Of a stretch of DNA of 64,000 bases, positions 1 through 64,000 are shown one piece after another (within the stretch, counting starts at the first letter, position 1; each line of letters opens with the position of its first letter). Under the pieces are notes generated by a model. It was not told the origin of the DNA, searched no databases, and saw nothing but the letters and a program-made list of their open reading frames with translations. Made by a program: the position numbers and the translations under genes. Source of the stretch: Roseovarius sp. (GTDB taxonomy: Bacteria > Pseudomonadota > Alphaproteobacteria > Rhodobacterales > Rhodobacteraceae); contig NZ_JAUCYU010000013.1 in NCBI RefSeq assembly GCF_030373445.1, positions 62,001-126,000 on the forward strand, written 5' to 3'.

Positions 1-397
1 CGACGCCTTCTGGAAACTGGTCGACGAGATCCTCAACGCCGTCCTCTTCCTGATGATCGGGTTCGAGGTCTTCGCCGTGGCCTTCGAGGTCGATTTCCTG
101 CTCGCCGGCGTCCTCTCCATCGGTCTTGCGCTGCTGGGCCGGCTGGCCGCCGTGGCGGTGCCCGTGCTCATCCTGCGCCCCTTCCGCACCTTCTCCCCCG
201 GCGTCGTGCCGATCATGACATGGGGCGGGCTCAAAGGCGGCATCTCGGTCGCGCTGGCGCTCTCGCTGCCCGACAATGAATGGAAACCCCTGATCCTGAC
301 GGCCACCTATATCGTCGTGATCTTCTCGATCATCGTGCAGGGGCTGACCGTCAGCAAACTGGCCAACCGCGTCGGCCGCGAGCCCGACCTGGTCTGA
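1..397 (+). CDS. Cation:proton antiporter (CPA1-type), C-terminal part; gene starts before the window
   Basis: Open frame enters from the left edge; TM-rich translation with MTWGGLKGGISVALALSLP, typical of Na+/H+ antiporter C-terminal TM helices. Confidence 0.75.
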   Translation, partial: DAFWKLVDEILNAVLFLMIGFEVFAVAFEVDFLLAGVLSIGLALLGRLAAVAVPVLILRPFRTFSPGVVPIMTWGGLKGGISVALALSLPDNEWKPLILTATYIVVIFSIIVQGLTVSKLANRVGREPDLV

Positions 398-408
398 GGA
401 GGCCGCCC

Positions 409-1248
409 ATGACCGCCTATGTCGTCTACGACGTCTTCACCGACACCCGCTTCGGCGGCAATCAACTGGCCGTCTTTCCCGACGCCACCGACCTGCCCGA
501 GACCGACCTGCAGGCCATCGCGGCCGAGTTCAACTTTTCCGAGGTCACCCTCGTCTATCCGCCCGAAGACCCGGCCCACACCGCCCGCGTCCGCATCTTC
601 ACGCCCACGATGGAGATCCCCTTCGCCGGCCACCCGGTGATCGGCACCGCCATCGCGCTCTCCGATGCGGGCCACGGGCCGGAGATGATGCTGGAACTGG
701 GCGTCGGCCCCCTGTCCTGTAGGGTCGAAAACGGCACCGCCGCCTTCACCACCGAGGCGACGCTGGAGGTGCTGGCCACGCCCGACCCCGCCCTCGTCGC
801 CCGCGCCCTCGGCCTGCAACCCTCTGATATCGCCGCCGAAACCCATCCGCCCACCATGGCCACCCTCGGCCTGCCATTCACCATCACCCAGCTTGCCAGC
901 CGCGCCGCCCTCTCCGCCTGCCAGACCGATATCGCGGCTTTCCGCGAAGGCGCCAAAACCCATCCCGGCGGGCTCGATTTCGCGCAATTCGCGTATGTCC
1001 GCGAGGGCGACACCGTGCATGCCCGCATGTTCGCCCCGCTCGACAACATCCCCGAGGACCCGGCCACCGGCAGCGCCTGCGCCACCCTTGCGGCTCTCCT
1101 CGCCAAGGCCCTGGGAAAAGACCTCTCCCTTATCGTCCACCAGGGGGAGGATATGGGCCGACCCAGCCGCATCGCCCTGCAAACCGACCGCACCCGCGTC
1201 ACCGTGTCGGGCGCGGCCGTGAAAGTCATGGAAGGCCGCCTCCTCTGA
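409..1248 (+). CDS. PhzF family phenazine biosynthesis-like isomerase
   Basis: MTAYVVYDVFTDTRFGGNQLAVFPDA..., EFNFSEVTLVYPP, GHPVIGTA, DPATGSACATLAALL are PhzF family signatures; ATG at 409. Confidence 0.9.
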   Translation: MTAYVVYDVFTDTRFGGNQLAVFPDATDLPETDLQAIAAEFNFSEVTLVYPPEDPAHTARVRIFTPTMEIPFAGHPVIGTAIALSDAGHGPEMMLELGVGPLSCRVENGTAAFTTEATLEVLATPDPALVARALGLQPSDIAAETHPPTMATLGLPFTITQLASRAALSACQTDIAAFREGAKTHPGGLDFAQFAYVREGDTVHARMFAPLDNIPEDPATGSACATLAALLAKALGKDLSLIVHQGEDMGRPSRIALQTDRTRVTVSGAAVKVMEGRLL

Positions 1249-1323
1249 CCCGCCGATAAAATCTGGCCAACACGCCGCGAACCGGCTATCCAACGGGCCC
1301 ACGAGTCGCAAAAGATCGAGCCG

Positions 1324-1737
1324 ATGACCGAGACCATCACCGAGCGTTGCGAGGCCAAGGGCCTGCGGATGACCGGCCAGCGCCGCACAATTGCCGGCGT
1401 GCTGGAAGACTCCGACGATCACCCCGATGTGGAAGAGCTCTACGCCCGCGCCTCGGGCCGCGATCCGAACATCTCCATCGCCACGGTCTACCGGACCGTG
1501 AAGCTGTTCGAGGAAGCCGGTATTCTCGAAAAGGTCGAATTCGGCGACGGCCGCGCCCGCTATGAAGACGCCGAGCGCGACCACCACGACCACCTGATCG
1601 ACCTGCAATCCGGCGAGGTCATCGAGTTCGTCGATGCCGAGATCGAGGCGCTTCAGGAAAGGATCGCCAACAAGCTCGGTTACAAGCTCAAGGGCCACAA
1701 GCTCGAACTGTACGGCGTGCCGCTCAAGAAGTCCTGA
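1324..1737 (+). CDS. Fur family transcriptional regulator (Fur/Mur type)
   Basis: KGLRMTGQRRTIAGVLE..HPDVEELYARA..ISIATVYRTVKLFEEAGI..RDHHDHLIDLQSGEVIEF: Fur HTH and metal-site motif. Confidence 0.92.
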   Translation: MTETITERCEAKGLRMTGQRRTIAGVLEDSDDHPDVEELYARASGRDPNISIATVYRTVKLFEEAGILEKVEFGDGRARYEDAERDHHDHLIDLQSGEVIEFVDAEIEALQERIANKLGYKLKGHKLELYGVPLKKS

Positions 1738-1764
1738 GCCGTCTGGCCCTTCACATTCGCGCGC

Positions 1765-1791
1765 CGTAGGGTGGGTTCCAACCCACCGTCC
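1765..1791. repeat. Intergenic hairpin repeat family 2, copy 1 (CGTAGGGTGGGTTCCAACCCACCGTCC)
   Basis: GGTGGGTT-CC-AACCCACC perfect inverted repeat; related copies at 38769-38790 and 38817-38838. Confidence 0.75.
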
Positions 1792-1928
1792 AACCCCGAT
1801 CACATCCTCCGAACAACCCCTTCCGACGCGCCAACGCCCGGCCCTCACGCCCGGTGTTGCTGCTGACGCCAATGGTCACTATAGGCGGTTTCGTGCGGCA
1901 TCCCGCCGCAGCGAGGGAAAGGCACCCC

Positions 1929-2827
1929 ATGCAGAACGTCCACGGCATCCTGCTCGTGATCGCCGCCATGGCCGGCTTCACCATCGAGGACACGCTGATC
2001 AAGCGGATGTCGCAGGACATTCCCGTAGGCCAGATCCTGATAATCCTCGGGCTCGCCAGCACCGTGATCTTCGCCCTCGTCGCCCGCGCCCGGGGTCACG
2101 ATATCTTCGCCCGCGCGGCGTGGCGGCCCATGTTCCTCTGGCGTGCCCTGGCCGAGGCGACGGCCTCGATGGCCTTCGTCACGTCGCTCTCGCTGGTCGA
2201 TATCTCGGTCGTCGCGGCCGTCTTCCAGGCCACGCCGCTCGTCATCACCATGGGCGCCGCGCTCTTCCTCGGCGAAGACGTCGGCTGGCGGAGGTGGAGC
2301 GCCATCGGCCTTGGTTTCGTGGGCGTGCTGATGATCATCCGCCCCGGCGTCGCCGGATTCGAGCCGGCCGCGCTGATCGTCCTCATCTCGGTCTGCGCCA
2401 TCGCCGCGCGTGACCTGATCACACGCCGCATCGACGCCAACGTCTCCTCCTTCGTGATCTCCTTCCAGGGCTTTGGCGTCGCGATCCCCGCGGGCTTCCT
2501 GTTGCTGGCCCTCTCCGGCGACGGGCCGACGGCCATGTCCGCCGCCCACGGCGCCATGATGCTCGGGGCGGTCGTCGTCGGCGCGCTCTCCTATTACGGC
2601 ATCGTGCAGGCCATGCGCCTTGGCGAGGCCGCAGCCGTTACACCCTTCCGATACACTCGCCTGCTCTTCTCGCTCTTCGTCGGCGTCACCGTCTTCGGCG
2701 AACACCCCGACACCATGACATTGGCGGGCGCCGCCCTGATCATCTGCACCGGCCTCTATACCTTCCTGCGCGAACAGCGCCTCGCCCGCCGCCAGCGCCG
2801 GGACCTGGCGGGAAACCCCAACATGTA

Positions 2828-2828
<1 letters not shown>
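1929..2828 (+). CDS. EamA/DMT family transporter
   Basis: About 10 TM hydrophobic protein, MQNVHGILLVIAAMAGFTIEDTLIKRM..., two EamA-like halves. Confidence 0.85.
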
Positions 2829-4190
<1,362 letters not shown>

Positions 4191-4195
4191 GGCGC

Positions 4196-4939
4196 CTAGC
4201 CGCTCCGCCCTTCCCGCCGCGCCTTTTGCTGGCGCGGCGGCGTCAGCTTCATCTCCGGCAGTTTCAACCGCGCCTCCGGCCCGCTCCACGCATAGGCCAG
4301 CAGGCAGGGTTCCTGCTCTCCGGTGGTGATCCGGTGCTCGTCCCCCGCCCGGTTCAGGATCAGCGAGCCCGGCGCATAGACCGCCGCGTCGTTCTCCGAC
4401 CACGCCCCCGCGATCGAGACATAGCTTTCCTCGATCTCGTGATGGCTGTGCTGCGGATAGGTCGTGTTCGGCGCGAACAGCACGAACCCGATGATCAGCC
4501 GGCCGGTCCGCACCGGCCCGTTCGGCCCCATCACCTCGCAATAGGCGTATTTGCGCGCCAGCGCGGGCGAAACCTTCTCGTAGCCATATTCCCATGTCAG
4601 CTGGCCCGAGACCCGCGACAACGCCCTTGCCAGCCCCTGCATCGCCCCGCGTTCGCCGATATCGAGCGCCCGGCCCAGGTGCGCGGTGACGGGTTTCGCC
4701 TCCGGTGCCCGCACCGCCATTTCCGGGTTCGCCTCCAGCACCGCAGACACCGCCTCGCGCACCCGCTTGCGGTGGCTGCGGATCGACCGGCTCCCCCCGG
4801 CAGAGCCCTGCCGGTACAGCACTTCGAACTCGCGGATCAGGTAATACCAGTCCGGGCAATCCTTTAGCCGCGGCCCGGTGGTCGCACCCTCGCCCGGCGG
4901 TGTCCCTGCCTTCGGTTCATCCTGCTGATCGGTCGCCAT
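4196..4939 (-). CDS. dddL: DMSP lyase, DddL type (cupin-DLL superfamily)
   Basis: DWYYLIREFEVLYRQGSAGGSRSIRSHRKRVR..., cupin metal motif HSHHEIEESY (HxHxxxxExY) followed by GDEHRIT histidine; ATG at 4939. Confidence 0.8.
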   Translation of the reverse strand: MATDQQDEPKAGTPPGEGATTGPRLKDCPDWYYLIREFEVLYRQGSAGGSRSIRSHRKRVREAVSAVLEANPEMAVRAPEAKPVTAHLGRALDIGERGAMQGLARALSRVSGQLTWEYGYEKVSPALARKYAYCEVMGPNGPVRTGRLIIGFVLFAPNTTYPQHSHHEIEESYVSIAGAWSENDAAVYAPGSLILNRAGDEHRITTGEQEPCLLAYAWSGPEARLKLPEMKLTPPRQQKARREGRSG

Positions 4940-5099
4940 GCCTACGCCCTTCGTCCCCATGCCATTCCCAACTAAGCCCGCGGGACCAGGGTTGCAAAGG
5001 GGGCGACCGGCCTCGGAGCGCCCCGACAGCCCCCCCTGCACCGCCAATGCCCGCGGCTTGGGCGGATAACGCCCTTTCGCGCCGAAGGAAACGGCGAAA

Positions 5100-5432
5100 C
5101 TAACCTTTCAGGAACTTTCGCCGCGCCTCCTCGGCAATCGACTGGCGCATCGTCAGCTGCGCCAGTTCCGCCATCGCCACCTGTCGGGCCTCGGGGTCGG
5201 TGATGTCGTTCATTCGCGCCTTGTGCGCGGCGATCCGTTTCTTCAGCGTGATTTCCTCCGGAACGACCCCGGCCTCTGCCATCATCCGAAAGGCCGCGGC
5301 CTCCCCAGCATCGAGATACGCCTCGCCGCTGCGATCGGGCAGCGGTTCTCCCTCGCCATCCAGCCCCTGAAGACGGCCCTCGGCGCGCGCCTTGAGGATC
5401 TGCCGCTCGATGATTCGTGCAAGCCATGACAT
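5100..5432 (-). CDS. DUF1992 (DnaJ-family-like) domain protein
   Basis: MSWLARIIERQILKARAEGRLQGLDGEGEPLPDRSGE...RKRIAAHKARMN: DUF1992 pattern. Confidence 0.8.
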   Translation of the reverse strand: MSWLARIIERQILKARAEGRLQGLDGEGEPLPDRSGEAYLDAGEAAAFRMMAEAGVVPEEITLKKRIAAHKARMNDITDPEARQVAMAELAQLTMRQSIAEEARRKFLKG

Positions 5433-5560
5433 GCCATCATTTTACCGCGGAACGGTCTGCCACTGAAGCACGCGGCGGCGTTGTATTCCGGCAATGGCCT
5501 CTCGGCACGGTATCCCGCTTTCCCCTTTCCCACCTCCGCCGCAGCCGATACCCTGCGCCC

Positions 5561-5986
5561 ATGACAGCAGACGACATCATCCGCCAGCTCGACCTTCAGC
5601 CCCACCCCGAAGGCGGCCACTACCGCGAGACATGGGTGGCCGACAACGACGGCCGCGCCACCGGCACCTGCATCTATTTCCTGCTCAAGGGCGGCGAGGT
5701 GAACCGCTGGCACCGGGTCGACGCCACCGAGATCTGGCATTTCTACGCGGGCGACCCGCTCCTCCTGCGGCTTTCCGCCACCGATTCCGGACCGGCCGAA
5801 CGCCACCTGCTCGGCCCCGACCTCACCGCCGCGCAACGGCCGCAGGTGATCATCCCGCCCCATCACTGGCAGCGCGCCGAATGCACCGGGGCCTACACGC
5901 TGGTCGGCTGCACCGTGTCACCGGGCTTCCGGTTCGAGGGATTTACCCTTGCAGACGACGGGTTCGACATTCCCGACACCGCCTGA
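5561..5986 (+). CDS. Cupin domain protein (DUF985)
   Basis: MTADDIIRQLDLQPHPEGGHYRETW...IYFLLKGGEVNRWHRVDATEIWHFYAGDPL: DUF985 hallmark. Confidence 0.88.
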   Translation: MTADDIIRQLDLQPHPEGGHYRETWVADNDGRATGTCIYFLLKGGEVNRWHRVDATEIWHFYAGDPLLLRLSATDSGPAERHLLGPDLTAAQRPQVIIPPHHWQRAECTGAYTLVGCTVSPGFRFEGFTLADDGFDIPDTA

Positions 5987-6460
5987 CGCCGCGTGTGCAA
6001 AAGTTTTTTTCGCAACCCGATCAATGCCTTGACGGATATTCGTTAAAAACATCAGAAAAAGTAGACGCTGGCTGAAACTTTTCCAGACCACGCACGTGGT
6101 TTTTCACTGAACTCAGCCAGACGGCGTGGATGCCGTGGGGTCTTTTCCCGACTCCCGTACACCCACGGTGCTGCATCACGGCGTTGCCCGCAGCATTTCC
6201 CCACCGCGCCCAAGGCCGAGTTTGTCGGGGCCCGCCCTTTGCCCCGACAGACAGGACCGGCGCTGCGTATGAGTGTGAGCGTTTTCTTCGCCTTCGGGCA
6301 AGATCGGCGTCGGTTCTGGTCCGGGGTGCCAGCGTGCATCCCGGACACACGCCGCCGGATCGCGGTTACGAGTTGTGCTATTGATCCCGGTTACGAGGTG
6401 ATACGAGCAGTCCAGTCGCGGCACCGGCCCGGAAAGCGGAAACGCTCTCCGGGCCTCTTT
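5987..6460 (+). ncRNA. Candidate structured non-coding RNA / hairpin-rich intergenic region (unassigned family)
   Basis: Nested perfect inverted repeats at 6068-6120, 6125-6180, 6223-6249 and 6306-6353, ending in a GAAA-tetraloop terminator at 6426-6460; no convincing ORF. Confidence 0.4.
6426..6460 (+). terminator. Rho-independent terminator (GGCCCGGAAAGCG-GAAA-CGCTCTCCGGGCC-TCTTT)
   Basis: 8-bp perfect GGCCCGGA/TCCGGGCC stem plus inner AGCG/CGCT stem with GNRA loop; directly downstream of the pgi stop codon, possibly bidirectional. Confidence 0.75.
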
Positions 6461-8052
6461 CATTCCACCGCGCCGCGCACGAAATCCACGAGCTGCCGGG
6501 TCGAGCCATCCTTGTCGGCCCCGTCACGCTCGCCCGACAGGATCGGCGCCATTTCCTTGGCCAGCACCTTGCCCAGCTCCACGCCCCACTGGTCATAGGA
6601 GTTGATCCCCAGGATCACCCCCTCGACGAACACCCGGTGCTCGTAAAGCGCCACGATCTGGCCCAGCCGGCGCGGCGTCAGCCGGTCATAGATCAGCGTG
6701 GTCGACGGCCGGTTGCCCGGGAACACCCGGTGCGCCGCCTGCCGCTCCAGCTCCTCGCCCTGGAACCCGGCCTCCTCCATCAGCGCGCGCGCCGCCTCGA
6801 GCGACCGTCCCCGCATCAGCGCCTCCGACTGCGCAAGGCAATTGGCCACCAGCAGGTGGTGATGATGCGCCAGCTCCGGCTCGTGGCCCTTCGCCGCCAC
6901 CATGAACTCGCAAGGAACAACCTGCGTGCCCTGGTGAATGAGCTGGTAGAACGCATGCTGCCCGTTCGTGCCCGGCTCGCCCCAGACGACCGGGCCGCTC
7001 TGCACCTCCAGCGCGTCGCCCTCCATCGTCACCCGCTTGCCGTTGCTCTCCATCTCGAGCTGCTGGAAATACGCCGGCAGCCGCGACAGCCGCTGGTCAT
7101 AGGGCAGCACCGCGCGCGTCGGGAACCCGCAGGCATGGCTGTGCCACAACCCCGTCAGCGCCAGCATGACGGGCATGTTCTCCTCTGCCGGGGCTTCCCG
7201 GAAATGCCCGTCCATCGCCTCTCCGCCCCGAAGGAAGGCGCGGAAACCTTGCGATCCGATGGCCAGCATCAGCGGCAGCCCGATGGGCCCCCACATGGAA
7301 TAGCGCCCGCCGACCCAATCCTCGAAGCCGAAAACCCGCTCGGGCGCGATGCCGAAGGCGGCGGTCTTGTCCTCGGCGGTCGAGACGGCGGCGAACTGCG
7401 CGGCGGGGTCGTCGACCGCCTTCGCCATCCATGCCCGCGCGGTTTCGGCATTGGTCATCGTCTCGATCGTGGTGAACGTCTTCGACGCCACGATCACCAG
7501 CGTCGTCCTCGGGTCGAGCCCGGCCAGGCAATCGGCGATATCCGCCCCGTCCACGTTCGACACGAAATGACAGCGCGGCCCGTCGTGATAGGGCGACAGC
7601 GCCCGCGTCGCCATCTCCGGGCCAAGGTGAGAGCCGCCGATCCCGATATTGACCACGTCGGTGATCGGTCCGCCCGCGCCCCGGAACCCGCCGCCGCGCA
7701 CCTCTTCGGCGAACACCTCCATCCGCGCCAGCGTGTCCAGCACGTCCGGCATCACGTCGCGGCCGTCCACCTCGACCGGCCCGCCGCCCAGGTTGCGCAG
7801 CGCCGTGTGCAGGACGGCCCGCCCCTCGGTCTCGTTGATCGCCTCGCCCGCGAACATCGCGTCGCGCCGGTCCTCGACATGGTGCGAGCGCAGGATCGAC
7901 AGCAACAGCGCCCGCGCCTCGCGGCTCATCGCGGTCTTGGAATAGTCGAACAGCATCCCGTCGAACCGCACCGAGAAATCCGCCGCCCGGCCCTCCTCGG
8001 ACAAAAGCTCGGATATCCGCGCGCCTGTATCGGCTTTCAGGGCCTCCCACAT
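6460..8052 (-). CDS. pgi: Glucose-6-phosphate isomerase
   Basis: Full [64 protein letters not shown]. Confidence 0.97.
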
Positions 8053-8084
8053 GCCATCAACTCCTGCCTGTACATTTCACCGTT

Positions 8085-8150
8085 CCAGAAATACTCCGGG
8101 GGAGATGTTGAAATCCCACGGGATTTCAACGTCGGGGGCAGCGCCCCCCC
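8085..8150 (+). repeat. Intergenic REP-like repeat family 1, copy A
   Basis: CCAGAAATACTCCGGGGGAGATGTTGAAATCCCACGGGATTTCAACGTCGGGGGCAGCGCCCCC; two consecutive hairpins (GTTGAAATCC/GGATTTCAAC and GGGGGC/GCCCCC). Confidence 0.75.
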
Positions 8151-8157
8151 GCCGCGC

Positions 8158-8829
8158 TCACGGCGCCCAGTGCACCGTCGCCTCTTCCAGCACCGCCGCC
8201 ACCGGCGCCTTCGCCCATTCCAGCGATCTTGCCCGGTCGAGCGCCGCCTTCTTCGCCTGTCCGGTGATCACCACGTGCAGCGCCAGCGCGTCGCGCAGCA
8301 CCCGCGCGGAAAGCGTCACCCGCGGCTCCGGCACGTCCGGCGCCCGCATCGGCACCAGCACCGGCGCGTAACGGTCCAGCGCCTTTTCAAGGTTGTCCGC
8401 CCCGGGAAACAACGACGCGGTGTGCATGTCGGTCCCCATGCCCAGCAGGCACACGTTGATCGGCAGCGCCGGGCTGATCCCGTCCTCCAGCTCCTCCAGT
8501 ACCGGCTCCGGCGTCTCGGATTTCCGGTAGAGCGGAATGAAATTCGCCTTCGCCGCCCGCCCCGTCAGCAGGCGTTCGCGAATGAGCCGGCTGTTCGAGC
8601 GCACATGCACCTCCGGCAGCCAGCGCTCGTCGCTGGGCAGCACGTCGACCCGGGCCCAGTCGAGATCGGCATCGCAGAGACTGTCGAAAACCGGCCCCGG
8701 CGTGGTCCCGCCCGGCACCACGAACAGCACCCGGTCCTTGTGCTCCAGCGCCGCGGTCAGCTCTCCGGCCATGTTGTTGGCCAGGTGCACGGCCATCAGC
8801 TCGTCATCGGGGTAGTCCACGAAATTCAT
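8158..8829 (-). CDS. pgl: 6-phosphogluconolactonase
   Basis: VVPGGTTPGPVFDSLC, VLPSDERWLPEVHVRSNSRLIRERLL, CLLGMGTDMHTASLFPGA. Confidence 0.95.
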   Translation of the reverse strand: MNFVDYPDDELMAVHLANNMAGELTAALEHKDRVLFVVPGGTTPGPVFDSLCDADLDWARVDVLPSDERWLPEVHVRSNSRLIRERLLTGRAAKANFIPLYRKSETPEPVLEELEDGISPALPINVCLLGMGTDMHTASLFPGADNLEKALDRYAPVLVPMRAPDVPEPRVTLSARVLRDALALHVVITGQAKKAALDRARSLEWAKAPVAAVLEEATVHWAP

Positions 8830-10280
8830 GCCTTGATCTCCCGCCAGCGGCGCCCGTCCCGGTGCATCAACATCAGCGCGTCATCGGGCCCGGAACTTCC
8901 GGTGGAATAGGGCAGCGGATCCTCGCCGCGCTCCTCCCATCCGGCGATGATGCCGTCGGTCCAGGCCCAGGCCGCCTCGACCTCGTCGCCGCGCATGAAC
9001 AGGGTTTGGTTGCCGCGGATCACGTCCATGATCAGCCGCTCGTAGGCGTCCGGGAAATCCGCCTCCTCCGGGCCCAGCGCCTCGGCGAAGGTCATGTCGA
9101 GCGGCACGTCGACCAGCCGCATGCCCCCCGGCCCCGGCTCCTTGATGGTCACGCCCAGCTCGATCCCCTCGTTAGGCTGCAGCTTGATGGTCAGGATGTT
9201 GCGGTGCCGCCCGGCCTCGTCGCCGAAGATCGAATGCGGCGCATCCTTGAAAACCACGGCGATCTCGCTCGCCCGCTCCTTCAGCCGCTTGCCCGTGCGC
9301 AGGTAGAAGGGCGTGCCGGCCCAGCGCCAGTTGCTCACCCGGGCGCGCAGCGCCACGAAGCTCTCGGTGGTGCTGTCGCGGTTTCCGACCTGGTTGCGAT
9401 AGCTCGGCCGCCCGTCCGCGCCGTCATACTGCCCGCGCACCACGTCCTGCGGCGGCACCGGGTCGAGCGCCCGGATCACCTTCAGCTTCTCGTCGCGCAC
9501 CGCGTCGGGGTTGAACTTCGCCGGTGGCTCCATCGCGATCAGGCACAGTAGCTGCATCAGGTGGTTCTGCAGCATGTCCCGCATGGCGCCCGAGCGGTCG
9601 TAATAGTCGCCCCGCCCGCCGACGCCCACCTCCTCGGCCACGGTGATCTGGATGTGGTCCACGTACTGGCTGTTCCACAGCGGCTCGAACAGCATGTTGC
9701 CGAACCGGATCGCCATCAGGTTCTGCACCGTCTCCTTGCCCAGGTAATGGTCGATCCGGTAGATCTGGCTTTCGTCGAAATGCTCCGCCAGCACGCGGTT
9801 GAGGTCCTTTGCCGTGGCAAGGTCGCGCCCGAACGGCTTTTCCACAACGATCCGCGTCTGCCCGTCGGCCAGCCCGTGCTGGTGCAGCCGCTCGGCCAGC
9901 GGGCCGAAAAGCCGCGGCGCGACCGAGAAATAGAACGCCCTGATCCGGTCCGACCGGATGATCCCGGCAAGCTCCTCCCAGCCGTCGTCGCCCATGGCAT
10001 CGACCACCACGTAATGCAGCATCTGCAGGAACGCCTCGAGGTTGCCGCGGTTCGCGCCCGCCCCCTCGTCCGAGGCCACGATCGCGTCCGAGGCGAACTG
10101 CCGATAGCCCTCGGTATCCATCTCGCCACGGGCGGCACCGATGATGCGCACGTCGCCCTCGATCTGGCCCGCACAGTAACGCCGGAAGAGCCCCGGCAGG
10201 ATCTTCCGCCGCGCGAGATCCCCCGTGCCGCCGAAAATCACCAGGTCGAAGGGATCCACCGGAATGACTCGCGAAACCAT
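8826..10280 (-). CDS. zwf: Glucose-6-phosphate 1-dehydrogenase
   Basis: VIFGGTGDLARRKILPGLF, RIDHYLGKETVQNLMAIRFGN, full length; 4-nt overlap with pgl. Confidence 0.97.
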   Translation of the reverse strand: MVSRVIPVDPFDLVIFGGTGDLARRKILPGLFRRYCAGQIEGDVRIIGAARGEMDTEGYRQFASDAIVASDEGAGANRGNLEAFLQMLHYVVVDAMGDDGWEELAGIIRSDRIRAFYFSVAPRLFGPLAERLHQHGLADGQTRIVVEKPFGRDLATAKDLNRVLAEHFDESQIYRIDHYLGKETVQNLMAIRFGNMLFEPLWNSQYVDHIQITVAEEVGVGGRGDYYDRSGAMRDMLQNHLMQLLCLIAMEPPAKFNPDAVRDEKLKVIRALDPVPPQDVVRGQYDGADGRPSYRNQVGNRDSTTESFVALRARVSNWRWAGTPFYLRTGKRLKERASEIAVVFKDAPHSIFGDEAGRHRNILTIKLQPNEGIELGVTIKEPGPGGMRLVDVPLDMTFAEALGPEEADFPDAYERLIMDVIRGNQTLFMRGDEVEAAWAWTDGIIAGWEERGEDPLPYSTGSSGPDDALMLMHRDGRRWREIKA

Positions 10281-10435
10281 CAGACCTCTCCTGTCCCGCC
10301 GCAGTACCGATTTGCCGCGCGGCGTTCACCGGGACTTTATGCCCGTATCACAAAGCCGTCACCAGCCCGGTCATGACTTTTCACGACAAAAAGGACAGGT
10401 TACGCCGGAAATGCAAACCAAAATCAGGTGAAGTG

Positions 10436-11389
10436 ATGAAAGACGCCGCCACGGACCGGGCCAATGACGGCAAGTTCCGCGACCCGCATGTGACAGCCGA
10501 CGGGCAGGCCCGCGCGCATGTGCCGCTGTCCAATCCGCAAACGCTCTGGTTCAACACCGGCACGCTCTGCAACATCACCTGCGTCAACTGCTATATCGAA
10601 AGCTCGCCCGAGAATGACCGGCTGGTCTACATCACCGAGGCCGAGATGCGCGACTACCTCGACCAGCTCGCGGCGCGCAGCTGGCCCGTGCGCGAGATCG
10701 GCTTCACCGGCGGCGAGCCTTTCATGAACCCCGAGATGTGCGCCATGGCCCGCACCGCGCTGGAGCGCGGTTTCGAGGTGCTCATCCTCACCAACGCCAT
10801 GCGGCCGATGATGCGGCCCCGGGTGCAGGACGACCTCCGCACGCTGATCGCGGATTATGGCGACCGCCTCACCCTGCGCATTTCGGTCGATCACTGGTCG
10901 GCCAGCCATCATGACGAGGAACGCGGCCGCGGCGCCTTCGACAAGACGCTCACCGGCATGGCCTGGCTCCGCGACGCGGGCGCCCGAATGGCCGTCGCCG
11001 GCCGCACCCTCTGGCACGAGACCGAGGCAGAGGCCCGCGCCGGCTACCGCGCCCTCTATGCCCGCCACGGCTTCGCCATCGACGCCGACAACCCCGGCGA
11101 AACCGTGCTCTTCCCCGAAATGGACATGACGGTCGAGGTGCCCGAGATCACCACCGCCTGCTGGGGCATCCTCGGCAAGTCGCCCGACGAGGTGATGTGC
11201 GCCTCCTCGCGCATGGTCGTGAAACGCAAGGGCGCGCCCCGCCCCACGGTGCTGTCCTGCACCCTCCTGCCCTACGACCCGCAATTCGAGATGGGCGAAA
11301 CCCTGGAAGAGGCCGAGCGCGACGTCTCCCTCAACCACCCGCACTGCGCCAAGTTCTGCGTCCTCGGCGGCGCCAGCTGCTCGGGCTGA
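10436..11389 (+). CDS. Radical SAM protein of unknown function
   Basis: CNITCVNCY (CxxxCxxC) plus FTGGEPFMN; Cys-rich C terminus HCAKFCVLGGASCSG. Confidence 0.88.
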   Translation: MKDAATDRANDGKFRDPHVTADGQARAHVPLSNPQTLWFNTGTLCNITCVNCYIESSPENDRLVYITEAEMRDYLDQLAARSWPVREIGFTGGEPFMNPEMCAMARTALERGFEVLILTNAMRPMMRPRVQDDLRTLIADYGDRLTLRISVDHWSASHHDEERGRGAFDKTLTGMAWLRDAGARMAVAGRTLWHETEAEARAGYRALYARHGFAIDADNPGETVLFPEMDMTVEVPEITTACWGILGKSPDEVMCASSRMVVKRKGAPRPTVLSCTLLPYDPQFEMGETLEEAERDVSLNHPHCAKFCVLGGASCSG

Positions 11390-11432
11390 GGCGCCCCCTC
11401 GTCCCCACGCCCGAGGCGGCACGCCTCCCTCC

Positions 11433-11470
11433 GCTTCTTCTGGCCAAAAATATCCCCGCCGGAGGCTCCC
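11433..11470 (+). repeat. Intergenic REP-like repeat family 1, copy B (truncated)
   Basis: GCTTCTTCTGGCCAAAAATATCCCCGCCGGAGGCTCCC; identical 24-mer GCTTCTTCTGGCCAAAAATATCCC in copy C. Confidence 0.7.
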
Positions 11471-11544
11471 GAGGTCGCAACCAGACGCGCACGCCCGCCC
11501 GGAAGCGGCTCCAGTGCCACGGACCCCCGTGACGGAGCCCGCAA

Positions 11545-12693
11545 ATGCCCTTCCATTTCGACGACGCCGAATACGCCGCCCGCCGCGCCCGCGCCACGCA
11601 AGCGGTCAACGACGCCGGCCTCGACGCGCTGATCCTCTTCGCGCCGGAAAGCCAGTACTGGATCTGCGGCTACGACACGTTCGGCTTCGCCATGTACCAG
11701 GCCATGGTGCTGACCGCGAAGGGCGAATTGCACCTGATGACCCGGATGCCCGACCGCATCCAGGCCCTGCGCACCTCGGTACTCTCGGAAGACGAAATCC
11801 ATGTCTGGCCGCAATACGAGGGCTCGAACCCCGCCCGGCACCTGAAAGACCTGCTTACAGATCTCGGCGTCGCGGGCGGGCGCCTAGGCTTCGAATCCGA
11901 TACCGCCGGCCTCACCGACCGCAACGGCCAGCTTACCCGCGCCGCGCTGCCAGGCGCCGAGGACCAGTCCGACCTGATCCGCGCCCTGCGCCGGGTCAAG
12001 TCACCGGCCGAGATCGCCATGCATCGCCGGGCCGGGCAACTGGCCGATGACGCGATGTACGCGGGCCTTGCCGAAACCCGCGCGGGCGCCTTCGAGGGCG
12101 ATATCCTCGCCGCCATGCAGGGCGCCGTGTTCCGGGGCGGCGGCGACTATGCCGGCAACGAGTTCATCCTCGGCTCCGGTCCCCAGGCGCTGCTCTGCCG
12201 CTACCATTCCGGCCGACGGCATCTCGACGCGCAGGATCATATGACATGGGAATGGGCCGGCGCCTATGCCCGCTACCACGCCGCCATGATGCGCACCGTG
12301 ATCATCGGCAAACCCAGCGACAAACAGCGCCACATGCACGAGGCCGCGACCGCCGCGCTGGAAGCCTGCGAAGCCGCCATCCGCCCCGGCCGACCGATGA
12401 GCGAGGTCTTCGACGCCCATGCCCGCACCCTCGACGCCTATGGCCTGGGCCACGCCAGGATGCAGGCCTGCGGCTACGGCATGGGCGCGGTCTACAACCC
12501 GATCTGGGTGGATTTCCCCATGTTCTACGAGGGCAACCCGCTTCTCATGCAGGCGGGCCAGGTCTTCTTCCTGCACATGATCCTGATGGATGCCGAGGCG
12601 GGGCTGGCCATGTGCCCCGGCCATTCCGTCCTGGTCACCGAAACCGGCGTCGAACGCCTCTCCGGCCAGCCGCTCGACCTGCTCGTCCGCTAA
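11545..12693 (+). CDS. M24 family metallopeptidase (Xaa-Pro peptidase/creatinase-like)
   Basis: Creatinase-type N domain and pita-bread domain: RVKSPAEIAMHRRAGQLAD, CRYHSGRRHLDAQDHMTWEW, GHSVLVTETGVERLS. Confidence 0.88.
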   Translation: MPFHFDDAEYAARRARATQAVNDAGLDALILFAPESQYWICGYDTFGFAMYQAMVLTAKGELHLMTRMPDRIQALRTSVLSEDEIHVWPQYEGSNPARHLKDLLTDLGVAGGRLGFESDTAGLTDRNGQLTRAALPGAEDQSDLIRALRRVKSPAEIAMHRRAGQLADDAMYAGLAETRAGAFEGDILAAMQGAVFRGGGDYAGNEFILGSGPQALLCRYHSGRRHLDAQDHMTWEWAGAYARYHAAMMRTVIIGKPSDKQRHMHEAATAALEACEAAIRPGRPMSEVFDAHARTLDAYGLGHARMQACGYGMGAVYNPIWVDFPMFYEGNPLLMQAGQVFFLHMILMDAEAGLAMCPGHSVLVTETGVERLSGQPLDLLVR

Positions 12694-12799
12694 TCCGCCC
12701 AAATCGTCACCGCCCCGCATTATCCTGTTGCCAGCGGCCCGGCCTTGCCCGACACTCCGCCGTCGGCCCCTGTCCTCCTGTCCGGATTCCTCCCCCGAA

Positions 12800-14575
12800 A
12801 TGCCATACGACCAGATCTTCGTTCTCGTCCTCCTGGGGCTCGTCTTCGCGGGCTTCATCTTCGAGATCTACCCGCCCGAGGTGACGGCCCTCGCGGCCTC
12901 CGCCATCCTGCTGGCGACGGGCATCCTCAGCACCGATGACTTCCTCACCGTCTTCAGCTCCGGCGCGCCGATCACCATCGCCATGATGTTCATCATCTCC
13001 GCCGCGCTGGAACGCACCGGGGTGCTCTCGCTGTTGGGTGACATCCTCCAGAGACGGGCGCGTGGCTCCCTTTCGCGTGCGGTGATGATCATGATGGGCG
13101 CGGCCATCGCCGCCTCGGCCTTCATGAACAATACGCCCGTCGTGGTCCTTTTGACCCCGGTGATGATCTCGGTCGCCGCCAACGTGGGCGCCGCGCCGTC
13201 CAAGGTGCTGATCCCGCTCTCCTACGCGGCGATCTTCGGCGGCACGCTGACGCTGATCGGCACCTCCACCAACATCCTGATGAGCGACGTGGCGCTCGCC
13301 GCCGGCCAGCCCCGGATCACCATGTTCGAGATGACCCTGCCGGGGCTGATCCTCGCCGGTACGGGCATGATCTACATGCTCTTCGCCGGCCGCTACCTGC
13401 TGCCCGACCGCGCCTCGCTCGCCTCGGTCTTGGGCCAGGAGCGCAAGCGCAAGTTCCTGGCCCGCCTGCTGATTCCCGCGGGCTCTGCCCATGTCGGCAA
13501 GGCCCTGGCCGACCTGCCCTTCAACACCGGCCAGGCCCGCATCCTCGACGTGATCCGCGGCGACCGCTCGCAGCGCACGCAGCTCTCCAACCTCACCCTC
13601 CAGCCCGGCGACCGTGTGGTCATCAAGACCGACGCGGGCGAGCTTCTGGGCCTCAGGGAAGACGGCAGCGTCGCCTTCAACGAGATGCACGACACCGGGT
13701 TCGAACCGGTCACCGCCGAAAGCACCATGATGATGGAAGGCAGCATCGGGCCCAAGTCGATGCTGCGCGGCCGCACGCTGGGCGACCTGCGCCTGCGCCG
13801 CACCTATGGCGTCTACGTCATCGCCGTCCACCGCGACGACCGCAACATCACCGAGAGCACCGACAACCTGCGCCTGCGCTTCGCCGACACGCTGCTGCTG
13901 GAAGGCCCCGCCGACGGGCTGCAAAGGCTGGTGGCCGACGGCGGCATCGTCAACCTTTCCACCCCCTCCGACCGCCCGGTGCGCCGCGCCAAGGCGCCCA
14001 TCGCCATCGGCGCGATCCTCGGCGTCATGGTGCTGGCCTCCTTCGGCATCATGCCCATCGCCGGGCTCGCGGTGATCGGGGCGACGGTGGTGATGCTCAC
14101 CGGCTGCGTCGACCCCGAGGATGCCTTCGACGCCATCGACTGGCGCATCCTGTTCCTGATTTTCGGGATGCTCGGCCTCAGCCAGGGGCTCGACAATACC
14201 GGCGCGGCGGCGACCGTGGTGGAATTCGTGGTCGGGCTGACCGGCGGCTTCGGGCCGATCGCGGCGTTGGCGGCGGTCTATCTCTTCACCAGCCTGCTGA
14301 CCGAGATGATCAGCAACAATGCCGTCGCGGTGCTTGTCGGGCCCATCGTGATCGGCATGGCGGTGCAACTGGGCTACGATCCGCGCCCCTTCATCATGGC
14401 GGTGATGTTCGCAGCCTCGGCCAGCTTCGCCACGCCAATCGGCTACCAGACCAACACCTTCGTCTACGGCGCCGGCGGCTACCGGTTCCGCGACTTCGTG
14501 GTGGTCGGCATGCCGCTCAACCTGCTCTTCGCGGTGGTGGCGGTGCTGGTGATCCCGTGGTTCTTCCCGTTCTGA
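12800..14575 (+). CDS. SLC13 family permease with TrkA-C (RCK_C) domains
   Basis: MPYDQIFVLVLLGLVFAGFIFEIYPPEVTAL..., FMNNTPVVVLLTPVMISVA, TLIGTSTNILMSDV, TEMISNNAVAVLVGPI, central RCK_C-like regions. Confidence 0.9.
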   Translation: MPYDQIFVLVLLGLVFAGFIFEIYPPEVTALAASAILLATGILSTDDFLTVFSSGAPITIAMMFIISAALERTGVLSLLGDILQRRARGSLSRAVMIMMGAAIAASAFMNNTPVVVLLTPVMISVAANVGAAPSKVLIPLSYAAIFGGTLTLIGTSTNILMSDVALAAGQPRITMFEMTLPGLILAGTGMIYMLFAGRYLLPDRASLASVLGQERKRKFLARLLIPAGSAHVGKALADLPFNTGQARILDVIRGDRSQRTQLSNLTLQPGDRVVIKTDAGELLGLREDGSVAFNEMHDTGFEPVTAESTMMMEGSIGPKSMLRGRTLGDLRLRRTYGVYVIAVHRDDRNITESTDNLRLRFADTLLLEGPADGLQRLVADGGIVNLSTPSDRPVRRAKAPIAIGAILGVMVLASFGIMPIAGLAVIGATVVMLTGCVDPEDAFDAIDWRILFLIFGMLGLSQGLDNTGAAATVVEFVVGLTGGFGPIAALAAVYLFTSLLTEMISNNAVAVLVGPIVIGMAVQLGYDPRPFIMAVMFAASASFATPIGYQTNTFVYGAGGYRFRDFVVVGMPLNLLFAVVAVLVIPWFFPF

Positions 14576-14639
14576 GGCACGGCAGGCGCGGGATCCCCCC
14601 GCGCTTGCCCGGCCCCGTTCCGCACCCCATATTCGGACC

Positions 14640-15323
14640 ATGCTGAAGTTCACCCCGATCCTGCTGGCGATTCTCTATGCCGTGGCGATGTACCGCTTCT
14701 CGGTCTGGCGCACCCGGCGCGAGCTTGACGCGCGCTCGTCCGAGCTGGCCGACCCGCGCCTGAAGAAGCTTACCGACCGGCTGGCCGCCGCGCTCGACCT
14801 GCCGCGCATCAAGGTCCATATCTACGAGATCGACCCGGTCAACGGGCTGGCTGCACCTGACGGGCGGATCTTCATAACCCGCGGATTCTACAGGAAATTC
14901 CAGAATGGCGAGCTTTCGGCCGAGGAGATGACAAGCGTCATCGCGCACGAGCTGGGCCACGTGGCGCTCGGCCATTCCCGCCGGCGGATGATCGACTTTT
15001 CCGGTCAGAACGCGCTCCGCACGGCGCTGGCCATGATCCTGTCGCGCTTCCTGCCCGGCATCGGCGCCATGATCGCCAGCGGCCTGACCACCCTGCTCGC
15101 CGCCCGCCTGTCGCGCAGCGACGAGTACGAGGCCGACGAATACGCCGCCGCCCTGCTGACCAAGGCCGGCATCGGCACCGCGCCGCAAAAGGCGCTCTTC
15201 ACCAAGCTCGAGGAGCTCACCCAGTCCCGCTCCGGCGCCATGCCGGCCTGGCTGATGAGCCACCCGAAAACCGGCGAACGCATCGCCGCGATCGAGAAGC
15301 TCGAAGCGAAGTGGGCCCGGTAA
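14640..15323 (+). CDS. M48 family zinc metalloprotease
   Basis: HELGH motif (VIAHELGHVALGHSRR), DEYEADEYAAALL. Confidence 0.9.
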   Translation: MLKFTPILLAILYAVAMYRFSVWRTRRELDARSSELADPRLKKLTDRLAAALDLPRIKVHIYEIDPVNGLAAPDGRIFITRGFYRKFQNGELSAEEMTSVIAHELGHVALGHSRRRMIDFSGQNALRTALAMILSRFLPGIGAMIASGLTTLLAARLSRSDEYEADEYAAALLTKAGIGTAPQKALFTKLEELTQSRSGAMPAWLMSHPKTGERIAAIEKLEAKWAR

Positions 15324-15459
15324 CCGACAGCCATCCCGCCCCACCGTAGCCCGTTGCCGGAATCTCGGCCCCCTATGACCGCCCTTCCGCCACAAACCGA
15401 TCATAATTCGGCACGATCCCGCATGTATTGAAGGCCCGGGGGGCCCAAAGAGGACCAAC

Positions 15460-17667
15460 ATGCAGGTATCCGATACGCCGGCCGCGGGCGTCTCGACACG
15501 CGTCGCACCGGCCATATTCATCGCCACGATGTTTCTCAGCGCCTCGCTGCTGTTCTTCGTGCAGCCGCTCTTCGCACGCCTCGTGCTGCCCCATGTGGGC
15601 GGCTCGCCCGCCGTCTGGACGACGGCGATGCTGTTCTTCCAGACCGTGCTGATCGCCGGATACCTCTATGCCCACCTGCTGACCCGCGCGCTGCCCGTGC
15701 GCGGCCAGGTGCTGGTGCACCTGGGCCTCTGGGCGGCGGCGCTGCTCAGCCTGCCGCTGGGCGTGCCCGAAGGCTGGCAACTGAACCCCGAAGGCTCGAC
15801 CGCGTGGCAGACGCTGCTCCTCTTCGCGGCAGGCGTCGGCCTGCCCTTCCTCGCCCTTTCGGCCAACGCGCCGCTGATCCAGTTCTGGTACAGCCGCAGC
15901 GGCGGGCCGTCGGCGCATGATCCCTATTTCCTCTACGGGGCGTCCAACCTCGGCTCGCTGATCGCCCTGCTCGCCTTCCCGCTGGCCGCCGAGCCGATCT
16001 TCGGCGCCGGCAGCATCGGGCTTGGCTGGGCGGCGGGCTTCGTGGCCCTGGGCGGCGCGTTGGCCCTGAGCGCTCATTTCAGTCATGGCCCTGCCGCAGC
16101 CGCCCCGACGCAGCGCGGGACCGCCGCGGACCGTCCGACCGCCTCGAACTACCTCCTCTGGGGCTTCCTCGCCTTCATCCCCTCCTCGCTCATGCTGTCG
16201 GTCACGCTCAAGATCAGCATCGACATGGGCTCCTTCCCGCTGGTCTGGGTCGTGCCCCTCGCGCTCTACCTGCTGAGCTTCGTGCTGGCCTTCTCCAACC
16301 GCCGCCTCGTCTCCGACCGGTCGCTGAAGATCATCTCCGCGCTGGCGCTCGCCGTGCTGAGCCTCTTCGTCTTCGGCCTCCACGGCAACTACCTCGACTG
16401 GGCGTCGGTCGGCATCCTGCTCCTCTGCTTCTTCTGCATCGCGCTCTTCGCCCACCGCCGGCTCTATGCCGCGCGGCCCGCGGGCCACAACCTGACCGGC
16501 TTCTACCTGACCATGTCGGTGGGCGGCGCGCTGGGCGGCCTCTTCAACTCGATCCTCGCTCCCGCCATCTTCCCCGGCCTGCAGGAGGCCGTGATCACGG
16601 CTCTGCTCGCCGTGCTGCTCTTCCTGCCCTTCGGCCGCAACCTGCGCGAGACGGTCACCAGCCTCAGCCGCGGCGCACTGATCGGCTTCGTGGTCTCCGT
16701 CCCGGCCCTGCTCACCGGCCTGACACCGTCGGGCGACGGGCACTGGACGGCGGTGCTGCTCATCCTGCTGATCGGCGGCGTGCTCTGCCTCGCGTGGCTC
16801 CGCCGCTCCCCGCTGGGGGCCTTCGCGGCGGGCATCGTGCTGCTTCTGGTCGGCACGCTCTTCGTCCCCGACCACGCCCTCTGGCGCGACCGCAGCTTCT
16901 TCGGCACCCACGTGATCACCGAAGGGGACGGCCTGCGCATCTACGGCAACGGCACAACTGTGCACGGTGCCCAGCGCATCGCCGACGACACCGCCGCCCG
17001 GCCCGAGCCGCTCTACTACTACCACCGCAACGGCCCGCTGGGCCAGGTGATGAGCTCTGCCCGGGGCCGCACCGCCGGCACCGTCGGCGTGGTGGGCCTC
17101 GGCGTGGGCTCGCTCGCCTGCTACAGCCAGCCGGGCCAGAACTGGCATTTCTACGAGATCGACCCCCTCGTCGACCGGATCGCCCGTTCGCCCGAGCATT
17201 TCCGCTTCCTCTCGGCCTGCACGCCCGAGGCGCCCACCCACATGGGCGACGGCCGCATGATGCTCGACCGCCAGCGCGATTTGCGCTTCGACATCCTCGT
17301 GATCGACGCCTACAGTTCCGACGCCGTGCCGGTGCACCTGACCACTAACGAGGCGATGCAGCTCTACCTCGACCGGCTCTCGCCCGGCGGGCTCCTGCTC
17401 TACCATATCTCGAACCGCTACTACGACATCGACCTGCCGCTCGCCCGCTCGGCCGCCGATCTGGGCCTCGCGGCCCGGGTGCAGCACTACAAGGGCAACG
17501 CCAGGAAAGACCCCGGCGACAGCCCGTCGAGCGTGGTCATGCTGGCCCGCGACCCGGCCGCCTTTGGCGAGATGTCCGCCGATCCCCGCTGGAGAGTGCT
17601 GGAAAGCGACGGCGGGCGGGTCTGGACGGACGATTACGCCAACCTGATCTCGATCATGAAACGGTAA
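15460..17667 (+). CDS. Fused MFS-like membrane / spermidine synthase-like protein
   Basis: N-terminal multi-TM FLSASLLFFVQPLFARLVLPHVGGSPAVWTTAMLFFQ; C-terminal GVVGLGVGSLACYSQPGQNWHFYEIDP...DILVIDAYSSDAVPVHL methyltransferase-fold region. Confidence 0.87.
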   Translation: MQVSDTPAAGVSTRVAPAIFIATMFLSASLLFFVQPLFARLVLPHVGGSPAVWTTAMLFFQTVLIAGYLYAHLLTRALPVRGQVLVHLGLWAAALLSLPLGVPEGWQLNPEGSTAWQTLLLFAAGVGLPFLALSANAPLIQFWYSRSGGPSAHDPYFLYGASNLGSLIALLAFPLAAEPIFGAGSIGLGWAAGFVALGGALALSAHFSHGPAAAAPTQRGTAADRPTASNYLLWGFLAFIPSSLMLSVTLKISIDMGSFPLVWVVPLALYLLSFVLAFSNRRLVSDRSLKIISALALAVLSLFVFGLHGNYLDWASVGILLLCFFCIALFAHRRLYAARPAGHNLTGFYLTMSVGGALGGLFNSILAPAIFPGLQEAVITALLAVLLFLPFGRNLRETVTSLSRGALIGFVVSVPALLTGLTPSGDGHWTAVLLILLIGGVLCLAWLRRSPLGAFAAGIVLLLVGTLFVPDHALWRDRSFFGTHVITEGDGLRIYGNGTTVHGAQRIADDTAARPEPLYYYHRNGPLGQVMSSARGRTAGTVGVVGLGVGSLACYSQPGQNWHFYEIDPLVDRIARSPEHFRFLSACTPEAPTHMGDGRMMLDRQRDLRFDILVIDAYSSDAVPVHLTTNEAMQLYLDRLSPGGLLLYHISNRYYDIDLPLARSAADLGLAARVQHYKGNARKDPGDSPSSVVMLARDPAAFGEMSADPRWRVLESDGGRVWTDDYANLISIMKR

Positions 17668-18199
17668 GCGCCTTGCCCAGCCGCGGCAGCTTCGCCTTCT
17701 TCAGAAGCTGCCGCATCTCCCAGGTGTCGCCCGAAAGCCGGTTCGCATCGGCCAGCACGCTTTCCGCCGCCTCTTCCACCAATTCCGGCCCGGCCTTCCA
17801 CAGCCCCAGCAGGAACCCGTCCGGATCGGCCCGTGCCACGCCTTCCTCTGCCAGAACATTGCGCGGGAAATCCTTGACGTTCAGCGTCAGGATCAGGTCC
17901 GCCGACCCCGCCACCGCCGCCGCCAGCACGTGAACATCCGCGGGGTCAGGCAGCCACAGCCGGCTCTCCAGCGACGGCGGCCAGCTCACTTCGGCCTCGG
18001 GCCAGTCCACCGACAAAAGCGCCGCCTCCGCCCCGGCCTGTGCCACGCCGTCTGGCCCAAGCTTCGCGGCCGCCCGCTGCCATTCCTCGATGATCCGCGC
18101 CGACCAGAGCGGCGTGTACGCCCCCCGCTCGGCGACCCGAAGAAGCATCTGCCGCATCACCGTGGGATAGATCACGCAAGTATCGAGAAGCGCCCTCAC
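17654..18199 (-). CDS. PIN domain protein (VapC-like fold)
   Basis: VRALLDTCVIYPTVMRQML...DPADVHVLAAAVAGSADLILTLNVKDFP; GTG start at 18199 overlaps the upstream stop (GTGA). Confidence 0.8.
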   Translation of the reverse strand: MRALLDTCVIYPTVMRQMLLRVAERGAYTPLWSARIIEEWQRAAAKLGPDGVAQAGAEAALLSVDWPEAEVSWPPSLESRLWLPDPADVHVLAAAVAGSADLILTLNVKDFPRNVLAEEGVARADPDGFLLGLWKAGPELVEEAAESVLADANRLSGDTWEMRQLLKKAKLPRLGKALTVS

Positions 18200-19392
18200 A
18201 GCCGGAAGAACAGCGCCTTCAGATACGCCGTCTCCGCCAGGTTGGGATGCTGCGGATGGTCCGGCCCCGCAAAGCCGGTGTAAATCAGCGGCCCCGCACG
18301 CCCGGCCCGCCCGATCCCCCGCAAACAGGCCGACCGAAACTTCGCCAGGTCCGCCGCATGCGAACAGGAACACAAAGCCAGTATCCCGCCCTCTTCCACC
18401 AGCGGCGCCGCAAGCCGGGCCACCCGCTCATAGGCCCGCAACCCCGCCTCCAACGCCTGTTTCGACGGCGCAAAGGCCGGCGGGTCGCAGATCACCATGT
18501 CGAACCGCGCGCCCTCCTCGGCCAGCGCGGCCAGCGCCTCGAACGCATCCGCCTTCCGGGTCTCGAACCGGTCGCCAGCGCCCATCCTCCCGGCCCCGTC
18601 GCGCGCCAGCTCCAGCGCCGGCTCCGAGCCGTCCACCGCCAGCGCGCTCTCCGCCCCCGCCGCCAGCGCCGCCAACGAAAACCCGCCCACATGGGCAAAC
18701 ACGTCCAGCACCCGCGCGCCCTTCGCCATCTGTGCCGCGAACGCATGGTTCGGCCGCTGGTCATAGAACAGCCCCGTCTTCTGCCCGCCCGTCAGGTCGG
18801 CCATGTAGATCGCCCCGTTCATCGGCACCTCGACCGGCCCTTCCGGCGCCGCGCCTTCCAGAACCGCGCTCACGTCGTCGAGCCCTTCCAGCCCCCGCGC
18901 CCGGCCCCCGGCATTCTTGAGAACCGTCGTCACCCCGGTGACCTCGCGCAGCGCCGCCACCAGTTCCGGCAACAGCCCCTCCGCCCAGGCCGCGTTCGGC
19001 TGGATCACGGCCACATCCCCGAACCGGTCGATCACCACGCCCGGTAGCCCGTCACCCTCGGCATGGATCAGCCGGTAGAACGGCGCATCGTAGAGCTTAG
19101 CCCGCAAGGCCAGCGCCGCCGTCAGCCGCCGGCGCAGCCAGTCCGCGCCGATCTCCGCCCCGGTATCGAGGTCCAGCACCCGCGCCATGATCCGAGAATT
19201 GGGGTTCACCGCCACCAGCGCCAGCGGCTCGCGCCCGGCATCCTCCAGCACGGCAATGCTGCCCGGCGCAATCGCCTTCGTGCGGCGGTCGGTCACGAGT
19301 TCGTTGTCGAACACCCATGGCGCCCCATGCCGGATGGCGCGGGCATTGGCCTTGGGTTTCAGGCGGATCACGGGCAAAGGGGACGGCGTCAT
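18196..19392 (-). CDS. Class I SAM-dependent rRNA methyltransferase, RlmI-like
   Basis: PUA-like N terminus HGAPWVFDNELV; LTGGQKTGLFYDQRPNHAF; ICDPPAFAPSKQALEAGLRAYERVARLAAPLVEEGGILALCSCSH. Confidence 0.9.
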   Translation of the reverse strand: MTPSPLPVIRLKPKANARAIRHGAPWVFDNELVTDRRTKAIAPGSIAVLEDAGREPLALVAVNPNSRIMARVLDLDTGAEIGADWLRRRLTAALALRAKLYDAPFYRLIHAEGDGLPGVVIDRFGDVAVIQPNAAWAEGLLPELVAALREVTGVTTVLKNAGGRARGLEGLDDVSAVLEGAAPEGPVEVPMNGAIYMADLTGGQKTGLFYDQRPNHAFAAQMAKGARVLDVFAHVGGFSLAALAAGAESALAVDGSEPALELARDGAGRMGAGDRFETRKADAFEALAALAEEGARFDMVICDPPAFAPSKQALEAGLRAYERVARLAAPLVEEGGILALCSCSHAADLAKFRSACLRGIGRAGRAGPLIYTGFAGPDHPQHPNLAETAYLKALFFRL

Positions 19393-19436
19393 GCCGTCCC
19401 CTTAAGCCCTTTCCGGCGCCTGGGAAAGATCAGAAG

Positions 19437-20078
19437 TCAGTCGAACGCGCTCATCAGCCCCAGCCGCTCGGTCTCGTAATGGGCCGGATCGGTCAGCTGC
19501 TGCCGGATCACCCCGGCCAGGTGATCGGTAATCCGCACCTTCTGGGTCTTCCCGGCCCTCTCGGCCGCCTTCGCGGCCTTGCCGCCGAATCCCTTGAAAT
19601 CGGCCTTCACGAACCTCGGCGCGTTCAGGGCCGCGCCAGTCTCCGGGTCGCGATACTGCATCGTGAACTGCAGCGCATGCACGCCGCCCACGGTGTTCCG
19701 CGTCTTCTCGGTCAGCGCATGGAACCGCGTCACCTCGATGTCCAGCACGACCGGCCGTCCCTCGCCCTCGACCGCGCGCACGCCCTTCAGCATGGCGGCC
19801 TCGACGATGGCCTGAACCTGCGCATGGCGATCGCCCGGCGGGTCTTCGCGCCACACGATATCGCCGCCCGGGTAGAACCGGTTCGCCTCCGACACGTCCA
19901 GCGTCCGCGGCACGCTGACCATGACGGCGGTCACCTTCACCGCTTCCGCCACAGGGGCAACCCGTGGCGTCGCGAAGTCCGCCGGCGCGTTGCGCGTCGC
20001 CGTCTCCATCGGCGCCCCGCCACAGGCCGACAACGCCAAGCTCGCCGTCACGGCCGCGATAATCCCTGATCTTTTCAT
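19437..20078 (-). CDS. Putative lipoprotein of unknown function (DUF6778-like)
   Basis: MKRSGIIAAVTASLALSACGG lipobox. Confidence 0.65.
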   Translation of the reverse strand: MKRSGIIAAVTASLALSACGGAPMETATRNAPADFATPRVAPVAEAVKVTAVMVSVPRTLDVSEANRFYPGGDIVWREDPPGDRHAQVQAIVEAAMLKGVRAVEGEGRPVVLDIEVTRFHALTEKTRNTVGGVHALQFTMQYRDPETGAALNAPRFVKADFKGFGGKAAKAAERAGKTQKVRITDHLAGVIRQQLTDPAHYETERLGLMSAFD

Positions 20079-20248
20079 CCTGTCCTCCAGTCGGCCGCGT
20101 CCGGGATGTCTCGCCGGTCTCCCCGGTCTTCTCCGCACGCAGGCCTTGCTCGTTTTGCCTGGAATTCAGGATGTCGTTGAAATCGGGCGCATTTGGGACC
20201 AAAGCGGACCTTTACCAAGACCCTGCGCACGTCAAGCGGGTGCCCCGC

Positions 20249-20524
20249 TCAGTCCCGTTCCCGAGACCGCCACCCCCCGCGCCGCCGTGGCTTTGCCGCG
20301 GTCTCCAGCCCCTGCCGCAGCACCGTGGTCATTGGGTGGTCGGGAAACTCCGCCTCCCGCCGCGCAAGATGCGTCTCGATCGCCTCTCGCGTCTCCTGCC
20401 CCTCGGGCAGCGACAGCGCCCAGTCCAGGAAGACCGACCGGCACTCGCCTTCCGTGATCCCCTCGATACGATAGGATTCCCGGATCAGCCCCTTCGGGTC
20501 CAGCGGGTCACGCTCCCTGCTCAT
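20249..20524 (-). CDS. Conserved small protein of unknown function, translationally coupled to glnE
   Basis: MSRERDPLDPKGLIRESYRIEGITEGECRSVFLDWALSLPEGQ...; ATG at 20524 overlaps the glnE stop (ATGA). Confidence 0.75.
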   Translation of the reverse strand: MSRERDPLDPKGLIRESYRIEGITEGECRSVFLDWALSLPEGQETREAIETHLARREAEFPDHPMTTVLRQGLETAAKPRRRGGWRSRERD

Positions 20525-23310
20525 GCCTCGTCCTTTCCCTCGTCCGCCAGCGCGGCATCGATGATCTCCGCCGCCCGGCCCGTCGCCTCCACCAGCCGCG
20601 CCTGCACCTCGTCCAGCGTCTCGGCCCCGGTTTCCCGCAGCAGGAAGGCCACCGCCCCCTCGCCAAGGTTCTCCGGATCGAGCGGCTTGTCCGTCAGCAA
20701 TCGCGCCGCCTGCAACACGCACCAGCAAAGCCCATAAGCCTCGGCAAGCGCTGCCCGGTCCGCGTCATCCAGCCAGCCGATTGCGACACAGGCCTGCAAG
20801 CCCGCCGCCACGCTCCGCCCCGGCTCGGCCGCCATCAGCGCCCCGGCCTGCGCCACCAGCTCGATCTCCTGCATCCGGCCCGGGCCCAGCTTGGTGTCCC
20901 ACGCCCCCGCCGGGCTCTTGGCCTCGGCGATCCGCCGCCGCATGTCGGCCACGCCGGGCAACACCCGCTCCCTTGCGCCCTTTTCCGTCAGCAACTCGCA
21001 GCGAAACGCCTCGAAATCCCCGGCCAGCGCCTCCGGCCCCGCAATCACCCGTGCCCGCGTCAGTGCCAGGTGCTCCCACACCCACGCCTCGCCCTTCTGA
21101 TACTCCTGGAAGGACGGCCATCCCGTCGCCACCGGCCCCTGGTTCCCCGAGGGGCGCAACCGCATGTCCACCTCGTAAAGCCGCCCCTCCGCCATCGGCG
21201 CGGTCAGCGCGGTAATCAGCGCCTGCGTCAGCCTTGCATAATAGGTTCGCGACGCCAGGGGCCGCCGCCCGTCGGAACTTTCCTCACCCGCCGCATCGTA
21301 AAGCACGATCAAATCAAGGTCCGACGTCGCGTTCAGCTTCGCCGCCCCCAGCGAGCCCATGCCCAGCACCACCGCGCCCCGCCCCGGCGGCGACCCGTGC
21401 TTGCCCGCAAACTGGTCCACCACCACCGGCCAGAGCGCCCCGATCACCGCCTCGGCCAGCTCGGCATATTGCGTCCCGGCCTCGTCGGCATCGATCAACC
21501 CCCGCAAATGATGCACCCCGATCCGGAAATGCCATTCCTTGCTCCACCGCCGTGCCGCATCCAGCCGCCGCTCGTAATCCTCGTCCGCCTCGAACCGCCC
21601 GACAAGCTCCGCCTCCAGCGCCTCGCGCCCCGGCCACTTGGCAAAGAAATCCCCCGCGATCACCGCGTCGAACACGCCTGCATTGCGCGACAGGTGCGCC
21701 GCCAGCGAGGGCGACGTGCCCGCGATATCCACCAGCAGGTCCACCAGTTGCGGGTTCGCCTCGAAAAGCGAGAAAACCTGCACCCCTGCCGGCAGCCCCT
21801 TCAGGAACCCGTCAAAGGCAAGCAGCGCCTCGTTCGGCTCCACTGATTTCGCCAGCTTCGCCAGCAATTCCGGCTTCAACCGGTTGAAGATCTCCACCGC
21901 CCGGCTCGACCGCAGCGCCGGATAGCTCGGCCACCCGGCGATGATCTCCTGGTCCAGTTCCGCCCCGATCTCCTCGGCAGTTCCCGCATCCTCCGGGGCA
22001 AAGAAGCTCTCGATCGTCTCGTGCACCTCGGTCAGCCGCCGTTCGAGCCCTTCCTCCATCTCCGCCCTATCGCAATCCATGAAGGCCGCCAGCCGCTCAA
22101 ACTCCTCCCCGCTCGTCGGCAGGTCATGGGTCTGCTGGTCCCGCAACATCTGCAACCGGTGCTCCACCTCGCGATGCGCCTGGTAATGCCGTGTCAGCAT
22201 CTCCGCCGCGTCCTTGGGCACCCAGCCCTTCTCCGCCAGCCGTTCCAACCCCTCGACCGTGCCGCGCACCCGCAGGTCCGGGTCCCGCCCCCCGGAAATC
22301 AGCTGCCGCGTCTGGGTGAAGAACTCGATCTCGCGTATTCCGCCCCGCCCCAGCTTCATGTTATGCCCCGGCAGGCTCAGCCGCCCGCCCAGCCCCTTAT
22401 GCTCGCGTATCCGCAGCCGCATGTTATGCGCGTCCTCGATTGCCGCGAAATCCAGGTGCTTGCGCCAGACGAAAGGCTTCAGCGTCGCCAGGAAACTCTC
22501 CCCCGCGCCGATATCCCCCGCACAGGGCCGCGCCTTGATATAGGCCGCCCGCTCCCATGTCCGGCCAAGGCTCTCGTAATAGGTCTCCGCCGCCGCCATC
22601 GCCATGCAGACCGGCGTGACCGACGGATCGGGCCGCAGCCGCAAATCGGTGCGGAAAACGTACCCCTCCGCCGTCTTGTCATTCAGCGTCGCCGCCATCT
22701 TCCGCGTTGCCCGCACGAAGGCCGCCCGCGCATCGTGATAGTCGTCCTTGTCGAACCGGGTCTCGTCGAACAGGCAGATCAGGTCGATATCCGAGCTGTA
22801 GTTCAGCTCTCCCGCCCCCATCTTGCCCATCGCCAGAACGGTCATGCCGCCGGCAACCTCCAGCTCGTCCTCGCCCACCCCCGGCAGCTTGCCGCGCCTG
22901 ATCTCCACGCCAATGGCGGCCCGCAGCGCCACCTGCACCGCCGCATCGGCAAACCCGGTCAAATGCCCCGTCACCTCCTCCAGCGCCCAGACCCCGGCCA
23001 GGTCCGCCAACCCCGTCAAAAGCGCCACACGCCGCTTGGCCTGCCGCAGCCCGTCAGCCACCGTGTCCGGCGCGGCCTCCCTGACCTCCGACAACACCGC
23101 CTTCAGCGCCTCTTCAGGCGCCTCCAGCGCGCCGGGCAGCCATCCCGTTTCCTTCTCGCACAGGGTCCGCAAATACGGGCTGCACCCCGCCGCCCCCTCG
23201 ATCAGCTCTCCCAGTTCGGGCGCCACGTCCGGAAACCGGGCGCGCGTCTCCGCCCCCTGGTCCGGTTCGAAAGGGCGCGGGCAACGGGTCATGCGGTCGG
23301 TAAAACTCAT
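20521..23310 (-). CDS. glnE: Bifunctional glutamine synthetase adenylyltransferase/deadenylase
   Basis: Two GlnE NTase modules: MGKMGAGELNYSSDIDLICLFDE and LGMGSLGAAKLNATSDLDLIVLYD; MSFTDRM start at 23310. Confidence 0.95.
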   Translation of the reverse strand: MSFTDRMTRCPRPFEPDQGAETRARFPDVAPELGELIEGAAGCSPYLRTLCEKETGWLPGALEAPEEALKAVLSEVREAAPDTVADGLRQAKRRVALLTGLADLAGVWALEEVTGHLTGFADAAVQVALRAAIGVEIRRGKLPGVGEDELEVAGGMTVLAMGKMGAGELNYSSDIDLICLFDETRFDKDDYHDARAAFVRATRKMAATLNDKTAEGYVFRTDLRLRPDPSVTPVCMAMAAAETYYESLGRTWERAAYIKARPCAGDIGAGESFLATLKPFVWRKHLDFAAIEDAHNMRLRIREHKGLGGRLSLPGHNMKLGRGGIREIEFFTQTRQLISGGRDPDLRVRGTVEGLERLAEKGWVPKDAAEMLTRHYQAHREVEHRLQMLRDQQTHDLPTSGEEFERLAAFMDCDRAEMEEGLERRLTEVHETIESFFAPEDAGTAEEIGAELDQEIIAGWPSYPALRSSRAVEIFNRLKPELLAKLAKSVEPNEALLAFDGFLKGLPAGVQVFSLFEANPQLVDLLVDIAGTSPSLAAHLSRNAGVFDAVIAGDFFAKWPGREALEAELVGRFEADEDYERRLDAARRWSKEWHFRIGVHHLRGLIDADEAGTQYAELAEAVIGALWPVVVDQFAGKHGSPPGRGAVVLGMGSLGAAKLNATSDLDLIVLYDAAGEESSDGRRPLASRTYYARLTQALITALTAPMAEGRLYEVDMRLRPSGNQGPVATGWPSFQEYQKGEAWVWEHLALTRARVIAGPEALAGDFEAFRCELLTEKGARERVLPGVADMRRRIAEAKSPAGAWDTKLGPGRMQEIELVAQAGALMAAEPGRSVAAGLQACVAIGWLDDADRAALAEAYGLCWCVLQAARLLTDKPLDPENLGEGAVAFLLRETGAETLDEVQARLVEATGRAAEIIDAALADEGKDEA

Positions 23311-23397
23311 GGCGCCAGTGATACAGCGCCGCCGGGTCTGGTCAATGCCGCGCGGCTGATCTATCTCCGCCCCGTCCCCAGACGGAGCGCGCGCCCC

Positions 23398-23865
23398 ATG
23401 TCCAAATCCCTCAAACGCGTCACCCTTGCCCTGCAGGAAGGCGGCGTCGACACCCTGCCCGTCGAGGTGGGCCAGGCCACGACCGCCCAGATGGCCGCCG
23501 ATCTCGTCGGCTGCACCACCGACCAGATCGCCAAGTCGATCATCTTCCGCGGCGAGGAGAGCGGCGCGGCGATCCTCTTCATCACCGCCGGTGGCAACCG
23601 GGTCGACGACGCCAAGGCCAGCGCGCTGGCGGGCGAACCCCTCGGCAAGGCCGACGCCGGCCTCATCCGCACCCAGACCGGCTTTGCCATCGGCGGTGTC
23701 TCGCCCGTGGGCCACCTCACCCGCCCCCGCGCCTTCTTCGACCCGCGCCTCAACGCCTTCGACCAGGTCTGGGCCGCCGCCGGCACCCCGCGCCACGTCT
23801 TCCCCATCGCCCCCGCCGACCTCCTCCGCCTTTCCGGCGCCCAGGAAGCCGATTTCACCGCCTGA
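23398..23865 (+). CDS. YbaK/EbsC family Cys-tRNA(Pro) deacylase-like protein
   Basis: KSIIFRGEESGAAILFITAGGNRVDDAKASALAGEPLGKADAGLIRTQTGFAIGGVSPVGH. Confidence 0.9.
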   Translation: MSKSLKRVTLALQEGGVDTLPVEVGQATTAQMAADLVGCTTDQIAKSIIFRGEESGAAILFITAGGNRVDDAKASALAGEPLGKADAGLIRTQTGFAIGGVSPVGHLTRPRAFFDPRLNAFDQVWAAAGTPRHVFPIAPADLLRLSGAQEADFTA

Positions 23866-23895
23866 GCTCCACCGCAATTCAGGCCGAACCCCCAT

Positions 23896-23941
23896 GCTTC
23901 TTCTGGCCAAAAATATCCCGGGGGCTTGGGGGCTGGCCCCC
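23896..23941 (+). repeat. Intergenic REP-like repeat family 1, copy C (internal hairpin deleted)
   Basis: GCTTCTTCTGGCCAAAAATATCCCGGGGGCTTGGGGGCTGGCCCCC. Confidence 0.75.
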
Positions 23942-23976
23942 AATTTGCGCCATAAAAAACAAGCGCAACGCCCAAT

Positions 23977-23996
23977 AATGTAAAAAACATTCACAT
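23977..23996. promoter_or_regulatory. Operator-like site 1 (AATGTAAAAAACATTCACAT)
   Basis: TGTAAA-N5-TTCACA; near-copy of site 2, 58 bp upstream. Confidence 0.6.
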
Positions 23997-24002
23997 CACC
24001 CC

Positions 24003-24031
24003 TTGCAACACGCACCCGCAATCCCGATCTA
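24003..24031 (+). promoter_or_regulatory. Promoter-like TTGCAA-17-GATCTA between the two operator-like sites
   Basis: Hexamers with 17-nt spacing, located between sites 23977-23996 and 24035-24055. Confidence 0.4.
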
Positions 24032-24034
24032 GGG

Positions 24035-24055
24035 GATGTGAAAGACATTCACATT
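24035..24055. promoter_or_regulatory. Operator-like site 2 (GATGTGAAAGACATTCACATT)
   Basis: Perfect inverted repeat TGTGAA-N5-TTCACA. Confidence 0.6.
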
Positions 24056-24088
24056 GAAAAGCAACGCTGACCCGAAAGGACACGCCGA

Positions 24089-24520
24089 ATGACCACCGTC
24101 GCTTCATCCACCCATGCCACCGGACCGATCGGCTGGCTTCACCGGGCCGAGGCCTGGCTGGATGACAAGGGCAAGGGCGCATGGATCGCCGCCATGGTGC
24201 TCGCCTTCATCCTCTTCTGGCCGGTTGGCCTCGCACTCCTCGCCTACATGATCTGGAGCAAGAAAATGACCTGTTCAGTCTCGCAGCGCCGCCACAAGGG
24301 CCATGGCCGCATGAACATCAACCGCTCGACCGGCAACGCCGCCTTCGACGCCTACAAGGCCGACACGCTGGAACGGCTCGAGCGCGAGCAGGACAATTTC
24401 GAAGCCTTCCTGCAGCGTCTCCGCGATGCCCGCGACAAGGCCGAGTTCGACCAGTTCATGGAAGAACGCGCCCGCGCCGCCCAGTCGGACCGCGACGACG
24501 AGACCCCGAAAGAGGCGTAA
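24089..24520 (+). CDS. DUF2852 domain-containing membrane protein
   Basis: AEAWLDDKGKGAWIAAMVLAFILFWPVGLALLAYMIWSKKM...FDQFMEERA. Confidence 0.88.
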   Translation: MTTVASSTHATGPIGWLHRAEAWLDDKGKGAWIAAMVLAFILFWPVGLALLAYMIWSKKMTCSVSQRRHKGHGRMNINRSTGNAAFDAYKADTLERLEREQDNFEAFLQRLRDARDKAEFDQFMEERARAAQSDRDDETPKEA

Positions 24521-24589
24521 CGCGCCTCTCCTCCCCCTGCCCGGCCCGGAACTTCCCGGGCCGGTTCCCCGTTGATAGAAGGCAACCAG

Positions 24590-25039
24590 ATGACCGACTA
24601 CACATGGCATACCCCCGACCCGGTGACACAGCCGGAATTCTACGCCGACGTGCCGGTGAAACGGCTGATCGCGTGGGTGGTCGATACGATCCTCGTGGTG
24701 GTCCTCTGCCTGCTCATACTGCCCTTCACGGCCTTCACCGGCATTTTCTTCTTCCCCTTTCTGATGCTGGTGGTGGGCTTCGTCTACCGCGTGCTCACCA
24801 TCGCGGGCGGCTCGGCCACGTGGGGCATGCGCCTCGTCGCCATCGAGTTCCGCACCGCCTCGGGCCAGCGCTTCGACCTGCCCATGGCCTTCCTGCACAC
24901 GCTGGGCTTCTCGCTCTCCTGTGCCTTTTTCCTGGTCCAGATCGCGTCGATGATCTTCATGCTGACCACCCCGCGCGCGCAGGGCATCACCGACCACCTG
25001 CTCGGGACGGTGGCGATCAACCGGCGTGCCGCAACGTAA
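24590..25039 (+). CDS. RDD family membrane protein
   Basis: VPVKRLIAWVVDTILVVVL...GGSATWGMRLVAIEFRTASGQRFDL. Confidence 0.88.
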   Translation: MTDYTWHTPDPVTQPEFYADVPVKRLIAWVVDTILVVVLCLLILPFTAFTGIFFFPFLMLVVGFVYRVLTIAGGSATWGMRLVAIEFRTASGQRFDLPMAFLHTLGFSLSCAFFLVQIASMIFMLTTPRAQGITDHLLGTVAINRRAAT

Positions 25040-25121
25040 GGCGCGGCAAGGTTTCGCACTTGGCGCCTGCCGGGTTCGTTGTTATCGTTTCTGTAACAGA
25101 CCGGATGAATAACGAGCCTTC

Positions 25122-25955
25122 ATGCGCCATACGCTACCCATCGCGCCGCAGTTCTACGTGACGGCCCCGCAGCCCTGCCCCTATCTCGAAGGCCGGATGG
25201 AGCGGAAGCTGTTCACCGCCCTCCAGGGCGAATCGGCCCAGCGTCTCAATGACAGCCTGTCCAAGCAGGGCTTCCGCCGCTCGCAGAACGTGCTCTACCG
25301 GCCCTCCTGCGCCGATTGCGCGGCGTGCCTCTCGGCCCGCATCAACGTGGCCGAGTTCACGCCGTCGAAAAGCCAGAAGCGCACGCTCAACCGCAACCGC
25401 CATCTCGAACGCCGCGCGACCTCGGCCTGGGCCACCGAAGAACAGTACGAGCTCTTCCGCCGCTACCTCGAAACCCGCCACGCCCAGGGCGGCATGGCCG
25501 ACATGGACGCCTTCGAATTCGCCGCCATGATCGAGGAAACCCCGATCCGCACCCGCGTCGTCGAATATGCCGACAGCGAGACGGGCGAACTGGTGGCCGT
25601 CTGCCTGACCGACGTGCTCGATGACGGGGTCAGCATGGTCTACTCCTTCTACGAGCCCGACCTGCCGCGCCAGTCGCTCGGCACCTACATCATCCTCGAC
25701 CATATCGACATCGCCCGCGAGGCGGGGCTGCCCAATGTCTATCTCGGCTACTGGGTGCCCGGCAGCGCCAAGATGGGCTACAAGGCCGCCTTCTCCGGGC
25801 TCGAGGTCTATTCCTCCGGCGAATGGCAGAAGATGCGCGACCCGGCGGATTACCATTCCAAGCGCCACCCCCTCTCGAACGATCCCATCGCCGAGCAGGT
25901 GGCCAACATCTCCCTTCCCGACAGCCGCCCCCTCCGCGGGCCGCAGCGGGGCTGA
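25122..25955 (+). CDS. bpt: Arginyl/leucyl-tRNA--protein transferase (Bpt/Ate family)
   Basis: [73 protein letters not shown]. Confidence 0.93.
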
Positions 25956-25961
25956 CGGCCC

Positions 25962-27143
25962 CTAGCCGTCGCCCCCGCAAAAAGAAATCACCGCCTGCAT
26001 CAGCTTCTCCCAGCCCTCCTCCTGCGGCAGCGGCACGTGGTTGCGCGTGTCCAGCATCATCAGCCGCGCATCGGGCAGCCTGGCGGCCATCTTCTGGCTC
26101 TGGCTGAACGGGTGGATCGCGTCGTCCCGCGCATGGGCCAGCAACACCGGCGCCCGGACATGGACCAGGTCCTCCTCGACCACCAGCCGGTCCACCGCCT
26201 GCCTGAGCAGCGCGGCACTCTCGGCCGAGACCGACTGCTGCTGGATGCGCACGATGCTTTGCACCTGCTCCGGCGTGGCATCCGGCATGAACAGCGCCGT
26301 GAACGCGTTCAGAAACGCCGACCCCTCGCGCCCCCAGCCCGCGCGAATGAGCCCGAGGATCGTCTCCTCGTCCACCTCCCCCGGCGCCGCCTCGCGGTAA
26401 ACCCGGCCCACCGAATAGCCGCCGTAAAGCGCCATCCGGCTGATCCGCTCGGGATGCTTCGCCGCGAACCTGAGCGCCACCGGCACCGCCTGCGACGCCG
26501 CAAAGATCGCCACCCGCTCCAGCCCGTTGGCCTCGACCACCGCCGCGAGGTCGTCGGCAAAGGCATCGAGCGACAGGTTGTCCGTCGCGCGGCTCGACAA
26601 CCCCGTTCCCCGCTGGTCATACCGGTAAAGCGTGAAATGCTCCCCCAGCCGCGCCATCAGCGGCTGCCAGACCGGGCAGTCCCAGTCGAGCTCCAGGTGC
26701 GACAGCCAGTGTCCCACCCTGACCAGCGGCGGCCCTGTCCCGTGATGCGCATGGGCGATCACCTCGCCATCCGCCGAGGTCGCATACCGGATCGTCGGCG
26801 CCGCCACGGGCCGGGACGGCGCAGCCGCCGCGCCTTCGACCGCCACCGGCGCCACCATCTGGAACCCCCGCTTCGGCACCGTCCGGATCACCCGCTGCGC
26901 CGTTCCGTCATCCCCCACCGCCTTGCGCGCCGCGTTGATCCGCGCGCTGATCGTGGCATCCGACACGTTCAGCCCCTTCCAGACCGTCGCCACCAGCTCA
27001 TCCTTGCTCACCACCGCCCCGCCCGACCCGGCCATCATGGCCAGCAGCGCAAACACCTGCGGCTCCACGTGAACCGGCACGCCATCACGGCAAAGCTCGT
27101 GGCGCCCGGTATCCAGTGTGCACTCCGCGAAACGATGGATCAT
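25962..27143 (-). CDS. Fusion of N-terminal OmpR/CadC-type winged-HTH DNA-binding domain with alpha/beta hydrolase
   Basis: ALLAMMAGSGGAVVSKDELVATVWKGLNVSDATISARINAARKAVGDDGTAQRVIRTVPKRGFQMVAPV, then YDQRGTGLSSR..FAASQAVPVALRFAAKHPERISRM..HARDDAIHPF..NHVPLPQEEGW. Confidence 0.88.
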   Translation of the reverse strand: MIHRFAECTLDTGRHELCRDGVPVHVEPQVFALLAMMAGSGGAVVSKDELVATVWKGLNVSDATISARINAARKAVGDDGTAQRVIRTVPKRGFQMVAPVAVEGAAAAPSRPVAAPTIRYATSADGEVIAHAHHGTGPPLVRVGHWLSHLELDWDCPVWQPLMARLGEHFTLYRYDQRGTGLSSRATDNLSLDAFADDLAAVVEANGLERVAIFAASQAVPVALRFAAKHPERISRMALYGGYSVGRVYREAAPGEVDEETILGLIRAGWGREGSAFLNAFTALFMPDATPEQVQSIVRIQQQSVSAESAALLRQAVDRLVVEEDLVHVRAPVLLAHARDDAIHPFSQSQKMAARLPDARLMMLDTRNHVPLPQEEGWEKLMQAVISFCGGDG

Positions 27144-27299
27144 GCGCTTAGGATAACGGCCCTTCACGCCGCCCGCGCAACAAAAATCCACCGGCTTCGG
27201 CATATCGCAAGGAAAGCACAAGCCTTTCGCAAGACCCTCTTCAAGCGGGACCTACCGATCCGTGCTCACATGGTCCCAGGCAACGGAAGGACCGAGACC

Positions 27300-27467
27300 A
27301 TGACCACCGAGATCAAGACCCGCCGCGACGGCTCCATCGACACCGCGCATTACATGCAGATCGGCCGGCGGATGCGCAGCGAACAGGCCATGACCCTGCT
27401 CACCGGCGGCACCCGGAACGAGGAACGCCCCCGCCGCAAGGCAAGGGCGCTCTTCAGCTTTCTCTGA
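27300..27467 (+). CDS. Small conserved-looking protein (55 aa)
   Basis: MTTEIKTRRDGSIDTAHYMQIGRRMRSEQAMTLLTGGTRNEERPRRKARALFSFL; divergent from the wHTH-hydrolase gene, followed by a terminator. Confidence 0.6.
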   Translation: MTTEIKTRRDGSIDTAHYMQIGRRMRSEQAMTLLTGGTRNEERPRRKARALFSFL

Positions 27468-27510
27468 AACACCCGACACGGGGGCCGAACGCCATACGCG
27501 CTGCGGCCCC

Positions 27511-27562
27511 GCGCCCCGGCCGCCGGAAAACACCTGTTTCCGCGGCGGCCGGGGCGCCCTTT
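27511..27562. terminator. Strong hairpin terminator between convergent genes
   Basis: GCGCCCCGGCCGCC...GGCGGCCGGGGCGC 14-bp perfect stem followed by CCTTTGT. Confidence 0.75.
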
Positions 27563-27563
27563 G

Positions 27564-29918
27564 TCAGCCGATGAGCTGCGGCACGATCGTCACGATCCAC
27601 GGGAAGAACCACAATATCGCGATCCCCACCACCTGGATCAGCACGAAGGGCGCCACACCGCGATAAATATGGCCCGTCGTCACCTCCTTCGGCGCCACGC
27701 CCCTCAGGTAGAACAGCGCGAAGCCAAATGGTGGCGTCAGGAACGAGGTCTGCAGGTTCACCGCGATCATGATCGTCACCCATTTCGGGTCGAACGTGCC
27801 GCCATAGATCACCGGCCCCACGATCGGGATGACGATGTAGATGATCTCGAGGAAATCCAGCACGAAGCCAAGGATGAACAGCACCAGCATCACGATCAGG
27901 AACACCGTGAACTCGTTGTCGAAGCTCTTCAGGAACTGCTGGATGTAATGCTCGCCCCCGAAGGAGATCACCACGAGGTTCAGAAGCTGCGAGCCGATCA
28001 GGATGGTGAACACCATCGACGTGACCTTCGCCGTCTCCCGCACCACCGGGCTCAGAACCCCGCCCGCGTACAGAACCCAGCACGCGAAGAACAGTCCGAA
28101 CGCGGCATAGATATAGGCGGCATAGGCCAGGAAGAACGCCACCCAGGTGTCGAAGCTCACGTTGTCATTGTTGATCCGCAGGTCGAAATTGATCCCGATC
28201 AGGATCGCCACGACGATGGCCAGCGTGGCGAAGATGATGATCCTGCCCGAGCGTTCCTCGTCGCGCAGCTTGCGATAGGCCGCCAGCATGATCGCCCCCG
28301 CGGCCCCCAGCGCCGCCGCCGGCGTCGGGTTGGTGATCCCGCCAAGGATCGAGCCCAGCACCGCCACGATCAGCACGAGCGGCGGGAACACCACCCGGAT
28401 CAGCTCGTTCTTCGACAGCCGCGCCGCGGCATGGACACAGCCATACATCGCCAGCGCGAAGGGGATCAGCAGCACCATCACCGACCCGCCCGCGCTCCAT
28501 TGCGGCCCGATCAGCAGGATATCGACCAGCAGGCCCAGCACCACGCCAAGCCCGCCCACCAGCAGCGGCGCCGGGCTGGCCGAGGGCATGATCCCCCGCG
28601 CCACCGCCAGCACCAGCGCGAACAGCAGCATGATCGTCGCCACACCGGTGCCGATCGGCGCCGCGTTGGCGATCTTGGCCGCGCGTCTCTCGGCGATTTC
28701 CTCTTCCGTCAGCTTGTGCGCCTCGGTCATCCCGCCGGATTCGTCGATCGCCGCCTGCTCGGCCACGGCCCTGTCCCAGGCCGCCTGTCCGTGCAGGTCG
28801 ATCATCGCCTCCTGGCAATCGGGGCTGACATTGGTCCGCAGGCTCGCCGCCTCTCCGCGCTCGGAATAGCGGTCGACATTCAGGCTCTGCGACCCGATCA
28901 CCCCGAACTCCGACAGCACCAGCATCCCGGCCACCAGCGCCACCGGCACGCCGATGAACCACGTAAAGCTCTCGCCCCGCGTGATCGGCTCGGCATTGGT
29001 CTGGCCCAGGTCATCGACCGCCGGCGCCTTCGACGGGTTGAACAGCGCGTAGCCGAAGGCATAAAGCGCATAGAGCAGCGCCAGCAGGATCCCCGGCAGA
29101 AGCGCCGCCTGGAACAGCGTGCCCACCGACACCACCGCCGGCTCGCCCAGGTAGGTCAGCGCGTCGGAACAGCCGGCCTCGATCGCCCGGTTCTCCTGCG
29201 CCACCGAATACAGGTCGCCCGCCAGCGTGCCCAGCAGCACGATCACGATAGACGGCGGAATGATCTGCCCCAGCGTGCCCGACGCGGCGATCACGCCGGT
29301 GGCAATCTCGGGGCTGTAATTGTGCCTGAGCATGGTGGGCAGGCTCAACAGGCCCATGGTCACCACCGTCGCCCCGACGATCCCGGTCGAAGCGGCAAGG
29401 AACGCCCCCACGACCACCACCGACACGGCCAGGCCGCCCGGCAGCGGGCCGAAGACCCGCGCCATCGTGGTCAGCAGGTCGTTGGCGATCTTCGACCGCT
29501 CCAGCGTGATGCCCATAAGCACGAACATCAGCACCGCCAGCAGCGTCTCGATCGACTGGCCCGCCAGCACGCGTTCGTTGATCCGGTTCACGATGAACGA
29601 GATGTTCCTGTCCAGCGCCATCTCCCAGCCGCGGTCGAAGACCGGCATGCCGATCCTTGGCAGATCCGGGTATCGGAAGACCGATATGCTCTCGGATTTC
29701 ACCCCGCTCTGTATCAGGTCCCTGTAGGCCTGCGACGAGGTGTCGATGGCCTGGTGAATAAGCAGTCCCGCACTGTCGAGCGCGGCGATGATCGCGAAAG
29801 AGATCACCCCCGCCCCGCCGATGGCGAAGGCCACCGGGAAACCCGACAGAATGCCCCCGAAGAGGCACAGGAACACGATGATCAGGCCGATCTCGACGCC
29901 ATCAAGTCCGAATAACAT
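27564..29918 (-). CDS. TRAP transporter large permease subunit (DctM family), 784 aa
   Basis: VFLCLFGGILSGFPVAFAIGG, LLAVLMFVLMGITLERS, GIVGATVVTMGLLSLPTML, TNPTPAAALGAAGAIMLA. Confidence 0.92.
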   Translation of the reverse strand: MLFGLDGVEIGLIIVFLCLFGGILSGFPVAFAIGGAGVISFAIIAALDSAGLLIHQAIDTSSQAYRDLIQSGVKSESISVFRYPDLPRIGMPVFDRGWEMALDRNISFIVNRINERVLAGQSIETLLAVLMFVLMGITLERSKIANDLLTTMARVFGPLPGGLAVSVVVVGAFLAASTGIVGATVVTMGLLSLPTMLRHNYSPEIATGVIAASGTLGQIIPPSIVIVLLGTLAGDLYSVAQENRAIEAGCSDALTYLGEPAVVSVGTLFQAALLPGILLALLYALYAFGYALFNPSKAPAVDDLGQTNAEPITRGESFTWFIGVPVALVAGMLVLSEFGVIGSQSLNVDRYSERGEAASLRTNVSPDCQEAMIDLHGQAAWDRAVAEQAAIDESGGMTEAHKLTEEEIAERRAAKIANAAPIGTGVATIMLLFALVLAVARGIMPSASPAPLLVGGLGVVLGLLVDILLIGPQWSAGGSVMVLLIPFALAMYGCVHAAARLSKNELIRVVFPPLVLIVAVLGSILGGITNPTPAAALGAAGAIMLAAYRKLRDEERSGRIIIFATLAIVVAILIGINFDLRINNDNVSFDTWVAFFLAYAAYIYAAFGLFFACWVLYAGGVLSPVVRETAKVTSMVFTILIGSQLLNLVVISFGGEHYIQQFLKSFDNEFTVFLIVMLVLFILGFVLDFLEIIYIVIPIVGPVIYGGTFDPKWVTIMIAVNLQTSFLTPPFGFALFYLRGVAPKEVTTGHIYRGVAPFVLIQVVGIAILWFFPWIVTIVPQLIG

Positions 29919-29932
29919 TGTCCCCTGCCCCC

Positions 29933-30823
29933 TTAATGCGCGCCTTCATAGGCTTCTTCGCCATCGCCAAGCGTATCCTTGTCGAGGTACTTGTTCTCGC
30001 TCTCCGGCCCTTCCTTCCACTCCAGGTACGACCGGTAGAAGAACGCGATCGCGTGGATGAAGATCATGCCGGCGAAGGCCACCATCAGGATCTTGAACAG
30101 GAAATACCCGTTGAACCCGTTCGGGCTGAAGCCGATCGTCTCGACGTTCCAGCGCACCGCGCGGGCCTTCATCAGCAGCCGCTCCAGCGTGTCCGAGGCC
30201 GAGGGCTTGGGCGTGATCAGGTGTCGCCACAGGAAGTACCAGCCATACATCCAGATCAGGATCGCCATCGGCAGCATGAACAGCAGGCTGCCGACCATGT
30301 CGATCACCCGCTTGGTGCGGTGGCTGACAGTGGCATAGATCAGGTCGACCCGCACGTGCCCGCCCTGTACGAAGGTGTATGTACAGCACAGCGCCACCAC
30401 CATCGCGTTATAGAGCTTCAGTTCCTCCGACCACCAGCTGATGTCCATCTCCAGCGGGATCCCGAACCCGATCGAGATGTCCGGCCGGGCAAAGATGCGC
30501 TGCACGAAGACGATGATCACCTGCTGCAGCACCATGATCAGCCCGGCCCAGGCAAAGAACCGGCCGACCGTGTTGGCAAACCCCTCCATCACCCGGACAC
30601 AGCCCCACATCACGCCGTTCTTCCACATGCCGACGGCGGTCAGGATCAGGATCGCGGTGAAGACGACAAAGAAGAACTCGATCGACCCGCCGTAATAGAC
30701 GAACCGCATGATCGCTTCCTTGTCCGACCAGTCAAGCCAGAGCCCCGGATGGCTGATCGCGTAGAAAAAGTTGTAAAAGGCCAGGCCGATATTCTGGAAG
30801 AACCAGGCGACTGCATCCAGCAT
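29933..30823 (-). CDS. TRAP transporter small permease subunit (DctQ family)
   Basis: GGHVRVDLIYATVSHRTKRVIDMVGSLLF; operon position between the DctP and DctM genes. Confidence 0.88.
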   Translation of the reverse strand: MLDAVAWFFQNIGLAFYNFFYAISHPGLWLDWSDKEAIMRFVYYGGSIEFFFVVFTAILILTAVGMWKNGVMWGCVRVMEGFANTVGRFFAWAGLIMVLQQVIIVFVQRIFARPDISIGFGIPLEMDISWWSEELKLYNAMVVALCCTYTFVQGGHVRVDLIYATVSHRTKRVIDMVGSLLFMLPMAILIWMYGWYFLWRHLITPKPSASDTLERLLMKARAVRWNVETIGFSPNGFNGYFLFKILMVAFAGMIFIHAIAFFYRSYLEWKEGPESENKYLDKDTLGDGEEAYEGAH

Positions 30824-30866
30824 CGCTCCCCCCGGGACTGTTGTACGGGCCGCTGGCCCAAATGGC

Positions 30867-30891
30867 GGCGGGCCCCGCCGGGGGACCCGCC
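30867..30891 (-). terminator. Intercistronic hairpin between dctP-like and dctQ-like genes (possible attenuator)
   Basis: GGCGGG/CCCGCC stem in a GC-rich spacer after the SBP gene. Confidence 0.35.
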
Positions 30892-30914
30892 CTTCTCGTC
30901 AGGCCATGGCCCGA

Positions 30915-32000
30915 TCAGATACCGACGACGCGGTTGCGCTGGCGCGTGAACTCGTCTTCCGAACGGCTGATCCATTCGGCCGAGCTGCGCAGCGACGCCA
31001 TGTAGCTCTCGTAGAAGCGGGCGTACATCTCGTCGCCCATCGGCTCCTGCGTGACTTCCTCGGCGGCGGTGCCGAACGCATCCCAGACCGAGTCCGGGAA
31101 CTCGCGGATCTGAACGCCGCCCGACTGCAGGCGCTGCAGCGCGGCCGAGTTGTTGGCCATGAACAGCGACATCGTCCAGATGTTCGACGCCCGCGCGGCC
31201 TGGCTCACGATCTCTTTCTGCGCGGCGGTCAGGTCCTCGTAGATGTCGAGGTTCATGTTCAGGTTCAGGTTCGGGCCCGGCTCGTGGAAACCGGCGGTAT
31301 AGTACATCTTGGTGATTTCCTGGAAACCGGCCTTCTCGTCGGCCCACGGCCCGATCCACTCGGTCCCGTCGATCGCGCCCGAGGCCAGCGCCTGATACAC
31401 TTCCGCGCCCGGCAGGTTCTGCACGCTCGCGCCCAGCTTGCCCAGAACCTGGCCGCCCTGGCCCGGCATCCGGAACCGCAGGCCCTGGAAGTCCTCGGGG
31501 CTGTTGATTTCCTTGCTGAACCAGCCACCCGACTGCGGGCCGGTGTTGCCGGCGGGGAAGGATTTCATGCCGAAGATGCCGTACAGCTCGTCGGCCATCT
31601 CGGCGCCGCCGTCATGGTAGTACCAGTTGTTGAATTCCATGAAGTTCATGCCGAACGGCACCTGGCTGAAGAACGACAGCGCCGGGTGCTGGCCCATGAA
31701 GTAGTAGTCGACACCGTGATACAGGTCGGCCTGGCCCGACGACACCGCGTCGAACACCTCGAACGCGCCGACAAGCTCGCCGGCGGCCTTGAGATCGATG
31801 GTCAGCTGGCCGTCGCTCATCGCGGTGATGGCGTCTGCGCAGTATTGCGCGCTGTCATGCACCCCGGCCAGGCCCCGGCCCCAGGTGGTGACCATGGTCA
31901 GCGTGCGGTTGCCCTGGGCGTAGGCCGGTGCGGCCAGCGCCGACGCGGCGGCCGCACCGCCGCCGAGTGCGGAATTTCTCAGAAATGAACGACGATCCAT
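30915..32000 (-). CDS. TRAP transporter substrate-binding protein (DctP/TakP family), Tat signal
   Basis: MDRRSFLRNSALGGGAAAASALAAPAYAQ; DLYHGVDYYFMGQHPALSFFSQVPFGM; YQALASGAIDGTEWIGPWAD. Confidence 0.93.
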   Translation of the reverse strand: MDRRSFLRNSALGGGAAAASALAAPAYAQGNRTLTMVTTWGRGLAGVHDSAQYCADAITAMSDGQLTIDLKAAGELVGAFEVFDAVSSGQADLYHGVDYYFMGQHPALSFFSQVPFGMNFMEFNNWYYHDGGAEMADELYGIFGMKSFPAGNTGPQSGGWFSKEINSPEDFQGLRFRMPGQGGQVLGKLGASVQNLPGAEVYQALASGAIDGTEWIGPWADEKAGFQEITKMYYTAGFHEPGPNLNLNMNLDIYEDLTAAQKEIVSQAARASNIWTMSLFMANNSAALQRLQSGGVQIREFPDSVWDAFGTAAEEVTQEPMGDEMYARFYESYMASLRSSAEWISRSEDEFTRQRNRVVGI

Positions 32001-32224
32001 GTGGTGTTTCCTCCCGATACAATTTGAGCGCCGCAGGCTCTTGGTGTCCCGCGCGCGGATCGTTGCAAGTGCGACGACCCTAGCGTGCACACGGTAACAT
32101 GGGAATACCGACTTCTGCGTAGAAACCCGCCCCCGCCGCGAATTTAGCGCTTAATTATCAGGCTTTGAGCCACCGCGACGTTATGAGTCTGTGCAACCGC
32201 AACGATTCGCTATATCGATTCGTC

Positions 32225-33655
32225 ATGCAGGCTTTACACAGCAGACTCCGGCTCAATTACGGGCAGAAACTGTTCCTCGTCGCCACCCTGCCGCTCGTCT
32301 TCGCGGCGGTCCTGATCTCGGTCATCGTCACGCTCGAATCCCGGCAACTGGCCGAGCGCGAAATCCGCAACCTCGAGGACCAGCTGATCGCCGCCAAGCG
32401 CGACGAGCTCAAGAACTACATGTCCATCGCCCGCACCGCCTTCGTCAACATCTACGGCCGCGCGGCGCCCGATGACGAGGCGGCGAAACTGGCCGTCACC
32501 CAGATCCTCTCGGCCATGCTCTACGGGCAGGACGGCTACTTCTTCGTCTTCGATTACGACGGCACCAACCTCGTCAGCCCGCGCCGGACGGAACTGATCA
32601 CCCGCAACTGGTCCGGGCTCGAGGACGAGAACGGCACGCCCGTCACCGACAAGCTGATCCGCCTCGCCCGCACCGGCGGCGGCTACCACAGCTACGAATG
32701 GCCCAAGCCCTCCACCGGCGAGACGGCGACGATGATCACCTACGTGGTCGGCCTGCAGGACTGGCGCTGGGCCGTTGGCACCGGCGTCTTCGTCGATGAC
32801 GTGGTCGCCACCGTGAACGCCGCGCGCGCCGGGGTCGAAAACCGCGTCCAGCGCACCTTTCTCTGGATCGGCGGCATCACCCTCGCCGCCCTGCTGCTGG
32901 TCTTCGTCACCGGCCTCTTCATCAACATCCGCGAACGCCGCCTCGCCGACGCCAAGCTCAAGAAGCTCACCCAGCGGGTCTTCGACGCCCAGGAGGAAGA
33001 GCGCGGCCGCGTCGCCCGCGAGCTGCATGACGGCATCAGCCAGATCCTCGTCGGCGTCCGCTACGCGCTCGACACCACCCGCCGGCGGATGGCGGCGGGC
33101 GACACCCGCGCCGCCGACAATCTCGACAAGGGCATCGCCTATCTCTCCGGTGCGATCCAGGAAGTGCGCCGCATCAGCCGCGACCTGCGCCCCGGCGTGC
33201 TCGACGATCTCGGCCTCGGGCCGGCGCTGAAGGCGCTGATCGAGGATTTCGGCCAGCGCACCGGCGTCGAGATCGAGTTCGACACGGTCGTCTTCCGCAA
33301 CCGGCTCGACGGCGATTCCAAGATCGCCCTCTACCGCGTCGCCCAGGAGGCGCTGACCAATGTCGAGCGCCATTCCGGCGCCACCCGCGTCTCGATCGAC
33401 CTGCGCGGCCACGCCCGCGGCGCCACCCTGCGGATCACCGACAACGGCCGCGGGCTCGACCAGTCGGGCCGCCGCGACAGCACCGGCAATGGCGGGCTAG
33501 GCCTGCGCAACATGCAGGAACGCATCGAACAGCTTGACGGCACGCTCAGAATATTGTCCAGCAAGTCCGGCACCGTGATCGAGGCCTCCGTGCCCCTCAC
33601 CCACCTCCTGCCGCCGCAGGAACGCACCGACACCAACACCAAGGCCAGTGCATGA
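32225..33655 (+). CDS. Sensor histidine kinase with Cache domain, NarX/DegS-like (HisKA_3) transmitter
   Basis: YGQDGYFFVFDYDGTNLVSP..., GLQDWRWAVGTGVFVDD (single Cache); EEERGRVARELHDGISQILVGVRYAL; HATPase motifs. Confidence 0.93.
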   Translation: MQALHSRLRLNYGQKLFLVATLPLVFAAVLISVIVTLESRQLAEREIRNLEDQLIAAKRDELKNYMSIARTAFVNIYGRAAPDDEAAKLAVTQILSAMLYGQDGYFFVFDYDGTNLVSPRRTELITRNWSGLEDENGTPVTDKLIRLARTGGGYHSYEWPKPSTGETATMITYVVGLQDWRWAVGTGVFVDDVVATVNAARAGVENRVQRTFLWIGGITLAALLLVFVTGLFINIRERRLADAKLKKLTQRVFDAQEEERGRVARELHDGISQILVGVRYALDTTRRRMAAGDTRAADNLDKGIAYLSGAIQEVRRISRDLRPGVLDDLGLGPALKALIEDFGQRTGVEIEFDTVVFRNRLDGDSKIALYRVAQEALTNVERHSGATRVSIDLRGHARGATLRITDNGRGLDQSGRRDSTGNGGLGLRNMQERIEQLDGTLRILSSKSGTVIEASVPLTHLLPPQERTDTNTKASA

Positions 33656-34299
33656 CCGACACGCCCACCCGCATCGTCATCGTCGACGATCACCCGATGG
33701 TCGCCGAAGGCATCCAGTCGATCCTCGAAAGCTACGACGATGTCCAGGTGATCGCCACGCTCTCGACCGGCCAGCAGATCATCGACAACGTCGAAACCCT
33801 CCGGCCCGACGTGATCCTGCTCGACCTCAACATGCCCGGCATCGGCGGGCTCTCGACCACCGAGATCATCCTCGAACGCCGCCCCGAGACGCGCATCCTG
33901 ATCCTGTCGATGCATGACAGCCCCGAATACATCTCCTCCGCCCTCAGCCACGGCGCCGTGGGCTACGTGCTGAAGGACGTCCCCACCGAGGAGATCAAGC
34001 GCGCCATCGACGCGGTCATGGCGGGGCGCCGCTACCTCTGCACCGGCGCGCAAGGCTCCCTCGCCCCGCGCGAGGGCGGCCTGCGCGAACAGCTCACCAA
34101 CCGCGAACAGACCATCCTGCTTCAGGTGGCCCAGGGCCGGTCGAACCGAGAGGTGGCGCTCGACCTCGACATCTCGATCCGCACCGTCGAAACCCACCGC
34201 AAGAACATCAAGAGCAAGCTCGGCATCAGCTCGACCGCCGGCCTGACCCGCTACGCCATGGAACACGGCATGCTGCAGGGCACCAGCGTCTCGCTTTAG
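33652..34299 (+). CDS. LuxR/NarL-family response regulator
   Basis: TRIVIVDDHPMVAEGIQSIL..DVILLDLNMPGIGG..LTNREQTILLQVAQGRSNREVALDLDISIRTVETHRKNIKSKL; ATGA overlap with the kinase. Confidence 0.95.
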   Translation: MTDTPTRIVIVDDHPMVAEGIQSILESYDDVQVIATLSTGQQIIDNVETLRPDVILLDLNMPGIGGLSTTEIILERRPETRILILSMHDSPEYISSALSHGAVGYVLKDVPTEEIKRAIDAVMAGRRYLCTGAQGSLAPREGGLREQLTNREQTILLQVAQGRSNREVALDLDISIRTVETHRKNIKSKLGISSTAGLTRYAMEHGMLQGTSVSL

Positions 34300-34310
34300 G
34301 GGGCGTTGCG

Positions 34311-34385
34311 GGGGGCCAGCCCCCAACGTCGAAATTCCCTTGGAATTTCAACGTCTCCCCCGGGATATTTCCGGCCAGAAGAAGC
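34311..34385 (-). repeat. Intergenic REP-like repeat family 1, copy D (full length)
   Basis: Minus strand: GCTTCTTCTGGCCGGAAATATCCCGGGGGAGACGTTGAAATTCCAAGGGAATTTCGACGTTGGGGGCTGGCCCCC. Confidence 0.8.
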
Positions 34386-34423
34386 CCCGGTGCCGCGAAA
34401 CACCGGGGCCGTCTTTCCCAGGC

Positions 34424-36319
34424 TCAGCCGACCAGCCCGCCATCCTCGCGCCAGACCACCACCACCGACGAGCGCGGCAGCTTGCCCTCGCCGTCGGGGA
34501 AGGGCGCGTCGGGGTGCTGGATGCCCACGAACATCGCCGTCCGGTCCGCCGACCACGTGAGCCCGGTCACTTCCGAGCCCTTGGGCCCGGTCAGGAAGCG
34601 CGCGATCTCGCCCGTCACCGGGTCGCCCGCCAGCATCTGGTTGTTGCCCATGCCCGCGAACTCGCCCTCGTTGCTGTCATCGCCATCGGTCTGGATCCAG
34701 ACCAGCCCGGCGCTGTCGAAGGCCATCCCGTCGGGCGAGTTGAACATGTTGCCGTTCGTCACGTTCTCCGAGCCGCCATAGACGTTCTTGTACACGTCCG
34801 GGTTGCCCGCCATCACGTAGAGATCCCAGTCGAACGTATCGGCGGCATGATCGTCCTCATGCGGCCGCCAGCGCACGATCTGGCCGTAATTGTTGGTCTC
34901 GCGCGGGTTGGGCCCGTTCACCGGCGTCTCGTCACCGCCCGCATTGGGCTTCACGCCGCGGTTCTTGTTGTTGGTCAGGCAGCAATAGGCCTCGACGGCA
35001 TGCGGGTTGGCGGCGATCCACTCCGGCCGGTCCATCGTCGTGGCGCCCACCTTCGAGGCCGCCATCCGGGCGAAGACCAGCACCTCGGCAAGGCTTTCCA
35101 TGCCGGTGCTCTCCGGCGTCAGCGCCAGCCACTGGCCAGTGCCGTCATCGTTGAACTTCGCGGCATAGAGCGTGCCCTCGTCCAGCAGCCCCCCGGTCGA
35201 CCCGCCCGGCGCATAAGCCGCGTTTGAGACGAAGCGATACATGAACTCGCCCCGCTCGTCGTCGCCCATGTAGACCACCACGCGCCCGTCGGGCGCCAGC
35301 ACCACCTCGGCATTCTCGTGCTTGAAACGGCCCAGCCCGGTATGCTTGACCGGCGTGCTCTCCGGGTCCGCCGGGTCGATCTCGACCACCCAGCCCGCGC
35401 GATGCGGCTCGTTGGGGTTTTTCGCCGTATCGAACCGGTCATCCCACTTGTGGTAATCGTAGCCCCAGCCATCGGCCCCGATCCCGTAGCGCTCGTACCC
35501 GGCCTGCACCGCCTCCGGCACGTCACCCTCGGACGTGGCACCGAAATACCCGTTGAAGTTCTCCTCGCAGGTCAGGTAGGTGCCCCACGGCGTCTTGCCC
35601 GAGCCGCAATTGTTGTACGTGCCAAGGCTCTCGGTCCCGCTCGGGTCGGCCTCGGTCTTGAGCAAGTCATGCCCGGCAGCAGGCCCCGCAAGGGTCATCG
35701 GCGTCAGATGCGTGATCCGCCGGTTATACGGGCTGTCGACCACGACGCCCCAGCCACCCTCGCCCTTCTCGATCTCCATCACCGTCACGCCCTGCAGCTT
35801 CTGCAGCTTGCGCACGTCGTCGAGGCTGGCGGGCACGCCTTCCCCGGTCTGCGGCAGGTTGATCTCCTGGTTGGTGTATTCGAGGTTCACCGCGATCAGC
35901 TCGTGCCCGTCATGCACGAAGCTTTCCATCCCGTCGGTGTTCTCTCCGAACACCCGGTCGGCGCTCTCGGCATCGCCGCCGGTCTCGTGGTCGAACGCCG
36001 GCGCGTCGGAAAACAGCGGATCGCCCCAGCGCACCAGAACGTCCCAGCTGTAGCCCTCGGGCACATGCACCGTGGCATCGGTCTGCGCCCCGATCGGCGT
36101 GAAGGCAAAGCGCGAGACTTCCATCGCCTCGGCGGCCGAGCCCAGCAGCTGCGCCGTACCCATCGCCGCGGCGCCCGAGCCGAAGGCCATCACCCCGCCA
36201 AGGAAGCCCCGCCGCGAAAGCGCACGCTCGACCACCTCGTCGAAATCGCACCCCTCGGGGCGCGGGTCGTTCAGCTCGTCCCACTCGTCGGCGGATATCC
36301 GGTTTCCCTGCGCGTCTTT
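34424..36319 (-). CDS. PhoX family phosphatase (DUF839), Tat-exported
   Basis: SRRGFLGGVMAFGSGAAAMG Tat motif; TYNNCGSGKTPWGTYLTCEENFNGYF, NPHAVEAYCCLTNN, NSPDGMAFDSAGLVWIQTDGDDS; ORF can extend to 36367. Confidence 0.93.
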   Translation of the reverse strand, partial: KDAQGNRISADEWDELNDPRPEGCDFDEVVERALSRRGFLGGVMAFGSGAAAMGTAQLLGSAAEAMEVSRFAFTPIGAQTDATVHVPEGYSWDVLVRWGDPLFSDAPAFDHETGGDAESADRVFGENTDGMESFVHDGHELIAVNLEYTNQEINLPQTGEGVPASLDDVRKLQKLQGVTVMEIEKGEGGWGVVVDSPYNRRITHLTPMTLAGPAAGHDLLKTEADPSGTESLGTYNNCGSGKTPWGTYLTCEENFNGYFGATSEGDVPEAVQAGYERYGIGADGWGYDYHKWDDRFDTAKNPNEPHRAGWVVEIDPADPESTPVKHTGLGRFKHENAEVVLAPDGRVVVYMGDDERGEFMYRFVSNAAYAPGGSTGGLLDEGTLYAAKFNDDGTGQWLALTPESTGMESLAEVLVFARMAASKVGATTMDRPEWIAANPHAVEAYCCLTNNKNRGVKPNAGGDETPVNGPNPRETNNYGQIVRWRPHEDDHAADTFDWDLYVMAGNPDVYKNVYGGSENVTNGNMFNSPDGMAFDSAGLVWIQTDGDDSNEGEFAGMGNNQMLAGDPVTGEIARFLTGPKGSEVTGLTWSADRTAMFVGIQHPDAPFPDGEGKLPRSSVVVVWREDGGLVG

Positions 36320-36456
36320 CATGGCTGGCATCTCCCTTGCTTCAAAGACTGTCTGTCCCTCCTGCATTGGGTGATTCCTGTAAAATCCATGTGTCCCTTT
36401 TCATCAAACCCGCCCCGGAGCCGAAAAATCCCCGCCTTGCGCGGAATGACGCCGCC

Positions 36457-36639
36457 TCAGGTACAGCGCACCCCCGCCTCCACCAGCTCGAACGCCACGA
36501 TCTCGAACTCGTAGAGCGCGCTGTTATCCGCCCGCATCGCCCGCGCGATCAGCCGGCCCTCGGCGTCGTGATAGACCGCGTGCGCCGTGTGCAGCGCCCG
36601 GTAGCAATGGTCGCCGTTGGGATAATAATACTTGATCAT
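36457..36639 (-). CDS. Small protein of unknown function (60 aa)
   Basis: MIKYYYPNGDHCYRALHTAHAVYHDAEGRLIARAMRADNSALYEFEIVAFELVEAGVRCT; compact, codon-typical ORF. Confidence 0.55.
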   Translation of the reverse strand: MIKYYYPNGDHCYRALHTAHAVYHDAEGRLIARAMRADNSALYEFEIVAFELVEAGVRCT

Positions 36640-36844
36640 GCCGCTCTCCTTCGCTTCGGGCCATCTCTCCCCCTTTCCTACCCCCGCCCCCTGACAACCA
36701 TTGTCGGCATACCCCGCTCCCGCGCAACATCCGGAAAGAAAACCCGCCGCCCTGCGACATTTTTTTCACCAACACCCCCATGACAGCGGTTGACGGGTCC
36801 CGTCCCCCGCCATAATGTCCCGCGCACGCAGACAGGAGCTTCCG

Positions 36845-36895
36845 ATGATCGGTTCGATCGTAATTCTGGTAGGTAAATGGCGCATGGGCCGGTAA
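36845..36895 (+). CDS. Branched-chain amino acid attenuator leader peptide MIGSIVILVGKWRMGR
   Basis: AGGAG SD at 36834-36838; I-V-I-L-V run; followed by mutually exclusive hairpins and terminator before ilvI. Confidence 0.85.
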   Translation: MIGSIVILVGKWRMGR

Positions 36896-36920
36896 CGGAC
36901 ACCATAACGGTACCCCATGC

Positions 36921-36945
36921 GCCCCCGAAACTCGGGGGCTTTTTT
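36921..36945 (+). terminator. Attenuator terminator (GCCCCCGA-AAC-TCGGGGGC-TTTTTT)
   Basis: 8-bp perfect stem plus T-run, overlapped by alternative stem 36879-36888/36914-36923. Confidence 0.88.
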
Positions 36946-36985
36946 ATGCGCAGCGACAGACACGTCATAAACGGAGCAAATCAAG

Positions 36986-38743
<1,758 letters not shown>

Positions 38744-38768
38744 TGACCCACTCTCACCCACCCTCCCC

Positions 38769-38790
38769 CGTAGGGTGGGTGAAACCCACC
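38769..38790. repeat. Intergenic hairpin repeat family 2, copy 2 (CGTAGGGTGGGTGAAACCCACC)
   Basis: Shares core and palindrome with 1765-1791. Confidence 0.75.
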
Positions 38791-38816
38791 ACCTTGCCCC
38801 CGCCCGACTGGTCCCC

Positions 38817-38838
38817 CGCAGGGTGGGTGAAACCCGCC
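38817..38838. repeat. Intergenic hairpin repeat family 2, copy 3 (CGCAGGGTGGGTGAAACCCGCC)
   Basis: 48 bp downstream of copy 2. Confidence 0.7.
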
Positions 38839-38876
38839 AACCCTTCTCGCCTTAGCGCCGCCCAAGGACCCGCCGC

Positions 38877-40118
38877 ATGACGCCCCACGCCGCCGCAGAC
38901 GCCCGTCTCGCGATCTTCGACAGCCGCCGCGGCTGGCAGCTCGGCCTGCTGGGCGCGGTGGTGACGGTGATGCTGGGGGCGATCTTCATCATCGGCGGCA
39001 TCGTCGAGGTCAACAACACCGATCTGATCTCGGTTTCGGTCGATTTCTACGTCTTCTGGGCCGCCGCCAAGCTGGCGCTCCAGGGCCTGCCCCTCGACGC
39101 GTTCGACGTCACCCGCATCGCCGAGATGGCCGCCGTCACCCATGACGACTGGATGCCCTGGGCCTATCCTCCGGGCTTCCTTCTGCTGGTGATGCCGCTG
39201 GGCCTCCTGCCCTTCGCCCCCGCCTGGGCAGTGTTCATGGCCGTCTCCTGCGCCGCCCTGCTGCTGGCCACCCGCCCCTTCGCCGCCGGTCGCACGCAGG
39301 TGCTGCTCGGCGCGGCGCTGGCCCCCGCGATCCTGCCCTGCCTGCTGGTCGGCCAGACCACCATCCTCTGGCTCGCCGGGCTGATGGCCGCGCTGGCCGC
39401 GCTCCGCGCCGAAAGACCGATCCTCGCCGGCGCCTTCATCGGCCTGCTGACGCTGAAACCCCAGCTCGGCCTGCTCATCCCCTTCGCCCTCATCGCCGCC
39501 GGCCAGTGGCGCGCGATCGCCTCGGCCGCCGTGACCACCCTCCTCCTCGCGGCCATTCCCACCGCGCTCTTCGGCACCGCCTACTGGCCCGAGATGCTCG
39601 CCATGATGCGCGAGCATGGCGACACCGTCCGCAACGCAATCGCCGATCTCAACCTGATGATCAGCGCCTACGCCACCCTCACCTTCATGGGCCTCGCCGA
39701 AACCACCGCGCTGGCCGCCCAATGGGCCCTCACCGCCCTCTGCGCCGCCGCCGTCTTCCTGACCTGGCGCCGCCCCTCCATCTCCTTCGACCTGCGCGCC
39801 GCCACGCTGCTCTGCGCCATCCCGCTCGCCTCGCCCTACCTGTGGCACTACGAATCCGCCCTGCTCGCCCCCGCCGCCCTCTTTCTCACCCGCGCCGGCG
39901 TGGTCACGCCGGGGCGCCCCCTCACCGTGCTCCTCGGCCTCGCCATGTGGCTCAGCCTCGGCCCCTCGGCCCTCGTCCTGCTCAAGTCCGGCGCGGCCGA
40001 TGTCTTCCGCCCGGTCTTCCTGCCCCTCGCGTCGATCGCGCTTCTCACCTGCCTGTGGCACGCCCTGCTCAGGCCCCGCCCTGCGGCCACGCCGGCCACC
40101 CCCGAAGAAACCCACTGA
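38877..40118 (+). CDS. Glycosyltransferase family 87 (DUF2029) membrane protein
   Basis: Multi-TM, SVDFYVFWAAAKLALQGLPLDAFDV...MPWAYPPGFLLLVMPLGLLP. Confidence 0.82.
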   Translation: MTPHAAADARLAIFDSRRGWQLGLLGAVVTVMLGAIFIIGGIVEVNNTDLISVSVDFYVFWAAAKLALQGLPLDAFDVTRIAEMAAVTHDDWMPWAYPPGFLLLVMPLGLLPFAPAWAVFMAVSCAALLLATRPFAAGRTQVLLGAALAPAILPCLLVGQTTILWLAGLMAALAALRAERPILAGAFIGLLTLKPQLGLLIPFALIAAGQWRAIASAAVTTLLLAAIPTALFGTAYWPEMLAMMREHGDTVRNAIADLNLMISAYATLTFMGLAETTALAAQWALTALCAAAVFLTWRRPSISFDLRAATLLCAIPLASPYLWHYESALLAPAALFLTRAGVVTPGRPLTVLLGLAMWLSLGPSALVLLKSGAADVFRPVFLPLASIALLTCLWHALLRPRPAATPATPEETH

Positions 40119-40131
40119 AGGACCAGACCCA

Positions 40132-40692
40132 ATGTCAGCGCTCAAGATCAAGAAAGGCTCGACCAAGCATTCCGCCTACAACCTGCGCCCGACCTTCTCC
40201 GACAAGGCCGAGACGCATACGCTGGCGGTGATCGTCGACAACGAACCGGGCGTTCTGGCCCGCGTCATCGGCCTCTTCTCCGGCCGCGGCTACAACATCG
40301 ACAGCCTCACCGTGGCCGAGGTCGACCATACCGGCCACATGTCGCGCATCACCATCGTCACCACCGGCACGCCACAGGTGATCGAACAGATCAAGGCACA
40401 GTTGGGCCGCATCGTCGTCGTCCACGATGTCCACGACCTCACGGTCGAGGGGCATTCCGTCGAACGCGAGCTGGCGCTCCTGAAAGTGGCGGGTGAAGGG
40501 GAAAAACGGGTCGAGGCCCTGCGCCTTGCCGACATCTTCCGCGCCAACGCGGTCGACAGCACGCTCAACAGCTTCGTGTTCGAGATCACCGGAACGCCGC
40601 AGAAGATCGACGCCTTCGCCGATCTCATGCGGCCCCTCGGCCTGACCGAGATCGCCCGGACAGGCATCGCCGCGCTCTCGCGCGGCGCCTGA
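40132..40692 (+). CDS. ilvH: Acetolactate synthase small (regulatory) subunit
   Basis: HTLAVIVDNEPGVLARVIGLFSGRGYNIDSLTVAEVDHTGHMSRITIV ACT domain; symbol ilvH or ilvN. Confidence 0.95.
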   Translation: MSALKIKKGSTKHSAYNLRPTFSDKAETHTLAVIVDNEPGVLARVIGLFSGRGYNIDSLTVAEVDHTGHMSRITIVTTGTPQVIEQIKAQLGRIVVVHDVHDLTVEGHSVERELALLKVAGEGEKRVEALRLADIFRANAVDSTLNSFVFEITGTPQKIDAFADLMRPLGLTEIARTGIAALSRGA

Positions 40693-41058
40693 TCAGCGGT
40701 AGGAGGATTCCGCCGCGCGGCGTGCCCCGGGCGTGCCGCGCGGATGCAGCGCCACCACGTTCTGCCGGCCCGCACCCGTCTTTGGCGGCGCGATCTTGTT
40801 GCGCCGCAGGTTGGCCTTGGCCGTCTTCAGATCCCCGGGCAACGAGGCGAATTCATGCTTCGACACGATGCTGGGATCGACCGCAAGGCGCATGTCGTCC
40901 ACCTCGCGCAGGTCGAACTCGACAAGGTCGCCGGGCACGAAACAGCTCGCCTCCGACAGGTTTTCCTCGTCCTTGTAAAAGGCCAGGTTGCGGTGATCCT
41001 CGCACCAGATGACCGCCCGGTTATGCTTTTTATCACTCCAAAGAACTACGCCGTACAT
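40693..41058 (-). CDS. Hypothetical protein, possible cold-shock/OB-like small domain
   Basis: MYGVVLWSDKKHNRAVIWCEDHRNLAFYKDEENLSEASCFVPGDLVEFDLREVDDMRL...; coding-like, divergent from XRE gene. Confidence 0.6.
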   Translation of the reverse strand: MYGVVLWSDKKHNRAVIWCEDHRNLAFYKDEENLSEASCFVPGDLVEFDLREVDDMRLAVDPSIVSKHEFASLPGDLKTAKANLRRNKIAPPKTGAGRQNVVALHPRGTPGARRAAESSYR

Positions 41059-41167
41059 GGTGACCCCAATCTTCTTCCTCACTCCTGATTTTGAAAGAGT
41101 TTGAATAAAAGTGAATGGGGTGATTGACCCTGAACCGCCGGCAATTTGTGACAAACCGGGGGAAACC

Positions 41168-41185
41168 TGACGCCAAGTCGCGTCA
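41168..41185. promoter_or_regulatory. Inverted repeat TGACGC-CAAGTC-GCGTCA (operator candidate)
   Basis: Perfect 6-bp arms in the divergent promoter region between 41058 and 41285. Confidence 0.5.
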
Positions 41186-41284
41186 CGTTTGACTCTGATT
41201 AGCGTCGATTCTTGTGGAAACGCCCGGGAATCTCCGATAGCGTGATGATATCCCCGCCTTTGCAACTATAAAGCATGTCCTCCC

Positions 41285-42109
41285 TTGACACAACAACGCA
41301 CAGCCGACTCGCGAACACGCGACACTGACCCGGCCGCGCTGAGGGAGGTCTTCGGCGACAACCTGCGCCGCCTCTGCGCCAGCTACCCTTCAGTGTCCGA
41401 GCTCTGCCGCGAGCTCGGCATCAACCGCACCCAGTTCAATCGCTACATGTCCGGCGAAAGCTTCCCCCGCCCCGACGTGCTGCACCGGATCTGCGCCTTC
41501 TTCGGCACCGATGCCCGCATCCTGCTCGAACCGGTCGATTCCCTCGCCCCGAAGCCGAACGACCTGCTCAACCACCCTTTCCTTTCCGAGTTCTTCGGCA
41601 AGCCCACGGTCGACGTCTCCACCGATGTCTTCCCCAGCGGCTTCTACCGCTTCGCCCGCAAGAGCTTCGTCGACGCCTCGCGCTTCGTGCTGGGGCTGGT
41701 GATGATCAAGCGCGGCGACGGCTACACCTTCCTGCGCGGGTTCGAGCCGCGCCAGGGCGTGCGCGAACAGGGTCTCTCGACCGATCCGCACACCCGCGAA
41801 TACCGCGGCATCGTCATGCGCCAGGAAGAGGGGATCATGGCCGTGGTCACCCACCGCGCCTCGCTCTCCTGCTCGTTCAACTTCCTGACGCCGGAAACCT
41901 CCTTCCAGTCGAACCTGTGGGAAGGCTACGCCTCCCGCACGGTACGCGAAAAGGTCTCGGGCAACCGCGCCACCCGGATGGTCTACGAGCACCTGGGCAA
42001 TTCCTCCGCCCGCATCCTGCAGGCCGCCCGCGAAACCGGGGTCGTGCCCATCGACAAGGTGCCGCGCTTCTACCGCCACCTTCTGCGCCCCGACGAGGAT
42101 TTCCGCTAG
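41285..42109 (+). CDS. XRE-family HTH transcriptional regulator with C-terminal effector-type domain
   Basis: LRRLCASYPSVSELCRELGINRTQFNRYMSGESFPRPDVLHRICAFFGTDARILL; TTG start in the track is uncertain. Confidence 0.83.
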   Translation: MTQQRTADSRTRDTDPAALREVFGDNLRRLCASYPSVSELCRELGINRTQFNRYMSGESFPRPDVLHRICAFFGTDARILLEPVDSLAPKPNDLLNHPFLSEFFGKPTVDVSTDVFPSGFYRFARKSFVDASRFVLGLVMIKRGDGYTFLRGFEPRQGVREQGLSTDPHTREYRGIVMRQEEGIMAVVTHRASLSCSFNFLTPETSFQSNLWEGYASRTVREKVSGNRATRMVYEHLGNSSARILQAARETGVVPIDKVPRFYRHLLRPDEDFR

Positions 42110-42218
42110 GCGCATCGCCCCTCAATTTGTCGCCCTGAGATAATCCGGGTCGCTGCCGGTCGGTCGCGACAGGCCCTTTCATGCGTAGCTCTCCCCAGCC
42201 AACGCATGGAGACCCGCG

Positions 42219-43379
42219 ATGACCGCCACCGTGACCGATCTCAGCCACGTCCGCCTGTCCGTCGACAAGGCGCACGGCCTGCCCAACGCGCATTACATCG
42301 ACCCCGAGGTCTATGCCGAGGAACGTCAGGCGCTGCTCTTCTCGCAATGGGCGGGCCTCGCCGTCGCCGCCGACGTGCCCGAACCGGGCGATGCCGTACC
42401 GATGGATTTCCTCGGCATGCCGCTCCTCCTCATCCGCGACAAGGAAGGGGACGTCCGCGTCTTCCAGAACATCTGCCGCCACCGCGGCATGATCCTGGTC
42501 GAGGAGCCCCGCAAGATCGAGGGCGCGATCCGCTGCCCCTACCATTCCTGGTGCTACTCGACCAAGGGCAAGCTGGTCTCGACCCCCCATGTGGGCGGCC
42601 CCGGCCACAACACCCACGAGACCATCAAGCGCGAGGATCTCGGCCTGATCGAGGTGCGCTCCCATATCTGGCGCGACGTGGTCTGGATCAACGTCTCGGG
42701 CGACGCCCCCGCCTTCGAGGACGCCATGCGCGACATCATCGCCCGCTGGTCCGAGTTCGACCTGCCCCTCTACCACGGCGGCCATGACAGCAAGATCACG
42801 CTGGAAGTGAACACCAACTGGAAGCTCGCGGTCGAGAACTACTGCGAAAGCTACCACCTGCCCTGGGTCCACCCCGGGCTCAACAGCTACTCCAAGCTCG
42901 AAGACCACTACAATATCGAGAAACCGGGCGAATTCTCCGGCCAGGGCACCATGGTCTACCGCCAGCTCACCAACGAGAACGGCGAAACCTTCCCCGATTT
43001 CGCCGATGTCGGTTCGAAATGGAATGAACAGGCGGAATACATCGCCGTCTACCCGAACGTGCTTCTTGGCGTCCACCGCGACCACGCCTTCGCCATCATC
43101 CTCGAACCCCGCGGCCACGACCGCACGGTCGAACATATCCACCTCTACTACGCCGTCCCCGACAGCGACGAAGGGCTGCGCATGCGCAACACCCAGCTCT
43201 GGAAGACCGTGTTCGAGGAGGACATCTTCGTCGTCGAGGGCATGCAGAAGGGCCGCCACGCCACCAATTTCGACGGCGGCCGCTTCTCGCCGGTGATGGA
43301 CAGCCCGACCCACTGCTTCCACGACTGGGTCGCCGCCAAGGTCGAAACCCACCGCGGCCAGGCGCAAGCCGCCCAATGA
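42219..43379 (+). CDS. Rieske-type aromatic ring-hydroxylating oxygenase alpha subunit
   Basis: Rieske ligands CRHRG...CPYHSW; NTNWKLAVENYCESYHLPWVHP mononuclear Fe region. Confidence 0.93.
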   Translation: MTATVTDLSHVRLSVDKAHGLPNAHYIDPEVYAEERQALLFSQWAGLAVAADVPEPGDAVPMDFLGMPLLLIRDKEGDVRVFQNICRHRGMILVEEPRKIEGAIRCPYHSWCYSTKGKLVSTPHVGGPGHNTHETIKREDLGLIEVRSHIWRDVVWINVSGDAPAFEDAMRDIIARWSEFDLPLYHGGHDSKITLEVNTNWKLAVENYCESYHLPWVHPGLNSYSKLEDHYNIEKPGEFSGQGTMVYRQLTNENGETFPDFADVGSKWNEQAEYIAVYPNVLLGVHRDHAFAIILEPRGHDRTVEHIHLYYAVPDSDEGLRMRNTQLWKTVFEEDIFVVEGMQKGRHATNFDGGRFSPVMDSPTHCFHDWVAAKVETHRGQAQAAQ

Positions 43380-43621
43380 CCGCCCTGCCGGATCAGGGCA
43401 TCGGCATGGTCGACAGCCTCGACGCGCAGCTCCTCGCCGCGCATGACGGCGACGACCGCTTCGCCCTGATCCGGCTCTACACCCAGGCCGCCGACATCAC
43501 CAACGACATCGACGCGGCCTGCTTCTTCCTCACCTACGCCTATATCTTCGCGCTCGAGGCCGGCGCCGCCGAGGCCGCCACCCTCCACGCCCGCCTCAAG
43601 GCCCACGGACGCGAGGAATAG
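43376..43621 (+). CDS. Small protein of unknown function (81 aa) coupled to the Rieske gene
   Basis: ATGA overlap; MTALPDQGIGMVDSLDAQLLAAHDGDDRFALIRLYTQAADITNDIDAACFFLTYAYIFALEAG. Confidence 0.72.
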   Translation: MTALPDQGIGMVDSLDAQLLAAHDGDDRFALIRLYTQAADITNDIDAACFFLTYAYIFALEAGAAEAATLHARLKAHGREE

Positions 43622-43691
43622 CCGCTTCCTCCCCTTGGCCGTACGACTTCCGCCGCGAGGCAGCCTGTAAAGGCTGACAAGCACGCCCCGC

Positions 43692-43991
43692 TCACTCCGC
43701 CAGGAACGCCTGCCAGTTCGCCCGCGCATGCACCACCCGCACCACGTCCAGCACGGCCTCATCGCTCTGGAAGATGACGAGATGCGCGCGATAGGGATGC
43801 ACCCGCACCGGCGGCACGAATTCCTCCCTCAACCGCGCCGTTTCCGGAAACTCCGCCAACAGCCGCAACGTCCGCTCCAACCCGGTCAGGTAGGCCACCG
43901 CCTGCCCCTCCGACCACGTCTCGACCGTGTATCGCCAGATATCGTCCAGGTCCGCCTCGGCCCTCGGGCGCCACAGAACCTCCCGGCTCAC
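43692..43991 (-). CDS. parE: Type II toxin, RelE/ParE family
   Basis: WRPRAEADLDDIWRYTVETWSEGQAVAYLTGLERTLRLLAEFPETARLREEFVPPVRVHPYRAHLVIF. Confidence 0.9.
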   Translation of the reverse strand: MSREVLWRPRAEADLDDIWRYTVETWSEGQAVAYLTGLERTLRLLAEFPETARLREEFVPPVRVHPYRAHLVIFQSDEAVLDVVRVVHARANWQAFLAE

Positions 43992-44230
43992 CCGCCCTGC
44001 CCGCGCGTCTTCCTTTCGATGAACCCGGCCATGTCGACCGCTCTCGGCTCTCCGCTCCGAAGCCCCTCGTCGATCAGCCCCTGCAACTCGCCGATCGCCT
44101 GCTGCCGCTCCAGGTCCTTGCGGATCAGGTCACGCACGTAATCGCTCACATTACTGTACTGCCCGCCTTTGGCGCGCGCCTCGACAGAGGATTTCATATG
44201 GTCGGGAAGCGATATGTTCATCGTGGCCAT
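43988..44230 (-). CDS. parD: Type II antitoxin, ParD family (RHH)
   Basis: MATMNISLPDHMKSSVEARAKGGQYSNVSDYVRDLIRKDLERQ; 4-nt overlap with toxin. Confidence 0.92.
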   Translation of the reverse strand: MATMNISLPDHMKSSVEARAKGGQYSNVSDYVRDLIRKDLERQQAIGELQGLIDEGLRSGEPRAVDMAGFIERKTRGQGG

Positions 44231-44345
44231 GGCTGATATCTTGTCACCTTGGCAATCTTTGTCAACTCTCCTCCCCCATCCCTGCAAAACCGGTCTGCAT
44301 AAATCAATCTTGCATTACCCCCTTCCCCTCCGTTAATTAAACACA

Positions 44346-44363
44346 CGTTCAATTAGACGAACG
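44346..44363. promoter_or_regulatory. Inverted repeat CGTTC-AATTAGAC-GAACG before the valine catabolic operon
   Basis: Perfect 5-bp arms, 24 bp before the acyl-CoA dehydrogenase ATG. Confidence 0.4.
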
Positions 44364-44387
44364 CCAGGAGGAGGAGGAGGCACCCCC

Positions 44388-45530
44388 ATGGATTTCGCCC
44401 TGAATGAAGAACAGACGGCCATCTTCGACATGGCCCACGCTTTCGGGCAGGAACAGATCGCCCCGCACGCCCGCGACTGGGAGAAAGAAGGCACCATCCC
44501 GAAAGAGCTCTGGCCCCAGGTCGGCGAACTGGGCTTCGGCGGCCTCTACGTCTCGGAAGAAGCGGGCGGCGCCGGCCTCTCGCGCCTCGACGCCACCCTC
44601 GTCTTCGAAGCGCTCTCCATGGCCTGCCCCTCCGTCGCGGCCTTCCTGTCGATCCACAACATGTGCGCCAAGATGATCGACAAGTTCGCCTCCGACGACA
44701 TGAAGGCGCGCGTCCTGCCCAAGGTCATCTCGCTCGAAACCGTCCTCTCCTACTGCCTCACCGAACCCGGCTCCGGCTCCGACGCGGCCGCCCTCAAGAC
44801 CCGCGCCGAGAAAACCAACGAGGGCTACACCCTCAACGGCACCAAGGCGTTCATCTCCGGCGGCGGCTATTCCGACGCCTATGTCGTGATGGTCCGCACC
44901 GGCGACAACACCCCCAAGGGCATCTCCACCGTCTATGTCGAGGACGGCACCCCCGGCCTCTCCTTCGGCGGGCTCGAGGACAAGATGGGCTGGCGCTCGC
45001 AACCCACCCGCCAGGTCCAGTTCGACGATTGCAAGATCACTGCCGACAACCTCGTCGGCGACGAGGGGCGCGGCTTCACCTACGCCATGGCGGGCCTCGA
45101 CGGCGGCCGCCTCAACATCTCGGCCTGCTCGCTAGGCGCGGCCCAGACCGCCATGAACCTCACCCGCGACTACATGGCCGAGCGCAAGGCCTTCGGCCAG
45201 TCCATCGACCAGTTCCAGGCCCTCCAGTTCCGCCTCGCCGAGATGGAGATCGAGCTTCAGGCCGCCCGCACCTTCCTGCGGCAAGCGGCGTGGAAGCTCG
45301 ACACCGAGGCCCCCGACGCCACCAAGTTCTGCGCCATGGCCAAGAAATTCGTGACCGAAGCGGGCTCGAAGATCTGCAACGACTGCCTCCAGCTCCACGG
45401 CGGCTACGGCTACCTCGCCGATTACGGCATCGAAAAACTCGTGCGTGACCTGCGCGTTCATGAAATCCTCGAAGGCACCAATGAAATCATGCGCCTCATC
45501 GTGGCGCGGCACATGCTGGCGGAGAAATGA
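44388..45530 (+). CDS. Acyl-CoA dehydrogenase (isobutyryl-CoA dehydrogenase-like)
   Basis: ACAD motifs CLTEPGSGSDAAALKT, RKAFGQSIDQFQALQFRLAEM, LHGGYGYLADYGIEKLVRDLRVHEILEGTNEIMR; context with mmsB. Confidence 0.93.
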   Translation: MDFALNEEQTAIFDMAHAFGQEQIAPHARDWEKEGTIPKELWPQVGELGFGGLYVSEEAGGAGLSRLDATLVFEALSMACPSVAAFLSIHNMCAKMIDKFASDDMKARVLPKVISLETVLSYCLTEPGSGSDAAALKTRAEKTNEGYTLNGTKAFISGGGYSDAYVVMVRTGDNTPKGISTVYVEDGTPGLSFGGLEDKMGWRSQPTRQVQFDDCKITADNLVGDEGRGFTYAMAGLDGGRLNISACSLGAAQTAMNLTRDYMAERKAFGQSIDQFQALQFRLAEMEIELQAARTFLRQAAWKLDTEAPDATKFCAMAKKFVTEAGSKICNDCLQLHGGYGYLADYGIEKLVRDLRVHEILEGTNEIMRLIVARHMLAEK

Positions 45531-46570
45531 CAGACATATCGATCCGGAAAGACGGCAAGGCGGGCCGCATCACCCTCACCCGCCCCAAGGCGCTCAACGC
45601 CATGACCTACGAGATGTGCATCGCCATCGAGGACGCGGTCGATGCCTGGGCCGATGACGACACGGTCGAACTGATCATCATCGACGCCGAGGGCGACAAG
45701 GCCTTCTGCGCCGGCGGCGACATCGCCGCGCTCTACGAGACCGGCACCAAGGGCGATTACGAATACGCCCGCCGCTTCTGGCGCGATGAGTACCGGCTCA
45801 ACGCCAAGATTTCCGAGTATCCCAAACCCTACGTCGCCTTCATGCAGGGCTTCGTCATGGGCGGCGGCGTTGGCATCTCCTGCCACGGCCACCCCCGCAT
45901 CGTCTGCGAATCCAGCCAGATCGCCATGCCCGAATGCGGTATCGGCCTCGTGCCTGACGTGGGCGGCACCTACCTGCTGGCCAGGGCGCCGGGTCGCCTG
46001 GGCGAATATCTCGGCACCACCGGCACCCGGATGAACGCCGGCGACGCCATCCATGCGGGCTTCGCCGACCACTTCATCCCGCAGGAGAAATGGGCCGACC
46101 TCATCGCGCAACTCTCCGAAACCGGCGACCTCTTCCTCATCGATCAGGTCAGTGCGACCCCGCCCGAAGGCACGGTCAGCGCGCAGGCCGCCGAGATCGA
46201 CACCCACTTCAGCGGCGATACCCTGTCCGATATCGTGGCCTCCCTCAAATCCTCCGACAGCGAGTTCGCCGCCGCCACGCTCAAGGCCCTCTCCCGCGGC
46301 TCGCCGCTCTCGATGGCCTGCACCGTCGAGATGCTGCACCGTCTCGAAGGGCCCGGCACCGATATCCGGCAGGCGCTCGACCTCGAATACCGTTTCACCC
46401 ACCGCGCCATGGAACATGGCGATTTCCTCGAAGGCATCCGCGCCGCGGTGATCGACAAGGACCGCTCTCCCAAGTGGCAGCACGATCTCGACGCCCCGCC
46501 CCAAGAGGCGGCCGACGCGATGCTGACGCCCCTCGGGGCCGACGCCCTGACATTCCAAAAGGAAGGATAA
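45527..46570 (+). CDS. Enoyl-CoA hydratase/isomerase family, 3-hydroxyisobutyryl-CoA hydrolase-like
   Basis: AFCAGGDIAALYETG, MGGGVGISCHGHPRIVCESSQIAMPECGIGLVPDVGGTYLLARAPG; ATGA overlap. Confidence 0.92.
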   Translation: MTDISIRKDGKAGRITLTRPKALNAMTYEMCIAIEDAVDAWADDDTVELIIIDAEGDKAFCAGGDIAALYETGTKGDYEYARRFWRDEYRLNAKISEYPKPYVAFMQGFVMGGGVGISCHGHPRIVCESSQIAMPECGIGLVPDVGGTYLLARAPGRLGEYLGTTGTRMNAGDAIHAGFADHFIPQEKWADLIAQLSETGDLFLIDQVSATPPEGTVSAQAAEIDTHFSGDTLSDIVASLKSSDSEFAAATLKALSRGSPLSMACTVEMLHRLEGPGTDIRQALDLEYRFTHRAMEHGDFLEGIRAAVIDKDRSPKWQHDLDAPPQEAADAMLTPLGADALTFQKEG

Positions 46571-46574
46571 CGCC

Positions 46575-47447
46575 ATGAAGATCGGATTCATCGGACTTGG
46601 AAACATGGGCGGGCCGATGGCCGCCAACCTCTCCAAGGCCGGCCATGACGTGACCGGCTTCGACACCGCTGATGTCAGCATCGAGGGCGTCACCACCGTC
46701 GCCTCCGCCGCCGAGGCCGCCAAGGGGGCCGACGTGGTCATCACCATGCTGCCCAACGGCAAGATCCTCCGCGCCGTCGCCGAGGAAATCCACCCGGCGA
46801 TGGACAAGGGCGCCGTGCATCTCGACTGTTCCACCGTCGATGTCGACAGCGCCCGCGCCGTGGCCGAAGCCGCGCAGGCCGCCGGCCTCTCCGCGCTCGA
46901 CGCGCCGGTCTCGGGCGGCGTCGGCGGCGCCACGAACGGCACGCTGACCTTCATGGTCGGCGGCGACGAGGCGGGCTTCAACATCGCCAAGGAACTCTTT
47001 GACATCATGGGCCAAAAGGCCGTTCACTGCGGTCCCTCCGGCAACGGCCAGGCTGCCAAGATCTGCAACAACATGATCCTCGGCGCCACCATGATCGTCA
47101 CCTGCGAGGCCTTCGCGCTGGCCGACAAGCTGGGCCTCGACCGGCAGGCCATGTTCGACGTGGTCTCCACCTCCTCCGGCTACTCGTGGTCGATGAACGC
47201 CTACTGCCCCGCCCCGGGCGTCGGCCCGCAATCGCCCTCAGACAACGACTACAAGCCGGGCTTCGCCGCCGACCTGATGCTCAAGGACCTGCGCCTTGCC
47301 ATGCAGGCGGCCGAAACCGCCGATGCCGACACCACGCTCGGCAAGGCGGCGATGAAGCTCTACGAACAGTTCGTCGAGAAGGAAGACGGCGCCGGCAAGG
47401 ACTTCTCCGCCATGCTCCCCCGCCTCGAGAAGCGCGGCCACAGCTAA
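46575..47447 (+). CDS. mmsB: 3-hydroxyisobutyrate dehydrogenase
   Basis: MKIGFIGLGNMGGPMAANLSKAGHDVTGFD, DAPVSGGVGGATNGTLTFMVGG, GNGQAAKICNNMILG. Confidence 0.94.
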   Translation: MKIGFIGLGNMGGPMAANLSKAGHDVTGFDTADVSIEGVTTVASAAEAAKGADVVITMLPNGKILRAVAEEIHPAMDKGAVHLDCSTVDVDSARAVAEAAQAAGLSALDAPVSGGVGGATNGTLTFMVGGDEAGFNIAKELFDIMGQKAVHCGPSGNGQAAKICNNMILGATMIVTCEAFALADKLGLDRQAMFDVVSTSSGYSWSMNAYCPAPGVGPQSPSDNDYKPGFAADLMLKDLRLAMQAAETADADTTLGKAAMKLYEQFVEKEDGAGKDFSAMLPRLEKRGHS

Positions 47448-47462
47448 GGCGGTTTGATCTGC

Positions 47463-47488
47463 ATCATATTCATATTTGAAAATATGAT
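47463..47488. promoter_or_regulatory. AT-rich inverted repeat ATCATATT-N10-AATATGAT (operator candidate)
   Basis: Perfect 8-bp arms with nested CATATTT-GA-AAATATG, 37 bp before the DUF2892 ATG. Confidence 0.5.
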
Positions 47489-47524
47489 TAAGGCTGGTCC
47501 CGTCTTTCACGAAAGGGACCAGCC

Positions 47525-47722
47525 ATGTTCAAACAAAACATCGGCAATATCGAACGTATCCTCCGCGTCCTCGTCGGCGCGGCCCTGATCCTCGGCTATT
47601 TCCTCGGCGACGGCGCCTATAGCTGGCTCTACCTGCTGGGCATCATTCCGCTCGCCACGGGCGTGATCGGCTATTGTCCGCCTTACGCCTGGCTCGGCAT
47701 CAATACCTGCAAGCGCAGCTGA
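47525..47722 (+). CDS. DUF2892 family inner membrane protein
   Basis: MFKQNIGNIERILRVLVGAALILGYFLGD...GIIPLATGVIGYCPPYAWLGINTCKRS. Confidence 0.88.
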   Translation: MFKQNIGNIERILRVLVGAALILGYFLGDGAYSWLYLLGIIPLATGVIGYCPPYAWLGINTCKRS

Positions 47723-47821
47723 GGCAGCAATCCGCGCACCCGCCCCGGCCCGCCTTGCGACGTGGCCGGGCGGCCCCATCTTGAGTGGTCCATGCCAAAG
47801 CCACGCCAAGGAGGCCACCAC

Positions 47822-48142
47822 ATGCGCAGGATACTCATCACCACCGCCATCGCCGCGGCCACACTGACGGCCCCGCTCACCGCCCATGCCGGCGCCGCAG
47901 GCTGCCCGCCGGGTCTGGCCAAGAAACAGAACGGCTGTCTGCCTCCGGGTCAGGCCAAGAAGATCTACAACAACGATCAGCGCAGATACCTCCGGAATGG
48001 CATCCTCGTCGAGTATCCGCAGCGCTACGGGCTGAACCCGGCCTACACCTATTACCGCTCCGGCGGGAACGTCTACCGGGTCGACCGCGACACCCGCGAG
48101 GTGCTCGACCTGATCGGCGCGGTCAGCCGGATCCTGAACTGA
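47822..48142 (+). CDS. Exported small protein, RcnB-like
   Basis: Signal peptide MRRILITTAIAAATLTAPLTAHAGA; CPPGLAKKQNGCLPPGQAKK duplicated motif. Confidence 0.68.
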   Translation: MRRILITTAIAAATLTAPLTAHAGAAGCPPGLAKKQNGCLPPGQAKKIYNNDQRRYLRNGILVEYPQRYGLNPAYTYYRSGGNVYRVDRDTREVLDLIGAVSRILN

Positions 48143-48179
48143 TCCGTCGCAGGTTTGCCGGGTGGCGGACACCGCCACC

Positions 48180-48222
48180 CGCACCGACGTAATACCGACA
48201 AAATACCGACGTGATACCGACG
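48180..48222. repeat. Short tandem repeat, about four 11-bp units (AATACCGACGT)
   Basis: GCACCGACGT AATACCGACAA AATACCGACGT GATACCGACGT. Confidence 0.75.
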
Positions 48223-48235
48223 TTGAAAACCGGCC

Positions 48236-51094
48236 CTATTCGGCCGCCACTTTCCGCGCCGCCAGCATCTCCTTGAGGTAGCGCCCGGTATGGCTCCGCG
48301 GCTCCTCGGCCACGGTTTCCGGCGTGCCCACGGCCACGATCTCACCGCCGCCATCCCCGCCTTCCGGCCCGATATCGATCAGCCAGTCGGCGGTCTTGAT
48401 AACGTCCAGATTGTGCTCGATCACGACAACCGTGTTGCCGGTTTCCACAAGCTGATGAAGGACTTCCAGCAGTTTCTTCACGTCCTCGAAATGCAACCCC
48501 GTGGTCGGCTCGTCGAGGATGTAAAGCGTCCGACCCGTCGAGCGTTTCGACAACTCCTTCGACAGCTTCACCCTTTGCGCCTCGCCGCCCGACAGGGTCG
48601 TCGCCTGCTGCCCGACCTTGATATAGCCAAGCCCGACCCTTGCCAGCGCGTCCATCTTTTCCCGGATCGACGGCACCGCCTTGAAGAACTCCTGCGCGTC
48701 CTCGACAGTCATCTCAAGAACGTCGGCTATGCTCTTGCCTTTCCACGTGATTTCCAGCGTCTCACGGTTGTACCGCGCGCCGTTACACGTTTCGCAGGTG
48801 ACATAGACATCGGGCAAAAAGTGCATCTCGATCTTGATCAGGCCGTCCCCCTGGCACGCCTCGCACCGCCCGCCCTTGACGTTGAACGAGAACCTGCCCG
48901 GCTTGTACCCCCGCGCCTTCGCCTCCGGCAGCCCGGCAAACCAGTCCCGGATCGGTGTGAACGCCCCGGTATACGTGGCCGGGTTACTCCGCGGAGTCCG
49001 CCCGATAGGCCGCTGGTCGATGTCGATCACCTTGTCCAGGTGCTCCAGCCCCTTGATCGTCTCGCACGGCGCCGGCGTCTGCCGCGCCCCGTTCAGCCGC
49101 ATCGATGCGGTCTTGAACAACGTCTCGATCGTCAGCGTCGACTTGCCCCCGCCGGAAACCCCGGTCACGCAGACGAACTTGCCCAGCGGAAACTCGGCAT
49201 CGACCGCCTTAAGATTGTTTCCTTCGGCCTTGATAACCTTGACGGATTTCCCGTTCCCCTTGCGCCGCTCCGCCGGGATGGAAATCTCCCTCTGCCCGGA
49301 CAAATACTGCCCGGTCACCGAGTTCGGATCGGCCGCGATCTGCTCCGGCGTGCCGTGGCTCACCACCTGCCCGCCATGCACCCCGGCCCCCGGCCCGATG
49401 TCGAAAACATAATCCGCCGTCCGGATCGCCTCCTCGTCATGCTCCACCACGATCACGGTATTGCCCTGGTCCCGGAGGTTCTGCAGCGTCTGCAACAGCC
49501 GCCCGTTATCCCGCTGGTGCAGGCCAATCGACGGCTCGTCGAGCACGTAAAGCACCCCCGTCAGCCCCGACCCGATCTGGCTCGCCAGCCTGATCCGCTG
49601 GCTTTCACCGCCAGAAAGCGTGCCCGCACTGCGCGACAGCGTCAGGTAGTCGAGCCCAACATTGTTAAGGAATCCAAGACGTTCGCGGATTTCCTTCAGG
49701 ATGGCCCGCGCAATCTCGTTTTTCTGCGAAGTCAGGCTTTCCGGCACCGTCTCGCACCATGCATAGGCCTCGCGGATCGACATCTCGACCACCTGGCCCA
49801 CGTGCAGCCCGGCAATCTTCACCGCCAGCGCCTCGTCCCGCAGGCGATAGCCGCCACAAGCCCCGCATGGCCGATTATTCTGATACCGTTCGAATTCCTC
49901 GCGGATCCACGCACTGTCCGTCTCGCGATACCGGCGCTCCATGTTGGGGATCACCCCTTCGAACACCCGGCTCACCTGGTAAACACGCCCGCCCTCGTCA
50001 TAGCGGAACTGGATCTCCTCGTCGCCCGAGCCATACAGGAAAACCTGCTGCACATGCGCATCAAGGTCCTTCCACCGCGCGTTCCGGTCGAACTCGTAAT
50101 GTTTCGCGATGGCCTCGATCGTCTGAAGGAAATAAGGGCTTTTCCCCTTCCGCCACGGTGCCAGCGCACCGTCGGCGATGCGCAACTGCTCATCCGGCAC
50201 CACCAGCCGTTCGTCGAAGAACAGCTCGGCCCCAAGGCCCCCACATTCCGGGCAGGCCCCGAAGGGCGCATTGAAGGAAAACAGCCGCGGCTCAATCTCG
50301 GGGATGGTGAACCCGCTGACCGGACAGGCAAAATTCTCGGAGAAGGTAAACCGCTCAGGATCCCCCTCCTTCGGCGCCGTTTCCAGCACGGCAATTCCGT
50401 CGGCCAGGTCCAGGGCGGTGCGGAAACTGTCGGCCAGCCGCGTGCCGATCCCGTCCTTCACCACCAGCCGGTCGACCACCACGTCGATATCGTGGCGGAA
50501 CTTCTTGTCGAGCTTGGGCGGATCGTCGAGCTCGTGAAACTCGCCATCGACCTTGACGCGCTGGAAGCCCTGCTTGCGCAACTCCAGGAATTCCTTGCGG
50601 TATTCCCCTTTCCGGTCACGCACGATCGGTGCGAGGAGATAGGCGCGCGTACCTTCTTCCATGCCCAGCACCCGGTCCACCATGTCCTGCACCTGCTGCG
50701 CCTCGATGGGCAGGCCGGTGGCGGGCGAATAGGGCGTGCCGACCCGGGCGAAGAGCAGACGCAGGTAATCGTAGATCTCGGTGACCGTGCCCACTGTCGA
50801 ACGCGGGTTCTTGCTGGTCGTCTTCTGCTCGATGGAGATCGCCGGGGAAAGACCGCTGATGTGGTCCACATCCGGCTTTTCCATCATGTCGAGGAACTGC
50901 CGCGCATAAGCCGACAGGCTTTCGACATAGCGCCGTTGCCCCTCGGCATAGATCGTGTCGAAGGCCAGAGACGATTTCCCCGACCCTGAAAGCCCGGTGA
51001 TCACCACCAGCTCGTTGCGCGGAATATCCACGTCGATGCTGCGCAGGTTATGCTCCCGCGCACCGCGCACTTCGATATGCTTGAGCTCGGCCAT
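48236..51094 (-). CDS. uvrA: Excinuclease ABC subunit A
   Basis: Full-length Uvr[40 protein letters not shown]; two ABC signature regions. Confidence 0.98.
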
Positions 51095-51159
51095 CCGGTC
51101 CCCCGTTCACACTGGTTAAGAGATAGTGGAGCGGTGCGGATCTTCCAAGCCCAAACTGC

Positions 51160-51174
51160 GAACATAAGGGGAAC
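51160..51174 (-). promoter_or_regulatory. LexA-type SOS box (GTTC-N7-GTTC on minus strand) upstream of uvrA
   Basis: Plus strand GAAC-ATAAGGG-GAAC, 66-80 bp upstream of the uvrA start; matches the alphaproteobacterial LexA consensus. Confidence 0.75.
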
Positions 51175-51260
51175 GCCTGACAACCTCTGTCAGGACGGCG
51201 ATTATTTTCCCGCTATGCTCGAAAACCTGCCGATCTCTGGCCTGCTCCCCGCGATCCGGG

Positions 51261-52655
51261 TCAGATATGGATGACCCTGTCATAGGCATCCAGAACCGTC
51301 TCGTGCATCATTTCGCTGAGAGTCGGATGTGGGAACACGGCGTTCATCAGGTCTTCCTCGGTGGTCTCGAGCTGCCGCCCCACCACGTAGCCCTGGATCA
51401 ACTCGGTCACCTCGGCGCCCACCATGTGCGCGCCCAGAAGCTCGCCGGTCTTCTCGTCGAACACCGTCTTCATCATGCCTTCCGCCTCGCCAAGGGCGAT
51501 CGCCTTGCCGTTGCCGATAAAGGGGAAGCGGCCGACCTTGATCTTGTAGCCCTTCTCCTTGGCCTGTGCCTCGGTCATGCCGACGCTGGCGATCTGCGGG
51601 TGGCAATAGGTGCAACCGGCAATGCTGTCGGGGCGCACCGGGTGCGGGTGCCCGCCGGCGATGAGTTCGGCCACCATGACACCCTCGTGGCTGGCCTTGT
51701 GGGCGAGCCACGGCGCACCGGCAAGGTCGCCGATGGCATAAAGCCCGTCGACCCCGGTGCGGCAGTACTCGTCGACGATCACGTGGGTCCGGTCGACCTT
51801 CACGCCCAGCTCGTCCAGCCCGAGATTTTCGACGTTCCCGACGATGCCCACGGCCGAGATCACGGTGTCGAACTCGTGTTTCTCTGTCTTGCCGCCGGTC
51901 TCGATATGGGCGGTCACCTTGCCCTTGGCGCGGTCGAGTTTCTTGACCGTCGCCTTCTCCATGATCTTCATCTTCTGCTTCTGGAACGCCTTCTTGGCGA
52001 AGGCGGAAATCTCGGCATCCTCGACCGGCAGGATCCGGTCCATCACCTCGACAACTGTCGTGTCGGCGCCCAGCGTGTTGTAGAAGCTGGCAAACTCGAT
52101 GCCGATGGCGCCCGAGCCGATCACCAAAAGCTTCTTCGGCATCCGCGGAGGCAGGAGCGCGTGCTTGTAGGTCCAGACGAGATCGCCATCGGCTTCGAGC
52201 CCCGGAAGTTCCCGCGCCCGGGCGCCGGTGGCCAGCACGATCGCCTTGGACTCCAGCTCCTCGGTGCCCCTGTCGGTCTTGACCGAAACCTTGCCCTTGG
52301 CAGGTAGCGTTGCCTCGCCCATCACGGTGGTGATCTTGTTCTTCTTCATCAGGTGGCCCACGCCCGAAGCCAGCTGCTTGGCCACCCCGCGAGAGCGTTT
52401 CACCACGGCGTCGAGGTCGTAATCTATCCCGTCGGCCTTCAGTCCGAACTCTTTGGCGCGGTGCATCAGGTGGAACACTTCCGAGCTGCGCAGCATCGCC
52501 TTGGTCGGAATGCAGCCCCAGTTGAGACAGATGCCGCCCATGTGCTCGCGCTCGACAATGGCAACGTTCAGGCCAAGCTGCGCCCCGCGAATGGCGGCCA
52601 CGTAGCCCCCCGGACCTGCGCCGATAACGATCATGTCAAAGGATTTTGCCGCCAT
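51261..52655 (-). CDS. lpd: Dihydrolipoyl dehydrogenase
   Basis: FDMIVIGAGPGGYVAAIRGAQLGLNVAIVE, GGICLNWGCIPTKAML, GAHMVGAEVTELIQ, HPHPTLSEMMHE-like C terminus. Confidence 0.97.
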   Translation of the reverse strand: MAAKSFDMIVIGAGPGGYVAAIRGAQLGLNVAIVEREHMGGICLNWGCIPTKAMLRSSEVFHLMHRAKEFGLKADGIDYDLDAVVKRSRGVAKQLASGVGHLMKKNKITTVMGEATLPAKGKVSVKTDRGTEELESKAIVLATGARARELPGLEADGDLVWTYKHALLPPRMPKKLLVIGSGAIGIEFASFYNTLGADTTVVEVMDRILPVEDAEISAFAKKAFQKQKMKIMEKATVKKLDRAKGKVTAHIETGGKTEKHEFDTVISAVGIVGNVENLGLDELGVKVDRTHVIVDEYCRTGVDGLYAIGDLAGAPWLAHKASHEGVMVAELIAGGHPHPVRPDSIAGCTYCHPQIASVGMTEAQAKEKGYKIKVGRFPFIGNGKAIALGEAEGMMKTVFDEKTGELLGAHMVGAEVTELIQGYVVGRQLETTEEDLMNAVFPHPTLSEMMHETVLDAYDRVIHI

Positions 52656-52686
52656 TTCCGTCTCCGTCTGGCTATGTGCCGGAATT

Positions 52687-52704
52687 TAGTTTGATATTAA
52701 ACTA
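52687..52704. promoter_or_regulatory. Inverted repeat TAGTTT-GATATT-AAACTA upstream of lpd
   Basis: Perfect 6-bp arms, 32 bp upstream of the lpd start codon. Confidence 0.45.
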
Positions 52705-52803
52705 TCTGCCACTTGCATTCAACGCGCCAAACGCACCCCGCAACGCAATGTCACGGGGGGCGAACCTAAGAGGCTTACAGAGAACGATTTTCACCGCCCC
52801 AAC

Positions 52804-53388
52804 TCAGGCGGCATCGGCTTTCTGCAGCGCCTGAAGCGTCGAACCATAGCCGCCCTGCTCGACGTAATCGAGTTCCGGCTCGGTCGAATTGCGGCTCAGC
52901 GCGTCGTTGCGATAGGGGAAACGGCCGAACATGCGGATCACCTCGCGATGCGCACGGGCGTGCAGCAACGTGTCTGCGCCGCCCTTAGGCATCCGCTCCA
53001 TCACCAGGCGGATGCAGCGTTCCTGGTCGCAGAGGTTCTCGGAATGCATCAGGGGGAGATAGAAGAATTGCCGCGCCGGTTCATCGATGCGCAGATCCCA
53101 CTTCCGGTGGATCGCCGCCTTGGCCGCGGCCATCGCGTGCTTGTCGGTCGAGAAAGCCGCCGCCTCGCCCCGGAACATGTTGCGCGAGAACTGGTCCATG
53201 ACGATGATATAGGCCAGCGTGCCACTCGGGTAGGTCAGCCAGAGGCCGTAGGTGCCGTCTCTCGCCCGATCCCATGTTTGCCGGAACCTTTCGCGAACCT
53301 TCGCGTCAAGCTCGTCCGACGCCTCGTACCAGCCCTGAGGTCCGACCTCATCAAGCCAGAACTGCAAGACCTCCTCAGGGGTCGTCAT
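52804..53388 (-). CDS. DUF924 family protein
   Basis: EVLQFWLDEVGPQGWYEASDELDAKVRERF...IIVMDQFSRNMFRGEAAAFSTD. Confidence 0.92.
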   Translation of the reverse strand: MTTPEEVLQFWLDEVGPQGWYEASDELDAKVRERFRQTWDRARDGTYGLWLTYPSGTLAYIIVMDQFSRNMFRGEAAAFSTDKHAMAAAKAAIHRKWDLRIDEPARQFFYLPLMHSENLCDQERCIRLVMERMPKGGADTLLHARAHREVIRMFGRFPYRNDALSRNSTEPELDYVEQGGYGSTLQALQKADAA

Positions 53389-53507
53389 TGGTGCCTCCTC
53401 ATTTTTCCCACACCCGATCAGGAACGATTATTCCCATATCCTTTTATTTGGACAGTAAAAATTTGTAACATCGGCAACAGTCCGTGACTGTGGATAACTC
53501 GTTAGCG

Positions 53508-54764
53508 CTATCCGGCCTCCTGCTCGTCCTGGGCTGTTTCATAGTCGTACTCGGCGGCGAAGTTCACGGCCAGCGGCGAGGCGGACATCGACACCATGGT
53601 GAAGCTGTCTGTTTCGTCCACGGACGGCGCCGCGCGCTGCGTCATCCTGTAGGCGGCGTAGCCCGTGACCGCGAAACACAGCACCGCGATCACCAGGAAG
53701 AACGCCCATGCGCCAAGCTGCCCCATCAGCCAGCCCGTCACGACCGGACCGGCAACCGCGCCCAGCCCGTTGATGAACACCATGCCGCCGGCAGCGGCGG
53801 CCATGTCCTCGTGGCTCAGGAAGTCGTTGGTATAGGCGATCAGCAGCGAGTAAAGCGGGTTCGACATGCCGCCCACCATCAGCCCCGCCAGAAGCAGCGC
53901 GGGGAAGAACGCGCCGAACAGGGCGCCCACGACGCCGCCCAGTCCACAGATGGCCGCGGCGATCAGGATCAGAAGCCGCCGGTCCATCCTGTCGGACAGC
54001 CAGCCGATCGGAAATTGCAGCACCAGGGCGCCCACGAAAAAGGCGGATACGAAGGTCGATATCTGCCCAACGGAAAGCCCCACCTCGGCGCCATAGACCG
54101 GCGCCATGCCGAACTGGGCCGAGAAGACGCCCCCCAGAAGGAACATGCCCACACAGCCCAGCGGCGAGATCTTCATGATCTGGCGCAGACTGAGGGGCTT
54201 GGCCGTATCGAAGGCCGGTGTGGGGCTGATCGACAGGAGAATGGGCGCAAAGGCCAGCGAGATCAGCACCGAGGGGATGATGAACAGCACGAATCCGCCC
54301 GGATCGGCCACCAGCATCAGCGCCTGCGCCGAGACGATGCCGACCATCTGCACGATCATGTAGAGCGACAGCGCCTTGCCCCGGTTCTCGTTGCTCGCGG
54401 CCTCATTGAGCCAGCTTTCGGCGGTCACGTACACGCCCGAGAAGCAGAACCCGATCAGGATGCGCCCGAGACCCCAAGCATAGGGGTCGGCGAAGGTCGG
54501 ATAGAGGATCATGACCGCCGAGATGAGGGAGGCCAGCGCGGCGAAGACCCGCACGTGCCCGACCCGGCGGATCATGTCGGGTGCCATGCGCGAGCCGAAC
54601 AGGAAACCGACGAAGTAGCCCGACATCACGAGGGACATTTCAAGCGTCGAGAAGCCTTCGATCTCGCCCCGGATACCGAGCAGGGTGCCCTGCATGCCGT
54701 TGCCGACCTGCAGAAGCATCATCCCAAGAAGCAGCGCCCATGCGCTGGACAAGACCGAAAACAT
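53508..54764 (-). CDS. MFS transporter
   Basis: 12-TM; LVMSGYFVGFLFGSRMAPDMIRRVGHVRVFAALASL, PIGWLSDRMDRRLLI. Confidence 0.9.
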   Translation of the reverse strand: MFSVLSSAWALLLGMMLLQVGNGMQGTLLGIRGEIEGFSTLEMSLVMSGYFVGFLFGSRMAPDMIRRVGHVRVFAALASLISAVMILYPTFADPYAWGLGRILIGFCFSGVYVTAESWLNEAASNENRGKALSLYMIVQMVGIVSAQALMLVADPGGFVLFIIPSVLISLAFAPILLSISPTPAFDTAKPLSLRQIMKISPLGCVGMFLLGGVFSAQFGMAPVYGAEVGLSVGQISTFVSAFFVGALVLQFPIGWLSDRMDRRLLILIAAAICGLGGVVGALFGAFFPALLLAGLMVGGMSNPLYSLLIAYTNDFLSHEDMAAAAGGMVFINGLGAVAGPVVTGWLMGQLGAWAFFLVIAVLCFAVTGYAAYRMTQRAAPSVDETDSFTMVSMSASPLAVNFAAEYDYETAQDEQEAG

Positions 54765-54869
54765 GAACTGTGCCTCCCGTACAGACCCGGCAAGAGTGCC
54801 TTAGCACGACACAGGTGTCAGGGCCAAAGCCGACTCGCGCTGGTCTGCCCGCGCCGCCCTGCCAGCGTT

Positions 54870-55922
54870 TCAGCCGGGGATCAACAGCGAAGCGTCGCCA
54901 TAGGAAAAGAAACGGTACTCCTCGGCAATCGCGTGCTCATAGATCATGCGGATACGCGCCGACCCCATCAGCGCCGAGACCAGCATCATCAGGGTCGAAC
55001 GCGGCAGGTGGAAATTGGTCATCAACGCGTCGGTCACCCGGAAGGTGAAACCGGGATAGATGAAGATGTCGGTCTCGCCCCGCCACGGCGCGATCTGTCC
55101 GCTCTCCTGCGCGGCGCTCTCGATCAGCCGGAGCGCGGTGGTGCCCACCGGGATGACCCGGTGCCCAGCCGCCTTGGTCGCGGCGATCTCGGCGGCGGCC
55201 GTCTCGCTCACTTCGCCCCATTCGGCGTGCATCTTGTGGGTGGTCACGTCCTCGACCTTCACCGGAAGGAAGGTGCCCGCGCCCACGTGCAGGGTGACGT
55301 GGGTGAAGGCCACGCCCATCTTTGCAAGCGCCGCCAGCAGCGCCTCGTCGAAGTGAAGCGATGCGGTCGGTGCGGCAACGGCGCCCGCGTTACGGGCCCA
55401 GACGGTCTGGTAATCCTCGCGGTCCTGCGCGTCGGCGGTCCGGCGCGCGGCGATGTAGGGCGGCAGGGGCATGGCGCCCGCCTCGTTGAGCGCCGCGTCG
55501 AAAGCGTCGCCCTCGAGGTTGAAACGCAGCACAGCGTGGCCGTCTTCCTTCGCGACGCAGGTCGCCTCGAGCCCCGCGCCGAAGCGCACGACCTCGCCCT
55601 CTCGCAGTTTCTTCAGCGGTTTGACCATCGCCCGCCAGCCCCCGTCAGGCGCCGGGTCGAGCAGCGTCACCTCGATCCGCGCCTCCGTCTCGCCGGCCGG
55701 GCCCGTGCGGGGCCGAACGCCGGAAAGCCGCGCCGGGATCACCTTCGTGTCGTTCAACACCAGCCGGTCGCCGGGTCGCAGCCATTGGCCGAGGTCGGCC
55801 ACCGTCGCGTCGGTGATCGCGTCCCCCTCGGCCACCAGCAGGCGGGCCGAGGTCCTGGGCCGCGCGGGCCGGGTAGCGATCAGCCGGTCTGGCAGATCGA
55901 AGTCGAAATCAGAAAGCTTCAT
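54870..55922 (-). CDS. queA: S-adenosylmethionine:tRNA ribosyltransferase-isomerase
   Basis: [72 protein letters not shown]. Confidence 0.97.
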
Positions 55923-55924
55923 TC

Positions 55925-58900
55925 CTAGCGGTCCTGGGTCCTGGTCGCGTCCTCGCGTGTTTCGCTTTCCTCTTCGTTGGACGCAACACCCGACCGCTTC
56001 GGCGGGGCGCGGCGGAAGATTTCCCGGAACATGCCGGGTGTCAGGACCGAGAGCGGGTTGACCTGCACCCGCGGGCTGGTCGTGGGGCCTTTCAGCGAAT
56101 ACTGGAACCCCAGCAACCCTTCGCCCTGGCGTGAGAACAACCCGCCCAGCATGTTGACGGCATAGACCGGGGAAATCACCCCTTCGATATCCATCTGCGC
56201 GGCCTCGAGCCAGTAATACCCTTCCATCGATATCCCGAGCGAGGCCCCGACGGCGCTACCGTTGTAGACCGTGACCCGGTCAGGACCCAGCTGGAACTCC
56301 GCCTCGACCCGGTTGAAATGCAGCCCCTCGCCGGCGAGCTGTTCGAGGATGCCCACCACGCTCAGGGCGTTGAGCAGGGCAGCCATGGCCGGCGCGTCCT
56401 TGACCCGCAGGTTGTCGACGGTGAGCTTTCCGTCATAGATCCCTTCCCCCTGCCCCGGCACCAGCACCAGCACAAGCGAGCCGTCGCGGGCCTGTTTCAG
56501 CGCGTTGGCCGAGCGCAACACGCCGCCCGCGTCCTGCGAGGTGATGGTAAAGGCGCTGCGCCCGTCGCGGGGCAGAACGCGCCCGACGATAGGTGTGCCC
56601 CCGTTGACCTTCCCGGTGAACTTGCCGTCCGCGCCGCGTGACATGTCGAGCTCGGCGTTGAAATCGGTCAGGGCGATCTTGTCGGAAATCTGCAGCCGGT
56701 CGAGCCGAAGCGACACCGGCCCCTGCTCGCCGCGCGGCCCGTCACCCTTGGCGGCAAGGGAGGTCTGGCGAAGGTCGATCTCGCCGCCCGTCACCCGCAC
56801 CAGCGGCGGCTTGTTCGGCCCCAGCCCCACAAGGTCGACCGGCGCATCGACCCAAGAGCCAAGCTGCACGCGCCCGAAATTGGCCTGTTGCAGCGTGCCG
56901 TCATTGTTGAGCGTGACCGACCCGTTGGCCCGCAGGCCCGCGGCGTCGAGCCGGATCCGGTCGACCTGCGGCGGCTGACCAAGCGCGCCGTCGACTTCCA
57001 GCAGGCCGGTCGCGCTGGCCCCGATCGCCCAGTCGAGCGGGCGCAGGCGCAAGGCCACGCCCGACAGATCCGACGCCATGCGGAACACCGGCGGCTTCTC
57101 GTTCTCGAAATCGATCTCGATCTGCCCGCGGCCTGCCCCGGATATGCTGCCCGGCGGCAGGCCGATGCGGAATTCGTCGGCGAACCGTTCCGACAGCTCG
57201 ATCCAGCCATCCACGTGCGACCGCCCGTTGCTGCCCTCGACCAGCGGCATCGACCACGTGCCCCCGAACGGCACCCGGCCGACGCGGCCCTCGCCGAAGA
57301 TGTTGAGCCGCTCGCTGGTCGCGTCGATCTTCAGTTCCGAGGCGGCCAGCACACGGTTCTCGACCAGGGTTTCGCTGCGCACGTCACGCATCGTCCCGGT
57401 CAGCCCGAACGCCACGTCCTCGGGCTGCAGGTCATCGACCACGAGGAAATCGAGCTGCCCTTCCAGCTGCGCCATCCCGTCGGCCAGCGTGACCGGACGC
57501 CCGGCCTTGTCGAGAAACCGGAACGGCTCCTCGTTCAACAGCGACAGGGCGGCGGTGATCGTGCTGCGGGTCTTCAGCCGCACGGTGCCGGGGCCGCGCT
57601 TGATACCGATGTCGGGGATATCGAAGCTTGACCCGGAAATGTCGATCTTGCCGCCTTGCGCGGCAGTCACGTACCCTTCGTGCGCGGCGATCACGAAGCG
57701 GTTGTCATAGATGGTGGCATGGCCGCGCCCGTCCTCAATCACCGGCACGTTCTTGATGAACCGCGAGGTCAGCTCGGAAAAGTCGAAGCCCAGGAAAACA
57801 TCGGGCTTCTCCCCCGGCACGGCGCGCAGGGCAACCTGTATATCGCTCAGCTTCGCACTGACGATGTTTTCCTCGATCCACGTGCGGGTCTTCGGTTCGA
57901 GACTCTCGGGCCAGAGCGTCAGAAGCCGGTCCGGGTCGATCCCCGGGAGACGCCCATCGACGCTCACGTACCAGCCATCGGGCCGGGCATGGACATCGCC
58001 CGAGACGACGAGATTGCGGCCCTGGTCCGACAGGCTGAGCTCGCCCAGCGTGATGCGGAACGGGTCGAGCGTCAGGCGCATGTCCATCGTCGCGCCCTCG
58101 AAGGCCACCGGCGCGTCGTAGATCTCGAGCGGGTTGGCCGAAAGGTCCCGCACCTGGAACTGCGAGACCAGCGCATTGGGCCAGCCATCTTCCATTCCCG
58201 CCAGGTAGGTCTGCCCCTCGATCCGGGCACTGACCCATTTGCTTTGCACATCGAGCGCGTGGAAGCGGATCAGGTCGTCGGCCGGGTCGAAGGTGAAATG
58301 CGTGCTGGCATGGTCGAAGGCCACCGGTCGGGCGGCTTCGTTCGGGTGCAGGACCCCTGCCCCGATCTCGAGCTTGGTATCGAGCGGGCCGAGCTGCCCC
58401 TCCTCGTCGACCGCCGCGCGGACGGAGCCCGAAATCGGCGCGTCGAGCGCGGTCAACCATGTCAGCGCCGGCGACTGCCCGGCGATGTCACCGGCCGGCA
58501 TGTCCTCGAAATCTATCGCGAACTCCGCCGCGGTTTCGCCGATCCGGCTGGAATACGCCACGGCCAGTGTCGTGGCATAGTCGCGCGCGCCCAAAAGCGC
58601 GAAATCGGACCGGATCGACAGCGTCTCACCCTCGCGGCGCATCTGGATCCGCCCGCCATCGACCGTCCAGGCCTTTCCGGCGCGGGCATCCTCGAAGCGC
58701 AGGGTCAGGTTGTCGGCCGACACTTCTGTCAGGGCCGAGAAATGGGGGCGCTGGAAGAAGGTATCGGCCCGCTTTATCAGCGCGGTCACCGTCTCGGCCT
58801 CCTGCACCGGGTCGGGCGTGTCGCCCACGCTGACGCCCACCGCCCCGTCATCGGCGCGCCGCAGCGTGACACGGGCCCCGTTCAGCGATATGCGCCCCGG

Positions 58901-59272
58901 CTGCAACTGGCCCTTCAGGAGCGGCCCCAGCGCCACGGCGCCATGCACGTCGGACAATTGCGCCACCGGCGTGCCCGCCTCGTCTCGGATCGTCACCCGC
59001 TGCAGCGCCAGCCGCGGCACCCAGTCGTTTTCCAGCACGATCGACACGTCGGCAAAACCGATCGACAGGCCCTCGACGTCGCTGTTGATCTTCTCGGTGA
59101 TGCGCGTGCGCAGCCAGTCGGGCGCCGACAGGCGCGTTCCGACCAATGACATGACAGTAACGCCAGCGGCCACGACGAGCGCAACCAACAGCCCGCCGCT
59201 CCACAACCCGGCCCTCTTCAGGCGTCGGGCGCGCGGCCGTTCCTGTTTTTCATCGGTCATTCTTGTCTTCAA
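55925..59272 (-). CDS. Large AsmA/YhdP-like (DUF3971) envelope protein
   Basis: 1115 aa, N-terminal TM, AsmA-like beta-rich repeats, C-terminal [45 protein letters not shown]. Confidence 0.85.
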
Positions 59273-59353
59273 ACGGTGACCTGCCTCTGGTTGTTTATTC
59301 TGGCGGCTCGCGCCCTAATATGAAACTCAATTCTTTGTGGAAGGAGACTCCCC

Positions 59354-59815
59354 GTGCTGAAACCCGCCGAAGCGGCCCCCGATTTCACCCTGCCCCGCGA
59401 TGGCGGCGGGAATGTGACCCTGTCCGAACTGCGCCCCGCGCCCGTCGTCCTGTTCTTCTATCCGAAGGACGACACGTCGGGCTGCACCAAGGAAGCCATC
59501 GCCTTCACCGGACTCGGCCAGGAGTTCGAGGCGGCGGGCGCGAAGGTGTTCGGCATCTCGAAGGATACCGTCGCCAAGCATGACAAGTTCCGCGACAAGC
59601 ACGAGCTGGGCATTCCGCTGCTCTCCGACGCCGAGTCCGACGTGTGCGAACAATACGGCGTCTGGAAGGAAAAGAGCATGTACGGCAAGAAATTCATGGG
59701 AATCGAGCGCACCACCGTGCTGATCGGTGGCGACGGCAAGGTCGTGCGGGTCTGGCCCAAGGTGAAGGTGCCGGGACATGCCGAAGAGGTGCTCGAGGCG
59801 GTGAAGGCGCTTTGA
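59354..59815 (+). CDS. bcp: Thiol peroxidase/peroxiredoxin, BCP family
   Basis: APDFTLPRDGGGNVTLSEL..VVLFFYPKDDTSGCTKEAIAFTGL. Confidence 0.95.
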   Translation: MLKPAEAAPDFTLPRDGGGNVTLSELRPAPVVLFFYPKDDTSGCTKEAIAFTGLGQEFEAAGAKVFGISKDTVAKHDKFRDKHELGIPLLSDAESDVCEQYGVWKEKSMYGKKFMGIERTTVLIGGDGKVVRVWPKVKVPGHAEEVLEAVKAL

Positions 59816-60630
59816 CGGAACCGACGCTGTCACGGATGGCGGTGGAGGTTCTGACCACCGCCGACGGGCGCGAAAAGACCGCCCTGTCCCGCCGGCACGC
59901 GGCGGCATGGTTTGCCGCGCGCGAGACGGGCGAGGCCATTCCGCTTGGCCGCGCCACCCCGCCCGATTTCCCCGCAAGGCCCGACAGGCCAGAGCTTCTC
60001 GACCCCCGCGACGTGCCGCGCCGCCGCCCCGGCTCGCCCAAGGGGCGGCTGGCGATGCTGCATGCGGTGGCGCATATCGAGCTGAACGCCGTCGACCTGC
60101 ACTGGGACATCATCGCGCGGTTCGCGGATGTGCCAATGCCTATCGGCTTCTACGATGACTGGGTGAAATCGGCGGACGAGGAATCGAAGCATTTCAACCT
60201 GATATGCGACTGCCTTGAAGCACAAGGCAGTTATTACGGCGCCATGCCCGCCCATGCCGGCATGTGGCGCGCGGCCTCGGACACCGCGCAGGACTTCATG
60301 GGCCGGCTCGCGGTGGTGCCCATGGTGCTCGAGGCGCGCGGGCTCGACGTGACACCGGGGATGATCGCGCTGTTCGAGACGGCCGGCCCGACAGATGCCG
60401 TCGAGGCGATGAAGGTGATCTACGCCGAGGAGGTGCATCACGTCGCCTATGGCTCGAAATGGTTTCATTTCCTCTGCGGACGCCACGACCAGGACCCGAA
60501 AGAGGCGTTCCACACCCTTGTGCGCCGATATTTCCACGGCCTGCTGAAACCGCCCTTCAACGAGGAAAAGCGCGCCGAAGCCGGCCTGCCGCCCGATTTC
60601 TACTGGCCGCTTACGGAAGCGACCGGCTGA
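59812..60630 (+). CDS. Ferritin-like DUF455 protein
   Basis: LLDPRDVPRRRPGSPKGRLAMLHAVAHIELNAVDLHWDIIARF, FYDDWVKSADEESKHF; TTG start overlapping the bcp stop, or ATG at 59836. Confidence 0.88.
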   Translation: MTEPTLSRMAVEVLTTADGREKTALSRRHAAAWFAARETGEAIPLGRATPPDFPARPDRPELLDPRDVPRRRPGSPKGRLAMLHAVAHIELNAVDLHWDIIARFADVPMPIGFYDDWVKSADEESKHFNLICDCLEAQGSYYGAMPAHAGMWRAASDTAQDFMGRLAVVPMVLEARGLDVTPGMIALFETAGPTDAVEAMKVIYAEEVHHVAYGSKWFHFLCGRHDQDPKEAFHTLVRRYFHGLLKPPFNEEKRAEAGLPPDFYWPLTEATG

Positions 60631-60665
60631 TTCTTGCCCTGCTGTTAGCGCCAACCCATTGAGAT

Positions 60666-60700
60666 CGGCAATTTTTTGCCGTCTGTGCGGTAAATTGCCG
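60666..60700. promoter_or_regulatory. Two adjacent operator-like inverted repeats CGGCAA-TTTT-TTGCCG and CGGTAA-A-TTGCCG
   Basis: Sites at 60666-60681 and 60688-60700 in the intergenic region before the M23 peptidase. Confidence 0.4.
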
Positions 60701-60832
60701 GATTTCTGGACGGTGTTGTCCAAAAACCTTGCTCATCGGAACGCCAGCCGATAATCACACCAAAGGCATCGGTGAAAGAAAAAGTGATCGACGGTGCCGC
60801 CTTGGGGATGGGGCAACAGGGACGGGGTTTTC

Positions 60833-62152
60833 GTGCGAACACGACTCGCAATCAAGTTTCATGCGTTTCTGGAAAGATATTTCCCGGAGCGCAGGGTTTT
60901 CCTCCGGTCAGATAACGACACGCGGTTCATCCGCCTCAAGCCCGGCTCTCAACTCATTGCCTTCGTGGGCGTTTCGGCCGTGGTCGCATGGACGATCATC
61001 GCCACTGCCGTGCTGCTGATGGATTCGATCGGCTCGGGCAATTTCCGCGAACAGGCCAAGCGCGACCAGCGCACCTACGAGGCGCGGCTCAACGCGCTCG
61101 AGGCCGAGCGCAACACCCGCGCCGAGGAAGCGGCGGCCGCGCAGGAGCGGTTCAACTCGGCCCTGAAGCAGATTTCCACGATGCAATCCGATTTGCTGGC
61201 CTCGGAGACGCGCCGGCGCGAGCTCGAGACCGGCATCGAGGTCATCCAGTCGACCCTGCGCCGCACCATGAAGGAGCGCGACGCCGCCCGCGCGGAGAGC
61301 GAGGAACTGACACTGGCGCTGAAGGACAGCGCCCCGGGAACGCTGGCCGACGAGGAAGGCATGGGCACCGAGGCGACGCTGGAAACCCTGACCGCCGCCC
61401 TCTCCGACACCGCGCGCCAGCGTGACAAGATCAGCAACGACGCCGAGCTGGCGCTGCTGGAAGCCGACGAGATGGCCGCGCAGATCCAGCTGATGAAAGA
61501 CCAGAACGACCAGATCTTCCGCCAGCTCGAAGACGCGATGACGATCTCGGTCGAGCCGCTCGACAAGATGTTCACCGCCGCCGGCATGGACACCGACAAC
61601 ATGCTCGATACCGTGCGCCGCGGCTACTCGGGCCAGGGCGGGCCGCTGATGCCGCTGTCGTTCTCGACCCGGGGCGAGGAGCCCACGCCCGACGCGATGC
61701 GCGCCAACCGCATCCTCAACCAGCTCGACCGGTTGAACCTCTACCGTATCGCCGCGCAGAAGGCGCCCTTCGCCCTGCCGGTGAAGTCGACCTTCCGCTA
61801 TACCTCGGGCTTCGGCATGCGCTGGGGGCGGATGCATTCGGGCACCGACTTCGCGTCGAAACACGGCACACCGATCTATGCCACCGCCGACGGGGTCGTC
61901 ATTCACGCGGAATGGCTGTCGGGCTATGGCCGGCTCGTGAAAATCCAGCACGAGTTCGGCATCGAGACCCGATACGCCCATATGTCGCGCATTCGGGTCG
62001 AAAAAGGTCAAAGGGTCTCGCGCGGGGAACGTATTGGTGATATGGGGAGCACTGGACGTTCCACGGGCACGCATCTACACTACGAGGTCCGTGTCGGCGG
62101 CAAGGCCGTCAACCCCATGATCTACATCAAGGCTGCGAGAAATGTTTTCTAA
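60833..62152 (+). CDS. M23 family peptidoglycan endopeptidase with coiled coil
   Basis: TSGFGMRWGRMHSGTDFASKHGTPIYATADGVV...HMSRIRVEKGQRVSRGERIGDMGSTGRSTGTHLHYEVRVGG; GTG start. Confidence 0.92.
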   Translation: MRTRLAIKFHAFLERYFPERRVFLRSDNDTRFIRLKPGSQLIAFVGVSAVVAWTIIATAVLLMDSIGSGNFREQAKRDQRTYEARLNALEAERNTRAEEAAAAQERFNSALKQISTMQSDLLASETRRRELETGIEVIQSTLRRTMKERDAARAESEELTLALKDSAPGTLADEEGMGTEATLETLTAALSDTARQRDKISNDAELALLEADEMAAQIQLMKDQNDQIFRQLEDAMTISVEPLDKMFTAAGMDTDNMLDTVRRGYSGQGGPLMPLSFSTRGEEPTPDAMRANRILNQLDRLNLYRIAAQKAPFALPVKSTFRYTSGFGMRWGRMHSGTDFASKHGTPIYATADGVVIHAEWLSGYGRLVKIQHEFGIETRYAHMSRIRVEKGQRVSRGERIGDMGSTGRSTGTHLHYEVRVGGKAVNPMIYIKAARNVF

Positions 62153-62699
62153 GAGCAAAATCAACGATCCCGCCCCCAAGCAAGATGCCGCGGCCAAACC
62201 GGCAGTTCCGGAAAAGCCCGACACCGCGCGCAACGACTCACCGTCGAACGAATTCAAGGCCGCCGCGCCCAAGGCCAAGCCGCCGGCATCGGTGCTGTCG
62301 TCGGACCTGCACGTGACCGGCAACCTGAAGACCACCGGCGATATCCAGGTCGAAGGCACGGTCGAGGGGGATATCCGCGCCCACCTGCTGACCATCGGCG
62401 AAGGCGCCACGATCAAGGGCGAGGTGATTGCCGATGACGTGGTGATCAACGGCCGTATCGTCGGCCGGGTCCGTGGCCTGAAGGTACGCCTGACCTCGAC
62501 CGCGCGGGTTGAAGGCGACATCATCCACAAGACCATCGCCATCGAATCCGGCGCCCATTTCGAAGGCTCGGTGCAGCGGCAGGACGATCCGCTCAACTCG
62601 AAGCCCAAGAACCAGCAGCAGCAGGGCGGCGGTGGCGGCCAGCAGGGTCAGCAGAACCAGCAGAAGCCCCAGCAGGTGCAGGAAGCCGCCAAGGGCTGA
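62142..62699 (+). CDS. Bactofilin (polymer-forming cytoskeletal protein)
   Basis: SSDLHVTGNLKTTGDIQVEGTVEGDIRAHLLTIGEGATIKGEVIADDVVINGRIVGRVRGLKVRLTSTARVEGDIIHKTIAIESGAHFEGSV; overlaps the M23 gene by 11 nt. Confidence 0.95.
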   Translation: MFSKSKINDPAPKQDAAAKPAVPEKPDTARNDSPSNEFKAAAPKAKPPASVLSSDLHVTGNLKTTGDIQVEGTVEGDIRAHLLTIGEGATIKGEVIADDVVINGRIVGRVRGLKVRLTSTARVEGDIIHKTIAIESGAHFEGSVQRQDDPLNSKPKNQQQQGGGGGQQGQQNQQKPQQVQEAAKG

Positions 62700-62809
62700 A
62701 CCGGCCCGCCGGCGGAAGACCTTTCGGGGTCATCATGGAAAGGCGCCCTGCCCCGCAGCGGCGCCTTCTGCATGCCGGCTCATCGCGATGGCGCCCGCGC
62801 AGGCAACTG

Positions 62810-64000
62810 TCAGGCCGCAGCCTCCGACAGCGGCAGCGTGAAAGCGAACGTGGTGGTGCCACCCTCGCAGGTCACGCCGATCCGGCCATTATGCGCCTCG
62901 GCAATCGTCGCGGCGATATAGAGGCCGAGGCCAAGCCCCTCGCCCTGGGCATGGGTGCCGCGCTGGAACGGGTGGAACAGCTTGTCGCGCAGGTCGCCGG
63001 GCACGGCGAGCCCGCGGTTGCTGACGGTGATTGACACCTCGTGATCGTCCGTCGTGCCGCGTACCTCGACCGGCGAGCCGGGGGTGCCGTGGCGGACCGC
63101 GTTCGACAACAGGTTCGACACCGCCTGCGCGACCCGCGGCGCGTCGCAGGCGACCGGGCGGGTGAAACTGAGGTCGAGATTGATCGTGCTTTCCGGCTCG
63201 GCCGCGCGGATCTCCTCGACCACCTGGCGCACGGCCTCGGCCAGCGGCGCGTCGGGGGTTGCGGTCACGCGGATGCCGCCGCCCAGCCGGGCGCGGGCGT
63301 GCAGCATGATGTTCGAGATCAGGTCGTTCATGCGGAAGAGCGACGATCGCATCAGCGGCAGGATCATGCGCGCCTTGTCGTTCAGCGGCTCACGCTCGAG
63401 CTGGCGGATGCCGGCCGAGAAGGCCGCGACGGGGTTGCGCAGGTCGTGCCCCAGCACCGCCACCAGCTCGTCCTGCAGGCGGGCCAGTTCCTTTTCATGG
63501 GCGAGGTTGTGCTCCTGCGCCTCCAGCCGCTCCTCGGTCTCGAGGCTGCGGCCGATGACGTCGGCGAACATCTCCAGCATCGCCACCACGCGTGCATCCT
63601 TCACGTCGCGCGGCTCTGTGTCGATGGCGCAGAGCGTGCCGAAGAAGCTGCCGTCGCTGCGATAGATGGGGATCGAGGCGTAGCTGACGATGCCGAACTT
63701 CCGCGCGATCGGATGGTCCTTGTAGATGTCATCCGTGGCGCTGTCGTTGAACAGGACCTTTTCCGCGCTGGTCCGGACGATCTGGCAGAAGGTCGACTCG
63801 ATGTCGATCTCGTCCCCCTCGGCCAGCCCGAAATTCACCTCGTCCACCGTCCGGCAGGCCACCCAGCGCTCGGCGGTGACCCGGGCAATGGCGGCAAAGC
63901 GCATGTTCGTCGCCAGCATCACCGTCTCGAGAATGGTGCCGACGGTATCGCTGCCGGCAATCCGGTCGATATCGGTCTGGAAATCATGCCGCTGCGCAAG
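62810..64000 (-). CDS. GAF-domain sensor histidine kinase, N-terminal part beyond window
   Basis: GAF region AEKVLFNDSATDDIYKDHPIARKFGIVSYASIPIYRSDGSFFGTLCAID; VLGHDLRNPVAAF H-box; open frame continues to window edge. Confidence 0.92.
   Translation of the reverse strand, partial: LAQRHDFQTDIDRIAGSDTVGTILETVMLATNMRFAAIARVTAERWVACRTVDEVNFGLAEGDEIDIESTFCQIVRTSAEKVLFNDSATDDIYKDHPIARKFGIVSYASIPIYRSDGSFFGTLCAIDTEPRDVKDARVVAMLEMFADVIGRSLETEERLEAQEHNLAHEKELARLQDELVAVLGHDLRNPVAAFSAGIRQLEREPLNDKARMILPLMRSSLFRMNDLISNIMLHARARLGGGIRVTATPDAPLAEAVRQVVEEIRAAEPESTINLDLSFTRPVACDAPRVAQAVSNLLSNAVRHGTPGSPVEVRGTTDDHEVSITVSNRGLAVPGDLRDKLFHPFQRGTHAQGEGLGLGLYIAATIAEAHNGRIGVTCEGGTTTFAFTLPLSEAAA

Follow-up and report, generated by a model that had tools for sequence, protein, structure and literature searches.

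The sequence preceding ilvI in Roseovarius sp. very probably encodes a ribosome-mediated transcription attenuator, in which translation of a short leader peptide with a run of Ile, Val and Leu codons would decide whether transcription proceeds into the gene for the large subunit of acetolactate synthase. Within the 64,000-nucleotide stretch of DNA analysed here (the window), an earlier note had described an attenuation leader of the acetolactate synthase operon, and this description was borne out: the AGGAG sequence, the leader ORF, its I-V-I-L-V codons, both stems and the terminator with T6 were all checked and agree base for base, and the downstream gene proved to be ilvI, with ilvH further on (Table 1). 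Three features were absent from that note, namely the limit of the stem overlap to three bases, the placement of the stop codon within a small hairpin of the antiterminator, and the occurrence of homologous leaders before an MFS gene.

Table 1. Features of the ilvI leader and associated genes (positions in the window)
Feature	Position	Strand	Basis
Putative -35-like hexamer TTGACG	36790..36795	+	Letters; TTGAC recurs at the equivalent place in most relatives' leaders
Putative -10-like hexamer TAATGT, 17 bases after the -35	36813..36818	+	Letters; TA...T-type hexamer recurs in relatives
Shine-Dalgarno sequence AGGAG of the leader ORF	36834..36838	+	Sequence
Leader peptide ORF MIGSIVILVGKWRMGR, 16 residues, stop TAA	36845..36895	+	Sequence; start codon equivalently placed in 66/74 relatives
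Control codons ATC GTA ATT CTG GTA (Ile-Val-Ile-Leu-Val)	36857..36871	+	Sequence and relatives
Antiterminator 5' arm GGCGCATGGG, within the leader ORF	36879..36888	+	Sequence, folding, covariation
Small hairpin CCG-GUAA-CGG, stop codon in loop	36889..36898	+	Folding and relatives
Second small hairpin of the three-way junction formed by the antiterminator, ACC-AUAAC-GGU	36901..36911	+	Folding
Antiterminator 3' arm CCCATGCGCC	36914..36923	+	Sequence, folding, covariation
Intrinsic terminator GCCCCCGA (36921-36928)-AAC-TCGGGGGC (36932-36939), then T6 (36940-36945)	36921..36945	+	Sequence, terminator scan, pairing in relatives
ilvI, acetolactate synthase large subunit	36986..38743	+	NF006581, 1136.3 bits (cut-off 974)
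ilvH, acetolactate synthase small subunit	40129..40692	+	NF008864, 219.9 bits

As read from the sequence, the short ORF, with its Shine-Dalgarno sequence and with control codons specifying the amino acids that the pathway produces, has the appearance expected of an attenuator, as does the location of an intrinsic terminator between this ORF and the structural gene. The T-run is separated from the ilvI start by 40 bases, and when the 300-base region was scanned for terminators, two sites were reported, among them the ilvI terminator, versus 0.3 expected in shuffled sequences. Because a consensus scan of the region reported no strong promoter, and did not report the TTGACG-N17-TAATGT pair, whose conservation was judged by eye, the promoter position is one that we infer.

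Decisive evidence that the leader is real comes from its conservation, as the element adjoins ilvI in most genera of the Rhodobacteraceae. The family was sampled with 121 genomes, one per genus, all of which were found to encode IlvI; upstream regions were fetched for 99 ilvI loci of the family, plus others from other families, and a covariance model (R1) was built from an alignment of 75 leaders. When match positions were compared with those of ilvI, R1 was found to match just upstream of this gene in 102 of the 121 genera. Three further genomes (G289, G292 and G296) carried a match at another gene rather than at ilvI, a fourth (G381) carried a weak match elsewhere than at ilvI, and the R1 search gave no match in the remaining 15. 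Strong matches were also obtained in two genomes outside the training set (G022 and G252), that in G252 being located upstream of ilvI. In the Roseovarius genome itself, all further R1 matches had E values of 0.05 or worse, and none was counted as an extra copy. One genome (G312) was observed to carry two ilvI copies (L038 and L052), each with its own leader of the main type.

Both stems were shown to be maintained across these relatives. Terminator pairs were kept in 99.6 % of cells among 75 relatives, with three pairs changed on both sides and values that none of the shuffles reached; antiterminator pairs were kept in 93 % of cells, with nine two-sided cells versus 1.3 in shuffles, none of which scored as high. 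For most measures, the two-sided changes of terminator and antiterminator exceeded those of every one of 500 shuffles. The covariation of the outer antiterminator stem is modest because this stem varies little within the family, being nearly invariant within the main group. The hairpin around the stop codon was paired in 88 % of cells, with both-sided changes at two of its three pairs, and divergent ilvI leaders were found to carry quite different stems at the corresponding position, such as GCGCAGTCGC/GCGACTGCGC in L043 and GCGCGCGTGAC/GTCACGCGCGC in L296. The earlier note had named a lack of conservation of the leader codons or of the alternative stem among the findings that would speak against an attenuator; both are conserved across the family.

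Codon identities were counted in 74 leaders with the frame anchored on the stem, such that peptides were not chosen, and with positions counted before the CGC of the stem. Ile, Val or Leu codons occupy positions -8 to -4 in 67, 74, 70, 68 and 68 of the 74 leaders, respectively, and only 2, 4 and 2 leaders have such a codon at the three positions that follow; the start codon is located at position -11 in 66 leaders. The synonyms employed in this five-codon block were strongly skewed, with GTA accounting for 98 of the 195 codons for Val, CTA for 37 of the 89 for Leu and ATT for 32 of the 63 for Ile. The corresponding frequencies of GTA, CTA and ATT were 1.1, 0.7 and 7.2 % in 40 long, script-chosen ORFs of the window, and 3.8, 2.0 and 18 % in the ilvI genes of 30 relatives. 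According to attenuation theory, regulatory codons are picked among synonyms for their sensitivity to starvation (PMC1183508). The codon after the run specifies Gly in 46 of the 74 leaders, mostly as GGA (37 of the 46), while in the window it is GGT (36872-36874) rather than the rare GGA that is usual in relatives; a Gly codon after the run was also seen in MFS-linked leaders with differing stems.

The antiterminator element was predicted to fold as a three-way junction, in which a 10-bp outer stem encloses two small hairpins. Its folding energy is lower than expected by chance (z = -2.35, with two of 200 shuffles as good), while the full leader alone is unexceptional (z = -1.27). A three-way junction of the same type was predicted in 44 of 74 relatives, and in 45 of the 74 folds the stop codon was predicted to lie in or at such a hairpin loop. 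An alternative stem overlapping the 5' arm of the terminator had been proposed previously; the overlap is real, yet the emphasis placed on it requires correction, as it comprises only three bases (36921-36923) in the window and two to three in all leaders of the main type. The mutual exclusion of the two stems is consequently thin. Inspection of the window leader by eye gave no alternative antiterminator sequence that would pair better with the 5' arm of the terminator. In the folding model, the formation of the antiterminator is nevertheless predicted to exclude the terminator base pair, a thin exclusion that is mostly absent in the divergent ilvI leaders.

To what extent the stems overlap varies among the leader types. 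In most non-rhizobial MFS-linked leaders, with some exceptions, three to six bases are shared between the stems, whereas in most of the divergent ilvI leaders no bases are shared and the stems abut or stand one to four bases apart (non-overlapping examples are L043, L059, L062, L076, L087, L089, L090, L093, L181 and L296). In leaders of the Atu_C8 type (see below), six to eight bases lie between stem and terminator. For divergent ilvI and Atu_C8-type leaders, the terminator was modelled as closed at any ribosome position, with few exceptions, such that the standard switch does not operate in the model; these leaders still possess the Ile/Val/Leu run, the stem and the terminator. Divergent leaders without overlap between stem and terminator represent a natural set for asking what the minimum job of the antiterminator is.

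The effect of a translating ribosome was modelled by occlusion folding, in which, for the window leader, 15 bases from the first P-site base were masked and the pair C36922-G36938 served as readout. With the A-site placed on codons 6, 7 and 8, the predicted probability of this terminator base pair was 0.08, 0.15 and 0.22, respectively; from codon 9 to the stop it was ~1.0 (15-nt leading edge). Across 69 leaders modelled with leading edges of 11-13 nt, the last four run codons had a mean probability of 0.21-0.30 (about 0.23), compared with 0.75-0.83 for the codon after the run, followed by a slight rise; with a 15-nt edge, the flip occurred one codon earlier, so that the last codon of the run was already past the switch. 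Stalls upstream of the run gave modelled terminator probabilities of 0.5-0.8, and stalls on the first codons gave intermediate values. With no ribosome present, equilibrium folding gave a mean terminator probability of 0.35 (median 0.21), which predicts mostly read-through for a leader that is not translated, in contrast to the classical trp design. No protector (1:2) hairpin of the classical trp type, which is not required of every attenuator, was evident by ribosome-free folding. The model combines equilibrium folding with an assumed footprint and no kinetics, and in it part of the transcripts still terminate during a stall. Within this model, the switch occurs where the Ile/Val/Leu run ends, which supports the classical scheme and the earlier proposal that a ribosome stalled at the Ile/Val/Leu codons, as opposed to one reaching the stop codon, would leave the antiterminator free.

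The following mechanism is proposed. A ribosome would translate the leader peptide behind RNA polymerase and, when charged Ile-, Val- or Leu-tRNA is scarce, would stall on codons 5-9. Such a stall would leave the 5' arm of the antiterminator free, allowing the 10-bp antiterminator to form and to take the three base-proximal nucleotides of the terminator, upon which transcription would proceed into ilvI; derepression would thus be expected upon starvation. A ribosome that has moved past the last Val codon would instead cover the 5' arm, such that the terminator would close and transcription would be expected to stop at the T-run in vivo. This represents a specific and testable model of acetolactate synthase control in a large, mostly marine bacterial group, down to the codon at which the switch would flip.

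A structured and conserved leader with a terminator would also fit control by a metabolite riboswitch or T-box, in which case the small ORF would be incidental. The conservation of both the reading frame and the codon identities argues against such control of ilvI, and a search of positions 36000-38000 against Rfam 15 (E up to 5) returned no riboswitch or T-box match; this identity was accordingly rejected and is almost certainly wrong. In Rfam, a meaningful score for the leader was obtained with the rhizobial family Atu_C8 (RF02502) alone, at 23.7 bits and E = 0.087, below the gathering cut-off of 50, and no match to the leader exceeded its cut-off. The window leader and Atu_C8 have in common a terminator, a stem formed by GCGCATGGGC...CCCATGCGC, a stop codon within an inner hairpin, and a small ORF that is rich in Val and ends in ..RMG..; unlike the window leader, Atu_C8 precedes a Bcr/CflA MFS gene and has its stem and terminator separated (by the six to eight bases given above).

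Since Atu_C8 is annotated as an sRNA, the element might function chiefly in trans, as a terminated small RNA, with control of ilvI being secondary. The GCGCATGG/CCATGCGCC arms are conserved in sequence and not merely in pairing, and the Sinorhizobium meliloti trp attenuator RNA rnTrpL has been described to act in trans (PMC10117765), both of which are in keeping with this idea. It is, however, very improbable as the main role, given that the element immediately precedes ilvI in 102 of 121 genera and that its control codons, stop codon and stem are kept in a fixed register, for which a pure sRNA would have no use. Roles as an sRNA and as an attenuator are compatible and not exclusive. Loci above the Rfam Atu_C8 cut-off were found to lie upstream of the same Bcr/CflA transporter and to encode Val-rich peptides ending in RMG-type motifs, exemplified by ..VSVVVGRRMGKAA; Atu_C8 has the look of a leader of the attenuator type, be it in place of a free sRNA or in addition to one. 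Such loci comprise L002 and L098-L102 (above the RF02502 cut-off), as well as L209, L210, L222, L247 and L270.

The association with this transporter extends beyond Atu_C8. A class-wide search with R1 yielded matches in other families (E 5e-17 to 4e-6), and twelve of these loci were read (L110-L121), all of which were located upstream of a Bcr/CflA-type MFS transporter gene; four MFS proteins from these loci were tested, and all scored above the TIGR00710 cut-off. Of the weak class-wide matches (E ~2e-4 to 0.01), part was inspected; those read proved to be common terminators at unrelated sites and were discarded. A named search identified leaders before the Bcr/CflA transporter gene in Kiloniellaceae, Minwuia, Hwanghaeella, Pelagibius and Devosia, and also in Rhizobium lusitanum, R. 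sullae and a few Rhodobacteraceae. Further MFS-linked homologous leaders were observed at L141, L143, L149, L289, L201, L202, L206, L208, L216, L231 and L256, among others, and together with L110-L121 these span many alphaproteobacterial families.

Of 20 genomes selected mostly because they carry the MFS leader or gene, 19 showed no comparable Ile/Val/Leu leader upstream of ilvI; the exception (G296) has an ilvI leader of another type. Strict exclusivity, with the leader at either ilvI or the MFS gene, had been suggested by G289, G292 and G296, and was rejected as G374 carries the module at both genes. The closest Bcr/CflA homologue in the Roseovarius genome (L174) has no such leader upstream. 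R1 scores ranged from 33 to 69 bits for non-rhizobial MFS leaders and were mostly 12-30 bits for divergent ilvI leaders of the Rhodobacteraceae, with intermediate ones reaching 58 bits. By these scores, the main-type ilvI leader resembles MFS leaders from other families more closely than it does the most divergent ilvI leaders within its own family; R1, being trained on main-type leaders, favours the main type, but not MFS over ilvI.

Taken together, we tentatively propose, at slightly less than even chances, that a single leader-RNA family is common to two unrelated genes across the Alphaproteobacteria, namely ilvI in most Rhodobacteraceae and the Bcr/CflA MFS gene in other families, including the Atu_C8 loci. 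Its hallmarks would be the Ile/Val/Leu run, the Gly codon, the RMG-type C-terminus, the GCGCATGG/CCATGCGCC three-way junction, the stop-codon hairpin and an abutting terminator. If this is correct, Atu_C8 would be the product of a valine/branched-chain attenuator, the transporter would join the branched-chain response, and members without stem overlap would switch otherwise than by strand exclusion. The homology would in this way assign a candidate function to a catalogued 'sRNA' and give an initial hint of the signal to which the transporter responds. In a literature search for which most subscription papers were out of reach, no mention was found of a link between the leader and the MFS transporter or Atu_C8.

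The presence of homologous leaders before an efflux gene in other families also bears on a different reading of the ilvI leader, whereby it senses a general slowing of translation, caused for example by ribosome-targeting drugs, and the identity of its amino-acid codons is incidental. Attenuators that respond to drugs and control multidrug transporters are known: bmrB-bmrCD of Bacillus subtilis, in which ribosome-mediated attenuation involves rare leader codons, provides a parallel for the MFS-linked leaders, although it controls an ABC transporter, has an unrelated leader and responds to a drug signal (PMC4191407). Sensing of general slowing is nonetheless quite improbable for the ilvI leader, where the block is confined to Ile, Val and Leu, the rare synonyms are found exactly at the modelled switch, and the controlled gene encodes the first enzyme of the Ile/Val pathway. 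Attenuation in response to branched-chain aminoacyl-tRNA supply is the reading retained here.

Attenuators of ilvIH in alphaproteobacteria were reportedly predicted by Vitreschak et al. in 2004, and the window leader belongs to this predicted class. In PMC2573895, an S. meliloti ilvIH element is listed with Vitreschak et al. 2004 as reference. The Caulobacter crescentus ilvBN/ilvIH attenuator (Tarleton, Malakooti and Ely 1994, as cited in PMC4117421) likewise belongs to an alphaproteobacterium and the same operon, and has tandem Ile/Val codons in a leader that is followed by a terminator, the leader CDS being shown in Fig. 6C of PMC4117421. This likeness concerns codons and terminator, while the GCGCATGGG element is a feature of the window leader that was compared within our own set. 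Attenuation of the ilv operon is already established in Caulobacter, and was reportedly predicted for alphaproteobacterial ilvIH in 2004. The window leader represents a well-supported addition to this class, and no Rfam family covers it above cut-off. The E. coli ilvGMEDA, ilvBN and leu leaders are similarly rich in branched-chain codons and involve a terminator/antiterminator choice (PMC6123439); unlike these leader peptides of about 28-32 residues, that of the window has 16, with no protector hairpin evident and a three-base overlap of the stems.

Downstream of the leader, positions 38877-40118 between ilvI and ilvH contain a gene for a hydrophobic protein of 413 residues, probably a multi-pass membrane protein, for which no NCBIfam match was obtained (E up to 1e-20). 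Between ilvI and this gene (38765-38840), the inverted-repeat motif AGGGTGGGTGAAACCCaCC occurs twice, and a motif resembling it was observed near the MFS gene of L147.
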